Part shown: positions 1-64,000 of the stretch, in pieces
Layout of the letters: every line of letters begins with the position of its first letter
How positions within the stretch are numbered: the stretch's first letter is position 1
Assembly (NCBI GenBank): GCA_002796995.1
Contig: PEKW01000003.1
Coordinates: 62,001 to 126,000, forward strand
Direction of reading: 5' to 3'
DNA from: Rhizobium sp.
GTDB taxonomy: Bacteria; Pseudomonadota; Alphaproteobacteria; Rhizobiales; Rhizobiaceae
DNA length: 64,000 nucleotides
Made by a program: the position numbers and the translations under genes
The notes under the pieces: model-generated
What the model was told of the DNA's origin: nothing
Databases searched by the model: none
The model's input: only the letters and a program-made list of their open reading frames with translations

Positions 1-191
1 CCGCACTCGACCATTTCCTCCTGCGTTACCTGACGACCCCCGCCGAGCGGGTGAGCGCGATCGCCAGCGCCTTTGCCGCGTCGCTGGAGCTGGTGCGCGA
101 GGGCCGGCTGGAGATCCGCCAGGAGGGCGCCTTCCAGCCGATCTACCTGCGCAGCGGCCCGCGCGCCGGCGAGCTGGCGGCGGTGGAGTAG
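1..191 (+). CDS. scpA: Segregation and condensation protein A, C-terminal end (partial)
   Basis: The reading frame open from the left edge ends with TAG at 189-191 and encodes about 62 residues, ending GELAAVE. The segment with LLRYLTTPAERVSAIASAF and ELVREGRLEIRQ resembles the C-terminal winged-helix part of the kleisin ScpA. ScpA bridges SMC heads and works with ScpB in chromosome condensation. The scpB start lies only 4 bases past the stop, which supports the call. The N-terminal part lies outside the window. Confidence 0.85.
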   Translation, partial: ALDHFLLRYLTTPAERVSAIASAFAASLELVREGRLEIRQEGAFQPIYLRSGPRAGELAAVE

Positions 192-195
192 CGCG

Positions 196-930
196 ATGGC
201 GGAGGTGCGGGACGGCGAATTCTTCCCCGAGGACGAGGCGGATCAGGCCGTCGTCGAACGCGACCCGATGCTGGAGCGCGCCGAGCGCGAGGCGATCCGC
301 ATCGCCGAGGCGCTGGTCTTCGCTTCCGCCGAGCCGGTGTCGGAAAATTTCATCGCCGACCGCCTGCCGCGCGGCATCGACGTCAAGGCGATCATGCATC
401 GGCTGAAGGAGGACTACGCCCCGCGCGGCGTCAATCTGCTTCAGGTCGACGAGCACTGGGCCTTCCGCACCGCGGCGGATCTCTCCTTTGCCGTGCGCAA
501 GGACGAGACCGAGGTCAAGAAGCTGTCGCGCGCGGCGCTCGAAGTGCTGGCGATCATCGCCTATCACCAGCCGGTGACCCGCGCAGAAATCGAGGACATT
601 CGCGGCGTGCAGACGTCGAAGGGCACGCTCGACGTGCTGATGGAGGCGGGCTGGGTCCGCTTCCGCGGCCGCCGCCGCACGCCGGGCCGCCCCGTGACGC
701 TTGGCACAACCCGCGATTTCCTCGATCATTTCGGCCTCGAGGAGCTGCGCGACCTGCCGGGCCTCGACGAATTGAAGGGGGCGGGGCTGCTGTCCGGGCG
801 CATTCCGGCGAACTTCAACATTCCCCTCCCCATGACCGGCGACGAGCTCGCCGAAGACGAGGATCCGATCACCCAGCTCGATCTCGAGGAGCTTGGCCTC
901 TTGACTCCGGGCGGAGAAGCGGACGAATAG
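196..930 (+). CDS. scpB: Segregation and condensation protein B (244 aa)
   Basis: ScpB is the winged-helix dimer that binds the ScpA kleisin in the SMC-ScpAB chromosome-condensation complex. The protein carries the family core: EAIRIAEALVFASAEPVS near residue 34, then KKLSRAALEVLAIIAYHQPVTR and the DIRGVQTSKGTLDVL segment near 115-150. The acidic C-tail is common in rhizobial forms. ATG 196 is chosen because it follows the scpA stop by 4 bases. The frame stays open further upstream, but that part overlaps scpA and is not ScpB-like. The two genes form a translationally coupled pair. Confidence 0.93.
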   Translation: MAEVRDGEFFPEDEADQAVVERDPMLERAEREAIRIAEALVFASAEPVSENFIADRLPRGIDVKAIMHRLKEDYAPRGVNLLQVDEHWAFRTAADLSFAVRKDETEVKKLSRAALEVLAIIAYHQPVTRAEIEDIRGVQTSKGTLDVLMEAGWVRFRGRRRTPGRPVTLGTTRDFLDHFGLEELRDLPGLDELKGAGLLSGRIPANFNIPLPMTGDELAEDEDPITQLDLEELGLLTPGGEADE

Positions 931-1026
931 CATCAGGTTTATAACGGTAACCGGGCGGTGTTCGGATGTCCTGCGTGGCGCGCTCGTGCCCCGGCATCCG
1001 CGACAGCCGGCCATGCGGACGGTGGA

Positions 1027-2160
1027 ATGAGCGCGCAGACGATGCAAGGCGACAATTCGAGGCGCACGGCTGGCGTTACCTTTGCGGCGCGGCTGAGCTT
1101 CGAGGACATCCGCCACGGCTATCACAATCGCGAGACCCTGCGCGGGGTGTCGCTGACCGCCGAGCCGGGCGAGGTCCTCTGCCTGCTCGGACCGTCGGGA
1201 TCGGGCAAGACGACCCTGCTTCGCATTGCCGCAGGCATCGAGGCGCAGCTGTCCGGCCGCCTGCTGCTCAATGATCGCGAGGTGGCCGGGCCTTCCGTCT
1301 TCGTGCCGCCGGAACAGCGCGGCATCGGCCTGATGTTCCAAGACTTCGCCCTTTTCCCGCATATGAGCGTGGTGGAGAACGTACGCTTCGGTTTGACCGC
1401 CATGCCGGCGCGCGAGGGCGTGTCCGAGGCGATGGCGGCGCTGGAGCGGGTCGGGCTCGCGCACTGCGCGCAGAAATATCCGCATGCCCTTTCGGGCGGC
1501 GAGCAGCAGCGCGTGGCTCTTGCCAGGGCGCTTGCGCCGCGTCCGGGCGTTCTTCTGATGGACGAGCCGTTCTCCGGCCTCGATTCGCGCCTCAAGGACA
1601 CGGTGCGCGCCGACACGCTGGCGATCCTGCGCGAAACGCGGGCGACCGCCGTAGTCGTCACCCACGATGCGGAAGAGGCCATGCGCATGGCCGACAGGAT
1701 CGCGCTGCTGCGCGACGGCAAGCTGGTGCAGGTCGGCAGTTCGGACGATCTCTACCGCCGGCCGAGGGACCTGTTCACCGCGGCATTCTTCTCGGAAATC
1801 AACGAGTTCTCCGGCATCGTGCGCAACGGCCATGTGGCGACGCCGCTGGGCGTCGCCGAAGCGCCGGGCATTGCCGAGGGCAGGGAAGTGTCGATCGCCG
1901 TGCGGCTCTCCGGGGTCGGCGTCAGCGCGGACAGCGGCGTCATTCCCGCCCGCATCCTGTCGCGCCGCTTCCTCGGGGTCGTCGAGCTGCTGGAACTGGC
2001 GATCCCGGGAAGCGAGCGGCCGGTGCGTTCGCGCATGCGGGCCGACATCCTGCCGCCGGGCCTCAGGGATGCGACAATTGCGGTCAATCCGCACGACATT
2101 TTGGTGTTTGAAAAAGACTCTGAAACCCCTTACATCGGGGAAACAGAAAACACGGAGTGA
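1027..2160 (+). CDS. Orphan ABC transporter ATP-binding protein, FbpC/PotA-like (377 aa)
   Basis: This is an importer-type ABC ATPase. Walker [10 protein letters not shown] is at residues 55-63, the Q-loop region ([12 protein letters not shown]) near 103, the signature LSGGEQQR near 155, and Walker [12 protein letters not shown] near 176, followed by the switch histidine ([10 protein letters not shown]). A C-terminal TOBE-like segment (about 280-377) suggests the iron/polyamine/phosphonate importer branch. No permease or binding-protein gene is adjacent: scpB is upstream and tatA begins 5 bases after the stop. ATG 1027 is chosen for the GGTGGA just before it; GTG 958 is an in-frame alternative. 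The substrate cannot be inferred. Confidence 0.85.
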
Positions 2161-2165
2161 CTGGT

Positions 2166-2363
2166 ATGGGTTCTTTTAGCATGTGGCACTGGCTGATCGT
2201 CTTGGCCATCGTTCTGTTGCTGTTCGGCCGCGGCAAGATCCCGGAGCTGATGGGTGATGTCGCAAAGGGCATCAAGAGCTTCAAGAAGGGCATGTCCGAC
2301 GACGAGACCGACACGACGGCCACCGGCAAGTCGGTCGATCACAAGGCCGACGAAACGAAGTGA
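2166..2363 (+). CDS. tatA: Sec-independent translocase subunit TatA (65 aa)
   Basis: TatA polymerises to form the transport element of the twin-arginine translocase for folded proteins. Visible are an N-terminal membrane helix ([14 protein letters not shown]), the [23 protein letters not shown] hinge and amphipathic helix (shown here in parts: [10 protein letters not shown], then [10 protein letters not shown]), and a short polar acidic tail. The length is normal for alphaproteobacterial TatA. It begins 5 bases after the orphan ABC ATPase gene and is separated from tatB by 146 bases containing a GC-rich hairpin. Confidence 0.96.
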
Positions 2364-2402
2364 CCTGTTGCGGTCGCATCGCGGCCGCTGAGGGAATTGA
2401 GG

Positions 2403-2422
2403 CGCCCCGTGCGATCGGGGCG
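2403..2422 (+). terminator. Intra-operon hairpin between tatA and tatB
   Basis: CGCCCCG and CGGGGCG form a perfect 7-bp stem around a TGCGAT loop, followed by a pyrimidine-rich but not T-only stretch. It could terminate part of the transcription or stabilise the tatA 3' end, and so help keep TatA in excess over TatB and TatC. The structure is seen directly; the role is inferred. Confidence 0.45.
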
Positions 2423-2509
2423 TCCTTCTCCCATTCGGGACATGGGGATGTGCGGCGTATCGTCCATGATGCGCGGTCCCCGGAACAGATGGCTTCAGGA
2501 GCCCGTTGA

Positions 2510-3160
2510 ATGCTGGATATTGGCTGGACCGAGTTGCTCGTCATCGCGGTGATCCTGATCGTCGTCGTCGGTCCGAAGGACCTGCCGCCGATGATCCGCG
2601 CTTTCGGCAAGATGACGTCGCGGCTGCGCCGGACCGCGGGTGAATTCCGTGCCCAGTTCGACGAGGCGCTGCGCGAGGCGGAACTCGACGACCTGCGCAA
2701 GTCGGTCGACGACGTCCGCAACCTCAATCCGAAGAACGCCCTGCGCGACGCCATCAACCCGCTGCGCCAGATGGGCAACGAGATCAAGGCCGACCTGCAG
2801 AAGGCGACGACCGCCGATGCCAAGGCCGCAGCCGGCGTCACGTCCGCCGAACCCGCACCCGCCACGTCCTTCCCGGAAATGCCGTCGCCTCTGGTCGGCG
2901 TGCCGGACGAACTGGCCCAGCCGATGCCGGATCCCGCTCCGGCGCCGGCCACAAAGCCCGCCCGGACATCGGCCCCGCGCAAGACCAAGGCGGCCGCGGC
3001 CGCCAGTGCTCAGGTCGAGAGCGCCAAGCCGGCAAAGTTGTCGGTCGCCGCCAAGCCGGCCAAGCCTGGCCGTTCCAAGCCCGTCGTCGTGGAGAGTGAG
3101 ACCGCCAGGCCGGCCGCTCCGAAGAAGCCCCGCAAGCCGAAGACCGAGGAGTCCGCATGA
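2510..3160 (+). CDS. tatB: Sec-independent translocase subunit TatB (216 aa)
   Basis: TatB forms the substrate-receptor complex with TatC. The N-terminus (MLDIGWTELLVIAVILIVVV, then GPKDLPPMIRAFGKM) is the classic TatB membrane helix with its E8 residue and G-P hinge, followed by an amphipathic helix (LRRTAGEFRAQFDEALREAE). The long tail from about residue 100 is rich in Ala, Pro and Lys and looks disordered; such tails are frequent in rhizobia. The tatB stop overlaps the tatC start by 4 bases (ATGA), indicating translational coupling. Confidence 0.95.
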   Translation: MLDIGWTELLVIAVILIVVVGPKDLPPMIRAFGKMTSRLRRTAGEFRAQFDEALREAELDDLRKSVDDVRNLNPKNALRDAINPLRQMGNEIKADLQKATTADAKAAAGVTSAEPAPATSFPEMPSPLVGVPDELAQPMPDPAPAPATKPARTSAPRKTKAAAAASAQVESAKPAKLSVAAKPAKPGRSKPVVVESETARPAAPKKPRKPKTEESA

Positions 3161-3975
3161 GCGGCGACATCGAAGACAAGCCACAGCCGCTCGTCGAGCA
3201 TCTGATCGAACTGCGCTCCCGGCTGATATGGGCGATCGGCGCATTCTTCATCGCCTTTATCGGCTGCTTCGCCTTCGCCAAGCAGCTCTTCAACATCCTC
3301 GTCGTTCCCTATAAATGGGCCGTCCTGTGGGCCGGGCTCGATCTCACCAAGGCGGAGCTGATCTATACCGCGCCGCAGGAGTTCTTCTTCACCCAGGTGA
3401 AAGTGGCCATGTTCGGCGCCGTGGTGATCGCCTTTCCGGTGATCGCGGCGCAGATCTACAAGTTCGTGGCACCGGGCCTCTACAAGAACGAGCGGGCGGC
3501 CTTCCTGCCGTTCCTGATCGCTTCGCCGATCCTCTTCCTGCTCGGCGGCGCGCTCGTCTATTTCTTCTTCACGCCGATGGTGATGTGGTTCTTCCTCGCC
3601 ATGCAGCAAGCACCGGGCGAGGGCGAGGTGGCCATTTCGCTGATGCCGAAGGTCTCGGAATATCTGAGCCTGATCATGACGCTGGTATTTTCCTTCGGCC
3701 TGGTCTTCCAGCTGCCCGTCATCACCACGCTTCTGGCCCGTGTCGGCATCCTTGAAAGCCAGTGGTTGGCCGACAAGCGCAAGTACTTCATCGTCGTCGC
3801 CTTCATCGTCGCGGCGGTGCTGACGCCGCCCGATCCGATCTCCCAGATCGGCCTTGCTTTGCCGACGATCCTTCTCTACGAGGTAGCCATCTATGCTGCG
3901 CGACTCGTGGAGCGTCGACGGGCCGCCGAGACTTCGGTTGTCGCGGACGAGGCGAGCGAGCAGGACAGCGCCTAA
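3157..3975 (+). CDS. tatC: Sec-independent translocase subunit TatC (272 aa)
   Basis: TatC is the six-helix membrane core that recognises twin-arginine signal peptides. The N-terminal family signature is visible as PLVEHLIELRSRLIW, and the conserved QIYKFVAPGLYKNERAAF segment sits near residue 100. The helices are spread across residues 25-240, and a charged C-tail (VERRRAAETSVVADEASEQD) faces the cytoplasm. The length is typical. It is the last tat gene; serS follows after 105 bases. Confidence 0.97.
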   Translation: MSGDIEDKPQPLVEHLIELRSRLIWAIGAFFIAFIGCFAFAKQLFNILVVPYKWAVLWAGLDLTKAELIYTAPQEFFFTQVKVAMFGAVVIAFPVIAAQIYKFVAPGLYKNERAAFLPFLIASPILFLLGGALVYFFFTPMVMWFFLAMQQAPGEGEVAISLMPKVSEYLSLIMTLVFSFGLVFQLPVITTLLARVGILESQWLADKRKYFIVVAFIVAAVLTPPDPISQIGLALPTILLYEVAIYAARLVERRRAAETSVVADEASEQDSA

Positions 3976-4080
3976 GCTGCGCCGTTCGTCCTCCTCCACT
4001 CCCGGGCATGCATCCATGGGGCCGGACAGGGCACCCGCCAGGTCCGATCCGACGATCACGAGAGATGACCTGGAACGACG

Positions 4081-5364
4081 ATGCTTGATATCAAATGGAT
4101 CCGTGACAATGCCGAAGCCCTCGATGCCGCGCTGGCCAAGCGCGGCGCAGAGCCTCTGGCCGCAGGCCTGATCGCCCTCGACGAGAAGCGCCGCTCCGTC
4201 GTCCAGTCGCTGCAGGACATGCAGTCGCGCCGCAACACCGCCTCCAAGGAGATCGGTGCGGCCATGGGCAAGAAGGACATGGAGCTTGCCGAGAAGCTGA
4301 AGGCCGAGATCGCTCACCTGAAGGACCTCATGCCGGCCGCGGAAGAGGAAGAGCGCCAGGTTTCGGCCGAGCTCACCGACCAGCTGTCGCGCATCCCCAA
4401 CATTCCGCTTGACGACGTGCCGGTCGGCAAGGATGAGCACGACAACGTGGTGAAGCGCGTCGTCGGCGAGAAGCCCGGCTGGAACCATGCGGCCAAGGAA
4501 CACTACGAGCTCGGCGAAGCGCTCGGCTACATGGACTTCGAGCGCGCCGCCAAGCTGTCCGGCTCGCGCTTCACGGTGCTGACCGGCCCGCTCGCCAAGC
4601 TGGAGCGGGCGATCGGCCAGTTCATGCTCGACCTGCACACCACCGAGCACGGTTATACCGAAGTGTCCTCGCCGCTGATGGTGAAGGACGAGGCCATGTA
4701 CGGCACCGGTCAGCTGCCGAAATTCGCCGAGGACCTGTTCCGCACCACCGATGGCCGCTGGCTGATCCCGACGGCGGAGGTGACGCTCACCAACCTCGTT
4801 TCGGGCGAGATCCTCGAGCAGGAAAAGCTGCCGCTGCGTTTCACCGCGCTCACCCCGTCCTTCCGCTCGGAAGCGGGCTCCGCCGGCCGCGACACGCGCG
4901 GCATGCTGCGCCAGCACCAGTTCTGGAAGTGCGAACTCGTGTCGATCACCGACGCCGAGAGCGCGATCGACGAGCATGAGCGCATGACCGCCTGCGCCGA
5001 GGAGGTGCTCAAGCGCCTCGGCCTGCATTTCCGCACCATGACGCTCTGCACGGGCGACATGGGCTTCGGTTCGCGCAAGACCTACGATCTGGAAGTCTGG
5101 CTGCCGGGCCAGGACACCTATCGCGAGATTTCCTCGTGCTCGGTCTGCGGCGACTTCCAGGGTCGTCGCATGAACGCCCGCTATCGCGGCAAGGACGGCA
5201 AGGGCACGACTTTCGTCCACACGCTGAACGGTTCGGGCACGGCCGTCGGCCGCGCGCTGATCGCCGTCATGGAAAATTACCAGAACGAGGACGGCTCGAT
5301 CACCGTTCCCGACGTTCTGCTGCCCTATATGGGCGGCCTGAAGAAGATCGAAAAAGCGGCTTGA
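4081..5364 (+). CDS. serS: Seryl-tRNA synthetase (427 aa)
   Basis: This is a class II aminoacyl-tRNA synthetase that charges tRNA-Ser and serves selenocysteine charging where present. The N-terminal antiparallel coiled coil spans about residues 27-105. The catalytic core carries motif 2 ([17 protein letters not shown], about 260) and motif 3 ([19 protein letters not shown], about 385). ATG 4081 gives the expected [10 protein letters not shown] start. surE follows 15 bases downstream, so the genes probably share a transcript. Confidence 0.97.
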
Positions 5365-5379
5365 GGGCAGGGGGATCGA

Positions 5380-6153
5380 ATGCGCATTCTCCTGACCAAT
5401 GACGACGGCATCCACGCCGAGGGCCTTGCGGTTCTCGAGCGCGTTGCCCGCACGCTCTCCGACGATGTCTGGATCGTGGCGCCCGAGACTGACCAGAGCG
5501 GCCTTGCCCACTCGCTGACGCTGTCGGAGCCGCTCAGGCTGCGCAAGGTCGCTGACAAGCGCTATGCGTTGCGCGGCACGCCGACCGACTGCGTCATCAT
5601 GGCGATCCGCGAAATCCTGCCGGAGACGCCGGACCTCGTCCTGTCCGGCATCAATGCCGGCGGCAATGTCGCAGACGACGTGACCTATTCGGGCACGGTT
5701 GCCGGCGCGATCGAGGGCACGCTGCAGGGCGTCCGTTCGATCTCGCTCAGCCAGCTCTATGAATATTCCAATGGCGGCCGGGTCATTCCCTGGGAAGTCG
5801 CCGAAGCCCTGGCGCCCAAGCTCCTGGCCCAACTGATCGATATCGACCTTCCGCCGGGCACTTTCCTCAACATCAACTTCCCGCGCTGCGCGCCGGCCGA
5901 GGTCAAGGGTGTCGAGGTGACCTCGCAGGGCAAGCTCGATTTCGGCCTCGAAGTCGAGGAGCGCGCGGACGGCCGCGGCTTTCCTTACTACTGGCTGCGC
6001 TTCGGCGATCGCGGCAGCAAGTTCCGCGACGGCACCGACCTGCAGGCGCTGAAGGAAGACAAGATCTCGGTCACCCCTCTCAAGCTCGACATGACCGACT
6101 ACACCGTCCAGGACAGCATTGCCCGGGCGCTGGGTTTCGGAGCAGCCGATTGA
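5380..6153 (+). CDS. surE: 5'/3'-nucleotidase SurE (257 aa)
   Basis: SurE is a metal-dependent survival-protein phosphatase acting on nucleoside monophosphates. The metal-binding N-terminus [15 protein letters not shown] holds the tandem Asp residues, and the family motifs [21 protein letters not shown] and [19 protein letters not shown] follow in order. It sits between serS and pcm, the usual surE-pcm pairing for stationary-phase repair. The stop at 6151-6153 is 8 bases before the pcm ATG. Confidence 0.96.
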
Positions 6154-6161
6154 AGCCGGGT

Positions 6162-6803
6162 ATGGTCGAAAAGGAAGGCTTTGCCGCTCTGGTGCTGAGG
6201 CTCCGGGCGGAGGGGATTTCCGACCTCGATCTGCTGACCGCGGTGGAGCAGACGCCGCGCTCGCTGTTCGCGCCGCCGCAATATTCGGACCACGCCTATT
6301 CCAGCCGCTCCATCCCGATCGAATGCGGCGCCTTCATGGAGGGCGCCGATCTGGCGGTGCGGCTGCTGGCCCATCTGCATGTGAAGCCCGGCCAGCGCGT
6401 TCTGGAAATCGGCACCGGCAGCGGGTTCATGACGGCCGTGCTCGGGCGGCTTTCCGAGCGGGTCATGTCGATCGAGCGCTACAAGACGCTGCTTGCGGCG
6501 GCCCAGCGCCGGCTCGACAGCCTGGCCCTGCGCAATGTCGTGCTGCGGCAGGCCGACGGCAGCCATGGGCTGACGGGCGAGGGCACCTTCGACCGTATCC
6601 TGGCGACCGCATCCTTTCCCACCATGCCGCGCTTTCTGGCTGAACAGCTTGTCTCCGGCGGTGTCCTGCTTGCCCCGCTGATCACCGGGGAAGAGACGTG
6701 CATGATGGTTCGCCTGACCAAGACGGGTAGCCGTTTCGACCGCGAGGACCTGTTCGAGGTGCCTTATCTGCCGCTGGTGCCGAAGATCGCATCCTATCTC
6801 TGA
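6162..6803 (+). CDS. pcm: Protein-L-isoaspartate O-methyltransferase (213 aa)
   Basis: Pcm repairs isoaspartyl residues in damaged proteins using S-adenosylmethionine. The SAM-binding motif I is RVLEIGTGSGFMTAVLGRLS near residue 80, and the N-terminal region contains the PRSLFAPPQYSDHAY segment typical of the family. ATG 6162 is preferred, with GAAG seven bases upstream; an in-frame TTG at 6150 overlapping the surE stop is the alternative. The order surE-pcm-LysM/M23 lipoprotein is a widespread proteobacterial stress cluster. Confidence 0.92.
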   Translation: MVEKEGFAALVLRLRAEGISDLDLLTAVEQTPRSLFAPPQYSDHAYSSRSIPIECGAFMEGADLAVRLLAHLHVKPGQRVLEIGTGSGFMTAVLGRLSERVMSIERYKTLLAAAQRRLDSLALRNVVLRQADGSHGLTGEGTFDRILATASFPTMPRFLAEQLVSGGVLLAPLITGEETCMMVRLTKTGSRFDREDLFEVPYLPLVPKIASYL

Positions 6804-6876
6804 CCGCGATTCCATCATCCGGAGACGCCGGCGAATGTGCGGCTTCTCGAAAATAGTTCACGTCGATTCCGCGCGA

Positions 6877-6891
6877 TTAACCGGCCAGTAA
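6877..6891 (+). promoter_or_regulatory. CtrA-like box upstream of the LysM/M23 lipoprotein gene
   Basis: TTAA-N7-GTAA followed by C matches the alphaproteobacterial CtrA consensus TTAA-N7-TTAAC except for one base. It lies about 56 bases before the ATG at 6947, in a locally AT-richer gap. Single near-matches occur by chance, so this is only a candidate. Confidence 0.3.
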
Positions 6892-6911
6892 CACTAACGC
6901 GCTTTAATCAT

Positions 6912-6940
6912 ACCCACATCAGGTTGCGTAATATGTGGGT
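6912..6940 (+). promoter_or_regulatory. Inverted repeat next to the start of the LysM/M23 gene
   Basis: ACCCACAT and ATGTGGGT are a perfect 8-bp inverted repeat separated by 13 bases, ending 6 bases before ATG 6947. In RNA the 3' arm would occupy the region just upstream of the start and could limit ribosome access; in DNA it could be an operator. Confidence 0.4.
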
Positions 6941-6946
6941 CGAGTT

Positions 6947-8485
6947 ATGCGTATGAGTGTATCGCCGAAAACCAGACTGCCGGTCGCCCGTCTCCTTGTG
7001 GCGATGTTGCTTGCCAGTGCTGCCACGGGCTGCAGCTCGGACGCATCGCGGTTCAGTTCCGTATTCTCCACCGACAATCTGACGACCGCGTCCATTCCGC
7101 GGCGCAATGTCGTCGCATCGCCCGTGCCGGCCGCCGATGTCGGCGGCGTGCAGTCGGCGGACTATGCGAACCGGCAGCAGGCGGTGAACCAGCCCTATCC
7201 GAGCCAACCCTCCTACGCTCCGGCCTCGGCCGCCCGTGCCGCCTCGGCGCCGGTCGCCGTCCAGCGCGCCGAGCTCGCGGCCCCGGCCGGATCTGGCTCC
7301 AACAATTCGGCAGAACGCGCCGCGGCACTCGCCCAGCCTTTTCCGGCTGCACCTGCGCAGCGGCAGACCGCCATGCTCGCACCGCCGACAGCAGGCGATG
7401 CGCTGACCACCGGCTCGACCAAGTCGAGCGGCACGTGGAGCAAGACCAATGCCGCCCGCGTGACGCTGCGTCCCGGCGAGAGCATTTCGACGCTCTCCGC
7501 CCGCTACGGCGTGCCGGAACGGGAAATCCTGAAGGCAAACGGGCTGAGCCAGCCGAGCGATGCTGCGCCCGGCCAGCTGGTGCTGATCCCGACGCTTGGC
7601 GGCCAGGCCAATGCCGCACGCGCCGCCGCCGACGCTTCCGTCCTGCCTGATGGTAGCAAGAAACCGACCCTGCCGCAGTCGCCGGAACAGAACGTTGCCG
7701 TCCTGCCGACCGTGCCGACCTCGCGCGACAAGTCGCAGGCCAATCCGTCGGGCGCTACCGGCAAGGCCGTGGCTGGTGCTGGCGAGGGGACCGCACCCGG
7801 AACCTATGTCGTGAAGCCAGGCGATTCGCTGAACAAGATCGCCAAGGCGACGGGTACGCCGATCGACAAGCTGAAGGCCGCCAACGGCCTGACCTCGGCC
7901 AATATCCGCATCGGCCAGGCCCTGAAGATCCCGGCGAGCGGCGCCGTCGCCGCAGCAACTCCTGCAACCGATCCGATGAAGACCGCGACCATCCCTCCGG
8001 CAGGCGGCGACGCCAGCGCACCGGCCGCCTACAAGGCACCGGTCGCGACCAAGTCCGTCAGCGAAGTGGCATCCGCCGATCCGAAGGAAACCGCGCCCGA
8101 GGCGACCGGCATCGGCAAGTATCGCTGGCCCGTCCGCGGAGCAGTGGTCGCCGGCTACGGCGCCAATGTCGACGGCAAGCGCAATGACGGCATCGACATC
8201 TCGGTTCCGGCAGGAACGCCGGTCAAGGCCGCCGAAAACGGCGTGGTCATCTATGCCGGCAATGGTCTGAAGGAACTCGGCAACACGGTCCTGGTGCGCC
8301 ACGACGACGGCACCGTCACTGTCTACGGCCACGCCGACGCCCTGTCGGTCCAGCGCGGCCAGAAGGTCCAGCGCGGCCAGCAGCTCGCCACCTCCGGCAT
8401 GAGCGGCAATGTCAAGCGCCCGATGCTGCACTTCGAGGTTCGCAAGGATGCGAGCCCGGTCAACCCGATGACTTTCCTGGAATAG
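6947..8485 (+). CDS. LysM/M23 envelope lipoprotein, NlpD/DipM-like (512 aa)
   Basis: The N-terminal signal ends in a lipobox-like AATGC, which predicts a lipoprotein. There are two LysM domains (RPGESISTLSARYGVPEREI near 175; KPGDSLNKIAKATGTPIDKL near 290) and a C-terminal M23 domain from about residue 395. The family's first metal histidine appears as Asn (RNDGIDIS) and the last motif reads MLHFEVRK. The domain is therefore probably degenerate and acts as a septal amidase activator, as for NlpD/EnvC, rather than as an active endopeptidase. It follows surE-pcm, the classic nlpD position. GTG 6935 and ATG 6953 are alternative starts. Confidence 0.85.
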   Translation: MRMSVSPKTRLPVARLLVAMLLASAATGCSSDASRFSSVFSTDNLTTASIPRRNVVASPVPAADVGGVQSADYANRQQAVNQPYPSQPSYAPASAARAASAPVAVQRAELAAPAGSGSNNSAERAAALAQPFPAAPAQRQTAMLAPPTAGDALTTGSTKSSGTWSKTNAARVTLRPGESISTLSARYGVPEREILKANGLSQPSDAAPGQLVLIPTLGGQANAARAAADASVLPDGSKKPTLPQSPEQNVAVLPTVPTSRDKSQANPSGATGKAVAGAGEGTAPGTYVVKPGDSLNKIAKATGTPIDKLKAANGLTSANIRIGQALKIPASGAVAAATPATDPMKTATIPPAGGDASAPAAYKAPVATKSVSEVASADPKETAPEATGIGKYRWPVRGAVVAGYGANVDGKRNDGIDISVPAGTPVKAAENGVVIYAGNGLKELGNTVLVRHDDGTVTVYGHADALSVQRGQKVQRGQQLATSGMSGNVKRPMLHFEVRKDASPVNPMTFLE

Positions 8486-8508
8486 GTTTTGCGTCCCAGG
8501 CAAGCGGT

Positions 8509-8537
8509 GAAAAGGTCCGGTATCCCCGGACCTTTTC
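8509..8537. terminator. Bidirectional terminator between convergent genes
   Basis: GAAAAGGTCCGG and CCGGACCTTTTC form a 12-bp perfect stem with a 5-base loop. A-rich and T-rich ends on both sides suit termination of the M23 gene (+) and the DUF815 gene (-). Confidence 0.75.
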
Positions 8538-8542
8538 TCGTT

Positions 8543-9415
8543 TCAGGCCCGGTCCGTCGAGATCCTGAGCCGGCCGGCGAGATCCTGGATATATTGCCAG
8601 GCGACGCGTCCCGAGCGCCCGCCGCGGGTGGTCGCCCATTCGAGCGCCTCGTGATGCAGTTCGTCGCGCCCGAGCGGCAGCTTGAAATGGGCCGCATAGC
8701 CGTCGATCATCGCCAGATAGTCGTCCTGGCTGCACTTGTGGAAGCCGAGCCAGAGGCCGAAACGGTCGGACAGCGACACCTTCTCCTCGACCGCCTCCGA
8801 CGGGTTGATCGCCGTCGACTGCTCGTTCTCCATCATGTGGCGGGGCAGGAGGTGACGGCGGTTGGAGGTCGCATAGAAGAGCACATTGTCCGGGCGTCCC
8901 TCGATGCCGCCGTCGAGCGCCGCCTTCAGCGACTTGTAGGCCGTGTCGTCATGGTCGAAGGACAGGTCGTCGCAGAACAGGATGATGCGGTGCGGCGTGT
9001 CCTTGAGCAGGTCGAGCAGGGCCGGCAGCGTGGCGATGTCCTCGCGGTGCACTTCGACGAGCTTGAGCGAGACCCCGGTCTGGGCGCGGATGTCGGCATG
9101 CACAGCCTTGACCAGCGACGACTTGCCCATGCCGCGGGCGCCCCACAGCAGTACGTTGTTGGCCGGATAGCCCTCGGCAAAGCGCAGTGTGTTCTCGTGC
9201 AGGATGTCGCGTACATGGTCGACGCCGCGGATCAGCGACAGCGCCACGCGGTTGGGCTTCTTGATCGGCTGGAGATGGCTTCGCAACGGCGACCAGACGA
9301 AGCAATCGGCCGCCGTCCAGTCGTTCTCCGCCGGCGGCGGTCCGGCCAGCCGTTCGACCGCCGCGGTGAGGCGGCGTACTTCCGCGAGCAGCAACTGGTT
9401 TGCGTCTTCAGTCAT
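8543..9415 (-). CDS. DUF815 family AAA ATPase (290 aa)
   Basis: This is an ATP-binding protein of the DUF815 family, whose function is poorly defined. Walker A is LLWGARGMGKSSLVKA near residue 100 and Walker B is IILFCDDLSFD near 150. Sensor-type regions follow (VLFYATSNRRHLLP near 185). ATG at 9413-9415 is preceded by AGGAGG at good spacing; the frame continues upstream without family similarity. It is transcribed alone, convergent with the lipoprotein gene and divergent from yajC. Confidence 0.85.
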   Translation of the reverse strand: MTEDANQLLLAEVRRLTAAVERLAGPPPAENDWTAADCFVWSPLRSHLQPIKKPNRVALSLIRGVDHVRDILHENTLRFAEGYPANNVLLWGARGMGKSSLVKAVHADIRAQTGVSLKLVEVHREDIATLPALLDLLKDTPHRIILFCDDLSFDHDDTAYKSLKAALDGGIEGRPDNVLFYATSNRRHLLPRHMMENEQSTAINPSEAVEEKVSLSDRFGLWLGFHKCSQDDYLAMIDGYAAHFKLPLGRDELHHEALEWATTRGGRSGRVAWQYIQDLAGRLRISTDRA

Positions 9416-9619
9416 CGGACCCTCCTCGGCACGCTGCCGCCCCGCGCGGCATTTTGCCCGGCGGTAGCATGGCCTTTTGCAGGCCGAAAGGGTAAGAGGC
9501 TGTAAAACGGTACTGGCCGGCGCTGTTTCTGTTGCATTCGAACGTCTCGGCACTATATTCCGGCAACCTGAAGCGGGGGCGAGGCTGCCCGCAAACATCG
9601 CAGTCTAGGGAGTTATTCC

Positions 9620-9967
9620 ATGTTCTTTACGCAAGCCTTCGCCCAGGACGGCGCCGCCGCAGGTGGTGCATTCGGTTCGGGCCTCGAGATGCTCTTCCTC
9701 TTCGCGCCGCTGATGCTGATCTGGTACTTCCTGCTGATCCGTCCGCAGCGCCAGCAGCTGAAGAAGCGCACCGAGACGCTTGCTTCGATCCGTCGCGGCG
9801 ACCAGGTCGTCATGGGCGGCGGCATCATCGCCAAGGTCAGCAAGGTCATCGACGACAACGAACTCGAAGTCGAGCTTGCCGACGGCGTCAAGGTCCGCGC
9901 GCTGCGCAGCTACATCGCCGAAGTCCGCGTCAAGGGCGAACCGGTCAAGACCGACGCGGCGGCCTGA
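9620..9967 (+). CDS. yajC: Preprotein translocase subunit YajC (115 aa)
   Basis: YajC is the small single-helix partner of SecDF in the Sec holotranslocon. The membrane segment (MLFLFAPLMLIWYFLLIRPQ) ends in the family motif RPQ, followed by a cytoplasmic domain with KKRTETLASIRRGDQVVMGG. It sits directly upstream of secDF but is separated from it by a strong hairpin with six T residues. Confidence 0.95.
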   Translation: MFFTQAFAQDGAAAGGAFGSGLEMLFLFAPLMLIWYFLLIRPQRQQLKKRTETLASIRRGDQVVMGGGIIAKVSKVIDDNELEVELADGVKVRALRSYIAEVRVKGEPVKTDAAA

Positions 9968-9984
9968 TACCGCTCCCTACTGAG

Positions 9985-10009
9985 CGACCGGCAATGCCGG
10001 TCGTTTTTT
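9985..10009 (+). terminator. Rho-independent terminator between yajC and secDF
   Basis: CGACCGGC-AAT-GCCGGTCG forms a perfect 8-bp stem followed by six T. It lies 17 bases after the yajC stop and 35 bases before secDF, so it would attenuate transcription between the two genes. Confidence 0.75.
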
Positions 10010-10043
10010 CTTCTGATGGCAACCATCTGAATTCGAGAGTTTG

Positions 10044-12596
10044 ATGCTGTATTTTTCGCGCTGGAAGACATTCTTCATCTGGTTCACCGTCCTGGTGAGT
10101 GTCCTGGTGGCCCTGCCCAATCTCCTCAGCGATGAACAGCTCGGGGCTCTCCCGTCGTGGATGCCGGGCAAGAAGGTCACCCTCGGTCTCGACCTGCAGG
10201 GCGGCTCGCACATCATGCTGAAGATCGAGAAGGCGGACATCGTCAAGGAACGGCTGGAAACGACGGTGGGCGACATTCGTGCCGCCCTGCGTGACGCCGG
10301 CATCCGCTATACCGGGCTTTCCGGCGTCGGCCAGCAGGTTCAGGTCCGCATCACCGACGCCGACAAGGTCGAGGCGGCCAAGGAAGCGCTTTCCTCGCTG
10401 ACCGCTCCGGTCAGCGTCGGCGGCCTGACCGGCGGTTCGATCGAGGAAGTCACCCTTCAGGAAGACGGCACTCTGCTGCGGTTCAACCTGACGGATGCCG
10501 GCATCGACTACCGCGCGGGCTCTGCGCTCACCCAGTCGATGGAGGTGGTACGCCGCCGCGTCGACGAACTGGGCACAACCGAACCTCTGATCCAGCGCCA
10601 GGGCAACGACCGCATCATTGTGCAGGTTCCCGGTCTGACCGATCCGCAGCGTCTCAAGTCGCTCCTCAACCAGACCGCCAAGCTGTCCTTCCACATGGTC
10701 GACATGAGCATGCCGGTGACGGAAGCGATCAACGGTCGCCCGCCGGCAAACGCCGAAGTGTTGTATTCGCAGGACGATCCGGCTGTTCCTTATCTGGTCG
10801 AGAAGCGCGCCCTTGTGTCGGGTGAAAACCTGGTCGACGCGCAGGCAAGCTTCAATCAGCAGACCAGCGAGCCGGTCGTCACCTTCCGCTTCGACAGCAA
10901 GGGTGCCCAGCGCTTCGCCCAGGCGACGCAGGAAAATGTAGGCCGTCCCTTCGCCATCGTTCTGGATGACCAGGTCATCTCCGCGCCGGTCATCCGCGAG
11001 CCGATCATCGGCGGCTCCGGCCAGATCTCCGGCAATTTCTCGGTTGAGGGCGCAAACGATCTGGCCGTGCTGTTGCGCGCCGGCGCGCTGCCCGCGACGC
11101 TGACCGTCGTCGAGGAGCGCACCGTCGGTCCGGGCCTCGGCCAGGATTCGATCAATGCCGGCATTTTCGCCAGCGGCATCGGCGCCCTGTTCGTGGTGCT
11201 GTTCATGCTGGGCTTCTACGGCTCCTTCGGCGTGATGGCGAACATCGCGCTCGCTGCGAACATCGTGATGATCTTTGCCGTTCTTTCGCTCATAGGGTCC
11301 ACGCTGACGCTGCCCGGCATCGCGGGTATCGTGTTGACCATGGGCATGGCGGTCGACTCCAACGTTCTCGTCTACGAGCGCATACGAGAGGAGGCGAAAA
11401 GCGGCAGACCCTTGGTCCAGGCGATCGAGATCGGTTTCAACAAGGCCTTCGCGACGATCGTCGACGCCAACCTGACGACGCTGATCGCCGCCGCCGTGCT
11501 GTTCTTCCTCGGCTCCGGCCCGGTCAAGGGCTTTGCCGTGACGCTGGCCATCGGTATCATCACCACCGTCTTCACCGCCTTCACCATGACCCGCTGGCTG
11601 ATGGCCGTGTGGTTCCGCTGGCGCCGCCCGAAGCACCTGCCCAAGGGCATTCGCACCGGCATGTTCGACACCCAGAACATCCGCTTCATGGCCATCCGGC
11701 GCTACACCTTCGGCATCGCTGGCGCCTTGTCGCTCGCCTCGCTGGTCGGCTTCATGACCGTCGGCCTCAATCTCGGCATCGACTTCCAGGGCGGCTCGAT
11801 CATCGAGGTCAAAGCGCGTTCGGGAACCGCCGACATCGGCGAGATCCGCGACCGCCTGAGCGAGCTCAATCTCGGCGAAGTCCAGGCCCAGGGCTTTGGC
11901 GATCCCGCCAGCGTGCTCATCCGCATCCAGGCGCAGGAGGGTGGCGAGAACGCCGAACAGTCGGCGATCACCCTGGTGCGTGGTGAACTGGAGGATGCCT
12001 ACGAGTTCCGAAGAGTCGAAGTGGTCGGTCCGGCTGTGTCCGGCGAGCTCACCCGGTCGGCGACGATCGGCGTGGCTGTCTCGCTGCTCTGCATCCTCAT
12101 CTATATCTGGTTCCGCTTCGAATGGCAGTTCGCCGTCGGCTCGATCATCGCCACGCTTCACGACGTGATCCTGACGCTCGGCCTTTATGTCCTGCTGGGG
12201 ATCGAGTTCAACCTCACCAGCATCGCGGCGATCCTGACGATCATCGGCTACTCGCTGAACGATACCGTCGTGGTCTATGACCGAATGCGTGAAAACCTCA
12301 GGCGCTACAAGAAGATGCCGCTCGACGTTCTGATCGATACGTCGATCAACCAAACGCTGTCGCGAACCGTTCTGACGGGTTCGACGACTCTTTTGGCCCT
12401 GCTGGCGCTCTACCTGTTCGGCGGCGAGGTCATCGCGTCCTTCACGCTCGCCATGCTGTTCGGTGTTCTCGTCGGTACCTTCTCGTCGGTCTATATCGCC
12501 GCGCCGGTGTTGATCGCCTTCAAGCTGCGCCCGGAGACATTCCAGGAGCAGGACGCCGAAAGCGCCCGGCCGGTGTCCGGCAAGGTCGAGGCCTGA
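10044..12596 (+). CDS. secDF: Fused protein translocase subunit SecDF (850 aa)
   Basis: SecD and SecF are encoded as one polypeptide that uses the proton motive force to pull proteins out of the Sec channel. The SecD half has VTLGLDLQGGSHIMLKIE near residue 45, periplasmic P1 domain material and a 6-helix block (about 375-525) with MGMAVDSNVLVYERIREE. The SecF half starts near 555 with LNLGIDFQGGSIIEVKA and has GYSLNDTVVVYDRMREN near 735. Fused SecDF is found in several alphaproteobacteria. ATG 10044 is used; TTG 10041 is immediately upstream. An NDUFAF3-like gene follows after 5 bases. Confidence 0.96.
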   Translation: MLYFSRWKTFFIWFTVLVSVLVALPNLLSDEQLGALPSWMPGKKVTLGLDLQGGSHIMLKIEKADIVKERLETTVGDIRAALRDAGIRYTGLSGVGQQVQVRITDADKVEAAKEALSSLTAPVSVGGLTGGSIEEVTLQEDGTLLRFNLTDAGIDYRAGSALTQSMEVVRRRVDELGTTEPLIQRQGNDRIIVQVPGLTDPQRLKSLLNQTAKLSFHMVDMSMPVTEAINGRPPANAEVLYSQDDPAVPYLVEKRALVSGENLVDAQASFNQQTSEPVVTFRFDSKGAQRFAQATQENVGRPFAIVLDDQVISAPVIREPIIGGSGQISGNFSVEGANDLAVLLRAGALPATLTVVEERTVGPGLGQDSINAGIFASGIGALFVVLFMLGFYGSFGVMANIALAANIVMIFAVLSLIGSTLTLPGIAGIVLTMGMAVDSNVLVYERIREEAKSGRPLVQAIEIGFNKAFATIVDANLTTLIAAAVLFFLGSGPVKGFAVTLAIGIITTVFTAFTMTRWLMAVWFRWRRPKHLPKGIRTGMFDTQNIRFMAIRRYTFGIAGALSLASLVGFMTVGLNLGIDFQGGSIIEVKARSGTADIGEIRDRLSELNLGEVQAQGFGDPASVLIRIQAQEGGENAEQSAITLVRGELEDAYEFRRVEVVGPAVSGELTRSATIGVAVSLLCILIYIWFRFEWQFAVGSIIATLHDVILTLGLYVLLGIEFNLTSIAAILTIIGYSLNDTVVVYDRMRENLRRYKKMPLDVLIDTSINQTLSRTVLTGSTTLLALLALYLFGGEVIASFTLAMLFGVLVGTFSSVYIAAPVLIAFKLRPETFQEQDAESARPVSGKVEA

Positions 12597-12601
12597 GGCC
12601 G

Positions 12602-13006
12602 GTGTCGTCCTTCGGACCGACCGGCAAGGGCATCGTCATCCGAGAGGCGCATTTCCCGGGGCGGGCCCAGATCGACGCCTACGGCAATGGCGGCTTCCGC
12701 TTTGCCGACATGTCGCATCGCGGCTCGCTGCTGTTGCTGCCCTCGGGCATCTACGGCTGGGAGATGGACGAGACCATGCCGCTATCGGTCGAGAATTTCC
12801 GCCGCGTCCTCGACGATGCGGCGGATATCGAGGTTCTTCTGGTCGGCACGGGTTCCAAGCTTCGCCCCCTTCCGGCCGAACTGAAGGCTGCCCTCAAGGC
12901 AAAGGGCATCGCCAGCGATCCGATGGGAACCGGTGCGGCCATCCGGACCTTCAACATCATGCTCGCCGAGCAGCGGGCGGTTGCCGCTGCCCTGATCGCC
13001 GTCTGA
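12602..13006 (+). CDS. Mth938-like (NDUFAF3-like) protein (134 aa)
   Basis: This is a small Mth938/DUF498-fold protein. The family segment LLLPSGIYGWEMDE, the LLVGTGSKLRPLP motif near residue 80 and the GTGAAIRTFNIMLAEQRAVA C-terminus are visible. The human homologue NDUFAF3 is a complex I assembly factor. The start is GTG 12602, five bases after the secDF stop, so the gene is probably co-transcribed. The next gene resembles NDUFAF6, another complex I assembly factor, which strengthens a respiratory-assembly role, although bacterial function is inferred. Confidence 0.8.
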   Translation: MSSFGPTGKGIVIREAHFPGRAQIDAYGNGGFRFADMSHRGSLLLLPSGIYGWEMDETMPLSVENFRRVLDDAADIEVLLVGTGSKLRPLPAELKAALKAKGIASDPMGTGAAIRTFNIMLAEQRAVAAALIAV

Positions 13007-13012
13007 CGCAGG

Positions 13013-13876
13013 ATGAGTGCCGTGAGCGATGCCGAGACAGGAAACCGCATTCTCGACATGTCGGGTCTGCGCGACAGTGATCGCGACCGCTATCTGGCGA
13101 GCCTGCTGACGCCGGCGGCACACCGCGGGGCGGTCGCCGCGCTCTATGCCTTCAATGCCGAGATCGCCCGCATCCGCGACGTGGTGCGCGAGCCCCTGCC
13201 GGGCGAGGTGCGCCTGCAATACTGGCGCGACCTCCTGGCGGGCGCAGCACACGGTTCCACCGAGGCCAATCCGACCGCCGCGGCGCTCCTGGACGCCATC
13301 CGCACCCACCGGTTGCCGATCGCCGCCCTGTCCGGCATGATCGAGGCGCGGATCTTCGATCTCTACGACGATCCGATGGAAACCACCGCCATGTTCGAGG
13401 GCTATGCCGGCGAAACGGCCGCCGCCCTCGTGCAACTGGCAAGCCTCGTGCTCGATCCGGAGGCTGCGGCCCGGTCGGCCGACATGGCCGGCCATGCGGG
13501 CGTTGCCCAGGCGGTTGCCGGCGCTCTGCTGCTGATGCCGACGCACCGGGCGCGCGGCCAGCTCTACCTGCCGCTGGAGATTCTCTCTGCCGTCGGGCTC
13601 GATCGAGAAAGCTTCCTCGCCGGCGACGACAAGGTGAGGGTTTCGGCCGCGATCGAAGCCTTTGCCGGGCTCGGACGCGACCACCTGCGCAAGGCGCGCG
13701 CGGCGGGCCGGCCGCCGAGAAGCCTGGTGCCCGCCTATCTGCCGGTATCGCTCAGCGAACCGGTTCTGATCGCCGCCCAGCGGCGTGGTGCCGCCATCCT
13801 CGAAGGTGCGCTCAGGCCGCCGCAATGGCGCCGCCAACTGCGCATGCTGCGCGCCGCGGTGACGGGCAGCTTCTGA
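13013..13876 (+). CDS. Squalene/phytoene synthase-fold protein, NDUFAF6-like (287 aa)
   Basis: The fold is that of trans-isoprenyl diphosphate synthases, for example ALYAFNAEIARIRDVVREPL then EVRLQYWRDLLAG. However, the two Asp-rich catalytic motifs expected for phytoene or squalene synthase are not seen. The second-motif region reads GALLLMPTHRARGQLYLP, without the usual DxxED cluster. This pattern fits the NDUFAF6 branch of complex I assembly factors better than a terpene enzyme. It begins 6 bases after the NDUFAF3-like gene, and no carotenoid or hopanoid gene is nearby. Confidence 0.75.
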   Translation: MSAVSDAETGNRILDMSGLRDSDRDRYLASLLTPAAHRGAVAALYAFNAEIARIRDVVREPLPGEVRLQYWRDLLAGAAHGSTEANPTAAALLDAIRTHRLPIAALSGMIEARIFDLYDDPMETTAMFEGYAGETAAALVQLASLVLDPEAAARSADMAGHAGVAQAVAGALLLMPTHRARGQLYLPLEILSAVGLDRESFLAGDDKVRVSAAIEAFAGLGRDHLRKARAAGRPPRSLVPAYLPVSLSEPVLIAAQRRGAAILEGALRPPQWRRQLRMLRAAVTGSF

Positions 13877-13959
13877 ACCACCAAATTCGCGCAAGCCTCG
13901 GCTGCTATCGACTCGCGGTGAAAGGTCGGACGACGTCCGGCCGCAGCGGGAGGCAAGGC

Positions 13960-14418
13960 GTGGCTTCTATTACCTGGATTGTGATTTTGGGACTGGTGGC
14001 CCTGTTCGCCTACTATTCGACGCGGATTGCGAAGCGCACGAACGAGGACAGCCTGCACGATACGGGACTGGCGCTTCTCGAATTCGGCCGGGCCTTTCCC
14101 AACGAAGCGATCCGCAGCCTCCACACGACCGAAGACGGCAATGCGGTCTTCGTGCGCCTGCACGACAACAAAGCCGGCTTCATGCGCAATATGCGCAGCC
14201 ACTATGCCTGCCATCTCATCGAGCCGGGCACGGTGCGCGTGCGCGACCTGCGCAACGGCCGCGGCTTTGCCATCGAATTCCTCGACGCGCCGTTCCACAA
14301 TGGCGAGTTCACCTTCGCCTCGCCGCTGGAGGCCGCCGAAGTGTCGCTCTGGCTGCTGGGCAATTATGTGAGCAACGCCGAGCGGGATGCGCCGTCGGGC
14401 GCGATCCCGACGGCCTGA
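13960..14418 (+). CDS. Conserved hypothetical membrane-anchored protein (152 aa)
   Basis: I do not recognise a family. The product has one N-terminal membrane helix (SITWIVILGLVALFAYYS), then a soluble domain with mixed charge (FVRLHDNKAGFMRNMRSHY; EPGTVRVRDLRNGRGFAIEF) and a Ser/Ala-rich end. GTG 13960 is chosen because GGGAGG lies at good distance and the hydrophobic segment then starts the protein. The longer open frame upstream overlaps the preceding gene. It ends 8 bases before the convergent trmFO stop. Confidence 0.6.
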   Translation: MASITWIVILGLVALFAYYSTRIAKRTNEDSLHDTGLALLEFGRAFPNEAIRSLHTTEDGNAVFVRLHDNKAGFMRNMRSHYACHLIEPGTVRVRDLRNGRGFAIEFLDAPFHNGEFTFASPLEAAEVSLWLLGNYVSNAERDAPSGAIPTA

Positions 14419-14425
14419 ACGCCCG

Positions 14426-15844
14426 TTAAGGCTGGGCGAGTTCGGAGGCGAGCCAGGCCTTGCAGTCGGCCAGGGCGCGCTCGGCCACCAGCTGACGCTT
14501 CATCACCGTCTTGTCCTTGCCGCGGAAGCGCTTGACGCCCTCCGGCTTGACGATCGAGCCCGGCGCCAGTTCCGGAAACAGCCCGAAGTTGATGTTCATC
14601 GGCTGGAACGAGCGTTTGCCGGGCTCCTCGTCGGTGACCAGATGGCCGCCGGTGATGTGGCGCAGCAGCGAGCCCATGGCGGTGGTCTCCGGCGGCAGGG
14701 AGATGATCTCGCCCTTGCGGTCGGCGGCGGCGAAGCGGCCGGCCAGGAGCCCGATCGATGCGCTCTCGACATAGCCCTCGCAGCCGGTGATCTGGCCGGC
14801 AAAGCGCAGGCCCGGCCGGCTCTTCAGCTGCAGCGACGGATCGAGCAGCACCGGGGAATTGATATAGGTGTTGCGGTGCAGACCGCCGAGCCGGGCGAAT
14901 TCGGCATTTTCCAGGCCCGGGATCATGCGGAAGATCTCGGATTGCGCGCCGTAGCGCAGCTTGGTCTGGAAGCCGACCATGTTGTAAAGCGTGCCGAGCG
15001 CATTGTCCTGGCGCAGCTGCACGACGGCATAGGCCTTGACGGTCGGATTGTGGGCATTGGTCAGGCCCATCGGCTTCATCGGCCCGTGGCGCAGCGTTTC
15101 GCGGCCGCGCTCGGCCATGACTTCGATCGGCAGGCAGCCGTCGAAATAGGGCGTGCCTTCCCATTCCTTGAAGCCGACCGTGTCGCCGGCGATCAGTGCA
15201 TCGATGAAGGCATTGTACTGGGCTTCGTCGAGCGGGCAGTTGATGTAGTCCTTGCCCGTGCCGCCCGGACCCACCTTGTCGTAGCGCGACTGGTACCAGC
15301 AGATATCCATGTCGATGGAATCACGGTGAATGATCGGGGCGATGGCGTCGAAGAAGGCCAGCGCATCCTCGCCGGTCTCGGCGCTGATCGCCTCGGCGAG
15401 ATCGGGCGACGTGAGGGGGCCGGTGGCGATGATCGTCAGGCCCCAGTCCTTGGGCGGCAGGCCGGTGACCTCTTCGCGCACGACGGTGATCAGCGGATGG
15501 GCATGGATCGCCTGGCTGACGGCGTCGGAAAAGCCGTCGCGGTCGACGGCGAGCGCGCCGCCGGCGGGAACCTGGTGCTTGTCGGCGCAGGCCATGATCA
15601 GCGATCCGGCCAGCCGCATCTCGGCATGGATGACGCCAACGGCATTGGCCGTCGCATCGTCGGAGCGGAAGGAATTGGAGCATACCAGCTCTGCAAGACC
15701 GTCGGTTCGGTGCGCATCCGTGCCGCGCACGCCGCGCATCTCGTGGAGAATGACCGGAACGCCGGCCTGCGCAGCCTGCCAGGCGGCCTCGGAACCGGCA
15801 AGGCCGCCGCCGATCACATGAATGGGGGAGGGAGTGGTTTTCAT
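14426..15844 (-). CDS. trmFO: Methylenetetrahydrofolate-tRNA-(uracil-5-)-methyltransferase TrmFO (472 aa)
   Basis: TrmFO is a folate- and FAD-dependent enzyme that makes ribothymidine at position 54 of tRNA. The FAD-binding [14 protein letters not shown] motif is at residues 12-25. Family markers include [18 protein letters not shown], the region [11 protein letters not shown] holding a conserved Cys, and [20 protein letters not shown] near 335. The second of two adjacent ATG codons (15844) gives [14 protein letters not shown]; the first is at 15847. The gene stands alone on the minus strand and is convergent with the small membrane-protein gene. Confidence 0.93.
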
Positions 15845-15936
15845 CATGGCGTGCTGCTTATCACGGGACGGTTTGGCGGCCAATCCTTTCCCGTCTGCCG
15901 CAGGCAGGGCACGCGGCAAGCAGGGAGCCAGAATCG

Positions 15937-15962
15937 AAAACGGCACCCGAAGGTGCCGTTTT
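15937..15962 (-). terminator. Terminator of the first DUF1127 gene
   Basis: AAAACGGCACC-CGAA-GGTGCCGTTTT is a perfect 11-bp stem with a 4-base loop and T-rich 3' ends on both strands. It lies 25 bases downstream of the DUF1127 stop on the minus strand. Confidence 0.8.
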
Positions 15963-15987
15963 CCACTGCTCTGCTCAACCTGCGCGA

Positions 15988-16131
15988 TTAGCGGAAGGAG
16001 CGGGCAGCAATATTGCGGATTTCGTAGCGGGTGATGCCGATGTCGGACAGGGCCTGGTTGGACAGGTTGCCCAGTTCGGCGATGGTGCGGCGGTAGCTCA
16101 TCCAGTTCTTGGCGATGCGGATCGGGTTCAT
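15988..16131 (-). CDS. DUF1127 micro-protein (47 aa)
   Basis: The product is a 47-residue arginine-rich protein of the DUF1127 (YjiS-like) family. The N-terminus is [20 protein letters not shown] and the conserved helix reads [20 protein letters not shown]. In Rhodobacter a DUF1127 protein (CcaF1) binds RNA and is co-transcribed with CcsR small RNAs; DUF1127 genes in Brucella are activated by the LysR-type regulator VtlR. GAGGAAA precedes the ATG. Upstream lies a -10 TATAAA (16200-16205) and, 16 bases further, a 13-base T-N11-A box. The gene has its own terminator. Confidence 0.88.
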
Positions 16132-16199
16132 GGTCGTTTCCTCGGGGTCAATCTTGTTCCGCTGATCCTGTGGTCTCGTCCACATCAGCGATTGACCGC

Positions 16200-16205
16200 T
16201 TTATA
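16200..16205 (-). promoter_or_regulatory. -10 element of the first DUF1127 gene
   Basis: TATAAA on the minus strand is placed to start transcription near 16193, giving a leader of about 60 bases. No good -35 hexamer is seen; the position is occupied by the end of the 13-base box, as expected for an activator-dependent promoter. Confidence 0.5.
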
Positions 16206-16221
16206 CGCCTGTAAAACAATA

Positions 16222-16234
16222 TTGTGCAGTGCAA
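16222..16234 (-). promoter_or_regulatory. T-N11-A box, copy 1 (DUF1127 promoter)
   Basis: TTGCACTGCACAA on the minus strand has TTG/CAA ends and the T-N11-A layout of LysR-type regulator sites. Its 3' end is 16 bases from the -10. An identical 13-mer at the same spacing precedes the small-RNA array. Confidence 0.55.
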
Positions 16235-16327
16235 ATAATAAGCGACTGCTATGCAAATGTGCATGGTGTGCTGCAATAAAAGGCAGCTATCGGCAGGCGG
16301 GCACAGGCGCCCGAAAAAGCGGCAAAG

Positions 16328-16353
16328 AAAAAGGCCTCCCGCAAGGGAGGCCT
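16328..16353 (-). terminator. Terminator of the second DUF1127 gene
   Basis: AGGCCTCCC-GCAA-GGGAGGCCT is a 9-bp stem followed on the minus strand by five T, 27 bases after the stop of the second DUF1127 gene. Confidence 0.8.
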
Positions 16354-16379
16354 CTTTGCAATCGGGTTTGTCGTCAGGA

Positions 16380-16526
16380 TCAGCCGGCGACGGCGTGACG
16401 TGCCACGCGGCGAATGTCCTCGCGGCCAATGCCGAGGTCGCGAAGTTCGCGGTCGGACATGCGGCCGAGTTCGTTGACGGTCTGACGATACTTGCGCCAG
16501 TTGTTGAGCGAGCGAGCGATGTTCAT
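16380..16526 (-). CDS. DUF1127 micro-protein, second copy (48 aa)
   Basis: This is a second arginine-rich DUF1127 protein (MNIARSLNNWRKYRQTVNEL, then LRDLGIGREDIRRVARHA). It is clearly related to the first copy but divergent, so the pair is not a recent duplication. AGAGGAAAG precedes the ATG. The gene lies downstream, on the same strand, of the CCUCCUCCC hairpin array that terminates at 16781. A CtrA-like box sits 140 bases upstream of the start, so it may have its own promoter. Confidence 0.88.
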   Translation of the reverse strand: MNIARSLNNWRKYRQTVNELGRMSDRELRDLGIGREDIRRVARHAVAG

Positions 16527-16668
16527 GATCTTTCCTCTTTCCGGTTGCGGCTCCCCGGGGGGGGCGGGTGCCTGCTTGAATTCGATGACCGGAATATATG
16601 CTGCGCTGCGAAAAAGCGGAAGTGACATCGCCGTATGACTCCTATGCGGTGGACGCATAGAGGCATGG

Positions 16669-16683
16669 TTAACATGCGGTAAA
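16669..16683 (-). promoter_or_regulatory. CtrA-like box upstream of the second DUF1127 gene
   Basis: On the minus strand the sequence is TTTA-CCGCATG-TTAACC, one base from the TTAA-N7-TTAA consensus and with the frequent CC extension. The position, about 140 bases before the ATG, is plausible for a distal promoter; chance occurrence is possible. Confidence 0.3.
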
Positions 16684-16769
16684 TTGACGCATTTTTCGGC
16701 GCTTGACCGGGCGGTGAGGAAGCCTCGGCAACGTGCTTGTGCGCTGCAGTATCGCAAGTCGGCGGGATT

Positions 16770-16905
16770 GGGAGGAGGATAAAAAAATAACGCTCACCGG
16801 GGGAGGAGGATCCGGTGAGCGTCATTTTGAGAGACCGACGACTGGGAGGAGGAGTGTCGTCAGTCAGTTCGACGCCGCGCTGGGAGGAGGAGTGCGCAGG
16901 GTCGA
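16770..16905 (-). ncRNA. Cuckoo/CcsR-type small RNA array with CCUCCUCCC loops
   Basis: Read on the minus strand, three successive hairpins each present an anti-Shine-Dalgarno loop. Hairpin A (16871-16903) and hairpin B (16833-16865) have the identical 13-base loop ACTCCTCCTCCCA. Hairpin C (16790-16822) has a perfect 11-bp stem, loop ATCCTCCTCCC, and a T-tract behind it. A fourth motif TCCTCCTCCC lies at 16770-16779, beyond the T-tract. Tandem hairpins with CCUCCUCCC loops beside a DUF1127 gene are the definition of the CcsR/cuckoo family known from Rhodobacter and relatives. Family membership is inferred from structure; expression is untested. Confidence 0.7.
16781..16822 (-). terminator. 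Terminator hairpin with anti-SD loop
   Basis: ACGCTCACCGG and CCGGTGAGCGT pair perfectly over 11 bp, followed on the minus strand by TATTTTTTT. The same structure thus acts as the last CCUCCUCCC hairpin and as a Rho-independent terminator. Confidence 0.8.
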
Positions 16906-16975
16906 AGGTCGTATCGGCAGAGAACCGCCGCATGAGCGAAAAACAAAGAAACTTCGTCCGCGCTCTGTTGAAGAC

Positions 16976-16981
16976 ACATTA
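16976..16981 (-). promoter_or_regulatory. -10 element of the small-RNA array
   Basis: TAATGT on the minus strand lies 16 bases downstream of the 13-base box, the same geometry as at the DUF1127 promoter. It predicts an RNA start near 16969, about 65 bases before the first hairpin. Confidence 0.45.
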
Positions 16982-16997
16982 GGCGGAAAACGCGCCG

Positions 16998-17010
16998 TTG
17001 TGCAGTGCAA
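16998..17010 (-). promoter_or_regulatory. T-N11-A box, copy 2 (small-RNA promoter)
   Basis: TTGCACTGCACAA on the minus strand is identical to the box at 16222-16234. The rest of the 660-base gap 16527-17187 holds the hairpin array, the CtrA-like box and no convincing protein gene. Confidence 0.55.
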
Positions 17011-17187
17011 TATTGTCATGGAAGCCATGCACGAGATGCATGATTGAGCCGGTGCGGGCGGGCGTGGAGACGCTAAGGGCCCGATTGTCTTTTGCCGGCG
17101 TTCGGCTCAAGAATGGCGGAAACGACCGGACGGCGGCCGTGCCAAGCGGCACGAGGCGCGCCGAACCGGGATGGGGACGGAGAATTC

Positions 17188-18291
17188 ATGTATCGCGGAC
17201 GGTTGAAACGGGATCTCGGCATCTGGGTGGAGAAGGGCCTGATCGGGCAGGGCGTGGCCGACGCACTGCTGCAGGAACATGATTCCCGCCGCTCGGCCTT
17301 CAGCATCGGCGGCGTGCTGATGGTTCTGGCCGCCGTGCTGATCTCAGCCTCGATCCTGCTGCTGATCGCCGCCAACTGGGAAGAGATCCCGCGGCTGGTC
17401 AAGGTCGGCGGCATCGTCGCGCTGATCTGGGTCTTTCATCTGCTGGCGGCCCTGGCCTTCGGCCGTGGCGCCGACCGCCTGGGCGGGGCCCTGCTGGTTC
17501 TGGGTGCGGCCTGTTTCGGCGGGGCGATCGCGCTGATCGGCCAGCTCTATCACCTGTCGGGCGATGCCTTCGACGCCATGCTCGTCTGGTTCGCCATGAC
17601 CGCGGTGTCGGCGGCCGCCTTCCGCTCCGGGGCACTGACGGCCATGGCCGGCATCCTGTCCTTTGCCGCCTTCGCCGCGCTGCTGGAACAGTTCAACGGC
17701 GATTGGCACATGCTCTACGGCTGGTGGCCGCTGTTTTCCGGCCTGATCATCGCTCTGCTGTCGCTGTGGACCGGCGCCGACCGAGCGCGGCATTTTATCT
17801 ACTGGCTGCTGCTGGCCTGGTTCGTCTGGATCTATACGCTGTCGATCGAGGTCGAGACGGCGATGACCTATGCGGCGGGCGGCACGATCGCCTTCCTGGT
17901 CGCCACCCTGCCGATCTCGCCGGCGGCGAATTTCCTGCGCCGGTTCGAACCGGCCTTTGCCTTCTATGCGCTGGTGCTGGCGCTTCTCGGCCTTGTGCTG
18001 CTGCATGCCGAATGGACCGATGGAACGGCGCTCGCCTTGCTCGGCATCGCCACCATCGCGCTGGCGCTCGCCGCACTGGCGCTGGAGGGGCGGGACAATG
18101 GCGCTGTGCGCTTCCTCGCCTACGCCGCCTTTGCCGGCGAAGTGCTTTACCTCTCCTATGTGACGATCGACTCCATGCTCGGTACTTCCGCCTTCTTCCT
18201 GCTGGCCGGCCTGGTTGTCGCGGTGCTGGCGGGTGTGGTGGTGAAGCTTGAAAAAGTGTTCGCCCGGCGGGCCGCGGAGGCAAGGACATGA
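17188..18291 (+). CDS. DUF2157 multi-pass membrane protein (367 aa)
   Basis: The N-terminal domain (MYRGRLKRDLGIWVEKGLIG, with DALLQEHD) is the soluble DUF2157 head. About ten hydrophobic segments follow from residue 30 (SIGGVLMVLAAVLISASILL; IARLVKV-type loops; LLGIATIALALAALALEG). The function is unknown; such proteins often pair with a GDYXXLXY protein, as here. ATG 17188 follows GGAG at suitable spacing. The stop overlaps the next start by 4 bases. Confidence 0.8.
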   Translation: MYRGRLKRDLGIWVEKGLIGQGVADALLQEHDSRRSAFSIGGVLMVLAAVLISASILLLIAANWEEIPRLVKVGGIVALIWVFHLLAALAFGRGADRLGGALLVLGAACFGGAIALIGQLYHLSGDAFDAMLVWFAMTAVSAAAFRSGALTAMAGILSFAAFAALLEQFNGDWHMLYGWWPLFSGLIIALLSLWTGADRARHFIYWLLLAWFVWIYTLSIEVETAMTYAAGGTIAFLVATLPISPAANFLRRFEPAFAFYALVLALLGLVLLHAEWTDGTALALLGIATIALALAALALEGRDNGAVRFLAYAAFAGEVLYLSYVTIDSMLGTSAFFLLAGLVVAVLAGVVVKLEKVFARRAAEART

Positions 18292-18878
18292 CTGTGGAAA
18301 CCCGCAAACCGAATACCATGCGTTATCTCGCCGTCGCGGTCGGGCTGGTGGTGCTGCAGACCGCGGTGCTCGGCTGGATGATCGAGGGCCGGGCCGGGAT
18401 CTTGCGCTCCGGCGAGGAGATCCTGCTGAAGACGGCGCCAGTCGATCCGCGCGACCTGCTGCGCGGCGACTACGTGATCCTCTCCTACGACGTCTCGACC
18501 ATCCCCGCGGCGCTGATTACCGGCGATCGTCCGGGTGGTCCCAGCTGGCAGGTGATGCAGGTGCGGCTGAAGCCCGGCGCGGATGGTTTTTGGACGGTGG
18601 CCGAAGCGTCCTTCGGCGCGCTGGCGCCGGCGGAGGGCAGTGTCGTGCTGCAGACGCAACGCTTCTACTTTTACGGCGCCGTCGAGGCGGGCGACAGCCT
18701 CACGGTCGATTACGGCATCGAGCGCTACTACGTGCCGGAGGGCGAGGGAAAAGAGATCGAGACGGGCCGCAACGAAGGCGACGTCGCCGTCGTCGTCCGC
18801 GTCGGCAAGGGCGGTCGCAGCCAGATCCGCGAACTGCGCATGGACGGCGTCGCGCTCTATCAGGAGCCCTTGTACTAG
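18288..18878 (+). CDS. GDYXXLXY domain protein (196 aa)
   Basis: This is a membrane-anchored protein with one N-terminal helix (YLAVAVGLVVLQTAVLGWMI) and the diagnostic motif GDYVILSY at about residues 60-67, preceded by DPRDLLR. A second region, YYVPEGEGKEIE, is also typical of the family. It is translationally coupled (ATGA) to the DUF2157 gene, and the two probably form a membrane pair of unknown function. Confidence 0.82.
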   Translation: MTVETRKPNTMRYLAVAVGLVVLQTAVLGWMIEGRAGILRSGEEILLKTAPVDPRDLLRGDYVILSYDVSTIPAALITGDRPGGPSWQVMQVRLKPGADGFWTVAEASFGALAPAEGSVVLQTQRFYFYGAVEAGDSLTVDYGIERYYVPEGEGKEIETGRNEGDVAVVVRVGKGGRSQIRELRMDGVALYQEPLY

Positions 18879-18923
18879 CAGGACGCCGGCCGGCTGTCTG
18901 GACGGCGTCGGGACGCCGCCGCG

Positions 18924-19568
18924 TCAGCCCGCGCCGTTGCCCGTGAGCAGGCCGTCGATCTGTCCGGCCAGCGCTTCGATTTCGGACTCGGCATCGATCG
19001 GCACGACGCCGACCACCGAACAGAGGTCGGAAACGTATCCGTTGATCGTCTGCCGCACGCAGCTCAGATAACGGTCGGGCCTGACACCGGCGGCGACCAT
19101 CTCCTCCTGCGTCACCGGATCGCGCGGCGAAAGCAGCCGGGCGTTTTCGATCTGCAGCCCGGCGGTTGGACCAAAGGAGCGGAAATTGCGCTTGTAGTTG
19201 CGCGCAACGATCAGCGAGCCGGGCCTCGGTCCAAGGCCGGCGGCGTGAAGGCGATGGCTGGCGATCCAGATCTCGGCGAGCCGCCTGGAAATCGGCGTGG
19301 CCAGCGCTTCCTTCCACACGGATATCGGATAACGTCCGCTGAACTCGGCCTCGTCCATCTGTGACAGCTGACTGTCCGTCGGACGGCTTCGCGCAGTCGA
19401 ATCGATCTTGCCGGAGCGGACGTGGAAGTATTTCTCCTGTCGTATCGGATTGTAGAACATCCACTTGCCGAGATGAACGTCGTAAAGCCTGCCGTCGATA
19501 CGACAGCGCTTCGTCAGCGTGTTGAGGGACAGGGTCGAATAGACCACGCAAGGAGGGGGAGATGCCAT
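18924..19568 (-). CDS. Hypothetical protein (214 aa)
   Basis: I do not recognise a family. The predicted product is mostly soluble. The first third is basic (RLYDVHLGKWMFYNP, RQEKYFHVRSGKIDS), the middle is helical (RLAEIWIASHRLHAAGLGP) and the C-terminal part contains two Cys (YLSCVRQTINGYVSDLCS). Codon use looks native. ATG 19568 gives a plausible start but no clear ribosome site is seen; an open frame continues to 19859. The 306 bases between this start and tRNA-Leu hold only a tRNA promoter. Confidence 0.5.
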   Translation of the reverse strand: MASPPPCVVYSTLSLNTLTKRCRIDGRLYDVHLGKWMFYNPIRQEKYFHVRSGKIDSTARSRPTDSQLSQMDEAEFSGRYPISVWKEALATPISRRLAEIWIASHRLHAAGLGPRPGSLIVARNYKRNFRSFGPTAGLQIENARLLSPRDPVTQEEMVAAGVRPDRYLSCVRQTINGYVSDLCSVVGVVPIDAESEIEALAGQIDGLLTGNGAG

Positions 19569-19792
19569 TGGCGACGTTCCCGATGGTTGCTTGTGACGGT
19601 TTTGTGACAAAAATGCCGATATACTCACCGATGTAAAGACCGAAATTGAGCGCTGCAGGGTTGCAGCACGCGCCGAACTATCCGTTGACGCCCGGTGCCG
19701 CACGGCAGTCGGGCGCCCGCGCATGGCTTTCGGCGCACCATCCGAGGCCGCGCCTTTCCTTGTGTGGGCGGCGACAGAACCGTCATTTTTCC

Positions 19793-19821
19793 TTTGCGCG
19801 TGGAAAAACGGGTGATATAGA
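19793..19821 (+). promoter_or_regulatory. Promoter of tRNA-Leu
   Basis: TTTGCG and TATAGA are separated by 17 bases and end 53 bases before the mature tRNA. This is a reasonable housekeeping promoter. Confidence 0.45.
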
Positions 19822-19874
19822 GACGCGCGCTCCGGAGGGGCCATGCGCAAGGGCTGCATGCGTTTGCTTTGGAC

Positions 19875-19959
<85 letters not shown>

Positions 19960-20144
19960 GATTGCCGAGCGGGGCGGTGCGAGACGGACCGGGTGACGAT
20001 CCCGCTGCTGTTATCACCGTTTTGCCTGGCAGGAATGCTTGAAGACTGCGCCGCAGCCACGTCCGGGAACATAGGATTCCGGCGTCGTGCTCAGGGAAAC
20101 AACCGGCTGTCCGAGCACGGCCGCCACGACATGAAGGTAAGAAC

Positions 20145-21626
20145 ATGCAGGTTATCGAAACGCTCGCTGAAGGGCTGAAGCGCGAAATCAAGGTCGTTAT
20201 TCCGGCCAAGGACATGGAAGCTCGCATGAATGAGCGCCTGGCCGAGACCAAGGACAAGGTCCGCATCAACGGCTTCCGCCCGGGCAAGGTTCCGGTCGGT
20301 CACCTGAAGAAGATGTACGGCAAGTCGATCATGGCCGAACTGGTCAACGAGATCATCCGCGAGCAGCCTTCCGCCATCCTGTCGGAGCGCGGCGAAAAGT
20401 CGGCGACCCAGCCGGAAATCGCCATGACCGAGGACGAGGCGGAAGCCGACAAGATCCTGACCGCCCAGGCCGACCTCGAGTTCACGCTCTCCTACGAGAT
20501 CATCCCGCCGATCGAACTGAAGCCGGTCGACGGCCTCAAGGTCACCCGCGAAGTGGTCGACGTTTCGGATGCGGAAGTGATCGAGCAGATCGAGAAGATC
20601 GCCGAGAACGCCCGCACCTTCGAGACCAAGAAGGGCAAGGCCGCCGAAGGCGACCGCGTCACCATGGATTACCTCGGCAAGGTCGACGGCGTTGCCTTCG
20701 ACGGCGGCAAGGACGAGGATGCCGAACTGGTCATCGGCTCGAACCGCTTCATCCCCGGTTTCGAAGACCAGCTCGTCGGCCTGAAGGCTGGCGATGAAAA
20801 GGTCATTACCGTCAACTTCCCGGTCGACTATCCGGCCGCCAACCTCGCCGGCAAGGAAGCCACCTTCGACATCACCGTCAAGGAAGTCGCTGCTCCCGCC
20901 GCCATCGAACTGAACGACGAGCTTGCCACCAAGCTCGGCGTCGAATCGCTCGACAAGCTGAAGGAAATCGTCCGCGGCCAGATCGAGAGCCAGTACGGCA
21001 ACGTCACCCGCCAGAAGGTCAAGCGTCAGATCCTCGACCAGCTGGACGAGCTCTACAAGTTCGACACGCCTTCCAAGCTCGTTGACGCCGAGTTCGAGAA
21101 CATCTGGCGCCAGATCAACACCGATCTCGCCCAGTCCGGCAAGACCTTCGCCGACGAAGACACGACCGAAGAAGAAGCCCGCACCGAATACCGCACGCTC
21201 GCCGAGCGCCGCGTTCGTCTCGGCCTCGTTCTCTCGGAAATCGGTGAAAAGGGCGGCGTCGAAGTCTCCGAGGACGAAATGCAGCGGGCCCTGTTCGCCC
21301 AGCTTCAGCAGTTCCCGGGCCAGGAAAAGCAGATCCTCGACTTCTTCCGCAACACGCCCGGCGCTTCCGCTTCGCTGCGCGCCCCGATCTTCGAAGAGAA
21401 GGTCATCGACAAGCTGCTGGCTGAGATCGACGTGACCGACAAGAAGGTCTCCAAGGAAGAGCTGCTGGCCGAAGACGAAGCCGAAGAAGGCGACAAGCCG
21501 GCCAAGAAGGCAGCCCCGAAGAAGAAGGCTGCTGCCAAGGCTGACGACGCTGCCGAAGGCGAAGAAGCCGCTCCGAAGAAGAAGGCTGCTCCGAAGAAGA
21601 AGGCCGCCGAAGGCGACGCCGAGTAA
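20145..21626 (+). CDS. tig: Trigger factor with Lys/Ala-rich tail (493 aa)
   Basis: This is the ribosome-associated chaperone and peptidyl-prolyl isomerase. The ribosome-binding signature is [19 protein letters not shown] near residue 44, the FKBP-like domain ([19 protein letters not shown]) lies near 170, and the C-terminal SurA-like chaperone region lies near 260-430. The tail after residue 440 repeats PKKKA-type units ([20 protein letters not shown], then [14 protein letters not shown]). A variant of this tail recurs as a fragment at 23419-23482. The gene is followed by a strong terminator. Confidence 0.95.
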
Positions 21627-21651
21627 GCTTCCGACATTTCATCGCATAGAG

Positions 21652-21677
21652 AAAGCCGCCCTCCGGGGCGGCTTTTT
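21652..21677 (+). terminator. tig terminator
   Basis: AAAGCCGCC-CTCCGG-GGCGGCTTT forms a 9-bp stem ending in five T, 25 bases after the tig stop. Confidence 0.85.
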
Positions 21678-21700
21678 CGTTGTGACTGTCGTTCTCCTTC

Positions 21701-22501
21701 TCAGAATTCCATGAGCAGGGGGCAGTGGTCGGAGACCTCAGGCGTGCGCACCACCTCGAAGTACTTTACCGCGACATCCGCCGTCACCAGCATGTAGTCG
21801 GCAAAACGCCCTTCCTTCTTGTAGAACGAGGTACGGGTATCGCGGTGGCCGCGCGACGTGATGAGATCCGTCAGGCCGAGCGCGCCGAGCGTTTCGAATG
21901 TCGCGCTGTCCGGCAGGAGATTGAAGTCGCCGCAGACGACGAGCGGTTCGTCGGGCCGCCAGACGCGCTCGATCAGCGCCTTGAAGGCCGCGGCCTGGGC
22001 CGCCCGGGCGGGCGTGTCGCCCTTTCCGGCGATGTCGCGCAGCCCGTGGATCTGGGCGACGCTGAAGGAACGGCCAGCCTCGTAGTCGAACAGGCGGATG
22101 CAGTGGGCATTGCGCGATCGCGGATGCGGGCCGAAACCGTCGGGCGAGAACGCGCCGTGGACGAAGTCCATGGCCTGGCCGATGACCGGCAGGCTATTGC
22201 GCACGAAGGTCGCCAGCCCGAATTCCTGCCAGGAACGGGTCTCGCCGTCGAACAGCTCGCCGCGCGCGGTGGGGCAGAAGAAGCCGTCATGGCCGGGCAA
22301 GGCCGCGCGGATCTCGTCGAACAGATTGGCGCGCTGCTGCAGCTCGACGCCGTGGTCGCGGTAGCTCAGCCACTCCGACCGGCTGCCCGGCGCGCGCGGC
22401 ACTTCCTGCAGGCAGTAGATGTCGGCGTCTGCCTGAGAGAGATAGTCCATCAGGGGCGCATGCAGCATGCCGCCCCAGACATTGAGCGATATGATCCGCA
22501 T
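21701..22501 (-). CDS. Endonuclease/exonuclease/phosphatase family protein (266 aa)
   Basis: The DNase I/exonuclease III fold is shown by its ordered motifs: ISLNVWGG at the start, IYCLQEVPR near residue 30 with the metal-binding Glu, VVCGDFNLLPDSATF near 188, and VSDHCPLL at the end with the catalytic Asp-His. The substrate is unknown; members hydrolyse DNA, RNA or phosphoesters. It is convergent with tig and ends 23 bases after the tig terminator. The next gene upstream on this strand is a truncated transporter. Confidence 0.85.
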   Translation of the reverse strand: MRIISLNVWGGMLHAPLMDYLSQADADIYCLQEVPRAPGSRSEWLSYRDHGVELQQRANLFDEIRAALPGHDGFFCPTARGELFDGETRSWQEFGLATFVRNSLPVIGQAMDFVHGAFSPDGFGPHPRSRNAHCIRLFDYEAGRSFSVAQIHGLRDIAGKGDTPARAAQAAAFKALIERVWRPDEPLVVCGDFNLLPDSATFETLGALGLTDLITSRGHRDTRTSFYKKEGRFADYMLVTADVAVKYFEVVRTPEVSDHCPLLMEF

Positions 22502-22612
22502 CGTCGTCCTGCCTCTCTCCCTTTCCGTCCGTCATGGTGCCGGCGGGATTGAACACGCAAGCGCGCGGCTCCACCAGAGGTTTTGATGGCCAAGAGGACG
22601 GGCCGCCGCCCG

Positions 22613-23206
22613 TCAGCGGTGGACGGGCAGGCGGCGGGTCGCGACGAGCGAAATGGCGGCCAGCAGCAGCACGCCGCCGCCATAGGCATAGCTCGTGCCG
22701 GCAAGGCCGAGATAGGGGGCGGTGAGGCCCGCGACGATCGCGGGGAGCGAGAAGGCGAGATAGCTTTCGACGAAGAAGGCGGACAGCAGGGCGGCCCGGT
22801 CGTCGGCATCGGCCAGCGGCAGCACGATGCGCAGGATGGCGGAGAAATTGGCGCCGAAGCCGATGCCGACCACCGCCGTGCCGGCGAACAACAGCACGAC
22901 ATTCTGCAGGTGAATGCCGGTCAGTGTGACCGCCACGCCGATCATCAGCGACAGCGTGCCGATCACCATGATCCGACTGGCCGCCAGGCCCCGCAGGGTC
23001 ATCACCGAAAGGCTCGCGACCAGCATCAGCATCGAGACCACCGATGCGCCGATCAGCGGCGAGCGTATGCCGGTGGCGACGCTGACGAGGCTCGGCATCA
23101 GCGAGAGGTAGAAGCCGGCAAGCGCCCATCCGGCGACGTTGACCGGCGTGGTCATCAGCACGGCGGCGAGCGCCTTGGCGGGAATGCGCACGGCGGGCTT
23201 GAGCGA
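22613..23206 (-). pseudogene. MFS transporter, C-terminal half only
   Basis: About 198 codons encode the last six helices of a major facilitator transporter (PAVRIPAKALAAVLMTTPVN, then LAGFYLSLMPSLVSVATG; LFAGTAVVGIGFGANFSAIL). The N-terminal half is missing. At 23207 the frame runs, still open, into a fragment of sth, so the gene was truncated by recombination at a GGCGAGCG microhomology. Any product would be a chimera without a transporter N-domain. Confidence 0.8.
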
Positions 23207-23423
23207 GGCGAGCGTCGGATAGTTGAAGGTGTTCTCGACGAAATATTCGACCGTGCCCTTGAGGTTCAGCACCGCCTGGCCGATGTGCACGAGTTCGGTC
23301 GCGCCTTCGCCGACTATGTGGACGCCGAGCAGGCGGCGGGTCTTCAGCGAGAAGATCATCTTCAACAGCCCGCTGTCGAGGCCCATGATGTGGCCGCGCG
23401 AGGTTTCGCGGAAATGGGCGACG
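23207..23423 (-). pseudogene. Fragment of soluble transhydrogenase sth
   Basis: These 217 bases are a divergent copy of 25652-25868 inside the intact sth gene, in the same orientation. I count 10 differences, and the encoded peptide (VAHFRETSRGHIMGLDSGLL, continuing to ENTFNYPTLA) is identical, so all changes are silent. It is fused in frame to the truncated MFS gene. It cannot encode a functional enzyme. Confidence 0.88.
23207..23423. repeat. 217-bp direct repeat, left copy
   Basis: It pairs with 25652-25868 at about 95% identity. The two copies bracket about 2.2 kb that includes the ATPase-TOPRIM gene. Confidence 0.88.
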
Positions 23424-23482
23424 CTGCCGAAGGCGAAGAAGCCGCTCCGAAGAAGAAGGCCGTCGAAGGCGACGCCGAGTAA
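23419..23482 (+). pseudogene. Variant trigger-factor tail fragment
   Basis: These bases match the last codons of tig but form a different allele. It has one PKKKA-type unit fewer, an Ala to Val change before EGDAE, and the same TAA. The fragment is joined to the sth fragment at a shared GCGACGC and is followed by its own terminator. It is a leftover of a second, related tig locus. Confidence 0.85.
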
Positions 23483-23509
23483 GCTCCGAATTGTTGAAGT
23501 CACATGTGG

Positions 23510-23538
23510 AAAAACCGCCCGGTGGGGGCGGCCTTTTT
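23510..23538 (+). terminator. Terminator behind the tig-tail fragment
   Basis: CCGCCC-GGTGG-GGGCGG with flanking A and T tracts, 28 bases after the fragment's stop. It occupies the same place as the terminator of intact tig but differs in sequence. The remaining bases to 23858 show no gene. Confidence 0.65.
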
Positions 23539-23858
23539 GCTGGTGGAGGAGGCATGGGGCGGCTGTGGGGCGGGGGAGCCTGGCTGTTCTGGAGAGCGGT
23601 TCTCCCACCAAGGTATAGCGTCTCCGGCCGCTACCGGCCATAAGGAATGCTCAGAACATCAGGATGGGTGCGCCTCACCTTCAGTGGCGACTACCATTCT
23701 CAACAGCGCCCGTCTGTGTCGCGAAGGCGAAGTTTCGCGAGGCTGCGCTCAAGCGTCGGACCCGAGGCGGAAGCCGGCCAAGGAGACGCGCTTCCGGCGG
23801 CCTAGTCAAACGACCGCGCCTTTGCTCTACTCCAAGAATCTATTCAAAGGAGTTGGCC

Positions 23859-25454
23859 GTGCGTCTACTTAATGCCCATATCATCAGGTTCCGCCGGTTC
23901 TCCGATTTGACAATTCAGAACATCCCCGCGAGCGCCAAATTGGTCGTGCTGGCCGGCCCGAATGGATCCGGCAAGTCATCGCTCTTCGATGCTCTGCTGT
24001 TGAAATACCGGATAAACACAGGATCCGGATGGAACAGAGACAGCAAGTACTACGATCGGCCGCAGGAAGAAGCGGTTGATGTCCACGCAAGAATCTCCAT
24101 TGTAACGGACGTCGGCGACACATTCGCAAAGGGCAACCTCTATGTTCGAACTGCGTATCGCAACGATCCTGAGTTCGCCACTAGCTCCCTCTCTCGACAA
24201 GGTGCCGTCCTTGATAACATGAACTTGTTTCGCCTGATTGAGCCGGATGCCACTGTCAGCACCAATTATCAACGCCTTGCCTCCCAAGCTATGGAGGACG
24301 ACTTCGTTAATGAGGCGGAGTCGACGACAATGGGTGCCTACCGCGAGAAACTGATTGGAGAAATCCGAACACCGCTTAATCGACTATTCCCCGATCTGAC
24401 CTTCGTTGGTGTCGGCAATCCCCTCGATCAGGGCACTTTCCAGTTCGACAAGGGCACATCGAAGGGCTTTGATTACAAAAACTTGTCCGGTGGAGAGAAG
24501 GCGTCTTTCGACTTGATCCTGGACTTCGTTGTGAAGCGACGTAGCTATACGGATGCCATATACTGCATTGATGAACCCGAAACTCACATGAACACGCGCC
24601 TGCAGGGTGCACTGCTCGAAGAACTAGTTGAACTACTTCCGGGCAACTCCCAGCTCTGGATCGCGTCCCACTCGATCGGAATGATGCGGAAGGCCCGCGA
24701 AATGTACGATGCCGACCCGACATCGGTGGCCTTCATCGATTTCAGTGGTCACGATTTCGACCAAGTAATCACGCTCTCGCCGAGCAAGCCTACCCGTGCG
24801 TTTTGGGAGGGCGTGATGCACGTAGCTCTCGACGACCTCGTTGCCTTGATGGCGCCAAAGCAAGTGGTCATTTGTGAAGGCAATCCGGCGGGCGTGGTGC
24901 CCGGGAAAAACACCGAGCACGACGCCCGGATATATGAAGCAATCTTTGGCGACGAGATGCCAGAGACCACCTTCATCTCCGCTGGCAACTCGAAGGAGGT
25001 GCAGAACGACTTTCTCGGACTAGCGACTGTGCTGCCTAAGTTAGCTTCGGGCATGAAGATCATTCGCCTGATCGACTTGGACGACCATACCCCAACCGAT
25101 GTCGCGGACTTCACGAAGAAGGACATACACGTTCTTAGCCGCCGACATCTTGAGGTCTATCTCTACGACGACGAGGTGCTGACTGCTCTGTGCGCTTCGG
25201 TTGGAAAGCCTGAGAAAGCAGCGGATCTCATCGCCGCAAAAGCCGCTGCGATCGACGGTGTAGTGAAGGCCGGGTATCCTGCGGACGACATTAAGAAGGC
25301 GGCCGGTGCCATCTACAACGCGGCCAAGCGGATGCTCTCTTTGACCCAAGCGGGGAACGACGCACCCGCGTTCGCCCGAAACACGCTGTCGAAGCTCATC
25401 AAGCCTAGCATGGCTGTATACTCCCAGCTACGCAAGGACGTATTCGGCATCTGA
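23859..25454 (+). CDS. ATPase-TOPRIM protein, OLD/PARIS-like candidate defence protein (531 aa)
   Basis: The N-terminal ABC/AAA15-type ATPase has Walker A GPNGSGKSS at 33-41, signature LSGGEK at 209-214, Walker B AIYCIDEPE at 233-241 and an H-loop ASHS at 269-272. The C-terminal part has a TOPRIM-like set: VVICEGNP with Glu 340, then LIDLDD at 404-409, then RRHLEVYL at 428-435. The last resembles DUF4435 or OLD nucleases. ATPase plus TOPRIM is the architecture of OLD, Gabija GajA and, as separate or fused genes, PARIS. GTG 23859 follows AAAGGAG. Base composition is clearly AT-richer than in neighbouring genes, and recombinant fragments flank it. Defence function is inferred. Confidence 0.75.
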   Translation: MRLLNAHIIRFRRFSDLTIQNIPASAKLVVLAGPNGSGKSSLFDALLLKYRINTGSGWNRDSKYYDRPQEEAVDVHARISIVTDVGDTFAKGNLYVRTAYRNDPEFATSSLSRQGAVLDNMNLFRLIEPDATVSTNYQRLASQAMEDDFVNEAESTTMGAYREKLIGEIRTPLNRLFPDLTFVGVGNPLDQGTFQFDKGTSKGFDYKNLSGGEKASFDLILDFVVKRRSYTDAIYCIDEPETHMNTRLQGALLEELVELLPGNSQLWIASHSIGMMRKAREMYDADPTSVAFIDFSGHDFDQVITLSPSKPTRAFWEGVMHVALDDLVALMAPKQVVICEGNPAGVVPGKNTEHDARIYEAIFGDEMPETTFISAGNSKEVQNDFLGLATVLPKLASGMKIIRLIDLDDHTPTDVADFTKKDIHVLSRRHLEVYLYDDEVLTALCASVGKPEKAADLIAAKAAAIDGVVKAGYPADDIKKAAGAIYNAAKRMLSLTQAGNDAPAFARNTLSKLIKPSMAVYSQLRKDVFGI

Positions 25455-25588
25455 TCAGGCCTGCATATTGCCTTTTATGTGCTGCCTCATTGAAGCTCCA
25501 TTATCTAAGGCCCAAAGGAGTGCTTACAGGTCGCCGTGGAAAGTCGCACGATCTGACTCTTTTTCCAATCCAAACCACCCAGCCCCAA

Positions 25589-26992
25589 TCACGCCCCCTG
25601 CAATTCGCCCATGCGATTCCAGGCATCCAGCCCGGCGATCTTGTAGGCTTCGGCGAGCGTCGGATAGTTGAAGGTGTTCTCGACGAAATATTCGACCGTG
25701 CCCTTAAGGTTCAGCACGGCCTGGCCGATGTGCACCAGTTCGGTCGCGCCTTCGCCGACGATATGGACGCCGAGCAGGCGGCGGGTCTTCAGCGAGAAGA
25801 TCATCTTCAGCAAACCGCTGTCGAGGCCCATGATGTGGCCGCGCGAGGTCTCGCGGAAATGCGCGACGCCGCATTCGTAAGGGATGCCGCGCTGCTGCAC
25901 TTCCTCTTCGGTCAGCCCGCAGGTCGAGATTTCCGGCACGGCATAGATGCCATAGGGGAAGAATTGCGGCGGCTCCTGCGCCGGCGCGCCGACCGCATGA
26001 CGGGCGGCGATGCGGCCCTGTTCCATCGAGGTCGAGGCAAGCGAGGGGAAGCCGACCACGTCGCCGGCGGCATAGATGCCGGGAACGGCGGTCTGGAACG
26101 TGTCCGGATCGACCTTGATGCGGCCGCGGCTGTCGGCTTCGAGCCCGCAGGCGGCAAGGTCGAGGCTGTCGGTGGCACCGACCCGGCCGGCGGCGAACAG
26201 CACCATCTCGGCGATCATCGAACGGCCGTTCTGCAGCGTGACCCGACACTTGCCGGTCGCATCCTTCTCGACCTTTTCCACCGTCTGGCCGAAGACCAGC
26301 TTCATGTTGCGGTCGCGCAGCTGGTAGGCGAAATCCTCGACGATCTCCTTGTCGAGAAATTCCAGCATGCTGTCGCGCGGCTCGATCACGGTGACGGCGG
26401 TGTCGAGGGCGGAGAAGATCGTGGCATATTCGATGCCGATGACGCCGGCGCCGATCACCACCATGGAGCGCGGCAGGTCCTTGATCTCGAGGATCTCGTC
26501 GCTGTCGATGATCTTCTCGCCGTCGAAGGGAATGTGGCTGGGACGATAAGGCCGCGTGCCGACGGCCAGCAGCACGGCCTGCGCGTGCACCCGGATGATC
26601 TCGCCGTCCTCTTTTTCGACCTCCAGCGTGTTCTTGTCGATGAAGCGGGCATGGCCGCGAAGCTGGGAGACCCGGTTGCGGGCGAACTGGTGCTCCAGCA
26701 CGTCGACCTCGTGGTCGAGGGTGATCAGCAGGCGGCGGCGCAGGTCTTCCGCCGAGATCTCCTGCTTGACGCGGTAGGAGCGGCCGTAGAAGCCGCGTTC
26801 GCGCCAACCGGTGAGGTTGAGCGCCGTCTCGCGCAGGGTCTTGGACGGGATCGTGCCGGTATGCACGGAGACGCCGCCGACTCGCGTGCCCTTCTCGATC
26901 ACCAGGACCTTCTTGCCGAGCTTGGCGGCCTGGATGGCCGCCCGACGCCCGGCCGGTCCGCTGCCGACGACGACGAAATCATATTGGTTCAT
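25589..26992 (-). CDS. sth: Soluble NAD(P)+ transhydrogenase (467 aa)
   Basis: This flavoprotein transfers hydride between NADPH and NAD+. The FAD motif VVVGSGPAGRRAAIQAAKLG is at residues 6-25. The sequence VSVHTGTIPSKTLRE stands where related disulfide reductases have CxxxxC, which marks Sth rather than lipoamide dehydrogenase. The NAD-binding motif (VIGAGVIGIEYATIF) is near 180. The C-terminal dimer domain contains the 73-residue stretch duplicated at 23207-23423. Length is full and codon use native, so this is the functional copy. Confidence 0.92.
   Translation of the reverse strand: MNQYDFVVVGSGPAGRRAAIQAAKLGKKVLVIEKGTRVGGVSVHTGTIPSKTLRETALNLTGWRERGFYGRSYRVKQEISAEDLRRRLLITLDHEVDVLEHQFARNRVSQLRGHARFIDKNTLEVEKEDGEIIRVHAQAVLLAVGTRPYRPSHIPFDGEKIIDSDEILEIKDLPRSMVVIGAGVIGIEYATIFSALDTAVTVIEPRDSMLEFLDKEIVEDFAYQLRDRNMKLVFGQTVEKVEKDATGKCRVTLQNGRSMIAEMVLFAAGRVGATDSLDLAACGLEADSRGRIKVDPDTFQTAVPGIYAAGDVVGFPSLASTSMEQGRIAARHAVGAPAQEPPQFFPYGIYAVPEISTCGLTEEEVQQRGIPYECGVAHFRETSRGHIMGLDSGLLKMIFSLKTRRLLGVHIVGEGATELVHIGQAVLNLKGTVEYFVENTFNYPTLAEAYKIAGLDAWNRMGELQGA
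25652..25868. repeat. 217-bp direct repeat, right copy (inside sth)
   Basis: This is the right partner of the repeat at 23207-23423. It is part of the intact coding sequence. Confidence 0.88.
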
Positions 26993-27126
26993 GCCTGGTG
27001 TCCCCGAGTGTCGGGCGCAAGTCTGGTCGCCTCGCGCGATCTGCCCCGGGCGGCACGATAGCAGGCCATCCTAACCGTTTGGTTATCGTTGCCGCACCTG
27101 CGAACAGATCGGCGGCACCCGGCCGA

Positions 27127-28158
27127 TCAGACGCCCGTGGCCGTGGTCAGCGGAAAGTCGATCCGCGTTGCGGCACCCTGGGCATTGGAGAAGGTCATGC
27201 TGCCGCCGAGCGACTGGGAGAAGCTCTTGAGCAGCATGAAGCCGAGCTGGCGCGAGGCGGCCGGGTTGAAGTCGGGCGGAAAGCCCGGTCCGTTGTCGGT
27301 GACGGTCAGCCGTGCCTGGCCCTCGACCGTGGGCTGAAGGGAAATGGTGACCTTCAGCTCCTCGGTATGCGGTGCCGCATATTTGACGCTGTTCATCAGC
27401 ACTTCGAGCAGGGCGAGCGACAGATTGGTCATCTGGTCGACGCTGAGCACCAGCGGCGCTGCCTGGACCTCGACGACCACCGGGCGGCTGACGGCGCCAT
27501 CGAGAATGTCCTGTGTCAGGCGCTCGATATAGTCGCCGATCCCGAAGGCCCCCGTCTCGGGGCTGTAGAGGCGGCGGTGGACGCGCGACATCAGGTCGAG
27601 CCGGCGTCGGGCATCTTTGAGGATCGCCTTCGCCTCGGCGTCGGCCACCTTGCGCTCCTCCAGGCTCAGGATCGAGCCGATGATGGCGAGGTTGTTGGCG
27701 ACGCGGTGCTGCAGCTCGGCGAACAGGATCTCCTTCTGGTCGGCAAGCCTGAGGCGTTCCCGGGCCAGTTCGGCCGATTTCCGCCGCTCGGCGATGACCG
27801 CCTCCATCGACCGGTGAAGCCAGTGGATGATGGTGATGTCGACCGCGGCGATGATGGTGAAGAAGCCAAGGGCGAAGGCGACCTTCGCATTGACCGAGAA
27901 TGTGCCGAACGGCGGGATGAACCAGTACCAGGCGGAGAGAAAACACAGCGCCGTGCAGGCAATGCCCGGAAGCGTGCCGCCCAGCGCGGAAGTCAGGATG
28001 ATCGCCGGGAAGAAGGTCAGAAAGGGATAGCCCGCCGGCAGATCGGCATCGAAGAAGAAGCGCAGCTCGAGCGCCACGAGAAAGGCGATCAGGGCGAAGG
28101 CATAACCGAACCATGGACGTCGGCGAAGGCCGGCGATGCGCTCGAGATGGGGATACAT
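27127..28158 (-). CDS. Membrane sensor histidine kinase, DUF4118 and HWE/HisKA_2 type (343 aa)
   Basis: The first 115 residues form about four membrane helices of the DUF4118 (KdpD-like) sensor. The dimerisation box with phospho-acceptor His 151 reads ELQHRVANNL, characteristic of HWE/HisKA_2 kinases that often feed the alphaproteobacterial general stress response. The ATPase part has ALLEVLMNSVKYAAP and DNGPGFPPDF. No response regulator is adjacent. The minus-strand leader lacks a clear ribosome site and contains CCTCCTCCTCCC 18-29 bases before the start. Confidence 0.85.
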   Translation of the reverse strand: MYPHLERIAGLRRRPWFGYAFALIAFLVALELRFFFDADLPAGYPFLTFFPAIILTSALGGTLPGIACTALCFLSAWYWFIPPFGTFSVNAKVAFALGFFTIIAAVDITIIHWLHRSMEAVIAERRKSAELARERLRLADQKEILFAELQHRVANNLAIIGSILSLEERKVADAEAKAILKDARRRLDLMSRVHRRLYSPETGAFGIGDYIERLTQDILDGAVSRPVVVEVQAAPLVLSVDQMTNLSLALLEVLMNSVKYAAPHTEELKVTISLQPTVEGQARLTVTDNGPGFPPDFNPAASRQLGFMLLKSFSQSLGGSMTFSNAQGAATRIDFPLTTATGV

Positions 28159-28177
28159 GGCAAGGAACCGACTCTTG

Positions 28178-28189
28178 GGAGGAGGAGGG
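28178..28189 (-). promoter_or_regulatory. Anti-SD-like CCTCCTCCTCCC in the kinase leader
   Basis: On the minus strand the leader of the histidine kinase carries this pyrimidine motif inside a weak ACTC/GAGT stem (28171-28195). It is the same core as the loops of the small-RNA array at 16.8 kb. The role is unknown. Confidence 0.4.
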
Positions 28190-28280
28190 ACGAGTGACTA
28201 GCATGCGTGGACGCGGCCGTCTCCTCAAGGCGACGGTTCGGCGTGAATTTGTTTATTGTTTCAACATGCTGGCGCGGCCC

Positions 28281-29135
28281 TCAAATCAGGCGCAGCCCCC
28301 TGAGGCTCGCATGGCCGTCGCGGCCGATGATGATGTGGTCGTGCACGCTTATGCCGAGCGGCTTTGCCGTGTCGACGATCATCTTCGTCATGTCGATGTC
28401 GGCGCGCGACGGGGTCGGATCGCCGGAGGGGTGGTTGTGGACGAGGATGATGGCGGTGGCCGAGAGTTCCAGCGCCCGCTTGACCACTTCGCGCGGATAG
28501 ACCGGCGTGTGGTCGACCGTGCCGCGGCCCTGCACCTCGTCGGCGATCAGCGCATTGCGCTTGTCGAGGAAGAGAATGCGGAACTGCTCGGTCGATTCGT
28601 AGGCCATCGCCGTGTGGCAGTAGTCGATGACCGACGACCAGGAGGAGAGCACCTGGCGGCCGCGGATCTCGCTTTTCAGCATGCGCTGGGCGACGCTGGC
28701 GATCAGCTTGAGTTCGAGCGCGACGCTTTCGCCGACGCCCTTGACCTCCTGCAGCAGCGCCGGCTGGGCGCCGAACACGCCGGCCAGCGTACCGAAGCGG
28801 GCGATCAGCGCCTTGGCGATCGGCTTGGTGTCACGCCGCGGGATGAGGCGAAACAGCAGGAGTTCGAGGATTTCGTAGTCGGCGAGCGCCGTATCGCCGC
28901 TCTCGCGGAAGCGCGCCCTCAGCCGGTCGCGGTGGCCGTGATAGTGCGCCTCCGGAGTCTCGACCGTTCCGGTGACGGCGGACCGCTTTTTCAAAGCGCC
29001 GGATTTCGCCGCCTGCTCGGCGAAGAAGCCGCGTTCGTCGCCCGCTCCGTGCTCCGCCCCTCCGTCCGTCCCTCGCAGGTCGAAGGCAGGTTCGTCTTCG
29101 GTGTCGAGAGGGCCGGGAGGAGGGGGCTTTGCCAT
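28281..29135 (-). CDS. radC: RadC/JAB domain DNA repair-type protein (284 aa)
   Basis: The JAMM/JAB metal motif [15 protein letters not shown] is near residue 230, preceded by a helix-hairpin-helix region ([20 protein letters not shown], about 125). The first 70 residues are Pro- and Ala-rich and poorly conserved. RadC's historic role in DNA repair is doubtful; the family has a putative protease or nuclease fold. map lies immediately upstream with only two bases between them, so they are probably co-transcribed. Confidence 0.9.
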
Positions 29136-29137
29136 GG

Positions 29138-29974
29138 TCAGCCCTTGAGCGGCGGAAGGCCCGGCCGATCGAAGCCGCCCGGCGACAGGGTGAAGATTTC
29201 GCAGCCCGTGGCGGTGACGCCGACGGCGTGCTCGTATTGCGCGGTCAGCGACCGGTCGCGGGTGACCGCCGTCCAGCCGTCGGCCAGCACCTTCACATGC
29301 GGCCGGCCGAGATTGATCATCGGCTCGATGGTGAAGATCATGCCTTCCTTCAGTTCCGGCCCCTCGTTGGCGCGGCCGTAATGCAGGATGTTCGGGCTAT
29401 CGTGGAACAGCCGCCCGACGCCGTGGCCGCAGAAATCGCGCACGACCGAGCAGCGCTCGGCTTCGGCATAGGTCTGGATCGCCTCGCCGATGGCGCCGGT
29501 GCGGGCGCCGGGACGCACGGCGGCGATGCCGCGCATCAGGCATTCATAGGTGACTTCCAGGAGGCGCTCGGCGGCGCGCTTGATCTCGCCCACCGGATAC
29601 ATGCGGCTCGAATCGCCGTGCCAGCCGTCGAGCACGTAGGTCACGTCGATATTGACGATGTCGCCTTCGCGCAGCGGCTTGTCGTTCGGAATGCCGTGGC
29701 AGACGACGTGGTTGATCGAAGTGCAGACCGATTTGGTATAGCCGCGGTAGTTCAGCGTCGCCGGCAGTGCGCCGTTGTCCATGCCGAATTCGAAGACGAA
29801 GCGGTCTATGGCGTCGGTCGTCACCCCGGGCTTGACCATCGGCACGAGTTCATCGAGGCAGCGTGCCGTCAGCTGGCAGGCCCTGCGCATGCCGGCGAAG
29901 TCCTCCGACCCGTAGAGCCTGATCGCGCCGGTGTTCTTGAGCGGGGCGGTCGCCGCTTCGATATAGGTTACCAT
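29138..29974 (-). CDS. map: Methionine aminopeptidase, type I (278 aa)
   Basis: This metalloenzyme removes the initiator methionine from new proteins. The conserved metal ligands are visible in order: [18 protein letters not shown] with both Asp, [19 protein letters not shown] with His, MIFTIEPMI with Glu, and a C-terminal Glu in [10 protein letters not shown]. The length is typical of alphaproteobacterial forms with a short N-extension. It is followed two bases later by radC. Confidence 0.95.
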
Positions 29975-30013
29975 TCATCCGCTTTCGGTCGTGGAAAGTG
30001 CTGTATTCGTCGT

Positions 30014-30733
30014 TCATAATGCAGCAGGGCCGGGTTCGTCCATGGCGATCGGCCCGAGCGGCACGATTTCCGTGGGCGTGACCCTGCATTTCACCGCATG
30101 AGCCTCGACGCCGGCCTCGATCGCGCGGGCAAAGGTCCGTGCATAGAGCGGGTCGAGATCGGCGCAGATGCGCAAGGATCGGCAATCCTCGCGCTGGACG
30201 AGGTAGAGCATGACGGCCCTCTGTCCGCCGCGCACGATCTCGATCAGCTCCTCCAGGTGCCGCGCGCCGCGAGCCGTTACCGTATCGGGAAATTCGGCAA
30301 GGCCCGCCTGGCGGATGAAGTGCACGTTCTTCACCTCGACATAGGCCGCGGGGCGATCGGGCGCGGAGAGCAGGAAGTCGATGCGCGACCGCGTGCCGTA
30401 GCGCTGTTCGCGGGCGAGGACCGGATAGCGGGCGAGATCCGACACGAGGCCGCCGCGGATCGCCTCTTCGGCCAGCCGGTTGGCGATCGCCGCATGCACG
30501 CCGACCACGGTGCCCTCGGCCTCGATCAGCTCGAAGGCATGCGCATATTTACGGTTCGGGCTATCGTGCTCGGAGAGCCAGATGAGCGAACCCGGTGCCG
30601 TGAGACCCTGCATCGACCCGGTATTCGGGCAAAAGCCGGTGATCTCGCGGCCGTCGTCTAGCACGGCATCGAACAGGAAACGCTTGTAGCGGCGGATCAG
30701 CCGGGCAGGGACGAGGGGCGGGGAGAAGATCAT
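30014..30733 (-). CDS. sfsA: Sugar fermentation stimulation protein SfsA (239 aa)
   Basis: SfsA is a DNA-binding protein with a nuclease-like fold and an uncertain physiological role. Family motifs are [17 protein letters not shown] at the start, [12 protein letters not shown] near residue 38, RIDFLLSA and YVEVKNVHF near 125-140, and the C-terminal [10 protein letters not shown] at 30731-30733 overlaps the stop of the upstream HxlR gene (ATGA), so the two are coupled. The open frame upstream belongs to another frame of that gene. Confidence 0.92.
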
Positions 30734-31146
30734 CGCGGCGGGCTGGCCGAACCGTCTGGCGTCGGAAGCGGTTCGGTGCTCTCCGGCTTGTTCTCCGCCC
30801 AGGTGAGCAGCGCATCCAGCGCCGGGCACAGGGTCTGCCCCCATTCGGTCAGGCAATACTCCACCCGCGGCGGGACCTGGTGATAGACGATGCGCCGGAC
30901 GATGCCGTCGGCCTCCATCTGGCGCAGTTGCTGGATGAGCATTTTCTGCGAAATGCCCGGCGTCTGGCGCTCCAGTTCGGAAAAGCGAAGGACCTTGCCG
31001 CCGAACAGGTGAAAGAGGATCACCAGCTTCCAGCGCCCCTCCAGCATGCGAAGCACGTTTTCCACACCCGCAGCCCCCGCGCTGGGGGTCGGATACCTAT
31101 CCTTACTTTTAGGTGAGTACCTTACATTTTCGTCGGTTCTTGTCAT
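30730..31146 (-). CDS. HxlR-family transcriptional regulator (138 aa)
   Basis: The winged helix HxlR domain is visible as [40 protein letters not shown] and [21 protein letters not shown] Cys in the last segment and another near the C-terminus could sense redox or electrophiles. The gene is divergent from a SnoaL/SDR pair that it probably controls. The region 31095-31125 repeats CCTTAC and contains AGGT-GAGT-ACCT, a possible operator that overlaps its first codons. A start further downstream is possible. Confidence 0.85.
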
Positions 31147-31222
31147 ATCGCCAGCTTATGGCCATCTTGTTTCTCGAGCAAGCGCGCAGGCTCTCAACGC
31201 AATCGAAGATAAGAGAGATATC

Positions 31223-31552
31223 ATGCCACAGAATTTTCCTGGACCGGTCGAAGATTATTTCGCCGGCAAGAATTCCGGCGACTTCGCCGCCGCATTGTCC
31301 GGCTTTGCCGAGGACGCGGTGGTCAGCGACGAAAACCGTGCCTATGAAGGCAGGCAGGCCATCCGCGGCTGGATGGAAGAGACGCGGGCCCGCTACAATG
31401 ACAGGTCCGTCGTTCGCGACTTTGCCGTCGAGGGAGACACGGTCGTCGTGCATGCCGAGGTCTCCGGTACCTTTCCGGGAAGCCCGATCACCTTGCGGTA
31501 CCGCTTTACGCTCACCGGCGGCAGCATTGCCCGGCTGGAGATCGGCGCATGA
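31223..31552 (+). CDS. SnoaL-like/NTF2-fold protein (109 aa)
   Basis: A cone-shaped NTF2-like fold is indicated by VEDYFAGKNSGDFAAALSGF, EDAVVSDENRAYEGRQAIRG and the C-terminal FTLTGGSIARLEIG. Such proteins are small isomerases or unknown binding proteins. It is divergent from the HxlR regulator and overlaps the SDR gene by 4 bases. An HxlR-SnoaL-SDR group is a common regulated module for detoxification of reactive compounds. Confidence 0.82.
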   Translation: MPQNFPGPVEDYFAGKNSGDFAAALSGFAEDAVVSDENRAYEGRQAIRGWMEETRARYNDRSVVRDFAVEGDTVVVHAEVSGTFPGSPITLRYRFTLTGGSIARLEIGA

Positions 31553-32352
31553 CGGTGCACCAGCGCTTCCGGGTCGATTCGACGGAATTTGCCGGCCGCC
31601 GCGTCGTGGTGACGGGCGGCACCAAGGGGGCGGGTGCGGCGGTCGCGGCACGATTTGCCGCTGCCGGTGCAAAGACCCTGACGGCGGCCCGGTCCGCCCC
31701 GCAGGACCTTGAGGAGGGCACACTCTTCGCGCCAGTCGACCTCACGACGGAGGAGGGCATCGGCACGCTTGCGGAAGCCGTCCTCTCCAGTCTCGGCGGC
31801 GTGGATATCCTCGTGCACTGCCTCGGCGGATCGGCCACGCCCGGCGGCGGCTTCCGCGCCGCGACCGAAGGCTTCTGGCAGCAGGAGCTGGCGGTCAACC
31901 TGTTGCCGGCCGTCCGTCTCGACCGCCTGCTGGTGCCGGGCATGATCGAGCGCGGCGCGGGGGTCGTGATCCACGTGGCGTCGATCCAGCGGCGCCTGCC
32001 GCTGCATGAATCGACGATCGCCTATGCGGCAGCCAAGGCGGCGCTTGCGAGCTACAGCAAGTCCCTGTCGAAGGAGCTCGGCCCGGCCGGCGTGCGAGTC
32101 AACACGGTGTCTCCCGGCTGGATCATGACGGAGGCCGCCGAACATCTGGTCAAGCGCTTGGCGGCCTCCAGCGGAACGGACGAGGCCGCGGCCAGGCAGG
32201 GCGTGATGGATGCGCTTGGCGGGATTCCGATCGGCCGCCCGGCCTGGCCCGAGGAGGTCGCGGAATTGGTCGCGTTCCTCGCCTCCGATCGGGCCGCGTC
32301 CATCCACGGTGCCGAATACGTCATCGACGGCGGGACGATCCCGACCGTTTGA
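31549..32352 (+). CDS. SDR-family oxidoreductase (267 aa)
   Basis: This is a classical short-chain dehydrogenase with a Rossmann fold. The cofactor motif is TGGTKGAGAAVAARFAAAGA near residue 22, the catalytic Ser region VIHVASIQRR is near 145, and the YAAAKAALASYSK active-site Tyr-Lys pair is near 160. The tail DGGTIPTV is a typical SDR ending. It is translationally coupled to the SnoaL-like gene. The substrate is unknown. Confidence 0.9.
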   Translation: MTVHQRFRVDSTEFAGRRVVVTGGTKGAGAAVAARFAAAGAKTLTAARSAPQDLEEGTLFAPVDLTTEEGIGTLAEAVLSSLGGVDILVHCLGGSATPGGGFRAATEGFWQQELAVNLLPAVRLDRLLVPGMIERGAGVVIHVASIQRRLPLHESTIAYAAAKAALASYSKSLSKELGPAGVRVNTVSPGWIMTEAAEHLVKRLAASSGTDEAAARQGVMDALGGIPIGRPAWPEEVAELVAFLASDRAASIHGAEYVIDGGTIPTV

Positions 32353-32358
32353 CCGGTC

Positions 32359-32389
32359 GCACCGTCGGTCAACCCGTGACCGACGGTGC
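32359..32389. terminator. Convergent terminator hairpin between SDR gene and phaC
   Basis: GCACCGTCGGTCA and TGACCGACGGTGC pair perfectly over 13 bp around ACCCG. No long T tract is present, but the place between two converging stops suggests shared termination. Confidence 0.6.
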
Positions 32390-32391
32390 CT

Positions 32392-34284
32392 CTATACCCT
32401 TGCGAGCACGTAGGAGCCCGGCGCGTCGGCGATGGCGTTGAGCGCGCCGCCGCCGGGAATGCGGGCCGGAACGCGCGCGTCGTCCATCTTCTCGATCCAG
32501 CGCTGCCAGTGCGGCCACCAGGAACCCGGCGTCTCCCTGGCGCCGGCAACCCATTCCTCATAGGTGCCCTTGACCGCGCCATTGGTCCAGTACTGGTACT
32601 TCTGCTTGTCGGGCGGATTGACGACACCGGCGATATGGCCCGAGCCGGACAGCACGTATTCGACGGGTCCGCCGAACAGGCCGGAGCCGACGAAGACCGA
32701 CTTTGCCGGCGCGATATGGTCTTCGCGGGTGGCGAGGTTGTAGATCGGGATCTTGATGTCCTTGAGCGACAGCGTCTTGCCGGCGAGTTCCATCTTGCCC
32801 TGGCTCAGCGTGTTGCTGAGATAGCAGTTGCGCAGATAGAAGGAGTGGTTGGCAGCCGCCATGCGGGTCGAATCGGAATTCCAGTAGAGCAGGTCGAAGG
32901 GCATCGGATCCTGGCCCTTCAGGTAGTTGTTGACGAAATAGGGCCAGATCAGCTCGGAGGCGCGCAGCATGTTGAAGGCCGAGGCCATCTTCGAGCCGTC
33001 GAGATAGCCCGATGTTTTCATCCGGTCCTCGATGCTGCCGATCTGTCCTTCGTCGACGAACACCTTGAGATCGCCGGCATAGGTGAAGTCGACCTGGGTG
33101 GTGAACAGCGTGGCACTGGCGATCCGCTTGTTGCCCTCCTGCGCATGCAGTGCGAGCGCCGCGGCCAGCAAAGTGCCACCGACGCAATAGCCGATGCTGT
33201 TGACTTGCGTTTCGCCGGTCGCCTTCTCGACGGTGTCGAGGGCGAAATCGACGCCTTCGCGGATATAGGATTCCCAATCCTTGCGCGCATGCCGCTCGTC
33301 CGGATTGACCCAGGAGATGACGAACACGGTGTGGCCCTGTTCGACGCACCACTTGATGAACGACTTCTGCGGATTGAGGTCGAGGATGTAGAACTTGTTG
33401 ATCCACGGCGGGCAGATCAGAAGCGGCCGCTTCAGCACCGTATCGGTCGCGGCCTCGTATTGGATGACCTCGCAGATCTCGCTCTGGGCGATCACCTTGC
33501 CGGGCGTCACCGCCATGTTCTCGCCGACCTTGAACTTGCTGGTGTCGGTCTGGCGGATCCTGAGATCGCCGCCGCCGGCGGCGATATCCTCGGACAGCAT
33601 CTGCATGCCCTTGACCAGGTTCGCCCCGTGGCTCGATACCGTCTCGCGGTAGAGCTGCGGATTGGTGAGGATGAAATTGGTCGGCGACAGCGCAGCCGTG
33701 ATCTGGCGCATGTAGAATTCCGCCTTGTGGCGAGTGTGCTCGTCGAGGCCCTCGGCCTGGGTGACCATCTTCTCGGCCCAGTCCGACAGGATGACATAGG
33801 CCTGCCTGAGGAAGTCGAAGAACGGATTGCGCTGCCAGTCCTCGTCGGCAAAACGCTTGTCCTTGATCGGCTGGGACGGCAGGGCCTCGCCGTCGCCGGA
33901 GAATCGCGCCAGCGTCTGCGTCCACATGCCGAACATGCCGGCCATCAGCTGGGTCTGCGCCTCCAGCGTCCGCTTCGGATCGGACATCCAGTACTCGGCG
34001 ACCTTCGACATGGTCTTGACCAGTTCGGCCATCGGTTCGGAAACGGGATCGACGACTTCGCCGCGCTCGCGCGGCGCGAGCCAGCTCGACGCCGCCTTGC
34101 CCAGGTTTTCCAGCGCCTTCGCCACGTTGAGCGTCAGGGCCTGCGGGTCCTTGACGACATAGGGCTCGATCAGTTTCGGATCGAAGCCCGCCGCCTTCGC
34201 GCCCCCCTGTCCCGCCTCTTCGCGTGTGCTGGTCAAACCGTCCTCCCCAGGATCATTTTCTCGGCGTCTTTTGCAATTGCGCAT
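32392..34284 (-). CDS. phaC: Class I poly(3-hydroxyalkanoate) synthase (630 aa)
   Basis: PhaC polymerises (R)-3-hydroxyacyl-CoA into storage granules. The lipase-like box with nucleophile Cys reads IGYCVGGT near residue 365, and the catalytic Asp/His regions follow (YNLATREDHIAPAKS near 520 and LSGSGHIAGVVNPP near 550). ATG 34284 has no clear ribosome site. A TTG at 34236, behind GGGGAGGACG, would start MTSTREEAGQ and may be the real start (614 aa). The granule-associated phasin is encoded at 56.2 kb. Confidence 0.94.
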   Translation of the reverse strand: MRNCKRRRENDPGEDGLTSTREEAGQGGAKAAGFDPKLIEPYVVKDPQALTLNVAKALENLGKAASSWLAPRERGEVVDPVSEPMAELVKTMSKVAEYWMSDPKRTLEAQTQLMAGMFGMWTQTLARFSGDGEALPSQPIKDKRFADEDWQRNPFFDFLRQAYVILSDWAEKMVTQAEGLDEHTRHKAEFYMRQITAALSPTNFILTNPQLYRETVSSHGANLVKGMQMLSEDIAAGGGDLRIRQTDTSKFKVGENMAVTPGKVIAQSEICEVIQYEAATDTVLKRPLLICPPWINKFYILDLNPQKSFIKWCVEQGHTVFVISWVNPDERHARKDWESYIREGVDFALDTVEKATGETQVNSIGYCVGGTLLAAALALHAQEGNKRIASATLFTTQVDFTYAGDLKVFVDEGQIGSIEDRMKTSGYLDGSKMASAFNMLRASELIWPYFVNNYLKGQDPMPFDLLYWNSDSTRMAAANHSFYLRNCYLSNTLSQGKMELAGKTLSLKDIKIPIYNLATREDHIAPAKSVFVGSGLFGGPVEYVLSGSGHIAGVVNPPDKQKYQYWTNGAVKGTYEEWVAGARETPGSWWPHWQRWIEKMDDARVPARIPGGGALNAIADAPGSYVLARV

Positions 34285-34429
34285 CCTGCCTGAAAACGAC
34301 TACAAGTTCCATACTTACGAAAGCATAGTGTGACATACCCTATGTGACGAACTTAAGGCTTGAGCGTGCCGAGCGAACTGCCGGCGTCTGGATTCGATAA
34401 TGATCGCTGATACTTGGGCAATTGGGACA

Positions 34430-34804
34430 ATGCGTGGCGCAAGGCGCCTGACCGTGCTTGGCCTCCTGGCCGTGCTTTCGGCCTGCACGACGCCGGCCGC
34501 ACCGCCGGCCGAAGCGCCCGGACGCGCTGCGAGCCTCGACGTGACCGTCGCCGATCCCGACGCGCCGGCCGCGGAGCCCTCGCGCTCGCCGGACGGGTAT
34601 CCGGACTTTTCCGGCTCGCTGACCGCCGCCAATGTGCAGATGGGCAATGAGGAAGCGGCCGAATTGCAGGCCAAGCTCTCGGCTCTCGGCCACGCGCGCA
34701 AGTCCGGCGCCATTTCCGAGGCCGAATATCAGCGCCGGCTCCTGCTGTTGCGCAAACTCGCCGCCGAACACGGGGCGGATGCACAGGCACAGATCGCCAA
34801 ATAG
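34430..34804 (+). CDS. Small lipoprotein with SHOCT-like C-terminus (124 aa)
   Basis: The signal peptide MRGARRLTVLGLLAVLSAC ends in a lipobox. A Pro/Ala-rich linker follows, and then a helical segment (ARKSGAISEAEYQRRLLLLR) resembling the SHOCT motif that ends many small bacterial proteins. ATG 34430 gives the better signal peptide; ATG 34400 is an in-frame alternative. It is divergent from phaC by about 145 bases. Function unknown. Confidence 0.65.
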   Translation: MRGARRLTVLGLLAVLSACTTPAAPPAEAPGRAASLDVTVADPDAPAAEPSRSPDGYPDFSGSLTAANVQMGNEEAAELQAKLSALGHARKSGAISEAEYQRRLLLLRKLAAEHGADAQAQIAK

Positions 34805-35032
34805 CGCTTGCCTTTGCCCGGCTTTTTACGCAAAGCAACATATCGGGGGCAGGAGGTTCCGCTGCGGATCGGCCTGGCCTTCGGGCGCAATTGCGCCAAG
34901 ATTTGCGGCGACCATGCCGCAGGCAACCTAACTTCACCCGTCCCGGTTATGCGGTTCGTTGCGGGACGGGCTTCACCAGGCAAAACGAACCCGCCTGCCG
35001 CGGTCAAGTCCGTGCGGTCTCAGGGGTTGAAG

Positions 35033-36250
35033 ATGGAAGAATTTCATAAGGTCCGGCGTCTGCCGCCATACGTTTTCGAACAGGTCAATCGTTTGAAGGC
35101 GAGCGCGCGAGCCGCGGGCGCCGACATCATCGACCTGGGCATGGGCAATCCCGACCTGCCGACGCCGCAGGCGATCGTCGATAAGCTCTGCGAAGTGGTC
35201 CAGGACCCGCGCACCCATCGTTATTCCTCGTCGCGCGGCATTCCCGGCCTGCGCCGCGCCCAGGCCGCCTATTACGCCCGCCGCTTCAACGTCAAGCTCA
35301 ACCCCGACACCCAGGTCGTGGCGACGCTCGGCTCGAAGGAAGGCTTTGCCAACATGGCCCAGGCGATCACCGCGCCGGGCGACGTGGTGCTCTGCCCGAA
35401 CCCGACCTATCCGATCCATGCCTTCGGCTTCCTGATGACCGGCGGCGTCATCCGCTCGATCCCGGTCGAGCCGGACGAGACCTTCTTCCCGCCGCTCGAA
35501 CGCGCCGTGCGCCATTCGATCCCCAAGCCGATCGCGCTGATCATCAACTACCCGTCCAACCCGACGGCCCGCGTCGCCAGCCTCGATTTCTACAAGGACG
35601 TCATCGCCTTCGCCAAGAAGCATGACCTCATCGTGCTGTCCGACCTGGCCTATTCGGAAATCTACTTCGACGACAACCCGCCGCCGTCCGTGCTCGAAGT
35701 GCCTGGCGCCATGGATGTCGCGGTCGAGTTCACCTCGATGTCCAAGACCTTCTCCATGCCCGGCTGGCGCATGGGCTTTGCCGTCGGCAACGAGCGGCTG
35801 ATCGCGGCGCTGGCCCGCGTGAAGTCCTATCTCGACTATGGCGCCTTCACGCCGATCCAGGTGGCCGCGACCCACGCGCTGAATGGCGACGGCACCGACA
35901 TCGCCGAGGTCCGCTCCATCTACAAGCGCCGCCGCGACGTGATGGTCGAGAGCTTCGGAAAGGCCGGCTTCGAAGTGCCGCCGCCGGCCGCCACCATGTT
36001 CGCCTGGGCGAAGATCCCGGAGAAGTTCCGCTCGCTCGGCAGCCTGGAATTCTCCAAGCTTCTGGTCGAGAAGGCCGACGTGGCGGTTGCGCCGGGCATC
36101 GGCTTTGGCGAGATGGGCGACGAATATGTCCGCCTCGCTCTCGTCGAGAACGAGCACCGCATCCGCCAGGCGGCGCGCAGCATCAAGAAGTTCCTGTCGA
36201 CCGCCGACGAGACGATGCACAACGTCATCCCGCTCAACGCCCATCGCTGA
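35033..36250 (+). CDS. Class I/II aminotransferase, AlaC/DapL-like (405 aa)
   Basis: This is a PLP-dependent fold-type I aminotransferase. The N-terminus (FHKVRRLPPYVFEQVNRLKA), the DLGMGNPDLPTP motif, INYPSNPTARVAS near 175 and the PLP-lysine segment SMSKTFSMPGWRMGFAVGNE near 235 are present. Rhizobial orthologues sit before hom and have been annotated as LL-diaminopimelate or alanine aminotransferases; the exact amino donor is uncertain. hom follows 62 bases downstream, suggesting a role in aspartate-family or alanine metabolism. Confidence 0.88.
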   Translation: MEEFHKVRRLPPYVFEQVNRLKASARAAGADIIDLGMGNPDLPTPQAIVDKLCEVVQDPRTHRYSSSRGIPGLRRAQAAYYARRFNVKLNPDTQVVATLGSKEGFANMAQAITAPGDVVLCPNPTYPIHAFGFLMTGGVIRSIPVEPDETFFPPLERAVRHSIPKPIALIINYPSNPTARVASLDFYKDVIAFAKKHDLIVLSDLAYSEIYFDDNPPPSVLEVPGAMDVAVEFTSMSKTFSMPGWRMGFAVGNERLIAALARVKSYLDYGAFTPIQVAATHALNGDGTDIAEVRSIYKRRRDVMVESFGKAGFEVPPPAATMFAWAKIPEKFRSLGSLEFSKLLVEKADVAVAPGIGFGEMGDEYVRLALVENEHRIRQAARSIKKFLSTADETMHNVIPLNAHR

Positions 36251-36312
36251 ATTCCCGGCGGCCCGTTCCGCGGCCGCCATTCCCCACGTTTTTGAATTGT
36301 CAGGATTTATTT

Positions 36313-37632
36313 ATGGCTGATGCCCTTAAAATTGGCATTGCGGGTCTCGGCACCGTTGGTGCCTCGCTGGTCCGCATCCTTCAACAGCGCAGCAACGAAC
36401 TGGCCGTCTCCTGCGGCCGCGCGATCCAGATCACTGCCGTATCGGCGCGCGACCGCACCAAGGATCGCGGCGTTGACTTGAGCGGCGTCACCTGGTTCGA
36501 CGACCCGGTCGAGATGGCCGAAAAGGGCGACATCGACGTGCTGGTCGAGCTGGTCGGCGGCGCCGAGGGCACGGCCGACCAGTCGGTGCGCGCAGCGCTC
36601 GCCCGTGGTCTGCATGTGGTGACCGCGAACAAGGCGCTGCTCGCCCGCCACGGCGTCGAACTGGCGATCATGGCGGAAGAAAAGGGCCTGCTGCTCAACT
36701 ACGAAGCGGCTGTGGCCGGCGGCATCCCCGTCATCAAGGCGATGCGCGAGAGCCTGACCGGCAACCATTTCTCCCGCGTCTACGGCATCATGAACGGCAC
36801 CTGCAACTACATCCTGACCCGGATGGAGAAGGAAGGCCTGTCCTTCGAAGCCTGCCTCAAGGAAGCACAGCGTCTCGGTTATGCCGAGGCCGATCCGACC
36901 TTCGACATCGAGGGCAATGATACCGCGCACAAGCTGTCGATCCTGACGACGCTCGCCTTCGGCAGCCAGATCTCGGCGGACGACATCTATCTCGAGGGCA
37001 TCAGCAATATCTCGATCGAGGATATTCATGCCGCCCGCGACCTCGGCTTCCGCATCAAGCTGCTCGGCGTCGCCCAGCGCACCGAAACCGGCATCGAGCA
37101 GCGTGTCCATCCGACGATGGTGCCGCTCGATTCGGTGATTGCCCAGGTCGACGGCGTGACCAATGCGGTGGCGCTCGAATCCGACATTCTCGGCGAACTG
37201 CTGATGGTCGGCCCCGGCGCCGGCGGCAATGCCACGGCATCCGCCGTGCTCGGCGACATCACCGACATCGCCAAGAGCCGCCCCGGCACCCAGCAGGTTC
37301 CGGTGCTCGGCCGTCCCGCCCATCTGCTCGAGCCCTATCGCCAGGCGCAGATGCGCAGCCACGAGGGCGGCTACTTCATCCGCCTGACGGTGGTCGACCG
37401 CACCGGCGTCTTCGCCAGCATCGCCACCAAGATGGCGCTGAACAACATCTCGCTGGAATCGATCGTGCAGCGGTCGGAGCATTCCGCTGCCGACGCGCCG
37501 GTGACCATCATTCTCGTTACCCATGCGACGATGGAAGACGCGGTGCGCAAGGCCGTCGCCGCCATCAAGAGCGAAGGTTATCTCGTCGGCGAACCGCAGG
37601 TGATTCGCATCGAGCGCCCGAAGACCGCCTAA
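36313..37632 (+). CDS. hom: Homoserine dehydrogenase with ACT domain (439 aa)
   Basis: Hom reduces aspartate semialdehyde to homoserine for threonine and methionine synthesis. The NAD(P)-binding motif IGIAGLGTVGASLVRIL is at residues 6-22. The catalytic region GIMNGTCNYILTRME lies near 165, with EADPTFDIEGNDTAHKLSI near 200. A C-terminal ACT domain (LTVVDRTGVFASIATKMALN, about 360) predicts feedback control by threonine. ATG 36313 follows AGGA. A GC-rich hairpin follows the stop. Confidence 0.95.
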   Translation: MADALKIGIAGLGTVGASLVRILQQRSNELAVSCGRAIQITAVSARDRTKDRGVDLSGVTWFDDPVEMAEKGDIDVLVELVGGAEGTADQSVRAALARGLHVVTANKALLARHGVELAIMAEEKGLLLNYEAAVAGGIPVIKAMRESLTGNHFSRVYGIMNGTCNYILTRMEKEGLSFEACLKEAQRLGYAEADPTFDIEGNDTAHKLSILTTLAFGSQISADDIYLEGISNISIEDIHAARDLGFRIKLLGVAQRTETGIEQRVHPTMVPLDSVIAQVDGVTNAVALESDILGELLMVGPGAGGNATASAVLGDITDIAKSRPGTQQVPVLGRPAHLLEPYRQAQMRSHEGGYFIRLTVVDRTGVFASIATKMALNNISLESIVQRSEHSAADAPVTIILVTHATMEDAVRKAVAAIKSEGYLVGEPQVIRIERPKTA

Positions 37633-37646
37633 CCAGAGATGCAAGG

Positions 37647-37670
37647 GGTGCCGGTTCTATAGCCGGCACC
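37647..37670 (+). terminator. Hairpin behind hom
   Basis: GGTGCCGG and CCGGCACC pair over 8 bp around an 8-base loop, 14 bases after the stop. No T tract; possibly a weak or Rho-assisted terminator. Confidence 0.45.
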
Positions 37671-37797
37671 GCCCGATCCGCCCCGAGCGGCCCTGTTTTT
37701 TCCCACTCTCCGATCTTTTTGGAACAATCCCCTCGCATCTTTTGCGCGAGCCGGTTACTCTGTGCCTTCTGTGAAATCGAGTTCGGGGAGGGGCTTG

Positions 37798-37968
37798 ATG
37801 ATCTCAATCGACAAACGTGAGTTCGCCGGGAGGCGAGGCCGTTCGCGGCAGGAACGTTGGCGGCTCGAGGATGACGATTTCGAAGGCGCACGCAACTGGG
37901 CGGTGATTCTGCTCTACGTGTCGCTGATGACGGTTCCTTTCATGGTCGTTGCCTGGCTCCTGTCTTGA
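37798..37968 (+). CDS. Small single-helix membrane protein (56 aa)
   Basis: The basic N-terminus (MISIDKREFAGRRGRSRQER) is followed by one membrane helix (NWAVILLYVSLMTVPFMVVA) ending near the C-terminus. GGGGAGGGG stands at good spacing before ATG 37798. No family is recognised. It lies between hom and recJ, where other rhizobia often carry glpX; no glpX is seen here. Confidence 0.6.
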   Translation: MISIDKREFAGRRGRSRQERWRLEDDDFEGARNWAVILLYVSLMTVPFMVVAWLLS

Positions 37969-38119
37969 GGACGCGTTTCCGGCCCTGCCGGAACGCTTGA
38001 GCCGCGAGCCCGCCATCCGGAAACATGCTGCGGTCGGTTCGATGCCCGCCTCGGGCAGGGCTGGTCATTTGCTGCCGGACCTGTAGAAAGGGCGCAGGCT
38101 CAAAGGACAGCAATCAGGC

Positions 38120-39922
38120 ATGGAAGAACCCGTCGATCCCGTTCCGCGTGCATTTCTCGGCGTAGACCGCTCGGTCTCGGGGCAGCGTTGGGTCTCGCGC
38201 CTCGATCAGGCCGGCCAGAACCGCGCGCTGGCGATGAGCCAGCTGCACGGCATGCCCGAGCTTGTGGCGCGCGTGCTGGCCGGACGCGGCGTGGCCGTCG
38301 ACGAGGCACCGGGCTTCCTCGAGCCGAGCATCCGCAACCTGATGCCGGATCCCTATCGCCTCACCGATTGCGAAGCGGCGGCCGAACGGCTGGTCCAGGC
38401 GATCGGCCGCGGCGAACGCGTGGCGATCTTCGGCGACTATGACGTCGACGGCGCGGCCTCCTCGGCCCTTCTCTCCCGCTTCCTGCACCATTTCGGCATC
38501 GAAGCGGAAATCTACATTCCCGACCGCATTTTCGAGGGCTATGGACCGAACCCGGCTGCGATCGGCCAGCTGATCGATCGCGGCGCGCGGCTGATCGTCA
38601 CCGTCGACTGCGGCTCGACCAGCCTCGAAGCGCTGGCGGTGGCGAAAGAGCGCGGCATCGACGTGGTGGTGATCGACCACCACCAGATGGGCCACGAGAT
38701 GCCGCCCTGTCTCGCCCTGGTCAATCCGAACCGCGAGGACGATCTGTCGGGGCAGGGGCATCTCTGCGCCGCCGGCGTCGTCTTCCTCGTCCTGGTCGCC
38801 ACCCTGCGCGTTCTGCGCCAGAACGGACATCCGCAGGCCCGCTCGCTCGATCTGCTGGCCTGGCTCGACCTCGTGGCCCTGGCGACGGTGTGCGACGTCG
38901 TGCCGTTGAAGGGCTTGAACCGTGCCTATGTCACCAAGGGGCTGATCGCGGCGCGCCACCAGAACAATGCCGGGCTTGCCGCGCTGCTGCGTGTCGCCGG
39001 CATCGGAGGGCCGGTCACGCCCTATCATTTCGGTTTTCTCGTTGGCCCGCGCATCAATGCCGGCGGTCGCATCGGCGATGCGGCGCTGGGCAGCCGCCTG
39101 CTGACGCTCGACGATGCCGGCGAAGCCGATCAGATCGCCGTGAAGCTCGACGAACTGAACCGCGAGCGCCAGGCCATGGAACAGGTCATGCTGGCCGAAG
39201 CGGAAGCCGAGGCGCTGGCGGAATACGGCGACGGGCAGGCGGCCTCTGTCATCGTCACGGCGCGCGACAACTGGCATCCGGGCATCGTCGGCCTGCTCGC
39301 CGCCCGGCTCAAGGAAAAGTTCAAGCGTCCGGCCTTCGCCATCGCCTTTGACCTGAACGGCAAGGGCACGGGCTCCGGCCGCTCGATCAACGGCTTCGAC
39401 ATCGGCCGCATGGTGCGTGCCGCCGTCGATTCGGGTCTGCTGGTGAAGGGGGGGGGGCACGCCATGGCGGCGGGCCTGACGGTCGAGCGGGCCAATCTCG
39501 GCCGCCTGCGCAGCTTCTTCGACGAGGCCTCCGCCGAACAGGTGGGAGCGCTTGCCGCCAACCAGACGCTGAAGATCGACGGCGCGCTCGGCGCATCGGG
39601 TGCCACCATCGCGCTGATCGACCAGCTGGAGACCGCGGGGCCCTTCGGCTCCGGCCATCCGCAGCCGATCTTCGCCGTGCCCGCGCATCGCCTGCGCGAT
39701 GCCCGGCCGGTCGGCACCACCCATGTGAAGATCACGCTCGAGGCGGCCGACGGCACGCGGCTGGAGGGCATCGCCTTTCGCGCAGCCGAAACGGCGCTCG
39801 GCGACTTCCTGCTCAACGGGCGGGGCACGCAGGTCCATGTGGCAGGCACGCTCAGCGCCGACCACTGGCAGGGAACGCGCCGCGTGCAGATGCGCGTGCT
39901 GGATGCCGCCAAGGCATTCTGA
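38120..39922 (+). CDS. recJ: Single-stranded-DNA exonuclease RecJ (600 aa)
   Basis: RecJ degrades single-stranded DNA 5' to 3' in recombination and mismatch repair. DHH motifs are intact: IFGDYDVDGAASSALLSRFL near residue 110, DCGSTSLEAL near 160 and VVIDHHQMGHE near 185. The DHHA1 motif KGGGHAMAAGLTV lies near 443 and is encoded across a run of ten G (39448-39457). The C-terminal OB-like domain is present (KITLEAADGTRLEGIAFRAA). The length is typical. Confidence 0.95.
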   Translation: MEEPVDPVPRAFLGVDRSVSGQRWVSRLDQAGQNRALAMSQLHGMPELVARVLAGRGVAVDEAPGFLEPSIRNLMPDPYRLTDCEAAAERLVQAIGRGERVAIFGDYDVDGAASSALLSRFLHHFGIEAEIYIPDRIFEGYGPNPAAIGQLIDRGARLIVTVDCGSTSLEALAVAKERGIDVVVIDHHQMGHEMPPCLALVNPNREDDLSGQGHLCAAGVVFLVLVATLRVLRQNGHPQARSLDLLAWLDLVALATVCDVVPLKGLNRAYVTKGLIAARHQNNAGLAALLRVAGIGGPVTPYHFGFLVGPRINAGGRIGDAALGSRLLTLDDAGEADQIAVKLDELNRERQAMEQVMLAEAEAEALAEYGDGQAASVIVTARDNWHPGIVGLLAARLKEKFKRPAFAIAFDLNGKGTGSGRSINGFDIGRMVRAAVDSGLLVKGGGHAMAAGLTVERANLGRLRSFFDEASAEQVGALAANQTLKIDGALGASGATIALIDQLETAGPFGSGHPQPIFAVPAHRLRDARPVGTTHVKITLEAADGTRLEGIAFRAAETALGDFLLNGRGTQVHVAGTLSADHWQGTRRVQMRVLDAAKAF

Positions 39923-39961
39923 TGTCGTGCGGATGGTAGGGGAGGGTAACGTAAGGTGAAG

Positions 39962-40036
39962 TGGCACGCCCTAGGGGAGTCGAACCCCTCTTCCCAGAAT
40001 GAAAATCTGGTGTCCTAACCGATAGACGAAGGGCGC
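39962..40036 (-). tRNA. tRNA-Glu (anticodon TTC), copy 1
   Basis: A 75-base tRNA with encoded CCA. The anticodon stem CCAGA/TCTGG encloses TTTTCAT with anticodon TTC. A G-U pair closes the acceptor stem. The mature sequence appears identical to the copy at 40230-40304. Confidence 0.94.
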
Positions 40037-40056
40037 CTGCGCTTCGTGGTGGCGCC

Positions 40057-40085
40057 CTTATAGTCAGGGCTCGGGCAAGCCGCAA
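40057..40085 (-). promoter_or_regulatory. Promoter of tRNA-Glu copy 1
   Basis: On the minus strand TTGCGG and TATAAG are separated by 17 bases, ending 20 bases before the mature tRNA. Confidence 0.65.
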
Positions 40086-40229
40086 GCGGAATCTTGCTGT
40101 TTTTCCATTCCAATTTTGAAAAAGATCAGCCTGTGGAAAACCGCAGCCGGACGCGGCAATCGCGCGTCGCAGAGCACGCGCCTGCGTTCAGATTCGAGCA
40201 TTTTTGGGGAAGAGAAACAGAAGCAGGAG

Positions 40230-40304
40230 TGGCACGCCCTAGGGGAGTCGAACCCCTCTTCCCAGAATGAAAATCTGGTGTCCTAACCGATAGACGAAGG
40301 GCGC
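40230..40304 (-). tRNA. tRNA-Glu (anticodon TTC), copy 2
   Basis: Same tRNA sequence as copy 1, 193 bases away, with CCA encoded and anticodon TTC. The duplicated unit includes the leader (GCGCCCTTATAGTCAGG on the plus strand) and promoter, so each copy is separately transcribed. The gap 40305-40557 holds this promoter and nothing else clear. Confidence 0.94.
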
Positions 40305-40321
40305 GTGCGCTCCGTGGCGCC

Positions 40322-40350
40322 CTTATAGTCAGGTGATTTTATTCCCGCAA
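40322..40350 (-). promoter_or_regulatory. Promoter of tRNA-Glu copy 2
   Basis: Minus-strand TTGCGG and TATAAG with a 17-base spacer, the same layout as copy 1. Confidence 0.65.
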
Positions 40351-40557
40351 GCGGCAAATTTCGTTTTTTGCAAAAAATATGACAGCGCCCGTCCGGGCAG
40401 CGGCAAAGACACGATTGGGCAACAAATCCAGCAGCTTGCAACGAAGTGCAAAAGGGCTTCCGTCGCCTTCTTCCCGGTGAGTCAGGGGGAACGGCGCTCG
40501 ATGGCCGGTCGCCGGACGTCTTGGCGTCGGCAGGGCGTCAGACGGCGTGGAGGACCA

Positions 40558-41358
40558 TTAGTTCTTCTTCTTGCCGAAGACCGCCTTGAGGGACTCCAGC
40601 CATTTGCGCTTCTTCGGCTGCTCGGGCTCTGCGGGATCCGCAGCGTCCGCCGGCCCTGCTAGGGCAACCTGCTGTTCGGCCTTGGCCGCGGGCTGGGACG
40701 CTGCCGCTGCATCCTCATAGATCGGGGTTTCGTCGGCCGAATAGACCGGCGTTTCGCCCGCCGTCTCCGGCGGAAGATAGGCCTGCTCGACGACGGGTGG
40801 CTGGGGCTGGCGCAATTCGGCGCTGAACAGGCTCTTGCGCATCGGATTGACCTCGCGCGTCGGAAGCTCGGACGGCACGACGATGCTGGTCGAGCTGTCG
40901 CTGTCGGCCAGGGCCTGCGGCTCGGCGGGCGCATTGGTCTCCGCTGCGACCGGTGCCGGCGATTCGCTTACCGCGGCGGGCGCCTGCGAAAACAGGCTGT
41001 TGCGGCTCGCATTGACGGCGGTCGGCTGCAGGGTCAGGTCGCCGAGGTCGGCAGGGGCGGGCGCCGGGGCATAGGCGGCGATGGCGCCGTCACCGGCGGG
41101 AGCCGCCGAGGGGCTGGACGTCGGATCGGTCGCAGGGGCTGCGGCGCTCACCAGCGGATCGGTGTAACCATTGGCGGTCTTCTTAGGCGATGCCGGTTTC
41201 GCCGCTGCGGCGCTTGCCGTCTCCATCGGCACTGCGTCGCCCTGGGCGGCGCTGTCCTGCGCCGTGGTCTGGCACGAGGCCAGCATGAGGGCTGCAGCCG
41301 CCGGGGCGGCGATGCGGCCGAAAAGACCGCCGGCGATGGATGGGATGTTGCGCGACAC
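40558..41358 (-). CDS. Pro/Ala-rich lipoprotein of unknown function (266 aa)
   Basis: The signal segment ends in a lipobox (AAAALMLASC near residue 24). The rest is low-complexity, rich in Ala, Pro, Ser and Glu, with recurring short motifs such as VNASRNSLFSQ and VNPMRKSLFSAEL. The last residues are basic (KKRKWLESLKAVFGKKKN). GTG 41358 is chosen because AGAGG lies seven bases before it; ATG 41391 is in frame upstream. No family is recognised; a periplasmic, envelope-associated location is inferred. Confidence 0.6.
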   Translation of the reverse strand: MSRNIPSIAGGLFGRIAAPAAAALMLASCQTTAQDSAAQGDAVPMETASAAAAKPASPKKTANGYTDPLVSAAAPATDPTSSPSAAPAGDGAIAAYAPAPAPADLGDLTLQPTAVNASRNSLFSQAPAAVSESPAPVAAETNAPAEPQALADSDSSTSIVVPSELPTREVNPMRKSLFSAELRQPQPPVVEQAYLPPETAGETPVYSADETPIYEDAAAASQPAAKAEQQVALAGPADAADPAEPEQPKKRKWLESLKAVFGKKKN

Positions 41359-41425
41359 TGGCTGACCTCTGCACACGATGGAGTAACGCACGCGGTGCCG
41401 GCCTGCTTGCCGGCTCGCATGTGTC

Positions 41426-41446
41426 GTCCGCCGGATGCCGGCGGAC
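41426..41446. other. Hairpin between the gloA stop and the lipoprotein start
   Basis: GTCCGCCGG and CCGGCGGAC pair perfectly around ATG. It may end gloA transcription on the minus strand, although no T tract follows. Confidence 0.35.
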
Positions 41447-41500
41447 TCTCGATGCTTTGAGGTCTAGCGCTTCAATCTTGCGCGAAGCGGGAAGCGAGGC

Positions 41501-41941
41501 TTACCAGGCGCCGGTGTTCGGCATGGAAAGCCAGGGCTCGGCCGGGGCGAGGCTTTCGCCCTTCTGCAGGACCTCGATCGAAATGCCGTCCGGCGAGCGC
41601 ACGAAGGCCATGTGGCCGTCGCGCGGCGGGCGGTTGATGGTGACGCCATGGTCCATCAGCCGCTGGCAGATCGCATAGATGTCGTCGACCTCGTAGGCGA
41701 GGTGGCCGAAGTTGCGCCCGCCCGCATAGTCTTCCGTATCCCAGTTGTAGGTGAGTTCCAGGCAGGGCGCCTTTTCCGTGCGCGCCCGGTCGAGGTCGTC
41801 GGCGGCGGCGAGAAAGACCAGCGTGAAGCGGCCCTTTTCGTTCTCGATCCGGCGGATCTCGGACAGTCCGAAAATTGTGCAGTAGAAAGCGAGCGACGCG
41901 TCGAGATCTTTGACGCGAACCATGGTGTGAAGATAGCGCAT
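41501..41941 (-). CDS. gloA: Lactoylglutathione lyase (glyoxalase I), 146 aa
   Basis: Glyoxalase I converts the methylglyoxal-glutathione adduct to lactoylglutathione. The VOC fold is evident from MRYLHTMVRVKDLDASLAFY at the start, LELTYNWDTEDYAGGRNFGH with metal and substrate residues near 75, and SPDGISIEVLQKGE with the metal-binding Glu near 125. ATG 41941 follows a strong GGAGG. The gene is monocistronic. Confidence 0.93.
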   Translation of the reverse strand: MRYLHTMVRVKDLDASLAFYCTIFGLSEIRRIENEKGRFTLVFLAAADDLDRARTEKAPCLELTYNWDTEDYAGGRNFGHLAYEVDDIYAICQRLMDHGVTINRPPRDGHMAFVRSPDGISIEVLQKGESLAPAEPWLSMPNTGAW

Positions 41942-42126
41942 GAAGGTCCTCCAGAGATTTGCAGGGGATATGGGGCAGACGACAGTTTCGAGCAAGGCTG
42001 CACGGGCAAAAAGCATTTGGGTATATGTGAAACTAGGACTTGCGTAGATCCGTTGCTCGAATGTTAATCTTAAGTGCAAGAATCAATTAACTCTGCGATG
42101 TGACGCGTTTCGAGGGGCTTTGGGAA

Positions 42127-42705
42127 ATGGCGGACAGGATTTCACCGAATGGGCTCGCTGGGTTCGAAGAACTGTCCAGTGAAGCCGTCGACCTGATCGA
42201 GATCACCGGCGTCGTCAAGTGGTTCGACGTCGCCAAGGGTTTCGGCTTCATCGTTCCGGACAACGGCATGCAGGACGTGCTGCTGCACGTCACCTGTCTT
42301 CGCCGTGACGGCTACCAGACCATCCTCGAAGGCACGCGCATCGTCGCCCTCGTGCAGAAGCGCGACCGCGGCTACCAGACCTTCCGCATTCTCTCGATGG
42401 ACCAGTCGACCGCGGTTCACCCGTCGCTGCTCCCGCCGGTGCGCACCCATGTGCAGGTGACGGCGACCAGCGGCCTGGAGCGGGCGCTGGTGAAATGGTT
42501 CAACCGCACCAAGGGTTTCGGCTTCCTGACGCGCGGCGAGGGCACCGAGGACATCTTCGTGCACATGGAAACGCTGCGCCGCTTCGGCCTGACCGAGCTG
42601 CGTCCCGGCCAGACCGTGCTGGTCCGCTTCGGACCGGGCGACAAGGGCCTGATGGCCGCCGAGATCCATCCCGACAATCCCGGCCCTTCGGTCCGGGCAC
42701 ACTGA
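42127..42705 (+). CDS. Tandem cold-shock-domain protein (192 aa)
   Basis: Two cold-shock domains bind single-stranded nucleic acid. Domain 1 carries [18 protein letters not shown] near residue 28, and domain 2 carries [20 protein letters not shown] near 120, each with the RNP1-type KGFGF core; FVHME marks the second RNP2-like segment. A short linker separates them. Double-domain Csp proteins are common in rhizobia. ATG 42127 is used; GTG 42100 is an alternative. A terminator-like hairpin lies just past the stop, inside the next gene. Confidence 0.9.
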
Positions 42706-42714
42706 GGCTCCGCG

Positions 42715-43191
42715 ATGATGGGCAGACTGATGAAAAGCGCTTTCGTGGCGCTTTTTTTATTGGTGATCGCCGGCCCGCTCGCGGCTGAGGCGCCGCATTT
42801 CGACCGCGCACCGCTGTCGATCCGCACGACGGAGGGCAAGGAGATCACTCTCGACGTCGAATGGGCGATCGCACCCGAGGAGCGCGAGCACGGCCTGATG
42901 TTCCGCAAGGAGCTGGGCGACGATCAGGGCATGATCTTCGATTTCGGCACGGTGCGCGACGTGATGATGTGGATGAAGAACACGCCGCTGTCGCTCGACA
43001 TGGTCTTCATCGGCGAGGACGGGCGGGTGAAACGCGTCGCCAGCCGCACCACGCCCTTTTCCGAGGCGATCGTCGGATCGGGCACACCGGTGCGCTACGT
43101 GCTGGAGATCCGCGGCGGGCGCGCCGCAGCCCTCGGCATCGGCGAAGGGGCTGAAGTCACGCTCACCCCGCCGGCCGGCGCCTCCGACTAG
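42715..43191 (+). CDS. DUF192 family secreted protein (158 aa)
   Basis: An N-terminal signal peptide (AFVALFLLVIAGPLAAEA) precedes the DUF192 fold, with EREHGLMFRKELGDDQGMIF, MWMKNTPLSLDMVFI and a C-terminal VRYVLEIRGG. The function is unknown; the protein is probably periplasmic. Three in-frame ATG codons (42715, 42718, 42730) are possible; the first has GAGG at the best distance. Its first codons overlap a terminator-like hairpin, so expression may depend on read-through from the cold-shock gene. Confidence 0.85.
   Translation: MMGRLMKSAFVALFLLVIAGPLAAEAPHFDRAPLSIRTTEGKEITLDVEWAIAPEEREHGLMFRKELGDDQGMIFDFGTVRDVMMWMKNTPLSLDMVFIGEDGRVKRVASRTTPFSEAIVGSGTPVRYVLEIRGGRAAALGIGEGAEVTLTPPAGASD
42733..42758 (+). 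terminator. Terminator-like hairpin inside the DUF192 start
   Basis: AAAAGCGC-TTTCGTG-GCGCTTTT with seven T (42752-42758) is a good Rho-independent terminator for the cold-shock gene, yet it encodes the beginning of the DUF192 signal peptide. Confidence 0.6.
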
Positions 43192-43238
43192 CCGCAGGCC
43201 AAGATTTCCCTGCCCGGAGCGAAAGCGGCTTTTTGCTG

Positions 43239-43267
43239 TTGCGGCTCCCGGGTGAACCGTGTATTCC
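43239..43267 (+). promoter_or_regulatory. Promoter of tRNA-Pro
   Basis: TTGCGG and TATTCC with a 17-base spacer, 16 bases before the mature tRNA. Confidence 0.55.
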
Positions 43268-43283
43268 GCTCCCATTGCTGGAA

Positions 43284-43360
<77 letters not shown>

Positions 43361-43544
43361 TTGCAAGCCGTGCCGATGTCCCAATCCGGCACAGTAAAAA
43401 AACCCGTTTATACTACCGCGATTCAATGGCTCGCCCGCCCGCCCGGGCTTCCTCGCGGCATTGGCGCCCGTCTGTGCGTCCGTTTTCCCGGAACCGATCG
43501 CCGGCCCGTCGCGTTCCCTGTGATCCAACAGGGAGGATAGCATC

Positions 43545-43868
43545 ATGACGAAGCTTACAAACATCATCGCTGCCGTGGGCATGGCGGCTTTCGTATCGGG
43601 CCCGAGCCTTGCGGCCTGTCCCGAGGTGACCGGCTCGGTCGATGGCAAGGCCGCGGCGGGCATTTCCAAGGACGGGACCCATGTTCCGCTCGAAGGCTCG
43701 GCCGATACCCAGGCCAACGCCTCCGGCGGCGTGCAGAAGGACGGCAACACCATGCCGCTCGCTACCGACAAGAATCTCGCGACCTCCGGCCAGGATGTCG
43801 CCGCCCAGCAGCAGGGCGAGGAGACCGCGGCAGCCTCTGCGGCGAACAAGGACAAGTGCACCGACTGA
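43545..43868 (+). CDS. Small secreted protein of unknown function (107 aa)
   Basis: A signal peptide (IIAAVGMAAFVSGPSLAA) is followed by a Gly/Ala/Gln-rich, probably disordered chain with the repeated pattern GISKDGTHVPLEG and GVQKDGNTMPLATD. Two Cys, one after the signal and one near the end, could form a disulfide. The start is preceded by GGGAGGATAG. No family is assigned. The next 339 bases (43869-44207) contain no gene I can support. Confidence 0.65.
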   Translation: MTKLTNIIAAVGMAAFVSGPSLAACPEVTGSVDGKAAAGISKDGTHVPLEGSADTQANASGGVQKDGNTMPLATDKNLATSGQDVAAQQQGEETAAASAANKDKCTD

Positions 43869-44207
43869 CGGGAGCTTGGACTTGACCGCGCCGGCCAGGG
43901 TAGCCATGCCGTGCGTGGCCGAATAGGTCGAACAGGTCCGCATTCCTGGCTCCGGCCGCATTGACAGAGCGCTTCGCCGACAAGGCGCGGCGCTCTCGTT
44001 CTTTGCGCCGCAGAGCGGGAGGTTCCGCTTGAAAATGATCGCAATCGTCGCTACGACGGGAACGGTCAGCCGGCATCGCGCCGGTGCCTCCGAAGCTGGC
44101 CATTGTCGGCTCGGAAACAGGATTTCGCCGCGGCTCTGCCGTGGCCGGTACCAGGAAACTGACGGGGCAGGGTAGAGCCTGTCCGTCCCTTTGGAGTTGG
44201 ATGCGAC

Positions 44208-44513
44208 ATGTCTGCAAAGATCTACCGCCCGGCAAAGACCGCGATGCAGTCCGGCAAGGCGAAGACGCATGTGTGGATACTCGAGTTCGACCAGGCCATT
44301 CCGAGGAAGATCGACCCGATGATGGGCTACACGACCTCGGCCGACACCCGCCAGCAGCTCAAGCTGATGTTCGAGACGCAGGAACAGGCCGAAGCCTATG
44401 CACAGCGCGAAGGCATCGACTACCGCGTCATCCCGCCCAAGGAAGCCAAGCGCCAGGTTGTCTCCTACACCGACAATTTCAAGTACAGCCGCCTGCAGCC
44501 TTGGACGCATTGA
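44208..44513 (+). CDS. NDUFS4-like complex I subunit (101 aa)
   Basis: This belongs to the family of the ETC complex I conserved-region subunit (human NDUFS4, 18 kDa). Visible are AKIYRPAKTAMQSGKAKTHV at the start, WILEFDQ, PMMGYTTSADTRQQLKLMFE and the C-terminal YTDNFKYSRLQPWTH. In alphaproteobacteria it is an accessory subunit of the peripheral arm. It is separate from the main nuo operon, which is not in this window. tRNA-Arg follows 66 bases downstream. Confidence 0.92.
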   Translation: MSAKIYRPAKTAMQSGKAKTHVWILEFDQAIPRKIDPMMGYTTSADTRQQLKLMFETQEQAEAYAQREGIDYRVIPPKEAKRQVVSYTDNFKYSRLQPWTH

Positions 44514-44579
44514 CCATCGCTCGCGCCGGAGCTTTCCGGTGCGCCGCGCCTTGCCCGTCGATCGGTCCTTCATCGACAA

Positions 44580-44656
<77 letters not shown>

Positions 44657-44830
44657 TTTTCCACACATACGCCTTCCCGCCGGATTCACGACCCGCTGGC
44701 ATTTCCCTGGTCAAATCGGCTATCGCTGCCTCAGCATGATTCGCGCGGCCGGATTCGGCCGGTCGCGCGGTCATGGGGCTGGCGACCATCGCATGGGAGC
44801 GATCGGCGGCCGTCGAGGCGAGGTTTATTC

Positions 44831-45592
44831 ATGGCGACTACCGGCAATACGAGGCGAAAGCCGCGCAAGCGCGGCACCACGGCGCGCAAGAAATCGTCAG
44901 GCGGCGGCGGCCTCTGGCCGTGGGTCGTGGCGCTGGTCCTGGTCGCCGGCGCGATCGCCGCTTACGACAATCGCGACAAGCTGCCCCTGATGATCGCGTC
45001 CTATCTGCCCAGCACCGCCAAGACCTCGACAGGCAAACCAGCCGGAAATAGCTCCGGCAATGCGGCGGTCGCGCGTCCCAAGGCGGACACCTCGCCTGCA
45101 AAGCCAGCAAAACCCGCCGACACGCGTGACAGCGGGCCGATCCCGCCGGCCCCGGTCGGCACCGCCGCAGTCAAGCCGCCTGCCGCGGTTCCCGTGCCCG
45201 GCGGCCGTCCGGGGGATACCTCCGAGGATGGCAAGGGTTTTGCCGGAAAATTCTATTTCTGTGGCACCTCCAGCCTCGACAATTGCGTGGCCTCCGGCGA
45301 CAGCTTCTGGTTCCGCAAGGGCCGCCTGGTGCTGGCCGACGTGGTGGCGCCGGCGACCGAGGACGCCCAGTGCCAGCAGGAGCGGGACAAGGGCTTTGCC
45401 GCCAAGGTGCGGCTGCGCGATCTGCTCAATGCCGGCCGCTTCGAACTCTCCGAACTGAAGGGCCAGAACGTCTCGGCCACCAGCCCGGCCATGCGCGTGG
45501 TTACGCGCGACGGCCGGTCGCTCGGCGCCATGCTGGTGGCGGAGGGGCTGGCCCAGCCGCGCTTCGGCAAGCGGCAGTCCTGGTGCCAGTGA
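44831..45592 (+). CDS. Membrane-anchored SNase-like protein (253 aa)
   Basis: A basic N-terminus is followed by one helix (LWPWVVALVLVAGAIAAYDN), a Pro/Ala/Lys linker and a C-terminal domain that resembles the staphylococcal nuclease fold (RLVLADVVAPATEDAQCQQE, then GFAAKVRLRDLLNAGRFELS and VTRDGRSLGAMLVAEGLAQP). The Arg and Glu expected around the nuclease active site are not evident, so catalysis is doubtful. The unusual Cys-containing core (FYFCGTSSLDNCVASGDSFW) is notable. ATG 44831 is chosen as the start of the basic segment. Confidence 0.7.
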   Translation: MATTGNTRRKPRKRGTTARKKSSGGGGLWPWVVALVLVAGAIAAYDNRDKLPLMIASYLPSTAKTSTGKPAGNSSGNAAVARPKADTSPAKPAKPADTRDSGPIPPAPVGTAAVKPPAAVPVPGGRPGDTSEDGKGFAGKFYFCGTSSLDNCVASGDSFWFRKGRLVLADVVAPATEDAQCQQERDKGFAAKVRLRDLLNAGRFELSELKGQNVSATSPAMRVVTRDGRSLGAMLVAEGLAQPRFGKRQSWCQ

Positions 45593-45676
45593 GGCGCCAC
45601 TGAGCGGCTGTTTCCGGCCGCCTTGGCCGGGCCGGACGGAGATCTCTGTCGAGACCAAGCATTGACCCGCCCAATC

Positions 45677-45711
45677 AAAAAGCCCGCGCCGGAATTCGGC
45701 GCGGGCTTTTT
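45677..45711. terminator. Bidirectional terminator of aapP and the SNase-like gene
   Basis: A perfect 15-bp stem (AAAAAGCCCGCGCCG against its complement) around GAATT, with T tracts on both strands. It lies between converging genes. Confidence 0.9.
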
Positions 45712-45733
45712 GTCTTGAAGTCCGGTGCAACGA

Positions 45734-46507
45734 TCAGTGCAGGATCTGGCTGAGGAAGAGCTTGGTGCGCTCGTGCTGCGGATTGTCGAAGAACTCGGCC
45801 GGCGAATTCTGCTCGACGATCTGGCCCTGGTCCATGAAGATGACGCGATTGGCGACCTGGCGGGCGAAGCCCATTTCATGGGTGACGCACAGCATGGTCA
45901 TGCCTTCTTCGGCGAGACCGACCATGGTGTCGAGCACTTCCTTGATCATTTCCGGGTCAAGTGCCGAGGTCGGCTCGTCGAACAGCATGATCTTCGGGTT
46001 CATGCAGAGCGAACGGGCGATCGCCACGCGCTGCTGCTGGCCGCCGGATAGCTGGCCCGGATATTTGTTGGCCTGTTCCGGGATCTTGACGCGCTCGAGG
46101 AAGTGCATGGCGACCTCCTCCGCCTTCTTCTTCGGCATCTTGCGGACCCAGATCGGCGCCAGCGTGCAGTTCTCCAGGATCGTCAGGTGCGGGAAGAGGT
46201 TGAAGTGCTGGAACACCATGCCGACTTCGCGGCGCACTTCGTCGATCTTCTTCAGGTCGTTGGTCAGTTCGATGCCGTCGACGAAGATCTGGCCCGTCTG
46301 GTGCTCTTCGAGACGGTTGACGCAGCGGATCATCGTCGACTTGCCCGAACCCGACGGCCCGGCGATGACGATGCGCTCGCCCCGCATGACCTTCAGGTTG
46401 ATGTCGCGCAGCACGTGGAAATCCCCGTACCACTTGTTCATGTTGATGAGGTCGACCGCGACATCGGTGTCCGAGACGGTCATCTTGGTGGGTTGGACTT
46501 CAGCCAT
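45734..46507 (-). CDS. aapP: General L-amino acid ABC transporter ATP-binding protein (257 aa)
   Basis: This is the ATPase of the broad-range L-amino-acid uptake system. Walker [16 protein letters not shown] is near residue 50, signature [15 protein letters not shown] near 155, Walker [16 protein letters not shown] near 175, and the switch His in [11 protein letters not shown] near 205. It is the last gene of aapJQMP on the minus strand, 15 bases after aapM, and is followed by a strong bidirectional terminator. Confidence 0.95.
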
Positions 46508-46522
46508 TGTTTTCCCCTGACG

Positions 46523-47677
46523 TTATTTTTTGTGGCCGGTATCGAGGTGCCGTTCCATGAAGCCCGAATAGCGCGACATGCCGAAACAGAAAACCCAGAA
46601 AACGAAACCGGCGAAGATCAATCCGGTAAGCGGCGTGACCGGCGTCTGCCAGGCCGAATCGCCGAACGAGGCCTTCACGACGCCGAGCAGGTCGTACATC
46701 GAGATGATGGTGACGAGCGACGTGTCCTTGAAGATGCCGATGAAGGTGTTGACGATGCCCGGGATCACCAGCTTGATCGCCTGCGGCAGGATGATGAAGG
46801 CCATCTTGTGGAAGTAGCTGAGCCCGAGCGCGTCGGCCGCCTCGTACTGGCCCTTCGGAATGGCCTGCAGGCCGCCGCGAATGACTTCCGCCATATAGGC
46901 TGAGGCGAAGATCGACACGCCGATGAGGGCGCGCAGGAACTTGTCGATATTGTTGCCGGGCGTGAGGAACAGCGGCAGGAGCACGCTGGCCATGAACAGC
47001 ACGGTGATCAGCGGCACGCCGCGGATGAGCTCGATGAAGGCGACGGACACGGTCCGGACGATCGGCATCGGCGAACGCCGGCCGAGCGCCAGCAGGATGC
47101 CGAGCGGCAGCGACACCGCGATGCCGACGAAGGACAGGATCATCGTCACCATCAGGCCGCCCCAGAGCGGGGTTTCCACATGCGACAGGCCGAACCAGCC
47201 GCCGAGCAGCATGCCGTAGGCAACGATCGGCAGGCCAATGAGCAGCAGAAGGGCGTTCAGTCCCTTGCGCGGCGCCTTGGGGATGAGGAACGGGGTGAGC
47301 AGGGCGACGAAAAGGGCGACCACGAGCAGCGGACGCCACAGCTCGCCGCGCGGATAGGAGCCGAACATGAACTGCACGAAGCGGTCGTTGACATAGGCCC
47401 AGCAGGCGCCGCTCCAGCCGTCCGGCTGGATGCCGCCCTGCACCGCGGTGGTGCACACCGAGCGGTCCGCACCGGTCCACACCGCCGAGAGGAACAGCCA
47501 GTCGACGAGGCCGGGAAGGAAGTAAAGGATCGCGGCGATGGCGACCAGCGTCAGGATCGTGTCCGGCACGGTGGCGAACAGGTTCTTGCGCAGCCAGCCG
47601 ATGGTCGTCGAATCCGTCCTGGGCGCGGCCTTGGCGGGCAGGAAGCTGTGGCGGACGAAAGATGTTCCGGTGTCCAT
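46523..47677 (-). CDS. aapM: General L-amino acid ABC transporter permease (384 aa)
   Basis: This is a membrane permease of the polar amino-acid uptake family. About eight hydrophobic segments surround the conserved domain: [27 protein letters not shown] and the EAA-like loop [20 protein letters not shown] near residue 300. An extra-cytoplasmic insert near 60-110 carries Cys and Trp residues. ATG 47677 overlaps the end of aapQ closely and gives the usual rhizobial length. It pairs with AapQ. Confidence 0.93.
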
Positions 47678-47678
47678 G

Positions 47679-48890
47679 TCAGCGCTCCACCAGGGCCATT
47701 TTGGCATTGAACCAGTTCATGAACAGCGAGGTCACCAGGCTGATCGTCACATAGACGGCCATCCAGATCGCGATGATCTCCACGGCCTTGCCGGACTGGT
47801 TGAGGATGGTGCCGCCGACAGCGACCAGGTCCGCATAACCGACCGCGACCGCCAGCGAGGAGTTCTTGATCAGGTTGAGATACTGCGAGGTGAGCGGCGG
47901 GATGATGATGCGCAGCGCCTGTGGCAGGACCACGAGGCGGGTGGTCGGCCCGGACCTAAGGCCAAGCGCATAGGCGGCCTCGGTCTGGCCCTTGGCCACG
48001 CCGCGGATGCCGGCCCGCACGATCTCGGCGATGAAAGACGCCGTGTAGAGCGAGAGCGCGAGATAAAGCGCGAGGAATTCCGGACCGATGACCATGCCGC
48101 CGCGCATGTTGAAGGAGCCCGGGACCGGATAGTCGAAGGACAGGGGCGCGCCGAGCACGACGAAGACGACCACTGGCAGCAGGATGATCAGCGCCAGGTT
48201 GACCCAGAGCACTGGCGGGCGCTTGCCGGTCGCAAGCTGGCGCCGGTTGGCCCAGATGGTGTAGAGCACCGCGGCGGCAATCCCGGCGACGAATGACGCT
48301 GCGACGATGCCGAAGCCCTCGCCGAACACCGGGGCCGGCATGTAGATGCCGCGGTTCGAGACGAAGAAGACGGCGCCCGGATTGTCCTTGACGTGCTGGA
48401 AGATGGTGCGGATCGCCGGCAGCAGCGCGAGCACGCCGAGATACCAGAAAAAGATGACGAGCAGCGGCGGAATGTTGCGGAAGATCTCCACATAGACCGT
48501 GCTGAGGCGCTGGATCAGCCAGTTGTGCGACAGCCGGCCGATGCCGACCAAAAGACCGACGATCGTCGCGGTGATGATGCCGAAGAAGCCGATCACCAGC
48601 GTGTTGAGAAGGCCGACCTGCAGGGCGCGGAAATAGGTCGAATCGCTCGAATAGGCGATGAGGGACTGGGCGACGTCGAAGCCGGCGCGGCTGTTGAGGA
48701 AGCCGAAGCCCGAGGTCATGTTGGCGCGGGCGAGGTTCTGCGCGGCATTGGTCCAGGCGAAATAGATCACCCCACCGATCAGCAGCAGCGTGAGTGCTTG
48801 ATAGACGATCTGTCGGAAGGCCTGGTTGTAGAGCAGCGATACCTTCGGACGGTCGTCGCCGCCCTGTATGCGGGCGTCGGTCGCAGCCAT
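47679..48890 (-). CDS. aapQ: General L-amino acid ABC transporter permease (403 aa)
   Basis: This is the second permease of the system. The N-terminus ([20 protein letters not shown]) precedes the helices. Conserved stretches are [20 protein letters not shown] near residue 135, SRAGFDV earlier in the periplasmic loop, and the EAA loop [20 protein letters not shown] near 315. It lies downstream of aapJ after a 98-base gap with an mRNA-type hairpin. Confidence 0.94.
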
Positions 48891-48946
48891 CGATAATTCC
48901 CCTGTCGTTTGGTCACCCTTTTTGTCCGGGTGTTTCCGTCCGAGAA

Positions 48947-48972
48947 GGGAAGGCGGATCGCTCCGCCTTCCC
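48947..48972 (-). terminator. Hairpin between aapJ and aapQ
   Basis: GGGAAGGCGGA-TCGC-TCCGCCTTCCC is a perfect 11-bp stem with no T tract. Such hairpins behind binding-protein genes protect the upstream message, which would favour AapJ over the permeases. Confidence 0.7.
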
Positions 48973-48988
48973 GACAGTCAGATCGCGA

Positions 48989-50017
48989 TCAGCGGATCGG
49001 CGGAGCGTACTGCAGGCCGCCCTTGTTCCACAGGGCGTTCAGGCCACGGGCGATCTTGAGCGGCGAACCTTCGCCGACATTGCGCTCGAAGCTTTCGCCA
49101 TAGTTGCCGACGGCCTTGATGATCTGCACGGCCCAATCCTTCGGCAGGCCGAGGTCGGCACCGATGGTGGAGTCGGCTTCTTCACCGAGGAAGCGCTTGA
49201 TGTCCGGGTTTTCGGACTTCTTCATTTCCTCGACGTTCGCCTGGGTGATGCCGAATTCTTCGGCGGCCACCATGGCGTAGTGCGACCAGGTCACGACGTC
49301 GAACCACTTGGAGTCGTTCTGACGAACGGCCGGGCCAAGCGGCTCCTTGGAGATGATTTCCGGCAGAACGAGATGATCGTCCGGGTTCGCCATCTTGAGG
49401 CGGATCGAATAGAGGCCCGAGGCGTCCGTGGTATAGGCGTCGCAACGGCCGGCATTGTAGGCCGCGTCGGCTTCGTCCTGGGCTTCAAACACGACCGGCT
49501 TGAATTCCATCTTGTTGGCGCGGAAGTAGTCGGCGAGGTTCAGCTCGGTGGTGGTGCCGGACTGTACGCAGATCGAGGCGCCGTTCAGTTCGAGCGCCGA
49601 CTTCACGTTCAGTTCCTTCTTCACCATGAAGCCCTGGCCGTCATAGTAGTTGACGGCACGGAAGTCGAAACCGAGCTGCGAATCGCGGCTCGTGCTCCAG
49701 GTGGTGTTGCGGGCGAGCATGTCCACTTCGCCCGACTGCAGGGCCGGGAAACGGTCCTTGGCAGAAAGCGGGGTGAACTTGACCTTGGTCGCGTCGCCGA
49801 ACACGGCAGCGGCGACGGCCTTGCACAGATCGGTATCGAGGCCGGTCCAGTTGCCGGAGGAATCCTGCGCGCCGAAGCCGGCGAGATTCGAACCGTTGAC
49901 GCCGCACTGGACGAAACCCTTGGCCTTCACGTCATCGAGCGTGCCAGCAAATGCAGCCGACGCGCCCATTCCCAGGACTGCAGCGCCGAGTGCGGCTGAC
50001 AGAAGAGTCTTGTTCAT
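48989..50017 (-). CDS. aapJ: General L-amino acid ABC transporter binding protein (342 aa)
   Basis: This is the periplasmic solute-binding component. The signal peptide (LLSAALGAAVLGMGASAAFA) is followed by GTLDDVKAKGFVQCGVNGSN, GLDTDLCKAVAAAVFGDATK and the C-terminal GKSFERNVG-like region (NYGESFERNVGEGSPLKIAR). ATG 50017 follows AAGGTTGGGAAA. It is first in aapJQMP. The 357-base gap to metC (50018-50374) carries a minus-strand TTGACC near 50139 as a possible -35. Confidence 0.95.
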   Translation of the reverse strand: MNKTLLSAALGAAVLGMGASAAFAGTLDDVKAKGFVQCGVNGSNLAGFGAQDSSGNWTGLDTDLCKAVAAAVFGDATKVKFTPLSAKDRFPALQSGEVDMLARNTTWSTSRDSQLGFDFRAVNYYDGQGFMVKKELNVKSALELNGASICVQSGTTTELNLADYFRANKMEFKPVVFEAQDEADAAYNAGRCDAYTTDASGLYSIRLKMANPDDHLVLPEIISKEPLGPAVRQNDSKWFDVVTWSHYAMVAAEEFGITQANVEEMKKSENPDIKRFLGEEADSTIGADLGLPKDWAVQIIKAVGNYGESFERNVGEGSPLKIARGLNALWNKGGLQYAPPIR

Positions 50018-50374
50018 TTTTCCCAACCTTTTTCCGTTGTCTTTTGCTCTTGACCGCCGCGCGCCATGAGGTCGGCGCAGCTGGCCGGCTCGCGGCCCTC
50101 CCGGTGCGAGCCCGACTATCACAGTCTTAAATGGATCGACGGTCAAGTCTCGAGCTCAGAAATTGCGGCGAAAAGTGGCAATTTGCTAATTCAGCTGGAA
50201 AAACAGGCACAAATTACCGTTTTCGACCACCAATTGCTCAAATTTGGGTCGCCCGAAAGCGCTTTGGCTTGATGATTTGTCAATGGCAGGGTGACAAATC
50301 TCGGCTTGACCGCAAAGCTTGCGGCCTTCAAAAATCTCCGCTTCATACCTCGCAATCAGAAGGCCTCAGGTTTC

Positions 50375-51565
50375 ATGAAGGACAGGAAAGACATGCTGGT
50401 TGGCGCCGGCACGGATACGAAGCTCTGCCATATCGGCCACGACCCGTCGAGTTTCCACGGCTTCGTCAATCCGCCGGTCGTGCATGCCTCCACCGTGCTG
50501 TTTCCGGACGTTCGAACCATGGAGACGCGCGCCCAGAAATACACCTACGGCACGCGCGGCACGCCGACGACGGATGCGCTGTGCGAGGCGATCGACGAAC
50601 TCGAGGGCTCGGCTGGCACCATTCTCGTGCCCTCGGGGCTGGCTGCCATCACGGTGCCGTTCCTCGCCTTCCTGTCATCAGGCGATCACGCCCTGATCGT
50701 CGATTCGGTCTATTCGCCCTGCCGCCATTTCTGCAACACCATGCTGGTGCGGCTCGGCGTCGAGGTCGAATACTACGATCCTGAGATCGGCGCCGGCATT
50801 GAGCAGCTGATCCGGCCGAACACCAAGCTCGTCCACACCGAGGCACCGGGCTCGAACACCTTCGAGATGCAGGACATTCGCGCCATCGCCGACGCCGCAC
50901 ACCGGCACGGCTGCGTCGTGACCATGGACAATACCTGGGCGACGCCGCTCTATTTCCGGCCGCTCGATTTCGGCGTCGACATCTCCATCCATGCCGCGAC
51001 CAAGTACCCGTCCGGCCATTCCGACATCCTGATGGGCACGGTCTCGGCCAATGCCGCGCATTGGGAGCGGCTGAAGGAAGCCAATATCACGCTCGGCATC
51101 TGCGGTTCGCCGGACGATTCCTACATGATCCTGCGCGGCCTGAGGACGATGAACATCCGGCTGGAGCACCATGGCCGCAGCGCGCTTGCCGCAGCGGAAT
51201 GGCTGGAAGGCCGCGACGACGTGGCCCGCGTGCTGCATCCGGCCCTTCCGAGCTTCCCCGGCCACGACATCTGGAAGCGCGACTTCAAGGGAACGAGCGG
51301 CATCTTTTCCTTCGTGCTCGGCGCCGATCAGCCGGAGAAGTTCAAGCCGAAGGCGCGGGCCTTCCTCGACGAGCTCTCGCTGTTCGGGCTCGGCTATTCC
51401 TGGGGCGGTTTCGAGAGCCTGGCGGTCATGGTCAATCTCGACGACCGCACGATCCGCAAGGCGCCGTCCGAAGGCCCCGTCATCCGGCTGCAGATCGGTC
51501 TGGAGAACATCGGCGACATCATCGCCGACCTCGAGCGCGGCTTCAAGGCTGCCGCCGCCATGTGA
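50375..51565 (+). CDS. metC: Cystathionine beta-lyase (396 aa)
   Basis: This is a PLP enzyme of the Cys/Met metabolism family, which cleaves cystathionine to homocysteine, pyruvate and ammonia. Family markers are KYTYGTRGTPTTDALCEAID near residue 50, TEAPGSNTFEMQDI near 155, the PLP-lysine region SIHAATKYPSGHSDILMGTV near 205, and GYSWGGFESLAV near 340. ATG 50375 is used; ATG 50393, with AGGAAAG before it, is an alternative. It is divergent from aapJ, the usual rhizobial order. Confidence 0.92.
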   Translation: MKDRKDMLVGAGTDTKLCHIGHDPSSFHGFVNPPVVHASTVLFPDVRTMETRAQKYTYGTRGTPTTDALCEAIDELEGSAGTILVPSGLAAITVPFLAFLSSGDHALIVDSVYSPCRHFCNTMLVRLGVEVEYYDPEIGAGIEQLIRPNTKLVHTEAPGSNTFEMQDIRAIADAAHRHGCVVTMDNTWATPLYFRPLDFGVDISIHAATKYPSGHSDILMGTVSANAAHWERLKEANITLGICGSPDDSYMILRGLRTMNIRLEHHGRSALAAAEWLEGRDDVARVLHPALPSFPGHDIWKRDFKGTSGIFSFVLGADQPEKFKPKARAFLDELSLFGLGYSWGGFESLAVMVNLDDRTIRKAPSEGPVIRLQIGLENIGDIIADLERGFKAAAAM

Positions 51566-51581
51566 GCGGCGGCCGGGGGCG

Positions 51582-52748
51582 TCAGCCCTTGGCGTGGTAG
51601 CCGTAGAGCCAGTCGAGATCGCCGGCCAGGCTCTCCGGCGATCGCAGCAACAGAACCATGTCGCGCCCGAGGCGGATCGGCCCGCGGGCGTGATAGACGA
51701 ACTTGTTGAACGCGCCGCGGTGGCGCACCCGGGCGGCGCGCGCCTTGCGCGTCGCCTCGAAACGCGCAAGCGCCTCCGGCAAGGGCAGGGGGCCGCTCAC
51801 CTCTCCGGCGAGCTCGAAGGCGTCCTCGATCGCCATGGCCGCGCCTTGCGCGGAAAACGGCATCATCGCATGGGCGGCGTCGCCGATCAGAACCGTGTCG
51901 CGGCCGTTTTGCCAGCGCCCGTCGGAAGCCTCGTAGAGCGGCCAGAAGGTCGCCCGCTCGAGCGATGCGAGCAGGGTGCAGATCTCCATGTTCCAGCCGG
52001 CGAACTGGCGCAGCAGCAGCGCGCGCTGGCCGGCACTGCCCTCCGTCCCCCAGGTCTCGCCCGGGTCCATGCCGGCCGCGATGGCGACGATGTTGAAGCC
52101 GTCGATCTCTTTCAGCGGATAGGCGACGAGATGCGAATTCGGGCCGAGAAAGGCCGTCACGTTGGACGGATCGAGAAAGGCGGGAGCGACGGCCGCGGGC
52201 ACGGTGAAGCGCCAGGCGATATTGCCGGAAAAGCCGATGTCGGGCCGGCCCTCGATCAGTTTGCGCACCGATGACCAGGCCCCGTCGGCACCGACCAGCA
52301 GGTCGCTCGGCGTCCCGGTGATCTCCGCGATCGCCGTATGGTCGGCCGGTTCGACGCGGTGGCCGAGATGAAGGCGGCAGAGCGGGTTGTGCAGAACCTG
52401 CGTCAAGAGCGCCTGCTGCAGGGTGGAACGGTGCATCACCCCGTAGGGGGCGCCCCAGCGCTTGCGGGCGAAACTCCCGGTCGGCACCGCGGCCAGCTGC
52501 TTCAGCGTCACGCCCGAGACCAGGCGCACCCGGTCCGGCTCGCTCCAGTGGCGCTCGATCTCGTCGAGAGCGCCGAGTTCGGCAAGGATTCGCGAGGCAT
52601 TGGGGGAGATCTGCAGGCCGGCGCCGACCTCGGCGAGTTGTGGGGCCTGCTCGAAGATGTCGCAGCGTATGCCGTGGCGCGCCAGGGCAAGCGCGGCCGT
52701 GAGACCCGCCATCCCGGCTCCGATGATGGCGGCGGTCTTGATCGACAT
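51582..52748 (-). CDS. FAD-dependent aromatic monooxygenase, salicylate hydroxylase-like (388 aa)
   Basis: This is a class A flavin monooxygenase. The FAD motif IGAGMAGLTAALALARHGIR is at residues 9-28, the second motif DLLVGADGAWSSVRKLIEGR lies near 152 (the DG motif), and the third, VLIGDAAHAMMPFSAQGAAM, lies near 283. The substrate is unknown; 3-hydroxybenzoate or salicylate hydroxylases are the nearest types. It is convergent with metC, 16 bases away. Confidence 0.9.
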   Translation of the reverse strand: MSIKTAAIIGAGMAGLTAALALARHGIRCDIFEQAPQLAEVGAGLQISPNASRILAELGALDEIERHWSEPDRVRLVSGVTLKQLAAVPTGSFARKRWGAPYGVMHRSTLQQALLTQVLHNPLCRLHLGHRVEPADHTAIAEITGTPSDLLVGADGAWSSVRKLIEGRPDIGFSGNIAWRFTVPAAVAPAFLDPSNVTAFLGPNSHLVAYPLKEIDGFNIVAIAAGMDPGETWGTEGSAGQRALLLRQFAGWNMEICTLLASLERATFWPLYEASDGRWQNGRDTVLIGDAAHAMMPFSAQGAAMAIEDAFELAGEVSGPLPLPEALARFEATRKARAARVRHRGAFNKFVYHARGPIRLGRDMVLLLRSPESLAGDLDWLYGYHAKG

Positions 52749-52775
52749 GGGGGATCCGATCAGGAACGGTGCCGG

Positions 52776-53021
52776 CTACGCGGCCTTGACGTGATAGACG
52801 CAGCCGGGCGGGTTGGTCTGTTCGGCCTTGAGCGCAGGATTGTAGCGGTAGAGCGTCGAGCAGTAGGCGCAGACTTTTTCGTTGTCATGGCCCATGTCGA
52901 TGAAGATGTGCGGGTGGTCGAAGGGGGAGGAAGCGCCCGTGCACATGAATTCCTTCACGCCGATCTCGATCACCTGATGACCGCCGTCGTTCTGGAAATG
53001 GGGAATGCTGTGCCCGGCCAT
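52776..53021 (-). CDS. Zinc-finger protein, NDUFS6-like (81 aa)
   Basis: A small CHCC zinc-finger protein. Cys and His ligands are visible in FMCTGASSPFDHPHIFIDMG and in VCAYCSTLYRYN. The family includes mitochondrial complex I subunit NDUFS6, needed late in peripheral-arm assembly. ATG 53021 gives the typical MAGHSIPHFQND start. It is 27 bases upstream of the monooxygenase gene on the minus strand, though a functional link is not evident. Confidence 0.88.
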   Translation of the reverse strand: MAGHSIPHFQNDGGHQVIEIGVKEFMCTGASSPFDHPHIFIDMGHDNEKVCAYCSTLYRYNPALKAEQTNPPGCVYHVKAA

Positions 53022-53185
53022 GTTCGTCTCCGCTATGCCATTCAACGCGGCGGACCATATCGCCCTTCGATCGAAATGTGTAGAGCCAAACACGCACACG
53101 AACTGGAGAAAATCGGCCGAACCGGTTTGACCGGCGGCCGGTATTTTATAGTGTGGCGCAAATCCGATGCCGACAGGACATGCAC

Positions 53186-53971
53186 ATGAATCTCGATGCC
53201 CCGCCTTTCTCGCTCTTCTATCACGAAGGTCTGCAGTTCGCTTATTTCGACGAGGGCGATCCGACGGGCGATCCCGTCCTGCTGATCCACGGCTTCGCCT
53301 CGACCGCCTGCGTCAACTGGGTCTATCCCGGCTGGCTGAAGACGCTCGGCGAGGCGGGCTACCGGGTGATCGCCATCGACAATCGCGGCCATGGCGCCAG
53401 CGACCGGCCGCATGATCCCGAAGCCTATCGCCCCTCGCTGATGGCCGGCGATGCGGCAGCGCTCCTGACCCATCTCGGCATCGAGCAGGCCCATGTCATG
53501 GGCTATTCCATGGGTGCACGCATCTCGGCCTTCCTCGCCATCGAGCATGCCAATCGCGTCCGCTCGCTGGTGCTCGGCGGTCTCGGCATCGGACTGTGCG
53601 ACGGCGTGGGGGACTGGGATCCGATCGCCGAGGCGCTGCTCGCGCCATCGATTGCCGACGTCACCCATCCGCGCGGCCGTATGTTCCGGGCCTTCGCCGA
53701 CCAGACCCATTCCGACCGCTTCGCACTCGCCGCCTGCATCAAGACGTCGCGTGTGCTGGTCGAGCGCAGCGACATTGCCAAGGTCGACGTGCCGACGCTG
53801 ATCGCGGTCGGCACCAAGGACGACATCGCCGGATCGCCGCAGGAGCTGGCGGCGCTGATGCCGCATGCCACCGCGATCGACATTCCAAACCGCGATCATA
53901 TGCTCGCCGTCGGCGACAAGGTGTTCAAGAAGGCGGTGATCGACTTCTACCGGCATATCGCCGCCAGCTGA
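53186..53971 (+). CDS. Alpha/beta hydrolase (261 aa)
   Basis: The alpha/beta hydrolase fold has its oxyanion motif LLIHGFASTACVNWVYPG near residue 35, the nucleophile elbow MGYSMGARI with Ser near 108, and the catalytic His in IPNRDHMLAVGDK near 235. The substrate is unknown. ATG 53186 follows AGGACATGCAC; ATG 53180 and GTG 53153 are in-frame alternatives. It is divergent from the zinc-finger gene. Confidence 0.87.
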   Translation: MNLDAPPFSLFYHEGLQFAYFDEGDPTGDPVLLIHGFASTACVNWVYPGWLKTLGEAGYRVIAIDNRGHGASDRPHDPEAYRPSLMAGDAAALLTHLGIEQAHVMGYSMGARISAFLAIEHANRVRSLVLGGLGIGLCDGVGDWDPIAEALLAPSIADVTHPRGRMFRAFADQTHSDRFALAACIKTSRVLVERSDIAKVDVPTLIAVGTKDDIAGSPQELAALMPHATAIDIPNRDHMLAVGDKVFKKAVIDFYRHIAAS

Positions 53972-54000
53972 CGGCGCGCGACGCTCCGTTTGGTGTCTGA

Positions 54001-54804
54001 TCAGCGGCCGATGAAGGCCGGCTTCCGCCGTTCGGCGAAGGCGGCCCGGCCCTCGGCATAGTCAGCGCTGTCGAAGGTCGAGGCGCCGAACACCTCGGCT
54101 TCGCGCAGCAGATCCTCGTCATGCTGGGCCGCGGCGCGGATGGCGAGCTTGGAGGCGCGCACCGAGAGCGGCGCATTGTTGGCGATCGTCTCGGCCAGCC
54201 GCAAGGCTTCGGCCTCGAGCGCCTCGGGTGTCGTCACTTGCAGCAGGAAGCCGCAGGCGAGCAGCTGCGCCGGGGTCATCGGCGTGCCGGTATAGAGCGC
54301 CATGCGCGCCATCTGCGTTCCCATCGACTGGACGAAATCCTGCACCGCGTCCGCCGGATAGGCGAGGCCCAGCCGGGCGGCGGGCACGGCGAAGGCCGAG
54401 CCTTCTGCGGCAATGCGCAGGTCGGCGGCGGCTGCAAGCCCGAACCCGCCGCCGTAGCAGATGCCGCGGATCGCGGCGATGACAGGAACGTTCGAGTTGC
54501 GGATCGCCGCAAAGGCCTTGCTGTTGTCGTCTTCGTAGAGGCGCGCGGTCGGCGTGTCCTTGCGCACCACGGGGAATTCCGAGATGTCGGCGCCCGCGCT
54601 GAAGTCGCTCTCGCCGGCCCCCATCAGCAGGATCACCCGGGCCTCGCCTTCGCCGCACAGCCAGTGCACGGCCTCCGGGATCGCCCGCCACATTGCGGCA
54701 TTGATCGCATTCTTGCGGTCGGCATTGGCGATCAGGAGAATGCCCGTTCCGGCCTGGCTTGCGGCGCGGATCATGCCGGTGGCGAAATCGTGGGTGCGTT
54801 TCAT
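54001..54804 (-). CDS. Crotonase-fold (enoyl-CoA hydratase-like) protein (267 aa)
   Basis: The crotonase fold is visible: FSAGADISEF near residue 70 and ICYGGGFGLAAAADLRIA near 120, which form the oxyanion hole. The two catalytic Glu of enoyl-CoA hydratase are not present. The first position reads GGFGLAAA, and the second lies in AVPAARLGLAYPADAV where Glu is replaced by Ala. The protein may act as an isomerase, a lyase, or without catalysis. No clear ribosome site precedes ATG 54804; ATG 54774 is an alternative. It is convergent with the hydrolase gene. Confidence 0.82.
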   Translation of the reverse strand: MKRTHDFATGMIRAASQAGTGILLIANADRKNAINAAMWRAIPEAVHWLCGEGEARVILLMGAGESDFSAGADISEFPVVRKDTPTARLYEDDNSKAFAAIRNSNVPVIAAIRGICYGGGFGLAAAADLRIAAEGSAFAVPAARLGLAYPADAVQDFVQSMGTQMARMALYTGTPMTPAQLLACGFLLQVTTPEALEAEALRLAETIANNAPLSVRASKLAIRAAAQHDEDLLREAEVFGASTFDSADYAEGRAAFAERRKPAFIGR

Positions 54805-54878
54805 TTGGGGAGGCCCATTTATGTTGATTCACGGATCGACTATATAATGCGCTCGAACAGGAAACGAGGAGACCGGCA

Positions 54879-55700
54879 ATGGCCGCAAAAAGCGAAATCC
54901 TCAAGAGAGAGCACGTGCAGTCGATGGATCCGATCTGGGATAGCCTTCGCAGCGAAGCGCGGCTTGCCGCCGATCACGATCCGCTGCTGGCCGCCTTCCT
55001 TTATTCGACCGTGCTCAACCATCATTCCCTTGAGGATTGCGTGATCTACCGGATCTGCGAGCGCCTCGATCATCCCGATCTGCAGGCGATCCTGCTGCGC
55101 CAGACCTTCGACGAGATGCTGCGCGACTGGCCGGAATGGGGCTCGATCATGCGCGTCGACATCCAGGCGGTCTATGATCGCGACCCGGCCTGCACCCGCT
55201 TCATGGAGCCTGTCCTCTATTTCAAGGGCTTCCACGCCATCCAGACCCATCGTCTGGCCCACTGGCTGTGGAACCACGGCCGCCGCGACTTCGCGCTCTA
55301 TCTGCAGAGTCGCGCCTCGAGCGTGTTCCAGACCGACATCAATCCGGCGGCGCGCATCGGCAAGGGCATCTTCCTCGACCACGCCACCGGTCTCGTCGTC
55401 GGCGAGACGGCGCGCATCGGCGACAACGTCTCGATCCTGCACGGCGTGACGCTCGGCGGCACCGGCAAGGAGGGGGCGGACCGTCACCCGAAGATCGGCG
55501 ATGGCGTGTTGATCGGTGCCGGCGCCAAGGTGCTCGGCAATATCGAGGTCGGCTGCTGCTCGCGCATCGCCGCGGGTTCTGTGGTGCTCAAACCCGTGCC
55601 GCGCGGCTCGACGGTGGCCGGCGTTCCCGCCCGCGTGGTGGGTGAGGCCGGTTGTGCCGAGCCGGCCCGCTCGATGGACCAGATGCTGGCCGCGGACTGA
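54879..55700 (+). CDS. cysE: Serine O-acetyltransferase (273 aa)
   Basis: CysE makes O-acetylserine for cysteine synthesis. The N-terminal helical domain (SMDPIWDSLRSEARLAADHD) is followed by the left-handed beta-helix with catalytic signature DINPAARIGKGIFLDHATGL and VVGETARIGDNVSILHGVTL. The C-terminal tail (ARVVGEAGCAEPARSMDQML) is where cysteine feedback acts. ATG follows a GGAGA site. A TATAAT-like element is at 54842-54847. The gene is divergent from the crotonase-like gene. Confidence 0.95.
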   Translation: MAAKSEILKREHVQSMDPIWDSLRSEARLAADHDPLLAAFLYSTVLNHHSLEDCVIYRICERLDHPDLQAILLRQTFDEMLRDWPEWGSIMRVDIQAVYDRDPACTRFMEPVLYFKGFHAIQTHRLAHWLWNHGRRDFALYLQSRASSVFQTDINPAARIGKGIFLDHATGLVVGETARIGDNVSILHGVTLGGTGKEGADRHPKIGDGVLIGAGAKVLGNIEVGCCSRIAAGSVVLKPVPRGSTVAGVPARVVGEAGCAEPARSMDQMLAAD

Positions 55701-55840
55701 CCGCCGAGGGCGGGGCAGGGCCGGACCTTGTGTCCGGCCGGGCGATCCGCCGCGGCAAAGATTGGCCTTTGCGTCTTTACAGCGGCGGATGGCGCATGCG
55801 ACAAGCGGCCCGAATTTGAATCGCCGATGGAGAATGGATC

Positions 55841-56044
55841 GTGAAGCCCGAAGAAATCAAGAAACTCGACGCCTATTTCAAGCGGATGTTCAATCCGGCG
55901 ATGGCGGTCAAGGCTCGCCCCCGCAAGGATGACTCGGCCGAAGTCTACGTGGGCGACGAGTTCCTCGGCGTGGTTTTCCGGGACGACGAGGACGGCGATC
56001 TGTCCTATAATTTCTCGATGGCGATCCTCGACGTCGATCTCTAA
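55841..56044 (+). CDS. DUF3126 family protein (67 aa)
   Basis: A small acidic protein with KKLDAYFKRMFNPAMAVKAR, SAEVYVGDEFLGVVFRDDED and the end FSMAILDVDL, characteristic of DUF3126 in rhizobia. GTG 55841 is the start, in a context with GGA about 11 bases upstream. It lies between cysE and the phasin gene, a conserved order. Function unknown. Confidence 0.85.
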   Translation: MKPEEIKKLDAYFKRMFNPAMAVKARPRKDDSAEVYVGDEFLGVVFRDDEDGDLSYNFSMAILDVDL

Positions 56045-56094
56045 GCCAGCGGTTGCAAGATCGCTGATATATGTTTTCCTTTTCAAGGCAACGC

Positions 56095-56117
56095 GGCCGA
56101 CCGGCCTCCGGTCGGCC
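56095..56117 (+). terminator. Hairpin behind the DUF3126 gene
   Basis: GGCCGACCGG-CCT-CCGGTCGGCC is a perfect 10-bp stem followed by TTAACTT. Confidence 0.65.
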
Positions 56118-56159
56118 TTAACTTCGGTCAAAAATACAACCAAAGCGGGATACCGCATC

Positions 56160-56202
56160 GCACAAAACACTTGACGGATTTTGTGCAACTGCTATGTACA
56201 TA
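56160..56202 (+). promoter_or_regulatory. Phasin promoter with two dyads
   Basis: TTGACG (56171-56176) and TATGTA (56193-56198) with a 16-base spacer form a promoter. GCACAAAA and TTTTGTGC (56160-56167, 56179-56186) form an 8-bp inverted repeat around the -35, and TATGTACATA (56193-56202) is a perfect palindrome over the -10. Both could be operators; PhaR-type control is a natural but unproven guess. Confidence 0.5.
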
Positions 56203-56237
56203 GGCACCGAATGAAACGGACCTGAAGGAGTGCTGGC

Positions 56238-56588
56238 ATGATCAATTTCGACGAAGCCAACAAGAAGGGCAAGGAAGCCATGGACGCGGTACTGAAGAAT
56301 TATTCGGAAGTCGCCAAGGGTTTCCAGGCGATCGCGACCGAAGCGACCGAGTATTCGAAGAAGTCCTTCCAGGACGTCTCGTCCTATGTCGAGGCCCTTT
56401 CGGGCGTGAAGAGCATCGAGACCGCCTTCGAACTGCAGACCAATTTCCTCAAGTCGTCCTACGAGAACTTCGTCGCGGAAGCCACGAAGATGAGCGAAAT
56501 GTACGCCGATCTCGCCAAGACGGTCTACAAGCCCTACGAGGCACCGATCGCCAAGGCGACCGGCATGTCGATGCCGACCGCGGCCTGA
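56238..56588 (+). CDS. Phasin family protein (116 aa)
   Basis: Phasins coat polyhydroxyalkanoate granules. The helical, Ala/Lys/Glu-rich sequence has the phasin pattern: AMDAVLKNYSEVAKGFQAIA, EYSKKSFQDVSSYVEALSGV and ELQTNFLKSSYENFVAEATK, ending with YEAPIAKATGMS. It follows a GGAG site. The PHA synthase gene phaC lies 22 kb away in this window. A promoter with two dyads precedes it. Confidence 0.92.
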   Translation: MINFDEANKKGKEAMDAVLKNYSEVAKGFQAIATEATEYSKKSFQDVSSYVEALSGVKSIETAFELQTNFLKSSYENFVAEATKMSEMYADLAKTVYKPYEAPIAKATGMSMPTAA

Positions 56589-56615
56589 CACCTGCCTCCA
56601 TAGATCGATAGCACT

Positions 56616-56649
56616 GCAAGACCGGTCGCAATCCTGCGGCCGGTCTTGC
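56616..56649 (+). terminator. Hairpin behind the phasin gene
   Basis: GCAAGACCGG and CCGGTCTTGC pair over 10 bp and the stem extends 4 more pairs with one G-U. No long T tract. Confidence 0.6.
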
Positions 56650-56841
56650 CATTTGTGCCGCCTTGTATAAGCCTGAGGGTTCTTTTTGAGCCTGCTTCGC
56701 GGATGCGTCGCGCAATTCTGTTTGCGCTGCGCGAGGGGGGGCTTAAAATCACCGAATTATGAACTACCTTACTGAGCTAAGTGTTTGTCCGTCGCGTTGC
56801 GTCTTCGGCAGATCGGCCGGACAATTGGAGAATGAACTGAA

Positions 56842-57189
56842 ATGATCGCCAAGCCGGTCGTCATGCAAAGCCAGCGGGACGGGGACAACGCCAATCGTGG
56901 CACCTCGGTGATCACGCGTACCAAGCCTAAGACGAAGAAACCGAACCTGTATCGCGTCCTGCTTCTCAACGACGACTATACCCCGATGGAATTCGTGATC
57001 CATGTATTGGAGCGCTTCTTCCAGAAGGACAGGGAAGCAGCCACCCGCATCATGTTGCACGTGCACAATCATGGTGTCGGGGAATGCGGCGTCTTCACCT
57101 ACGAGGTCGCCGAGACGAAGGTGAGCCAGGTAATGGATTTCGCCAGGCAGCATGAGCATCCGCTTCAATGCGTCATGGAAAAGAAGTGA
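56842..57189 (+). CDS. clpS: ATP-dependent Clp protease adaptor ClpS (115 aa)
   Basis: ClpS delivers N-degron substrates to ClpA. After a variable N-extension the core is [20 protein letters not shown], with the substrate pocket, then [20 protein letters not shown] and [20 protein letters not shown]. The length fits clpS1 of rhizobia. It is followed 9 bases later by clpA. Confidence 0.96.
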
Positions 57190-57198
57190 GGAACTGAC

Positions 57199-59676
57199 GT
57201 GCCAACATTTTCTCCCAGCCTTGAAAAGGCGCTGCACCAGGCTCTGACCTTTGCCAACGAGCGGCATCACGAATATGCCACGCTCGAACACCTGCTGCTG
57301 GCGCTGATCGACGATGCAGACGCAGCCGCGGTGATGGGTGCCTGCAATGTTAATCTCGACGCTCTGCGCAAGACCGTCATCGACTATGTCGACAACGAAC
57401 TCGCCAACCTGGTGACGGGTTACGACGAGGATTCCAAGCCGACCTCCGGATTCCAGCGCGTCATCCAGCGCGCGGTGATCCACGTCCAGTCCTCGGGTCG
57501 CGAGGAAGTGACCGGCGCCAACGTGCTGGTGGCGATCTTCGCCGAGCGCGAAAGCCATGCGGCCTTCTTCCTGCAGGAGCAGGAAATGACCCGCTACGAC
57601 GCGGTCAACTACATCTCGCACGGCATCGGCAAGCGGCCGGGGACCTCCCAGACCCGCCCGCCGCGCGGTGCCGAGGAGGGCGGCGACGGCGAAGCCAAGC
57701 AGGCCCGCGAGCAGGACGAAGGCCCGGCCAAGGCCAAGCAGGAGGCCCTCAAGGCCTATTGTGTCAACCTCAACGAGAAGGCCAAGAGCGGCAAGATCGA
57801 TCCGCTGATCGGCCGCCACAGCGAGGTCAACCGCACCATCCAGGTGCTCTGCCGCCGTTCGAAGAACAACCCGCTCTACGTCGGCGATCCCGGCGTCGGC
57901 AAGACGGCGATCGCCGAGGGCCTGGCCAAGCGCATCGTCGAGGGCAAGGTTCCCGACGCGCTCAAGGATGCAACGATCTTCTCGCTCGACATGGGCACGC
58001 TGCTTGCCGGCACCCGCTATCGCGGTGACTTCGAGGAGCGGCTGAAGCAGGTCGTCAAGGAACTCGAGGACTATCCGGGCGCCGTGCTGTTCATCGACGA
58101 GATTCACACCGTCATCGGTGCGGGTGCGACCTCGGGTGGCGCGATGGACGCGTCCAACCTGCTGAAGCCGGCGCTCTCGTCCGGCGCGATCCGCTGCATC
58201 GGCTCGACCACCTACAAGGAATATCGCCAGTTCTTCGAGAAGGACCGGGCGTTGGTTCGCCGTTTCCAGAAGATCGACGTCAACGAGCCGACGATCGAGG
58301 ATGCGATCGAGATCATGAAGGGCCTCAAGCCCTATTTCGAAGACTATCACAAGCTCAAGTACACCAACGAGGCGATCAAGTCGGCGGTCGAACTCTCGGC
58401 CCGCTACATCTCCGACCGCAAGCTGCCGGACAAGGCGATCGACGTGATCGACGAAACCGGTGCAGCGCAGATGCTGCTGCCGGCGTCCAAGCGCCGCAAG
58501 CTGATCACCGAGAAGGAGATCGAGGCGACGATCGCCACCATGGCCCGCATTCCGGCCAAGACGGTATCCAAGGACGACGAGATGGTTCTCGCCAACCTGG
58601 AGAAGGAACTGCGCTCGGTGGTCTATGGCCAAGACGCGGCGATCGAGGCGCTGTCGACGGCGATCAAGCTCGCCCGTGCCGGCCTTCGCGAACCGAACAA
58701 GCCGATCGGCTCCTACGTCTTCTCCGGCCCGACCGGGGTCGGCAAGACCGAAGTCGCCAAGCAGCTTGCAGCCTCGCTCGGCGTCGAACTGCTGCGCTTC
58801 GACATGTCGGAATACATGGAGCGGCACACGGTTTCGCGCCTGCTCGGTGCACCTCCGGGCTATGTCGGCTTCGACCAGGGCGGCCTTCTGACCGACGGCG
58901 TCGACCAGCATCCGCATTCGGTCGTGCTGCTGGACGAGATCGAGAAGGCGCATCCGGACATCTACAACATCCTGTTGCAGGTGATGGACCACGGCTCGCT
59001 GACCGACCACAACGGCAAGAAGATCGACTTCCGCAACGTCATCCTGATCATGACGACCAATGCGGGCGCGTCCGAAATGGCGAAGTCGGCGATCGGCTTC
59101 GGCTCGTCGAAGCGGACCGGCGAAGACGAGGAGGCGCTCAACCGCCTGTTCACGCCGGAATTCCGCAACCGCCTCGATGCGACGATCCAGTTCGCACCGC
59201 TTCCGACGGAAGTCATCCATCAGGTGGTGCAGAAGTTCGTCATGCAGCTCGAGGCGCAGCTGTCGGAGCGCAACGTCACCTTCGACCTGTCGGAACCGGC
59301 CATCGCCTGGCTTGCCACGCGCGGTTACGACGAGAAGATGGGCGCCCGGCCGCTGTCGCGCGTCATCCAGGAACACATCAAGAAGCCGCTCGCCAACGAG
59401 ATCCTGTTCGGCAAGCTGAAGAAGGGTGGCGTGGTCAAGGTCGGCGTCAAGAAGGACGAGAACGGCGCTGACGTGCTCGATCTGGAGGCGCTGTCCGAAG
59501 CCGTGCCGGTCAAGCCGAAGCCCGAGGCCGAGCTCGTCGGTGCGGAAGCAGAGGCTCCGGCCAAGGCGAGCAAGTCCAAGGGGAAATCCAAGGCTGCAGC
59601 CGCCAAGGACGAGAAGACCGCAGAGCCTTCACCGGCCAAGCGCAGTTCAGTGCCCAAGGTGCCGAAGAAGAAGTAA
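57199..59676 (+). CDS. clpA: ATP-dependent Clp protease ATP-binding subunit ClpA (825 aa)
   Basis: This AAA+ unfoldase works with ClpP. The N-domain ([20 protein letters not shown]) is followed by module D1 with Walker [21 protein letters not shown] near residue 231, module D2 with [20 protein letters not shown] near 511, and the ClpP-binding loop region IGFGSS near 632. A Lys/Ala-rich tail ([20 protein letters not shown]) follows residue 770. It is coupled to clpS and followed by a good terminator. Confidence 0.96.
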
Positions 59677-59738
59677 CGCCAAGGACCGCCACGCAACGGG
59701 CGATGACGGTCGGCAATATTGGCAGAATGTCGGATTGC

Positions 59739-59768
59739 CCCCTCGCGGCCTTGCTGCGAGGGGTTTTT
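59739..59768 (+). terminator. clpA terminator
   Basis: CCCCTCGC and GCGAGGGG form an 8-bp stem around a 9-base loop followed by TTTTT, 62 bases after the stop. Confidence 0.8.
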
Positions 59769-59883
59769 CATTGTCGCAAGTGACGTTTCTGTGATCTGTC
59801 CTTGTATGGAGGCTGCCGGGCTTGCGGGTTGCGTCCGGCCGGCGCTAGGCTTTGACTGGGCAATGGGGTAGCAGGGCATCCGG

Positions 59884-60300
59884 ATGGATACGAAGGACCG
59901 GGAAGCGCAGCATTTCTCGCAGGTGCAGCGGGAACTCTGGGAGCATGTCACGGAACTCTGGGAAATCGCGCGGCGGCGCGAAACCGGGCCGGTCCGCAAG
60001 TTGCTGCACCGCGACTATACCGGCTGGGTGACGGGGCTGGACACGCCGCACGACTATGAGGCGGCCGTGGCATCGGTCGGGCCGGATACGCCCCAGGTCC
60101 TGCGTTACCGACTGAAACCTCTCAAGGTCACCGTCTTCGACCATGAGGTCGGCGTGGTGCATTACAGCTACGAGGCCGATGTCGAGGCGGCTGACGGGGC
60201 GCCGAAACAGATCGCCGGGCGCTGGACCGAGATCTACAAGCGGCGCGGCAGCGGCTGGCTGATGATCGCCGTCAGCGGGGGACCGGACGGAATGCGCTGA
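59884..60300 (+). CDS. DUF4440/SnoaL-like NTF2-fold protein (138 aa)
   Basis: The sequence has the NTF2-like pattern: EHVTELWEIARRRETGPVRK, LLHRDYTGWVTGLDTPHDYE and the closing RWTEIYKRRGSGWLMIAVSG. Such proteins carry out small-molecule binding or unknown catalysis. ATG 59884 is plausible without an obvious ribosome site. It stands alone between clpA and azlC. Confidence 0.75.
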   Translation: MDTKDREAQHFSQVQRELWEHVTELWEIARRRETGPVRKLLHRDYTGWVTGLDTPHDYEAAVASVGPDTPQVLRYRLKPLKVTVFDHEVGVVHYSYEADVEAADGAPKQIAGRWTEIYKRRGSGWLMIAVSGGPDGMR

Positions 60301-60420
60301 CGGCAACGGTCGCGGCAAAAACCTCTGTCTCGCGGCGGCAATCGGCGGTATACGTCCTATCCTTCGTGGTCACCTCGGTCGGCCCGTCCGTCCCTTTCTA
60401 GCCGCCCGCCGGATCCGTCG

Positions 60421-61176
60421 ATGTCCCAAACCCATGCCGATGCCGCTTCCTTCCGCTGGTTCCTCCAGGGCGCGCGGGGCATCTTCTCGCTGCCTGCCTT
60501 CATCCTGATGACCTCCTTCGTCGGTTTCAGCGCATTCGCGCTCGAATCGGGCGTCAGCCGCGGCGAGGCGATGTTCATGACGGCAGCGATCTGGGCCTTG
60601 CCCGCCAAGATGATCCTGATCGGCATGATGGCGAGCGGCGCCAATGTGCTGGCCGTCTTTCTCGCCGTGACGCTCTCGTCGATCCGCATGATGCCGATGG
60701 TCGCCTCGCTCGTGCCGGAACTGCGCGGCTCCCGCACCCCGACCTGGCTGCTGCTGATCCTGTCGCATTTCGTCGCCATCACCGCCTGGGTCTTTGCCAT
60801 GGGGAATCTCAAGCATGTTCCGCGCGAGGCCCGGGTCTCCTATTTCGCCGGCTTCGGCCTGACGCTGGTTGCAGCCAACACGGTCCTGGTGGGATTGAGC
60901 TACGGGATCGTCTCGACCTTTCCGCCGGCCGTCGCCGGCATCCTGTTCTTCCTGACGCCGGTCTATTTCGTCGGCTCGATCTGGGCTTCCGCCCGCCACT
61001 CCGTGGTGAAGATCGCCTTCGTCATCGGCGTGATCTCCGGCCCGCTGCTGGCGGTGGTCACGCCCGGCTTCGACATCCTGATCGCCGGGATCGGCGGGGG
61101 GACGCTCGCCTACCTGATCGACCGTTTCGTCGTGCGCCGGCGCGCCATTGCGGCAAGCCGCGGAGAGGCGCCATGA
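60421..61176 (+). CDS. azlC: AzlC family branched-chain amino acid exporter subunit (251 aa)
   Basis: This is the large subunit of an AzlCD-type exporter of branched-chain amino acids. The family features are GARGIFSLPAFILMTSFVGF, LSSIRMMPMVASLVPELRG near residue 80 and about seven helices. The stop overlaps the azlD start by 4 bases. Confidence 0.9.
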   Translation: MSQTHADAASFRWFLQGARGIFSLPAFILMTSFVGFSAFALESGVSRGEAMFMTAAIWALPAKMILIGMMASGANVLAVFLAVTLSSIRMMPMVASLVPELRGSRTPTWLLLILSHFVAITAWVFAMGNLKHVPREARVSYFAGFGLTLVAANTVLVGLSYGIVSTFPPAVAGILFFLTPVYFVGSIWASARHSVVKIAFVIGVISGPLLAVVTPGFDILIAGIGGGTLAYLIDRFVVRRRAIAASRGEAP

Positions 61177-61508
61177 CCGCCGCCGAACTCTGGCCCTATG
61201 CGGTGATCCTGTTCGCCGGCTGGTTTGCCACCGATCTGTGGCGCTGGCTCGGCGTGATCGCCGGCAACCGGCTGGCCGAAGGCTCGGAGGCGCTGAACTG
61301 GGTGAGGGCAGTCGCCACCGCCCTGGTCATGGCGGTGACCGCCAAGCTGATCGTCTTCCCGACCGGCAGCCTGGCGGATTCGCCGCTCTGGCTCCGGCTC
61401 GCCGCCGCCGGGCTCGGCTTCGTCGCCTTCCTCGCGACCGGGCAGCGCGTCATTGTCGGCGTCGCCGTGTCCCTTGCCCTGCTGTCGCTCGGGCTCGCAG
61501 CGCTGTGA
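61173..61508 (+). CDS. azlD: AzlD family exporter subunit (111 aa)
   Basis: The small partner of AzlC. Four membrane helices are visible (ELWPYAVILFAGWFATDLWR; WVRAVATALVMAVTAKLIVF; LRLAAAGLGFVAFLATGQRV; IVGVAVSLALLSLGLAAL). It is translationally coupled to azlC. Confidence 0.88.
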   Translation: MTAAELWPYAVILFAGWFATDLWRWLGVIAGNRLAEGSEALNWVRAVATALVMAVTAKLIVFPTGSLADSPLWLRLAAAGLGFVAFLATGQRVIVGVAVSLALLSLGLAAL

Positions 61509-61618
61509 GCGCCGCCGAGCCGCGACGGGGCAGGGGCGAGGGCGCATTTGGGCGCGCGCGGCCGCCGCGACCGGTCTATAGCTCATTCACTCTTCGGAAC
61601 CGCAAACAAGGAACCGCC

Positions 61619-62473
61619 ATGTCTTCCACGTCCTCCGTCACCGCCCCGACCGATGCCGCCGAGCGCCGCGCCGTCAAGCCCGTGGTCTGCTATCCCGTCG
61701 AGACGCTGCCGGTGCCGGACATGGCCACGTTGCGGCGCGCCCGCGAGACGCTGACCAAGGTCGACGAGGTGATCGTGCCGCCGCGCGAGGGCGCCACCTT
61801 CTCCGTGCCGAAGGGACATTTCTTCCGCATCCTCAGCATCGACGGCCCGCAGGTCGGCGACCTCAACCTGTGGAACGCCAACGACCTCACCGAACGCTTT
61901 TTCTCCGGCAAGACGCGGGCGCTTCACGCTACCCATGTGACGACCGGCAACCGGCTGTGGAGCACGCTCCCCAATCTCCGGCCGATGGCGACGATCACCC
62001 ATGACACGCTCGGCTGGTATGGCTTCGACGAATTCGGCGGCAGCGTGCACGACGTCATCGGCACGCGCTGCGATCCCTACACCAACAAGCTGCTGTCGGG
62101 CGGCGACTATCACCACTGCTGCCATTCCAACCTGACCCGGGCGCTGGCCGGCGCGAAGCGCCTGTCGTTCGCCGAGGCCGAACCCTTCGTGCATGACGTG
62201 CTCAACGTCTTCATGTGCACCGGTTTCACTGCCGACACCCACCAGTATTTCATGAAGGCGAGCCCGGTGCGGCCCGGCGACTATATCGAGTTCTTCGCCG
62301 AGATCGACCTGCTGGGCGGCCTGTCCGCCTGCCCGGGCGGCGATTGCAGCGCCAAGCATTCGAGCGACGCCGCTGCCTGCTATCCGCTCAAGGTCGAGAT
62401 TTTCCGACCCGACATGGATCTGCTGAAGAGCTGGCCCTTCCCGGAGCGGAACGGCTATCGCAATCCGGGATAG
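61619..62473 (+). CDS. DUF1989 urea carboxylase-associated protein (284 aa)
   Basis: The DUF1989 family is associated with urea carboxylase or aminomethyltransferase-like operons. Motifs are VGDLNLWNANDLTERFFSGK, THVTTGNRLWSTLPNLRPMA and the Cys/His-rich CHSNLTRALAG with GGDYHHCCHSN near residue 160. A second Cys cluster is LSACPGGDCSAKHSSD near 243. No urea carboxylase gene is nearby. The start is ATG 61619 with AAGGAACC before it. Confidence 0.86.
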   Translation: MSSTSSVTAPTDAAERRAVKPVVCYPVETLPVPDMATLRRARETLTKVDEVIVPPREGATFSVPKGHFFRILSIDGPQVGDLNLWNANDLTERFFSGKTRALHATHVTTGNRLWSTLPNLRPMATITHDTLGWYGFDEFGGSVHDVIGTRCDPYTNKLLSGGDYHHCCHSNLTRALAGAKRLSFAEAEPFVHDVLNVFMCTGFTADTHQYFMKASPVRPGDYIEFFAEIDLLGGLSACPGGDCSAKHSSDAAACYPLKVEIFRPDMDLLKSWPFPERNGYRNPG

Positions 62474-62488
62474 GCGAGGGCGGCCGCG

Positions 62489-62971
62489 ATGGGGAAGGTC
62501 TTTCTGATCGTGCTTCTGTCGCTGGCCTGCGTCTCCTGCTGGCCCCGTTCCCGCGAGGCGGAAAAGCTGGAGGCAGACCTTTTCGCCATGCGACCGGGTT
62601 CGCTCGCCCGGTTCGCCGACCTCGTGCCCGACGGCAGGCAGATGGTCTGCATGATGAGCCCTTACCAGCATCGACTGGCGTTCGAGGATCCCTCGATTAC
62701 GCAAGTGAACGAGGATTTCGCGGAAAAGGGCTTCAGCCTCGACGAAGGCCATTTTGCCTTCGTCCTGATCGGTGCGGACGAGTTCGAGGTCCTGGAACTC
62801 CGCCGCTCGCAGGAGCTGGATGTACTCGACATTTCCCAGGCATCCGCCTCGCCCGAACAGCCCCTCCCGGACGGCCTTGTTGCGCGCGAATGCGTGAGCT
62901 GGGCGGACGCCCTGGTTGCGAAGGTCGAACTTGGCGGTCGTACATTTGTCCGCCTGGGTCAGATGCCCTAG
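62489..62971 (+). CDS. Hypothetical secreted or lipoprotein (160 aa)
   Basis: The N-terminus (MGKVFLIVLLSLACVSCWPR) is a signal peptide with two candidate lipid-attachment Cys, neither in a perfect lipobox. The rest is acidic with two further Cys (QMVCMMSPYQH; ARECVSWADAL), possibly a disulfide. No family is recognised. It starts 15 bases after the DUF1989 gene and may be co-transcribed. Confidence 0.6.
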   Translation: MGKVFLIVLLSLACVSCWPRSREAEKLEADLFAMRPGSLARFADLVPDGRQMVCMMSPYQHRLAFEDPSITQVNEDFAEKGFSLDEGHFAFVLIGADEFEVLELRRSQELDVLDISQASASPEQPLPDGLVARECVSWADALVAKVELGGRTFVRLGQMP

Positions 62972-63012
62972 ACGGCAGCCGGATTTTCAGCCCGCTGCCG
63001 TCGTAGTTGTTC

Positions 63013-63438
63013 TTAGAGCGCCGCCTTGATCTTCTCGGCGTTGGCCTTCAGCACCTCGATATCCTCCATCTTGCCGGAATGTGGCTTGAGCGGCACGCCC
63101 TCATGGCGCGGGATGACGTGGAAATGCAGGTGGTAGACGGTCTGGCCGGCGGCGGCCTCGTTGAACTGCGCGACGAAGACACCGTCGGCGTCGAAGGCTT
63201 CCTTGGCGGCGACGGCGAGTTTCTGCACGACCGGGATCAGCTTGGAAAGCACCGCCGGATCGGCGTCGAGCAGGTTGCGCGAGCCGATCTTCGGAATGAC
63301 CAGCAGGTGGCCGGTTGCCTGGGGCATGACGTCCATGAAGGCGAGGGTATCCTCGTCCTCGTAGAGCTTCACCGAGGGGATCTCGCCCTTCAGGATCTTG
63401 GCAAAGATGTTGTTCGGATCATAGGCGGAACTGGTCAT
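63013..63438 (-). CDS. HIT family protein (141 aa)
   Basis: A histidine-triad nucleotide hydrolase/transferase. The N-terminal region FAKILKGEIPSVKLYEDEDT and the triad HLHFHVIPRH near residue 105 are clear. Members cleave AMP-linked substrates. The start MTSSAYDPNN is preceded by GGAGATTCCCG. The gene lies 60 bases downstream of the partial acyltransferase on the same strand. Confidence 0.92.
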   Translation of the reverse strand: MTSSAYDPNNIFAKILKGEIPSVKLYEDEDTLAFMDVMPQATGHLLVIPKIGSRNLLDADPAVLSKLIPVVQKLAVAAKEAFDADGVFVAQFNEAAAGQTVYHLHFHVIPRHEGVPLKPHSGKMEDIEVLKANAEKIKAAL

Positions 63439-63498
63439 CGGGAATCTCCTGAAGGTTTGGCCGTAGTTAAGGCAGCCGGCGGGCGATGATCAAGCGGC

Positions 63499-64000
63499 CT
63501 ATTCGTCGCTCTCGCAGTCGCGCTGCTGCCGCTCGCCGCGGCGGAAGGGGGTGTGCTCGCCGAGGATCTCGGCCATCTGCTCGACCTCGCGCCGCTCGTG
63601 CTCGAGATAGTCGGCGACGGCGCGCCTCAAGCCCGGATGGGCGATGTAGTGGGCCGAATGCGTGGTGACGGGTTGGTAGCCGCGGGCCAGCTTGTGCTCG
63701 CCCTGGGCCCCGGCCTCGACGCGCTTCAGACCCTTCGACAGGGCAAAATCGATCGCCTGGTGATAGCAGACCTCGAAATGCAGATAGGGGTGATCCTCGA
63801 TGCAGCCCCAGTGCCGGCCGTAGAGCGCATCGGCGCCGATGAAGTTGATGGCGCCCCCCACATAGCGCCCGTCGCGCCTGGCCATGACCAGCAGGATGTC
63901 GTCGGCCATGCGCTCGCCGATCAGCGAATAGAAGGCCCGCGTCAGATAGGGTTTTCCCCATTTGCGGCTGCCGGTGTCCATGTAGAAGGTGAAGAACTGG
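63499..64000 (-). CDS. DUF482 peptidogalycan/GNAT-type acyltransferase, C-terminal part (partial)
   Basis: The frame is open to the right edge, so the start lies outside. The visible 167 residues include FFTFYMDTGSRKWGKPYLTR, GAINFIGADALYGRHWGCIE, YHQAIDFALSKGLKRVEAGA and the ARGYQPVTTHSAHYI segment, the C-terminal half of DUF482-type proteins related to FemX/GNAT acyltransferases. The substrate is unknown. It ends with a polar Arg-rich tail. Confidence 0.85.
   Translation of the reverse strand, partial: QFFTFYMDTGSRKWGKPYLTRAFYSLIGERMADDILLVMARRDGRYVGGAINFIGADALYGRHWGCIEDHPYLHFEVCYHQAIDFALSKGLKRVEAGAQGEHKLARGYQPVTTHSAHYIAHPGLRRAVADYLEHERREVEQMAEILGEHTPFRRGERQQRDCESDE

Follow-up and report, generated by a model that had tools for sequence, protein, structure and literature searches.

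On the minus strand of the 64,000-nt stretch of Rhizobium sp. DNA analyzed here (hereafter, the window), three tandem hairpins with CCTCCTCCC in their loops lie upstream of two DUF1127 genes. They were initially annotated as a candidate array of cuckoo/CcsR-type small RNAs that could pair with ribosome-binding sites or titrate a regulator. This raises the questions of which RNA the locus encodes and what switches it on.

The hairpin RNA and its neighboring genes

A covariance-model search, which the initial annotation had suggested, returned a full-length minus-strand match to ar14 (RF02344) at 16910-16785 (Rfam cmscan, 105.7 bits against a cut-off of 58.8). The match covers positions 1-123 of the 123 in the model and passes the curated cut-off. 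The ar14 family is described as three hairpins, each bearing the anti-Shine-Dalgarno (anti-SD) motif CCUCCUCCC (PMC10746234, PMC7143759), and in the window CCUCCUCCC is unpaired in every one of the three hairpins while the stems vary. It is therefore very likely that the window RNA is an alpha-r14 silencing sRNA. The membership of ar14 in the cuckoo family is taken from a citation in a review (PMC7143759); the short DUF1127 gene beside the sRNA that marks the cuckoo CIN1 locus is present in the window, so the proposal of an anti-SD sRNA of the cuckoo circle next to DUF1127 genes stands. The RNA and its neighbors are as follows.

14426..15910, minus strand: trmFO (GidA-like), the syntenic anchor (PF01134, 332 bits)
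15988..16131, minus strand: DUF1127b, 47 aa (PF06568, 52.5 bits)
16380..16526, minus strand: DUF1127a, 48 aa, counterpart of SMc02051 (PF06568, 62.7 bits)
16770..16778, minus strand: fourth CCTCCTCCC, past the terminator, probably outside the RNA and not conserved
16781..16828, minus strand: hairpin 3, the terminator (fold 16828-16784), with loop CCTCCTCCC at 16801-16809 and a T7 tract at 16781-16787
16785..16910, minus strand: alpha-r14 sRNA core with three hairpins (RF02344 match; fold z -8.6)
16833..16865, minus strand: hairpin 2, anti-SD CCTCCTCCC in the loop at 16844-16852
16868..16906, minus strand: hairpin 1, anti-SD CCTCCTCCC in the loop at 16882-16890

The minus-strand gene order is sRNA, DUF1127a, DUF1127b and trmFO, and both DUF1127 genes that had been noted downstream lie on the same strand and were confirmed by their PF06568 matches. 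For DUF1127b, the Pfam score and the listing of the gene in relatives used a reading from three codons upstream of its ATG. The name DUF1137, printed in one paper for SMc02051 and SMc02052, is taken as a slip.

The region 16760-16920 folds at -60.3 kcal/mol, against a shuffle mean of -30.7 (z -8.6; 0 of 200 shuffles equal it). CCTCCTCCC occurs six times in the 64 kb (0.87 expected), a count that 0 of 100 shuffles reach, and four of the six are within this locus. Sequence and folding agree with the three tandem hairpins of the initial annotation and with its view that the loop is conserved and the stems are not: hairpins 1 and 2 have 15 identical loop bases, not 13, on unlike stems. Hairpin 3 with its T7 tract is visible as a terminator at the sRNA 3' end in both sequence and fold, but the 11-bp stem assigned to it gave way to 17 pairs predicted by folding, the outer ones drawing on the T run. 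Rather than an array of several RNAs, the sequence reads as what would be one three-hairpin transcript. The initial observation was thus correct; what accounts for it is a curated RNA family, already well described, to which the RNA adds a new member. This changes little as such; the new part is the regulatory reading.

The fourth motif is present beyond the terminator at 16778-16770, as first noted, but is not a conserved part of the array. We aligned 15 orthologs, 14 from the genus (window included) and Ciceribacter L033. The 14 were selected from 30 same-genus trmFO loci, 18 of which have the motif on the trmFO strand; L124, L131, L134 and L139, which show one or two motifs, are not among the selected loci. 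Past the terminator, the window alone has an exact CCTCCTCCC; none of the 14 other aligned orthologs does, and the two closest relatives have CCCTCTCCCCC and CCCTCTTCCC at this position. A fourth functional hairpin was rejected given this absence from relatives, and the motif is probably a pyrimidine tract that is no part of the RNA.

Elsewhere in the window, two tRNA-Glu (ttc) genes on the minus strand (39962-40036 and 40230-40304), identical in the cmscan alignments, lie 268 bases apart.

Conservation and covariation across relatives

Three ar14 copies, the window copy included, are present in the host genome. At E 0.001, ar14 matches were found in 45 of 60 relatives, including 35/35 of the same genus, and 37 of the 60 pass the family cut-off. 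A TrmFO scan confirmed 590 loci, the best 80 of which were named and compared (hereafter, the best 80 of 590); the closest named record among the matches listed is Ciceribacter sp. L1K22, whose TrmFO shares 90% identity with that of the window. DUF1127 genes are present at 74 of the 80 named loci. Where the sRNA is present among the best 80 of 590, the usual Rhizobiaceae order is sRNA-DUF1127a-DUF1127b-trmFO, and the Mesorhizobium, Phyllobacterium and Brucella loci are mostly arranged as DUF1127-sRNA-trmFO. Seven Agrobacterium/Rhizobium loci (L045, L046, L049, L051, L054, L061 and L062) have both DUF1127 genes before trmFO and no CCTCCTCCC there; L061 and L062 have in common a Sinorhizobium-type PhaR site before DUF1127a.

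We built a covariance model (R1) on 32 sRNAs taken from the host and from its genus; in the best 80 of 590 trmFO loci it gave 113 matches (110 distinct) at E 0.01, all but one on the trmFO strand. After weaker or truncated matches were left out, 102 were carried on, spread over 62 of the 80 loci. Across the 113 matches from the best 80 of 590 loci, 95.3% of stem cells are paired, the least-paired helix being the outer part of hairpin 1 (83.7%). Changes on both sides occur in 30/30 pairs (781 such cells versus 214 shuffled), and the covariation score of 0.634 falls below 0.08 when partners are slid, in an alignment fitted to the R1 model, which favors pairing. Across the three loops, CCTCCTCCC is retained in 101, 94 and 68 of the same 113 matches, and the majority fraction is 0.90 for loops versus 0.69 for stems. 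The compensatory changes that the initial annotation had proposed to look for are therefore found, with stems covarying across the named relatives (best 80 of 590 loci).

Longer trains of CCTCCTCCC stand before trmFO in Aurantimonas/Aminobacter loci (L077 5097-5785, L104 2212-2626, L074 4890-5196), with five to eight copies at partly regular spacing of ~137 or 76 bases. In the host genome, the ar14 paralogue in L002 (~1501-1658) has, beyond the 5' end of the Rfam match, a fourth hairpin with CCTCCTCCC (extra motif at G000:C34:228758-228766), and L027 has the same motif upstream of its match.

Predicted promoter elements and PhaR-type operators

Upstream of the sRNA, TGCA-N6-GCAT, TTCCATG, ATATTGCACTGCACAA (which contains the -35 CTGCAC), 17 bases and CTAATG follow in this order. 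The -35 and -10 were read by comparison with relatives, and a start near 16968 is suggested by the box-to-start offset given for NfeR1 of Sinorhizobium meliloti (PMC10746234). The elements predicted at the locus are listed below; PhaR-type sites have no strand assigned.

16219-16239 and 16261-16281: two PhaR-type sites, DUF1127b promoter, matrix 23.0 (best of the 64 kb) and 12.2
16596..16616: PhaR-type operator, DUF1127a promoter, matrix 17.8, second best of the 64 kb
16644..16657, minus strand: predicted LsrB-type box TGCGTCCACCGCAT of DUF1127a, one base off the published pattern
16734..16754: further PhaR-like site in the sRNA-DUF1127a interval, matrix 13.5
16977..17005, minus strand: predicted sRNA core promoter, -35 CTGCAC at 17005-17000, N17, -10 CTAATG at 16982-16977
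16995..17015: PhaR-type operator over the sRNA -35, minus-strand CAATATTGCACTGCACAACGG, matrix 14.7, fourth best of the 64 kb
17027..17040, minus strand: predicted LsrB-type box TGCATCTCGTGCAT of the sRNA promoter, exact TGCA-N6-GCAT as for NfeR1 (PMC10746234)

The LsrB box pattern of NfeR1 is thus found upstream of the core promoter, at 17040-17027. The bare TGCA-N6-GCAT is exact upstream of 11 of the 102 sRNAs versus 0.4% in shuffles, and 75/102 upstream regions hold it with 2 or 3 mismatches, as most shuffles do; since this enrichment is modest, matrices were used instead. A 44-base matrix trained on 14 same-genus sRNA promoters beats every shuffle upstream of 25 of the 30 named first sRNA copies (missing L056, L059, L060, L065 and L105), of which L033 is probably of the same genus as the training set; as this matrix contains the PhaR element, it is no test of the LsrB box alone. 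The 26-base matrix of the DUF1127a box does not include the PhaR site; it scores above the 99th percentile of shuffles at 33/37 DUF1127a genes and above all shuffles at 19/37. It also passes at 12/12 second sRNA copies and 13/30 first copies, and at 0/20 DUF1127b genes and 0/37 trmFO controls. LsrB is reported to activate NfeR1 (PMC10746234), and VtlR, its Brucella counterpart, three DUF1127 genes (PMC12595884), with both of which a shared LysR input fits.

The element TGCACTGCACAA fits the PhaR consensus TGCRNYGCASMA (PMC6201568) and also sites known from S. meliloti, the phaP1 site among them (PMC12542648). Its core in the locus promoters is TGCACTGCA, the core of the sRNA operator matches TGCRNYGCASMA, and exact TGCRNYGCASMA is found in 19 of 70 sRNA upstream regions versus 0.36% in shuffles. 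For scoring we used a palindromic matrix of 16 sites from table rows marked as efficiently bound in PMC12542648, where binding is scored per promoter fragment; four exoH sites, from one shared bound fragment, were left out, and SMc02051 is not among the 16. Predicted operators are present in the promoters of the sRNA (14.7, low among the published sites, whose leave-one-out range is 13.7-27.4), DUF1127a (17.8) and DUF1127b (23.0). Five of the seven window positions scoring 10 or more sit in 0.8 kb (16219-17015), at all three promoters, and the other two score 15.5 and 12.8; the binomial value for this clustering is 6e-9, for a region chosen beforehand for the finding with bounds set afterwards. 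The promoters of the two ar14 paralogues in the host genome score 18.6 and 17.1, and a phasin gene of the same genome (PF09361), a positive control, has tandem sites of 22.5 and 23.9. Other PhaR-type sites of the host genome are at C6:943545 (L168, 19.7), C42:67640 (L173, 24.1) and C6:729534 (L167, 15.4); the L173 and L167 sites precede open frames, and near L168 there is an Rfam COG3860 RNA match, with no frame over 90 aa found just after the site.

The clustering recurs in relatives. Of the best 80 of 590 loci, 61 entered a test over ~13 kb, 30 of Rhizobiaceae type and 31 of other arrangement. The best site of the locus falls inside the sRNA-DUF1127 region in 28/30 Rhizobiaceae-type loci (2.8 expected; misses L035 and L066) and in 28/31 of the others (2.8 expected; misses L086, L087 and L102), although these counts are not independent because the orthologs are related. 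With 100 permuted palindromic matrices, the count over the same 30 Rhizobiaceae-type loci averaged 7.1 and never exceeded 24. These 30 loci hold 76 sites of 12 or more in 38,184 nt inside the region and 6 in 363,831 nt outside, and the permuted matrices place a mean of 1.2, and at most 16, inside. A site of 12 or more is retained in 68 of the 74 DUF1127-bearing loci (best 80 of 590).

PhaR itself is encoded in the host genome (TIGR01848, 150.1 bits, over the cut-off) and was found in 62 of the 65 genomes searched, which carry 65 of the best 80 of 590 loci. It was not found in Ochrobactrum sp. CGA5, Brucella rhizosphaerae and a Brucellaceae metagenome bin (L093), and the operator scores of these three (1.2, 7.5 and 5.6) are the lowest of the 60 searched genomes with DUF1127. 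Among the PhaR-bearing genomes with DUF1127, 54/57 score 12 or more and the remaining three fall just under (L054 10.9, L040 11.0, L051 11.9); B. endophytica has PhaR and keeps the site (21.2). The three PhaR-less genomes, all Brucellaceae, probably represent one loss event, and the L093 bin may be incomplete; beyond the examined region, its contig has a site of 15.9.

SMc02051 was identified as DUF1127a by its published 21-base promoter site, which is found exactly before DUF1127a in L067, L069 and L071. The SMc02051 protein is reported to be up by log2 1.51 (low phosphate) and 4.63 (TY) in phbC phaR versus phbC, and is called functionally uncharacterised by the authors (PMC12542648). PhaR control of the locus is fairly likely. 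Among the matches listed, from a search that left most subscription papers outside, no paper links PhaR to NfeR1 or to these DUF1127 genes, and PMC9230146 is the sole one to name both DUF1127 and PhaR (two mentions each). By word search, the main text of the NfeR1 paper (PMC10746234) mentions neither PhaR nor PHB nor polyhydroxybutyrate and has AniA in a reference title only, and the PhaR paper (PMC12542648) has no mention of NfeR1, sRNA or DUF1127.

Tandem copies, proposed mechanism and alternatives

SmrC14, later NfeR1, is listed in S. meliloti between SMc02051 and tig (PMC2780559 Table 1, PMC7143759). A 2008 prediction placed two RNAs by SMc02051, smrC14 (1667614-1667488) and sm7' (1667983-1667769), 369 nt apart from start to start, sm7' then awaiting detection (PMC2573895). 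The published NfeR1 promoter, whose NtrC site spans -116 to -101 and whose LsrB box spans -72 to -60 (PMC10746234), identifies NfeR1 as the downstream copy. In 12 named two-copy tandem loci, an NtrC-like TGC-N11-GCA lies 110-125 nt upstream of the core in 7/12 downstream copies and 0/12 upstream copies. A PhaR site of 12 or more is found in 9/12 upstream copies (missing in L059, L066 and L070; only 12.0 in L176 and L177) and 0/12 downstream copies. L176 and L177 carry both published SMc02051 sites exactly, and the LsrB boxes of their tandem copies are 364 and 370 nt apart, respectively; by the coordinates of S. meliloti 1021 the NfeR1-SMc02051 gap is ~330 nt longer, so that L176 and L177 are not identical to S. 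meliloti 1021 here.

The window RNA resembles NfeR1 (SmrC14, SMc06496; RF02344) in family, three anti-SD hairpins, terminator and LsrB-type box, and is flanked by DUF1127a and tig as SmrC14 is by SMc02051 and tig (PMC2780559). It differs from this downstream tandem copy with its NtrC site in having a PhaR-type element and no TGC-N11-GCA in the 200 nt upstream of the core, which makes its promoter one of the sm7' type. We therefore rejected the window RNA as an NfeR1 ortholog proper, NtrC site and spacing placing NfeR1 as the downstream copy, and did not file it as NfeR1 itself. It shares the upstream-copy promoter type with sm7', which is in tandem with NfeR1 and a prediction as of 2008 (PMC2573895), whereas the window locus is single-copy.

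These promoter types bear on a different reading of the conserved TTGCACTGCACAA, as a second (activation) LsrB half-site by the -35, with PhaR having no role at the sRNA. A two-site arrangement is common among LysR regulators. In the 15 aligned sequences, TTGCACTGCACAA has the LsrB box on one side and the -10 on the other. Activation of DUF1127 genes by VtlR, the Brucella LsrB, is also reported (PMC12595884). However, TTGCACTGCACAA matches PhaR sites, AT-rich arms included, and is lacking in the downstream NfeR1-type copies (0/12 at 12 or more), the type published as LsrB-activated. It is also missing in the three PhaR-less Brucellaceae loci, though VtlR controls Brucella DUF1127 genes (PMC12595884), and kept in PhaR-bearing B. 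endophytica. As the SMc02051 protein also rises in the phaR mutant (PMC12542648), we consider the half-site reading unlikely.

The best explanation, and a likely one, is that the locus encodes a translation-silencing sRNA that is activated by LsrB and repressed by PhaR. This builds on family, structure, covariation, synteny, motif clustering and the absence of the operator where PhaR is absent, all computed here. In the mechanism that we infer, the sRNA would have a transcript of its own, a ~125 nt core possibly with a ~58 nt leader, driven by a sigma-70 promoter that carries an activator box of LsrB type. It would act in trans, its three exposed CCUCCUCCC loops pairing with the Shine-Dalgarno region of several mRNAs and blocking their translation. 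PhaR (AniA), a repressor titrated by PHB granules, would hold the operator over the sRNA -35; the DUF1127 genes also carry PhaR-type operators, and DUF1127a an LsrB-type box as well. Accumulation of PHB would then switch on the whole locus together, to which LsrB would add a redox input.

For NfeR1, three redundant anti-SD motifs are reported to silence mRNAs, ntrB among them (PMC10746234). In the window, GGGAGG immediately precedes the start of the frame that was read as ntrB from its position ahead of ntrC. The pairing of this ntrB frame with the sRNA spans 6 bases; as long a pairing is seen at 5 of the 44 roughly called gene starts of the window, so it does not discriminate. GGGAGGAGG is not enriched in the host genome (29+20 matches versus 26+29 for the reversed pattern), and target prediction is of little use. 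On the plus strand at 28177-28194, GGGAGGAGG is followed 8 bases later by a GTG, the first codon of a 395-aa frame with no Pfam match; if this frame is a gene, its start region has a full 9-base match to the sRNA loops.

It is improbable that the repeated loops act mainly as a sponge that titrates a protein, perhaps DUF1127 in the way CcaF1 acts on CcsR RNAs, with mRNA pairing secondary. The sRNA does adjoin DUF1127 genes in most named loci (best 80 of 590), and CcaF1 is a small RNA-binding DUF1127 protein in CcsR maturation (PMC10253847). Yet NfeR1 loops silence mRNA reporters and loop mutations abolish silencing (PMC10746234), the loop sequence is exactly anti-SD, and, of other DUF1127 proteins, Salmonella YjiS is reported without RNA binding found and those of Agrobacterium as acting on PhoR (PMC12501420).

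We give as little weight to the idea that this copy is a silent duplicate, rarely or never transcribed and kept only by its neighborhood. In its favor are the poor -10 (CTAATG), northern blots that reliably showed just one of six S. meliloti copies under the conditions tested (PMC7143759), and sm7', which had yet to be detected in 2008 (PMC2573895). Within the genus, however, promoter footprint, stems and loops are conserved while the flanks diverge, compensatory changes are frequent, and PhaR repression would itself predict silence in the conditions tested. There is next to no chance that the motifs are GGGAGGAGG ribosome sites of small plus-strand genes, a reading also weighed in the initial annotation and rejected here: open frames on the plus strand overlap them, but they sit in loops of covarying hairpins whose stems are retained, and across the best 80 of 590 trmFO loci the arrays all carry CCTCCTCCC on the trmFO strand, with no GGGAGGAGG listed there.

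The window RNA can be set beside other systems. CcsR1-4/ccaF1 of Rhodobacter sphaeroides (cuckoo family) likewise has small RNAs next to a DUF1127 gene, but there ccaF1 and the CcsR RNAs are reported as one RpoHI/RpoHII transcript cut by RNase E (PMC10253847). A CcsR-style co-transcript is not what the window sequence points to, the sRNA coming first, apparently alone, with its own terminator and its own predicted sigma-70/LysR-type promoter. MmgR of S. meliloti is an sRNA gene with a PhaR-bound promoter (PMC12542648 Table 3), as predicted from the operator in the window, but is another RNA at another chromosomal place (PMC7143759).

We slightly favor a wider proposal, namely that membership of the alpha-r14/cuckoo-DUF1127 locus in the PhaR regulon is ancient and extends across Hyphomicrobiales. 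PHB granules, through titration of PhaR, would release the sRNA together with one or two DUF1127 proteins, and tandem copies would split inputs, PHB/LsrB to the upstream copy and nitrogen/LsrB to the downstream one (NfeR1). Such a split would account for the upstream copy of S. meliloti having gone undetected as of the 2008 report. If so, carbon storage would directly reset the translation of uptake genes, and one regulator linked to the carbon store would govern both an sRNA family and DUF1127 small proteins of disputed function. SMc02051, reported as strongly PhaR-regulated (PMC12542648), would be named as the DUF1127 protein beside NfeR1. The regulatory reading bears on the silence of most alpha-r14 copies and on the signal common to DUF1127 genes and their sRNA neighbors, both of which are testable with S. 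meliloti mutants.
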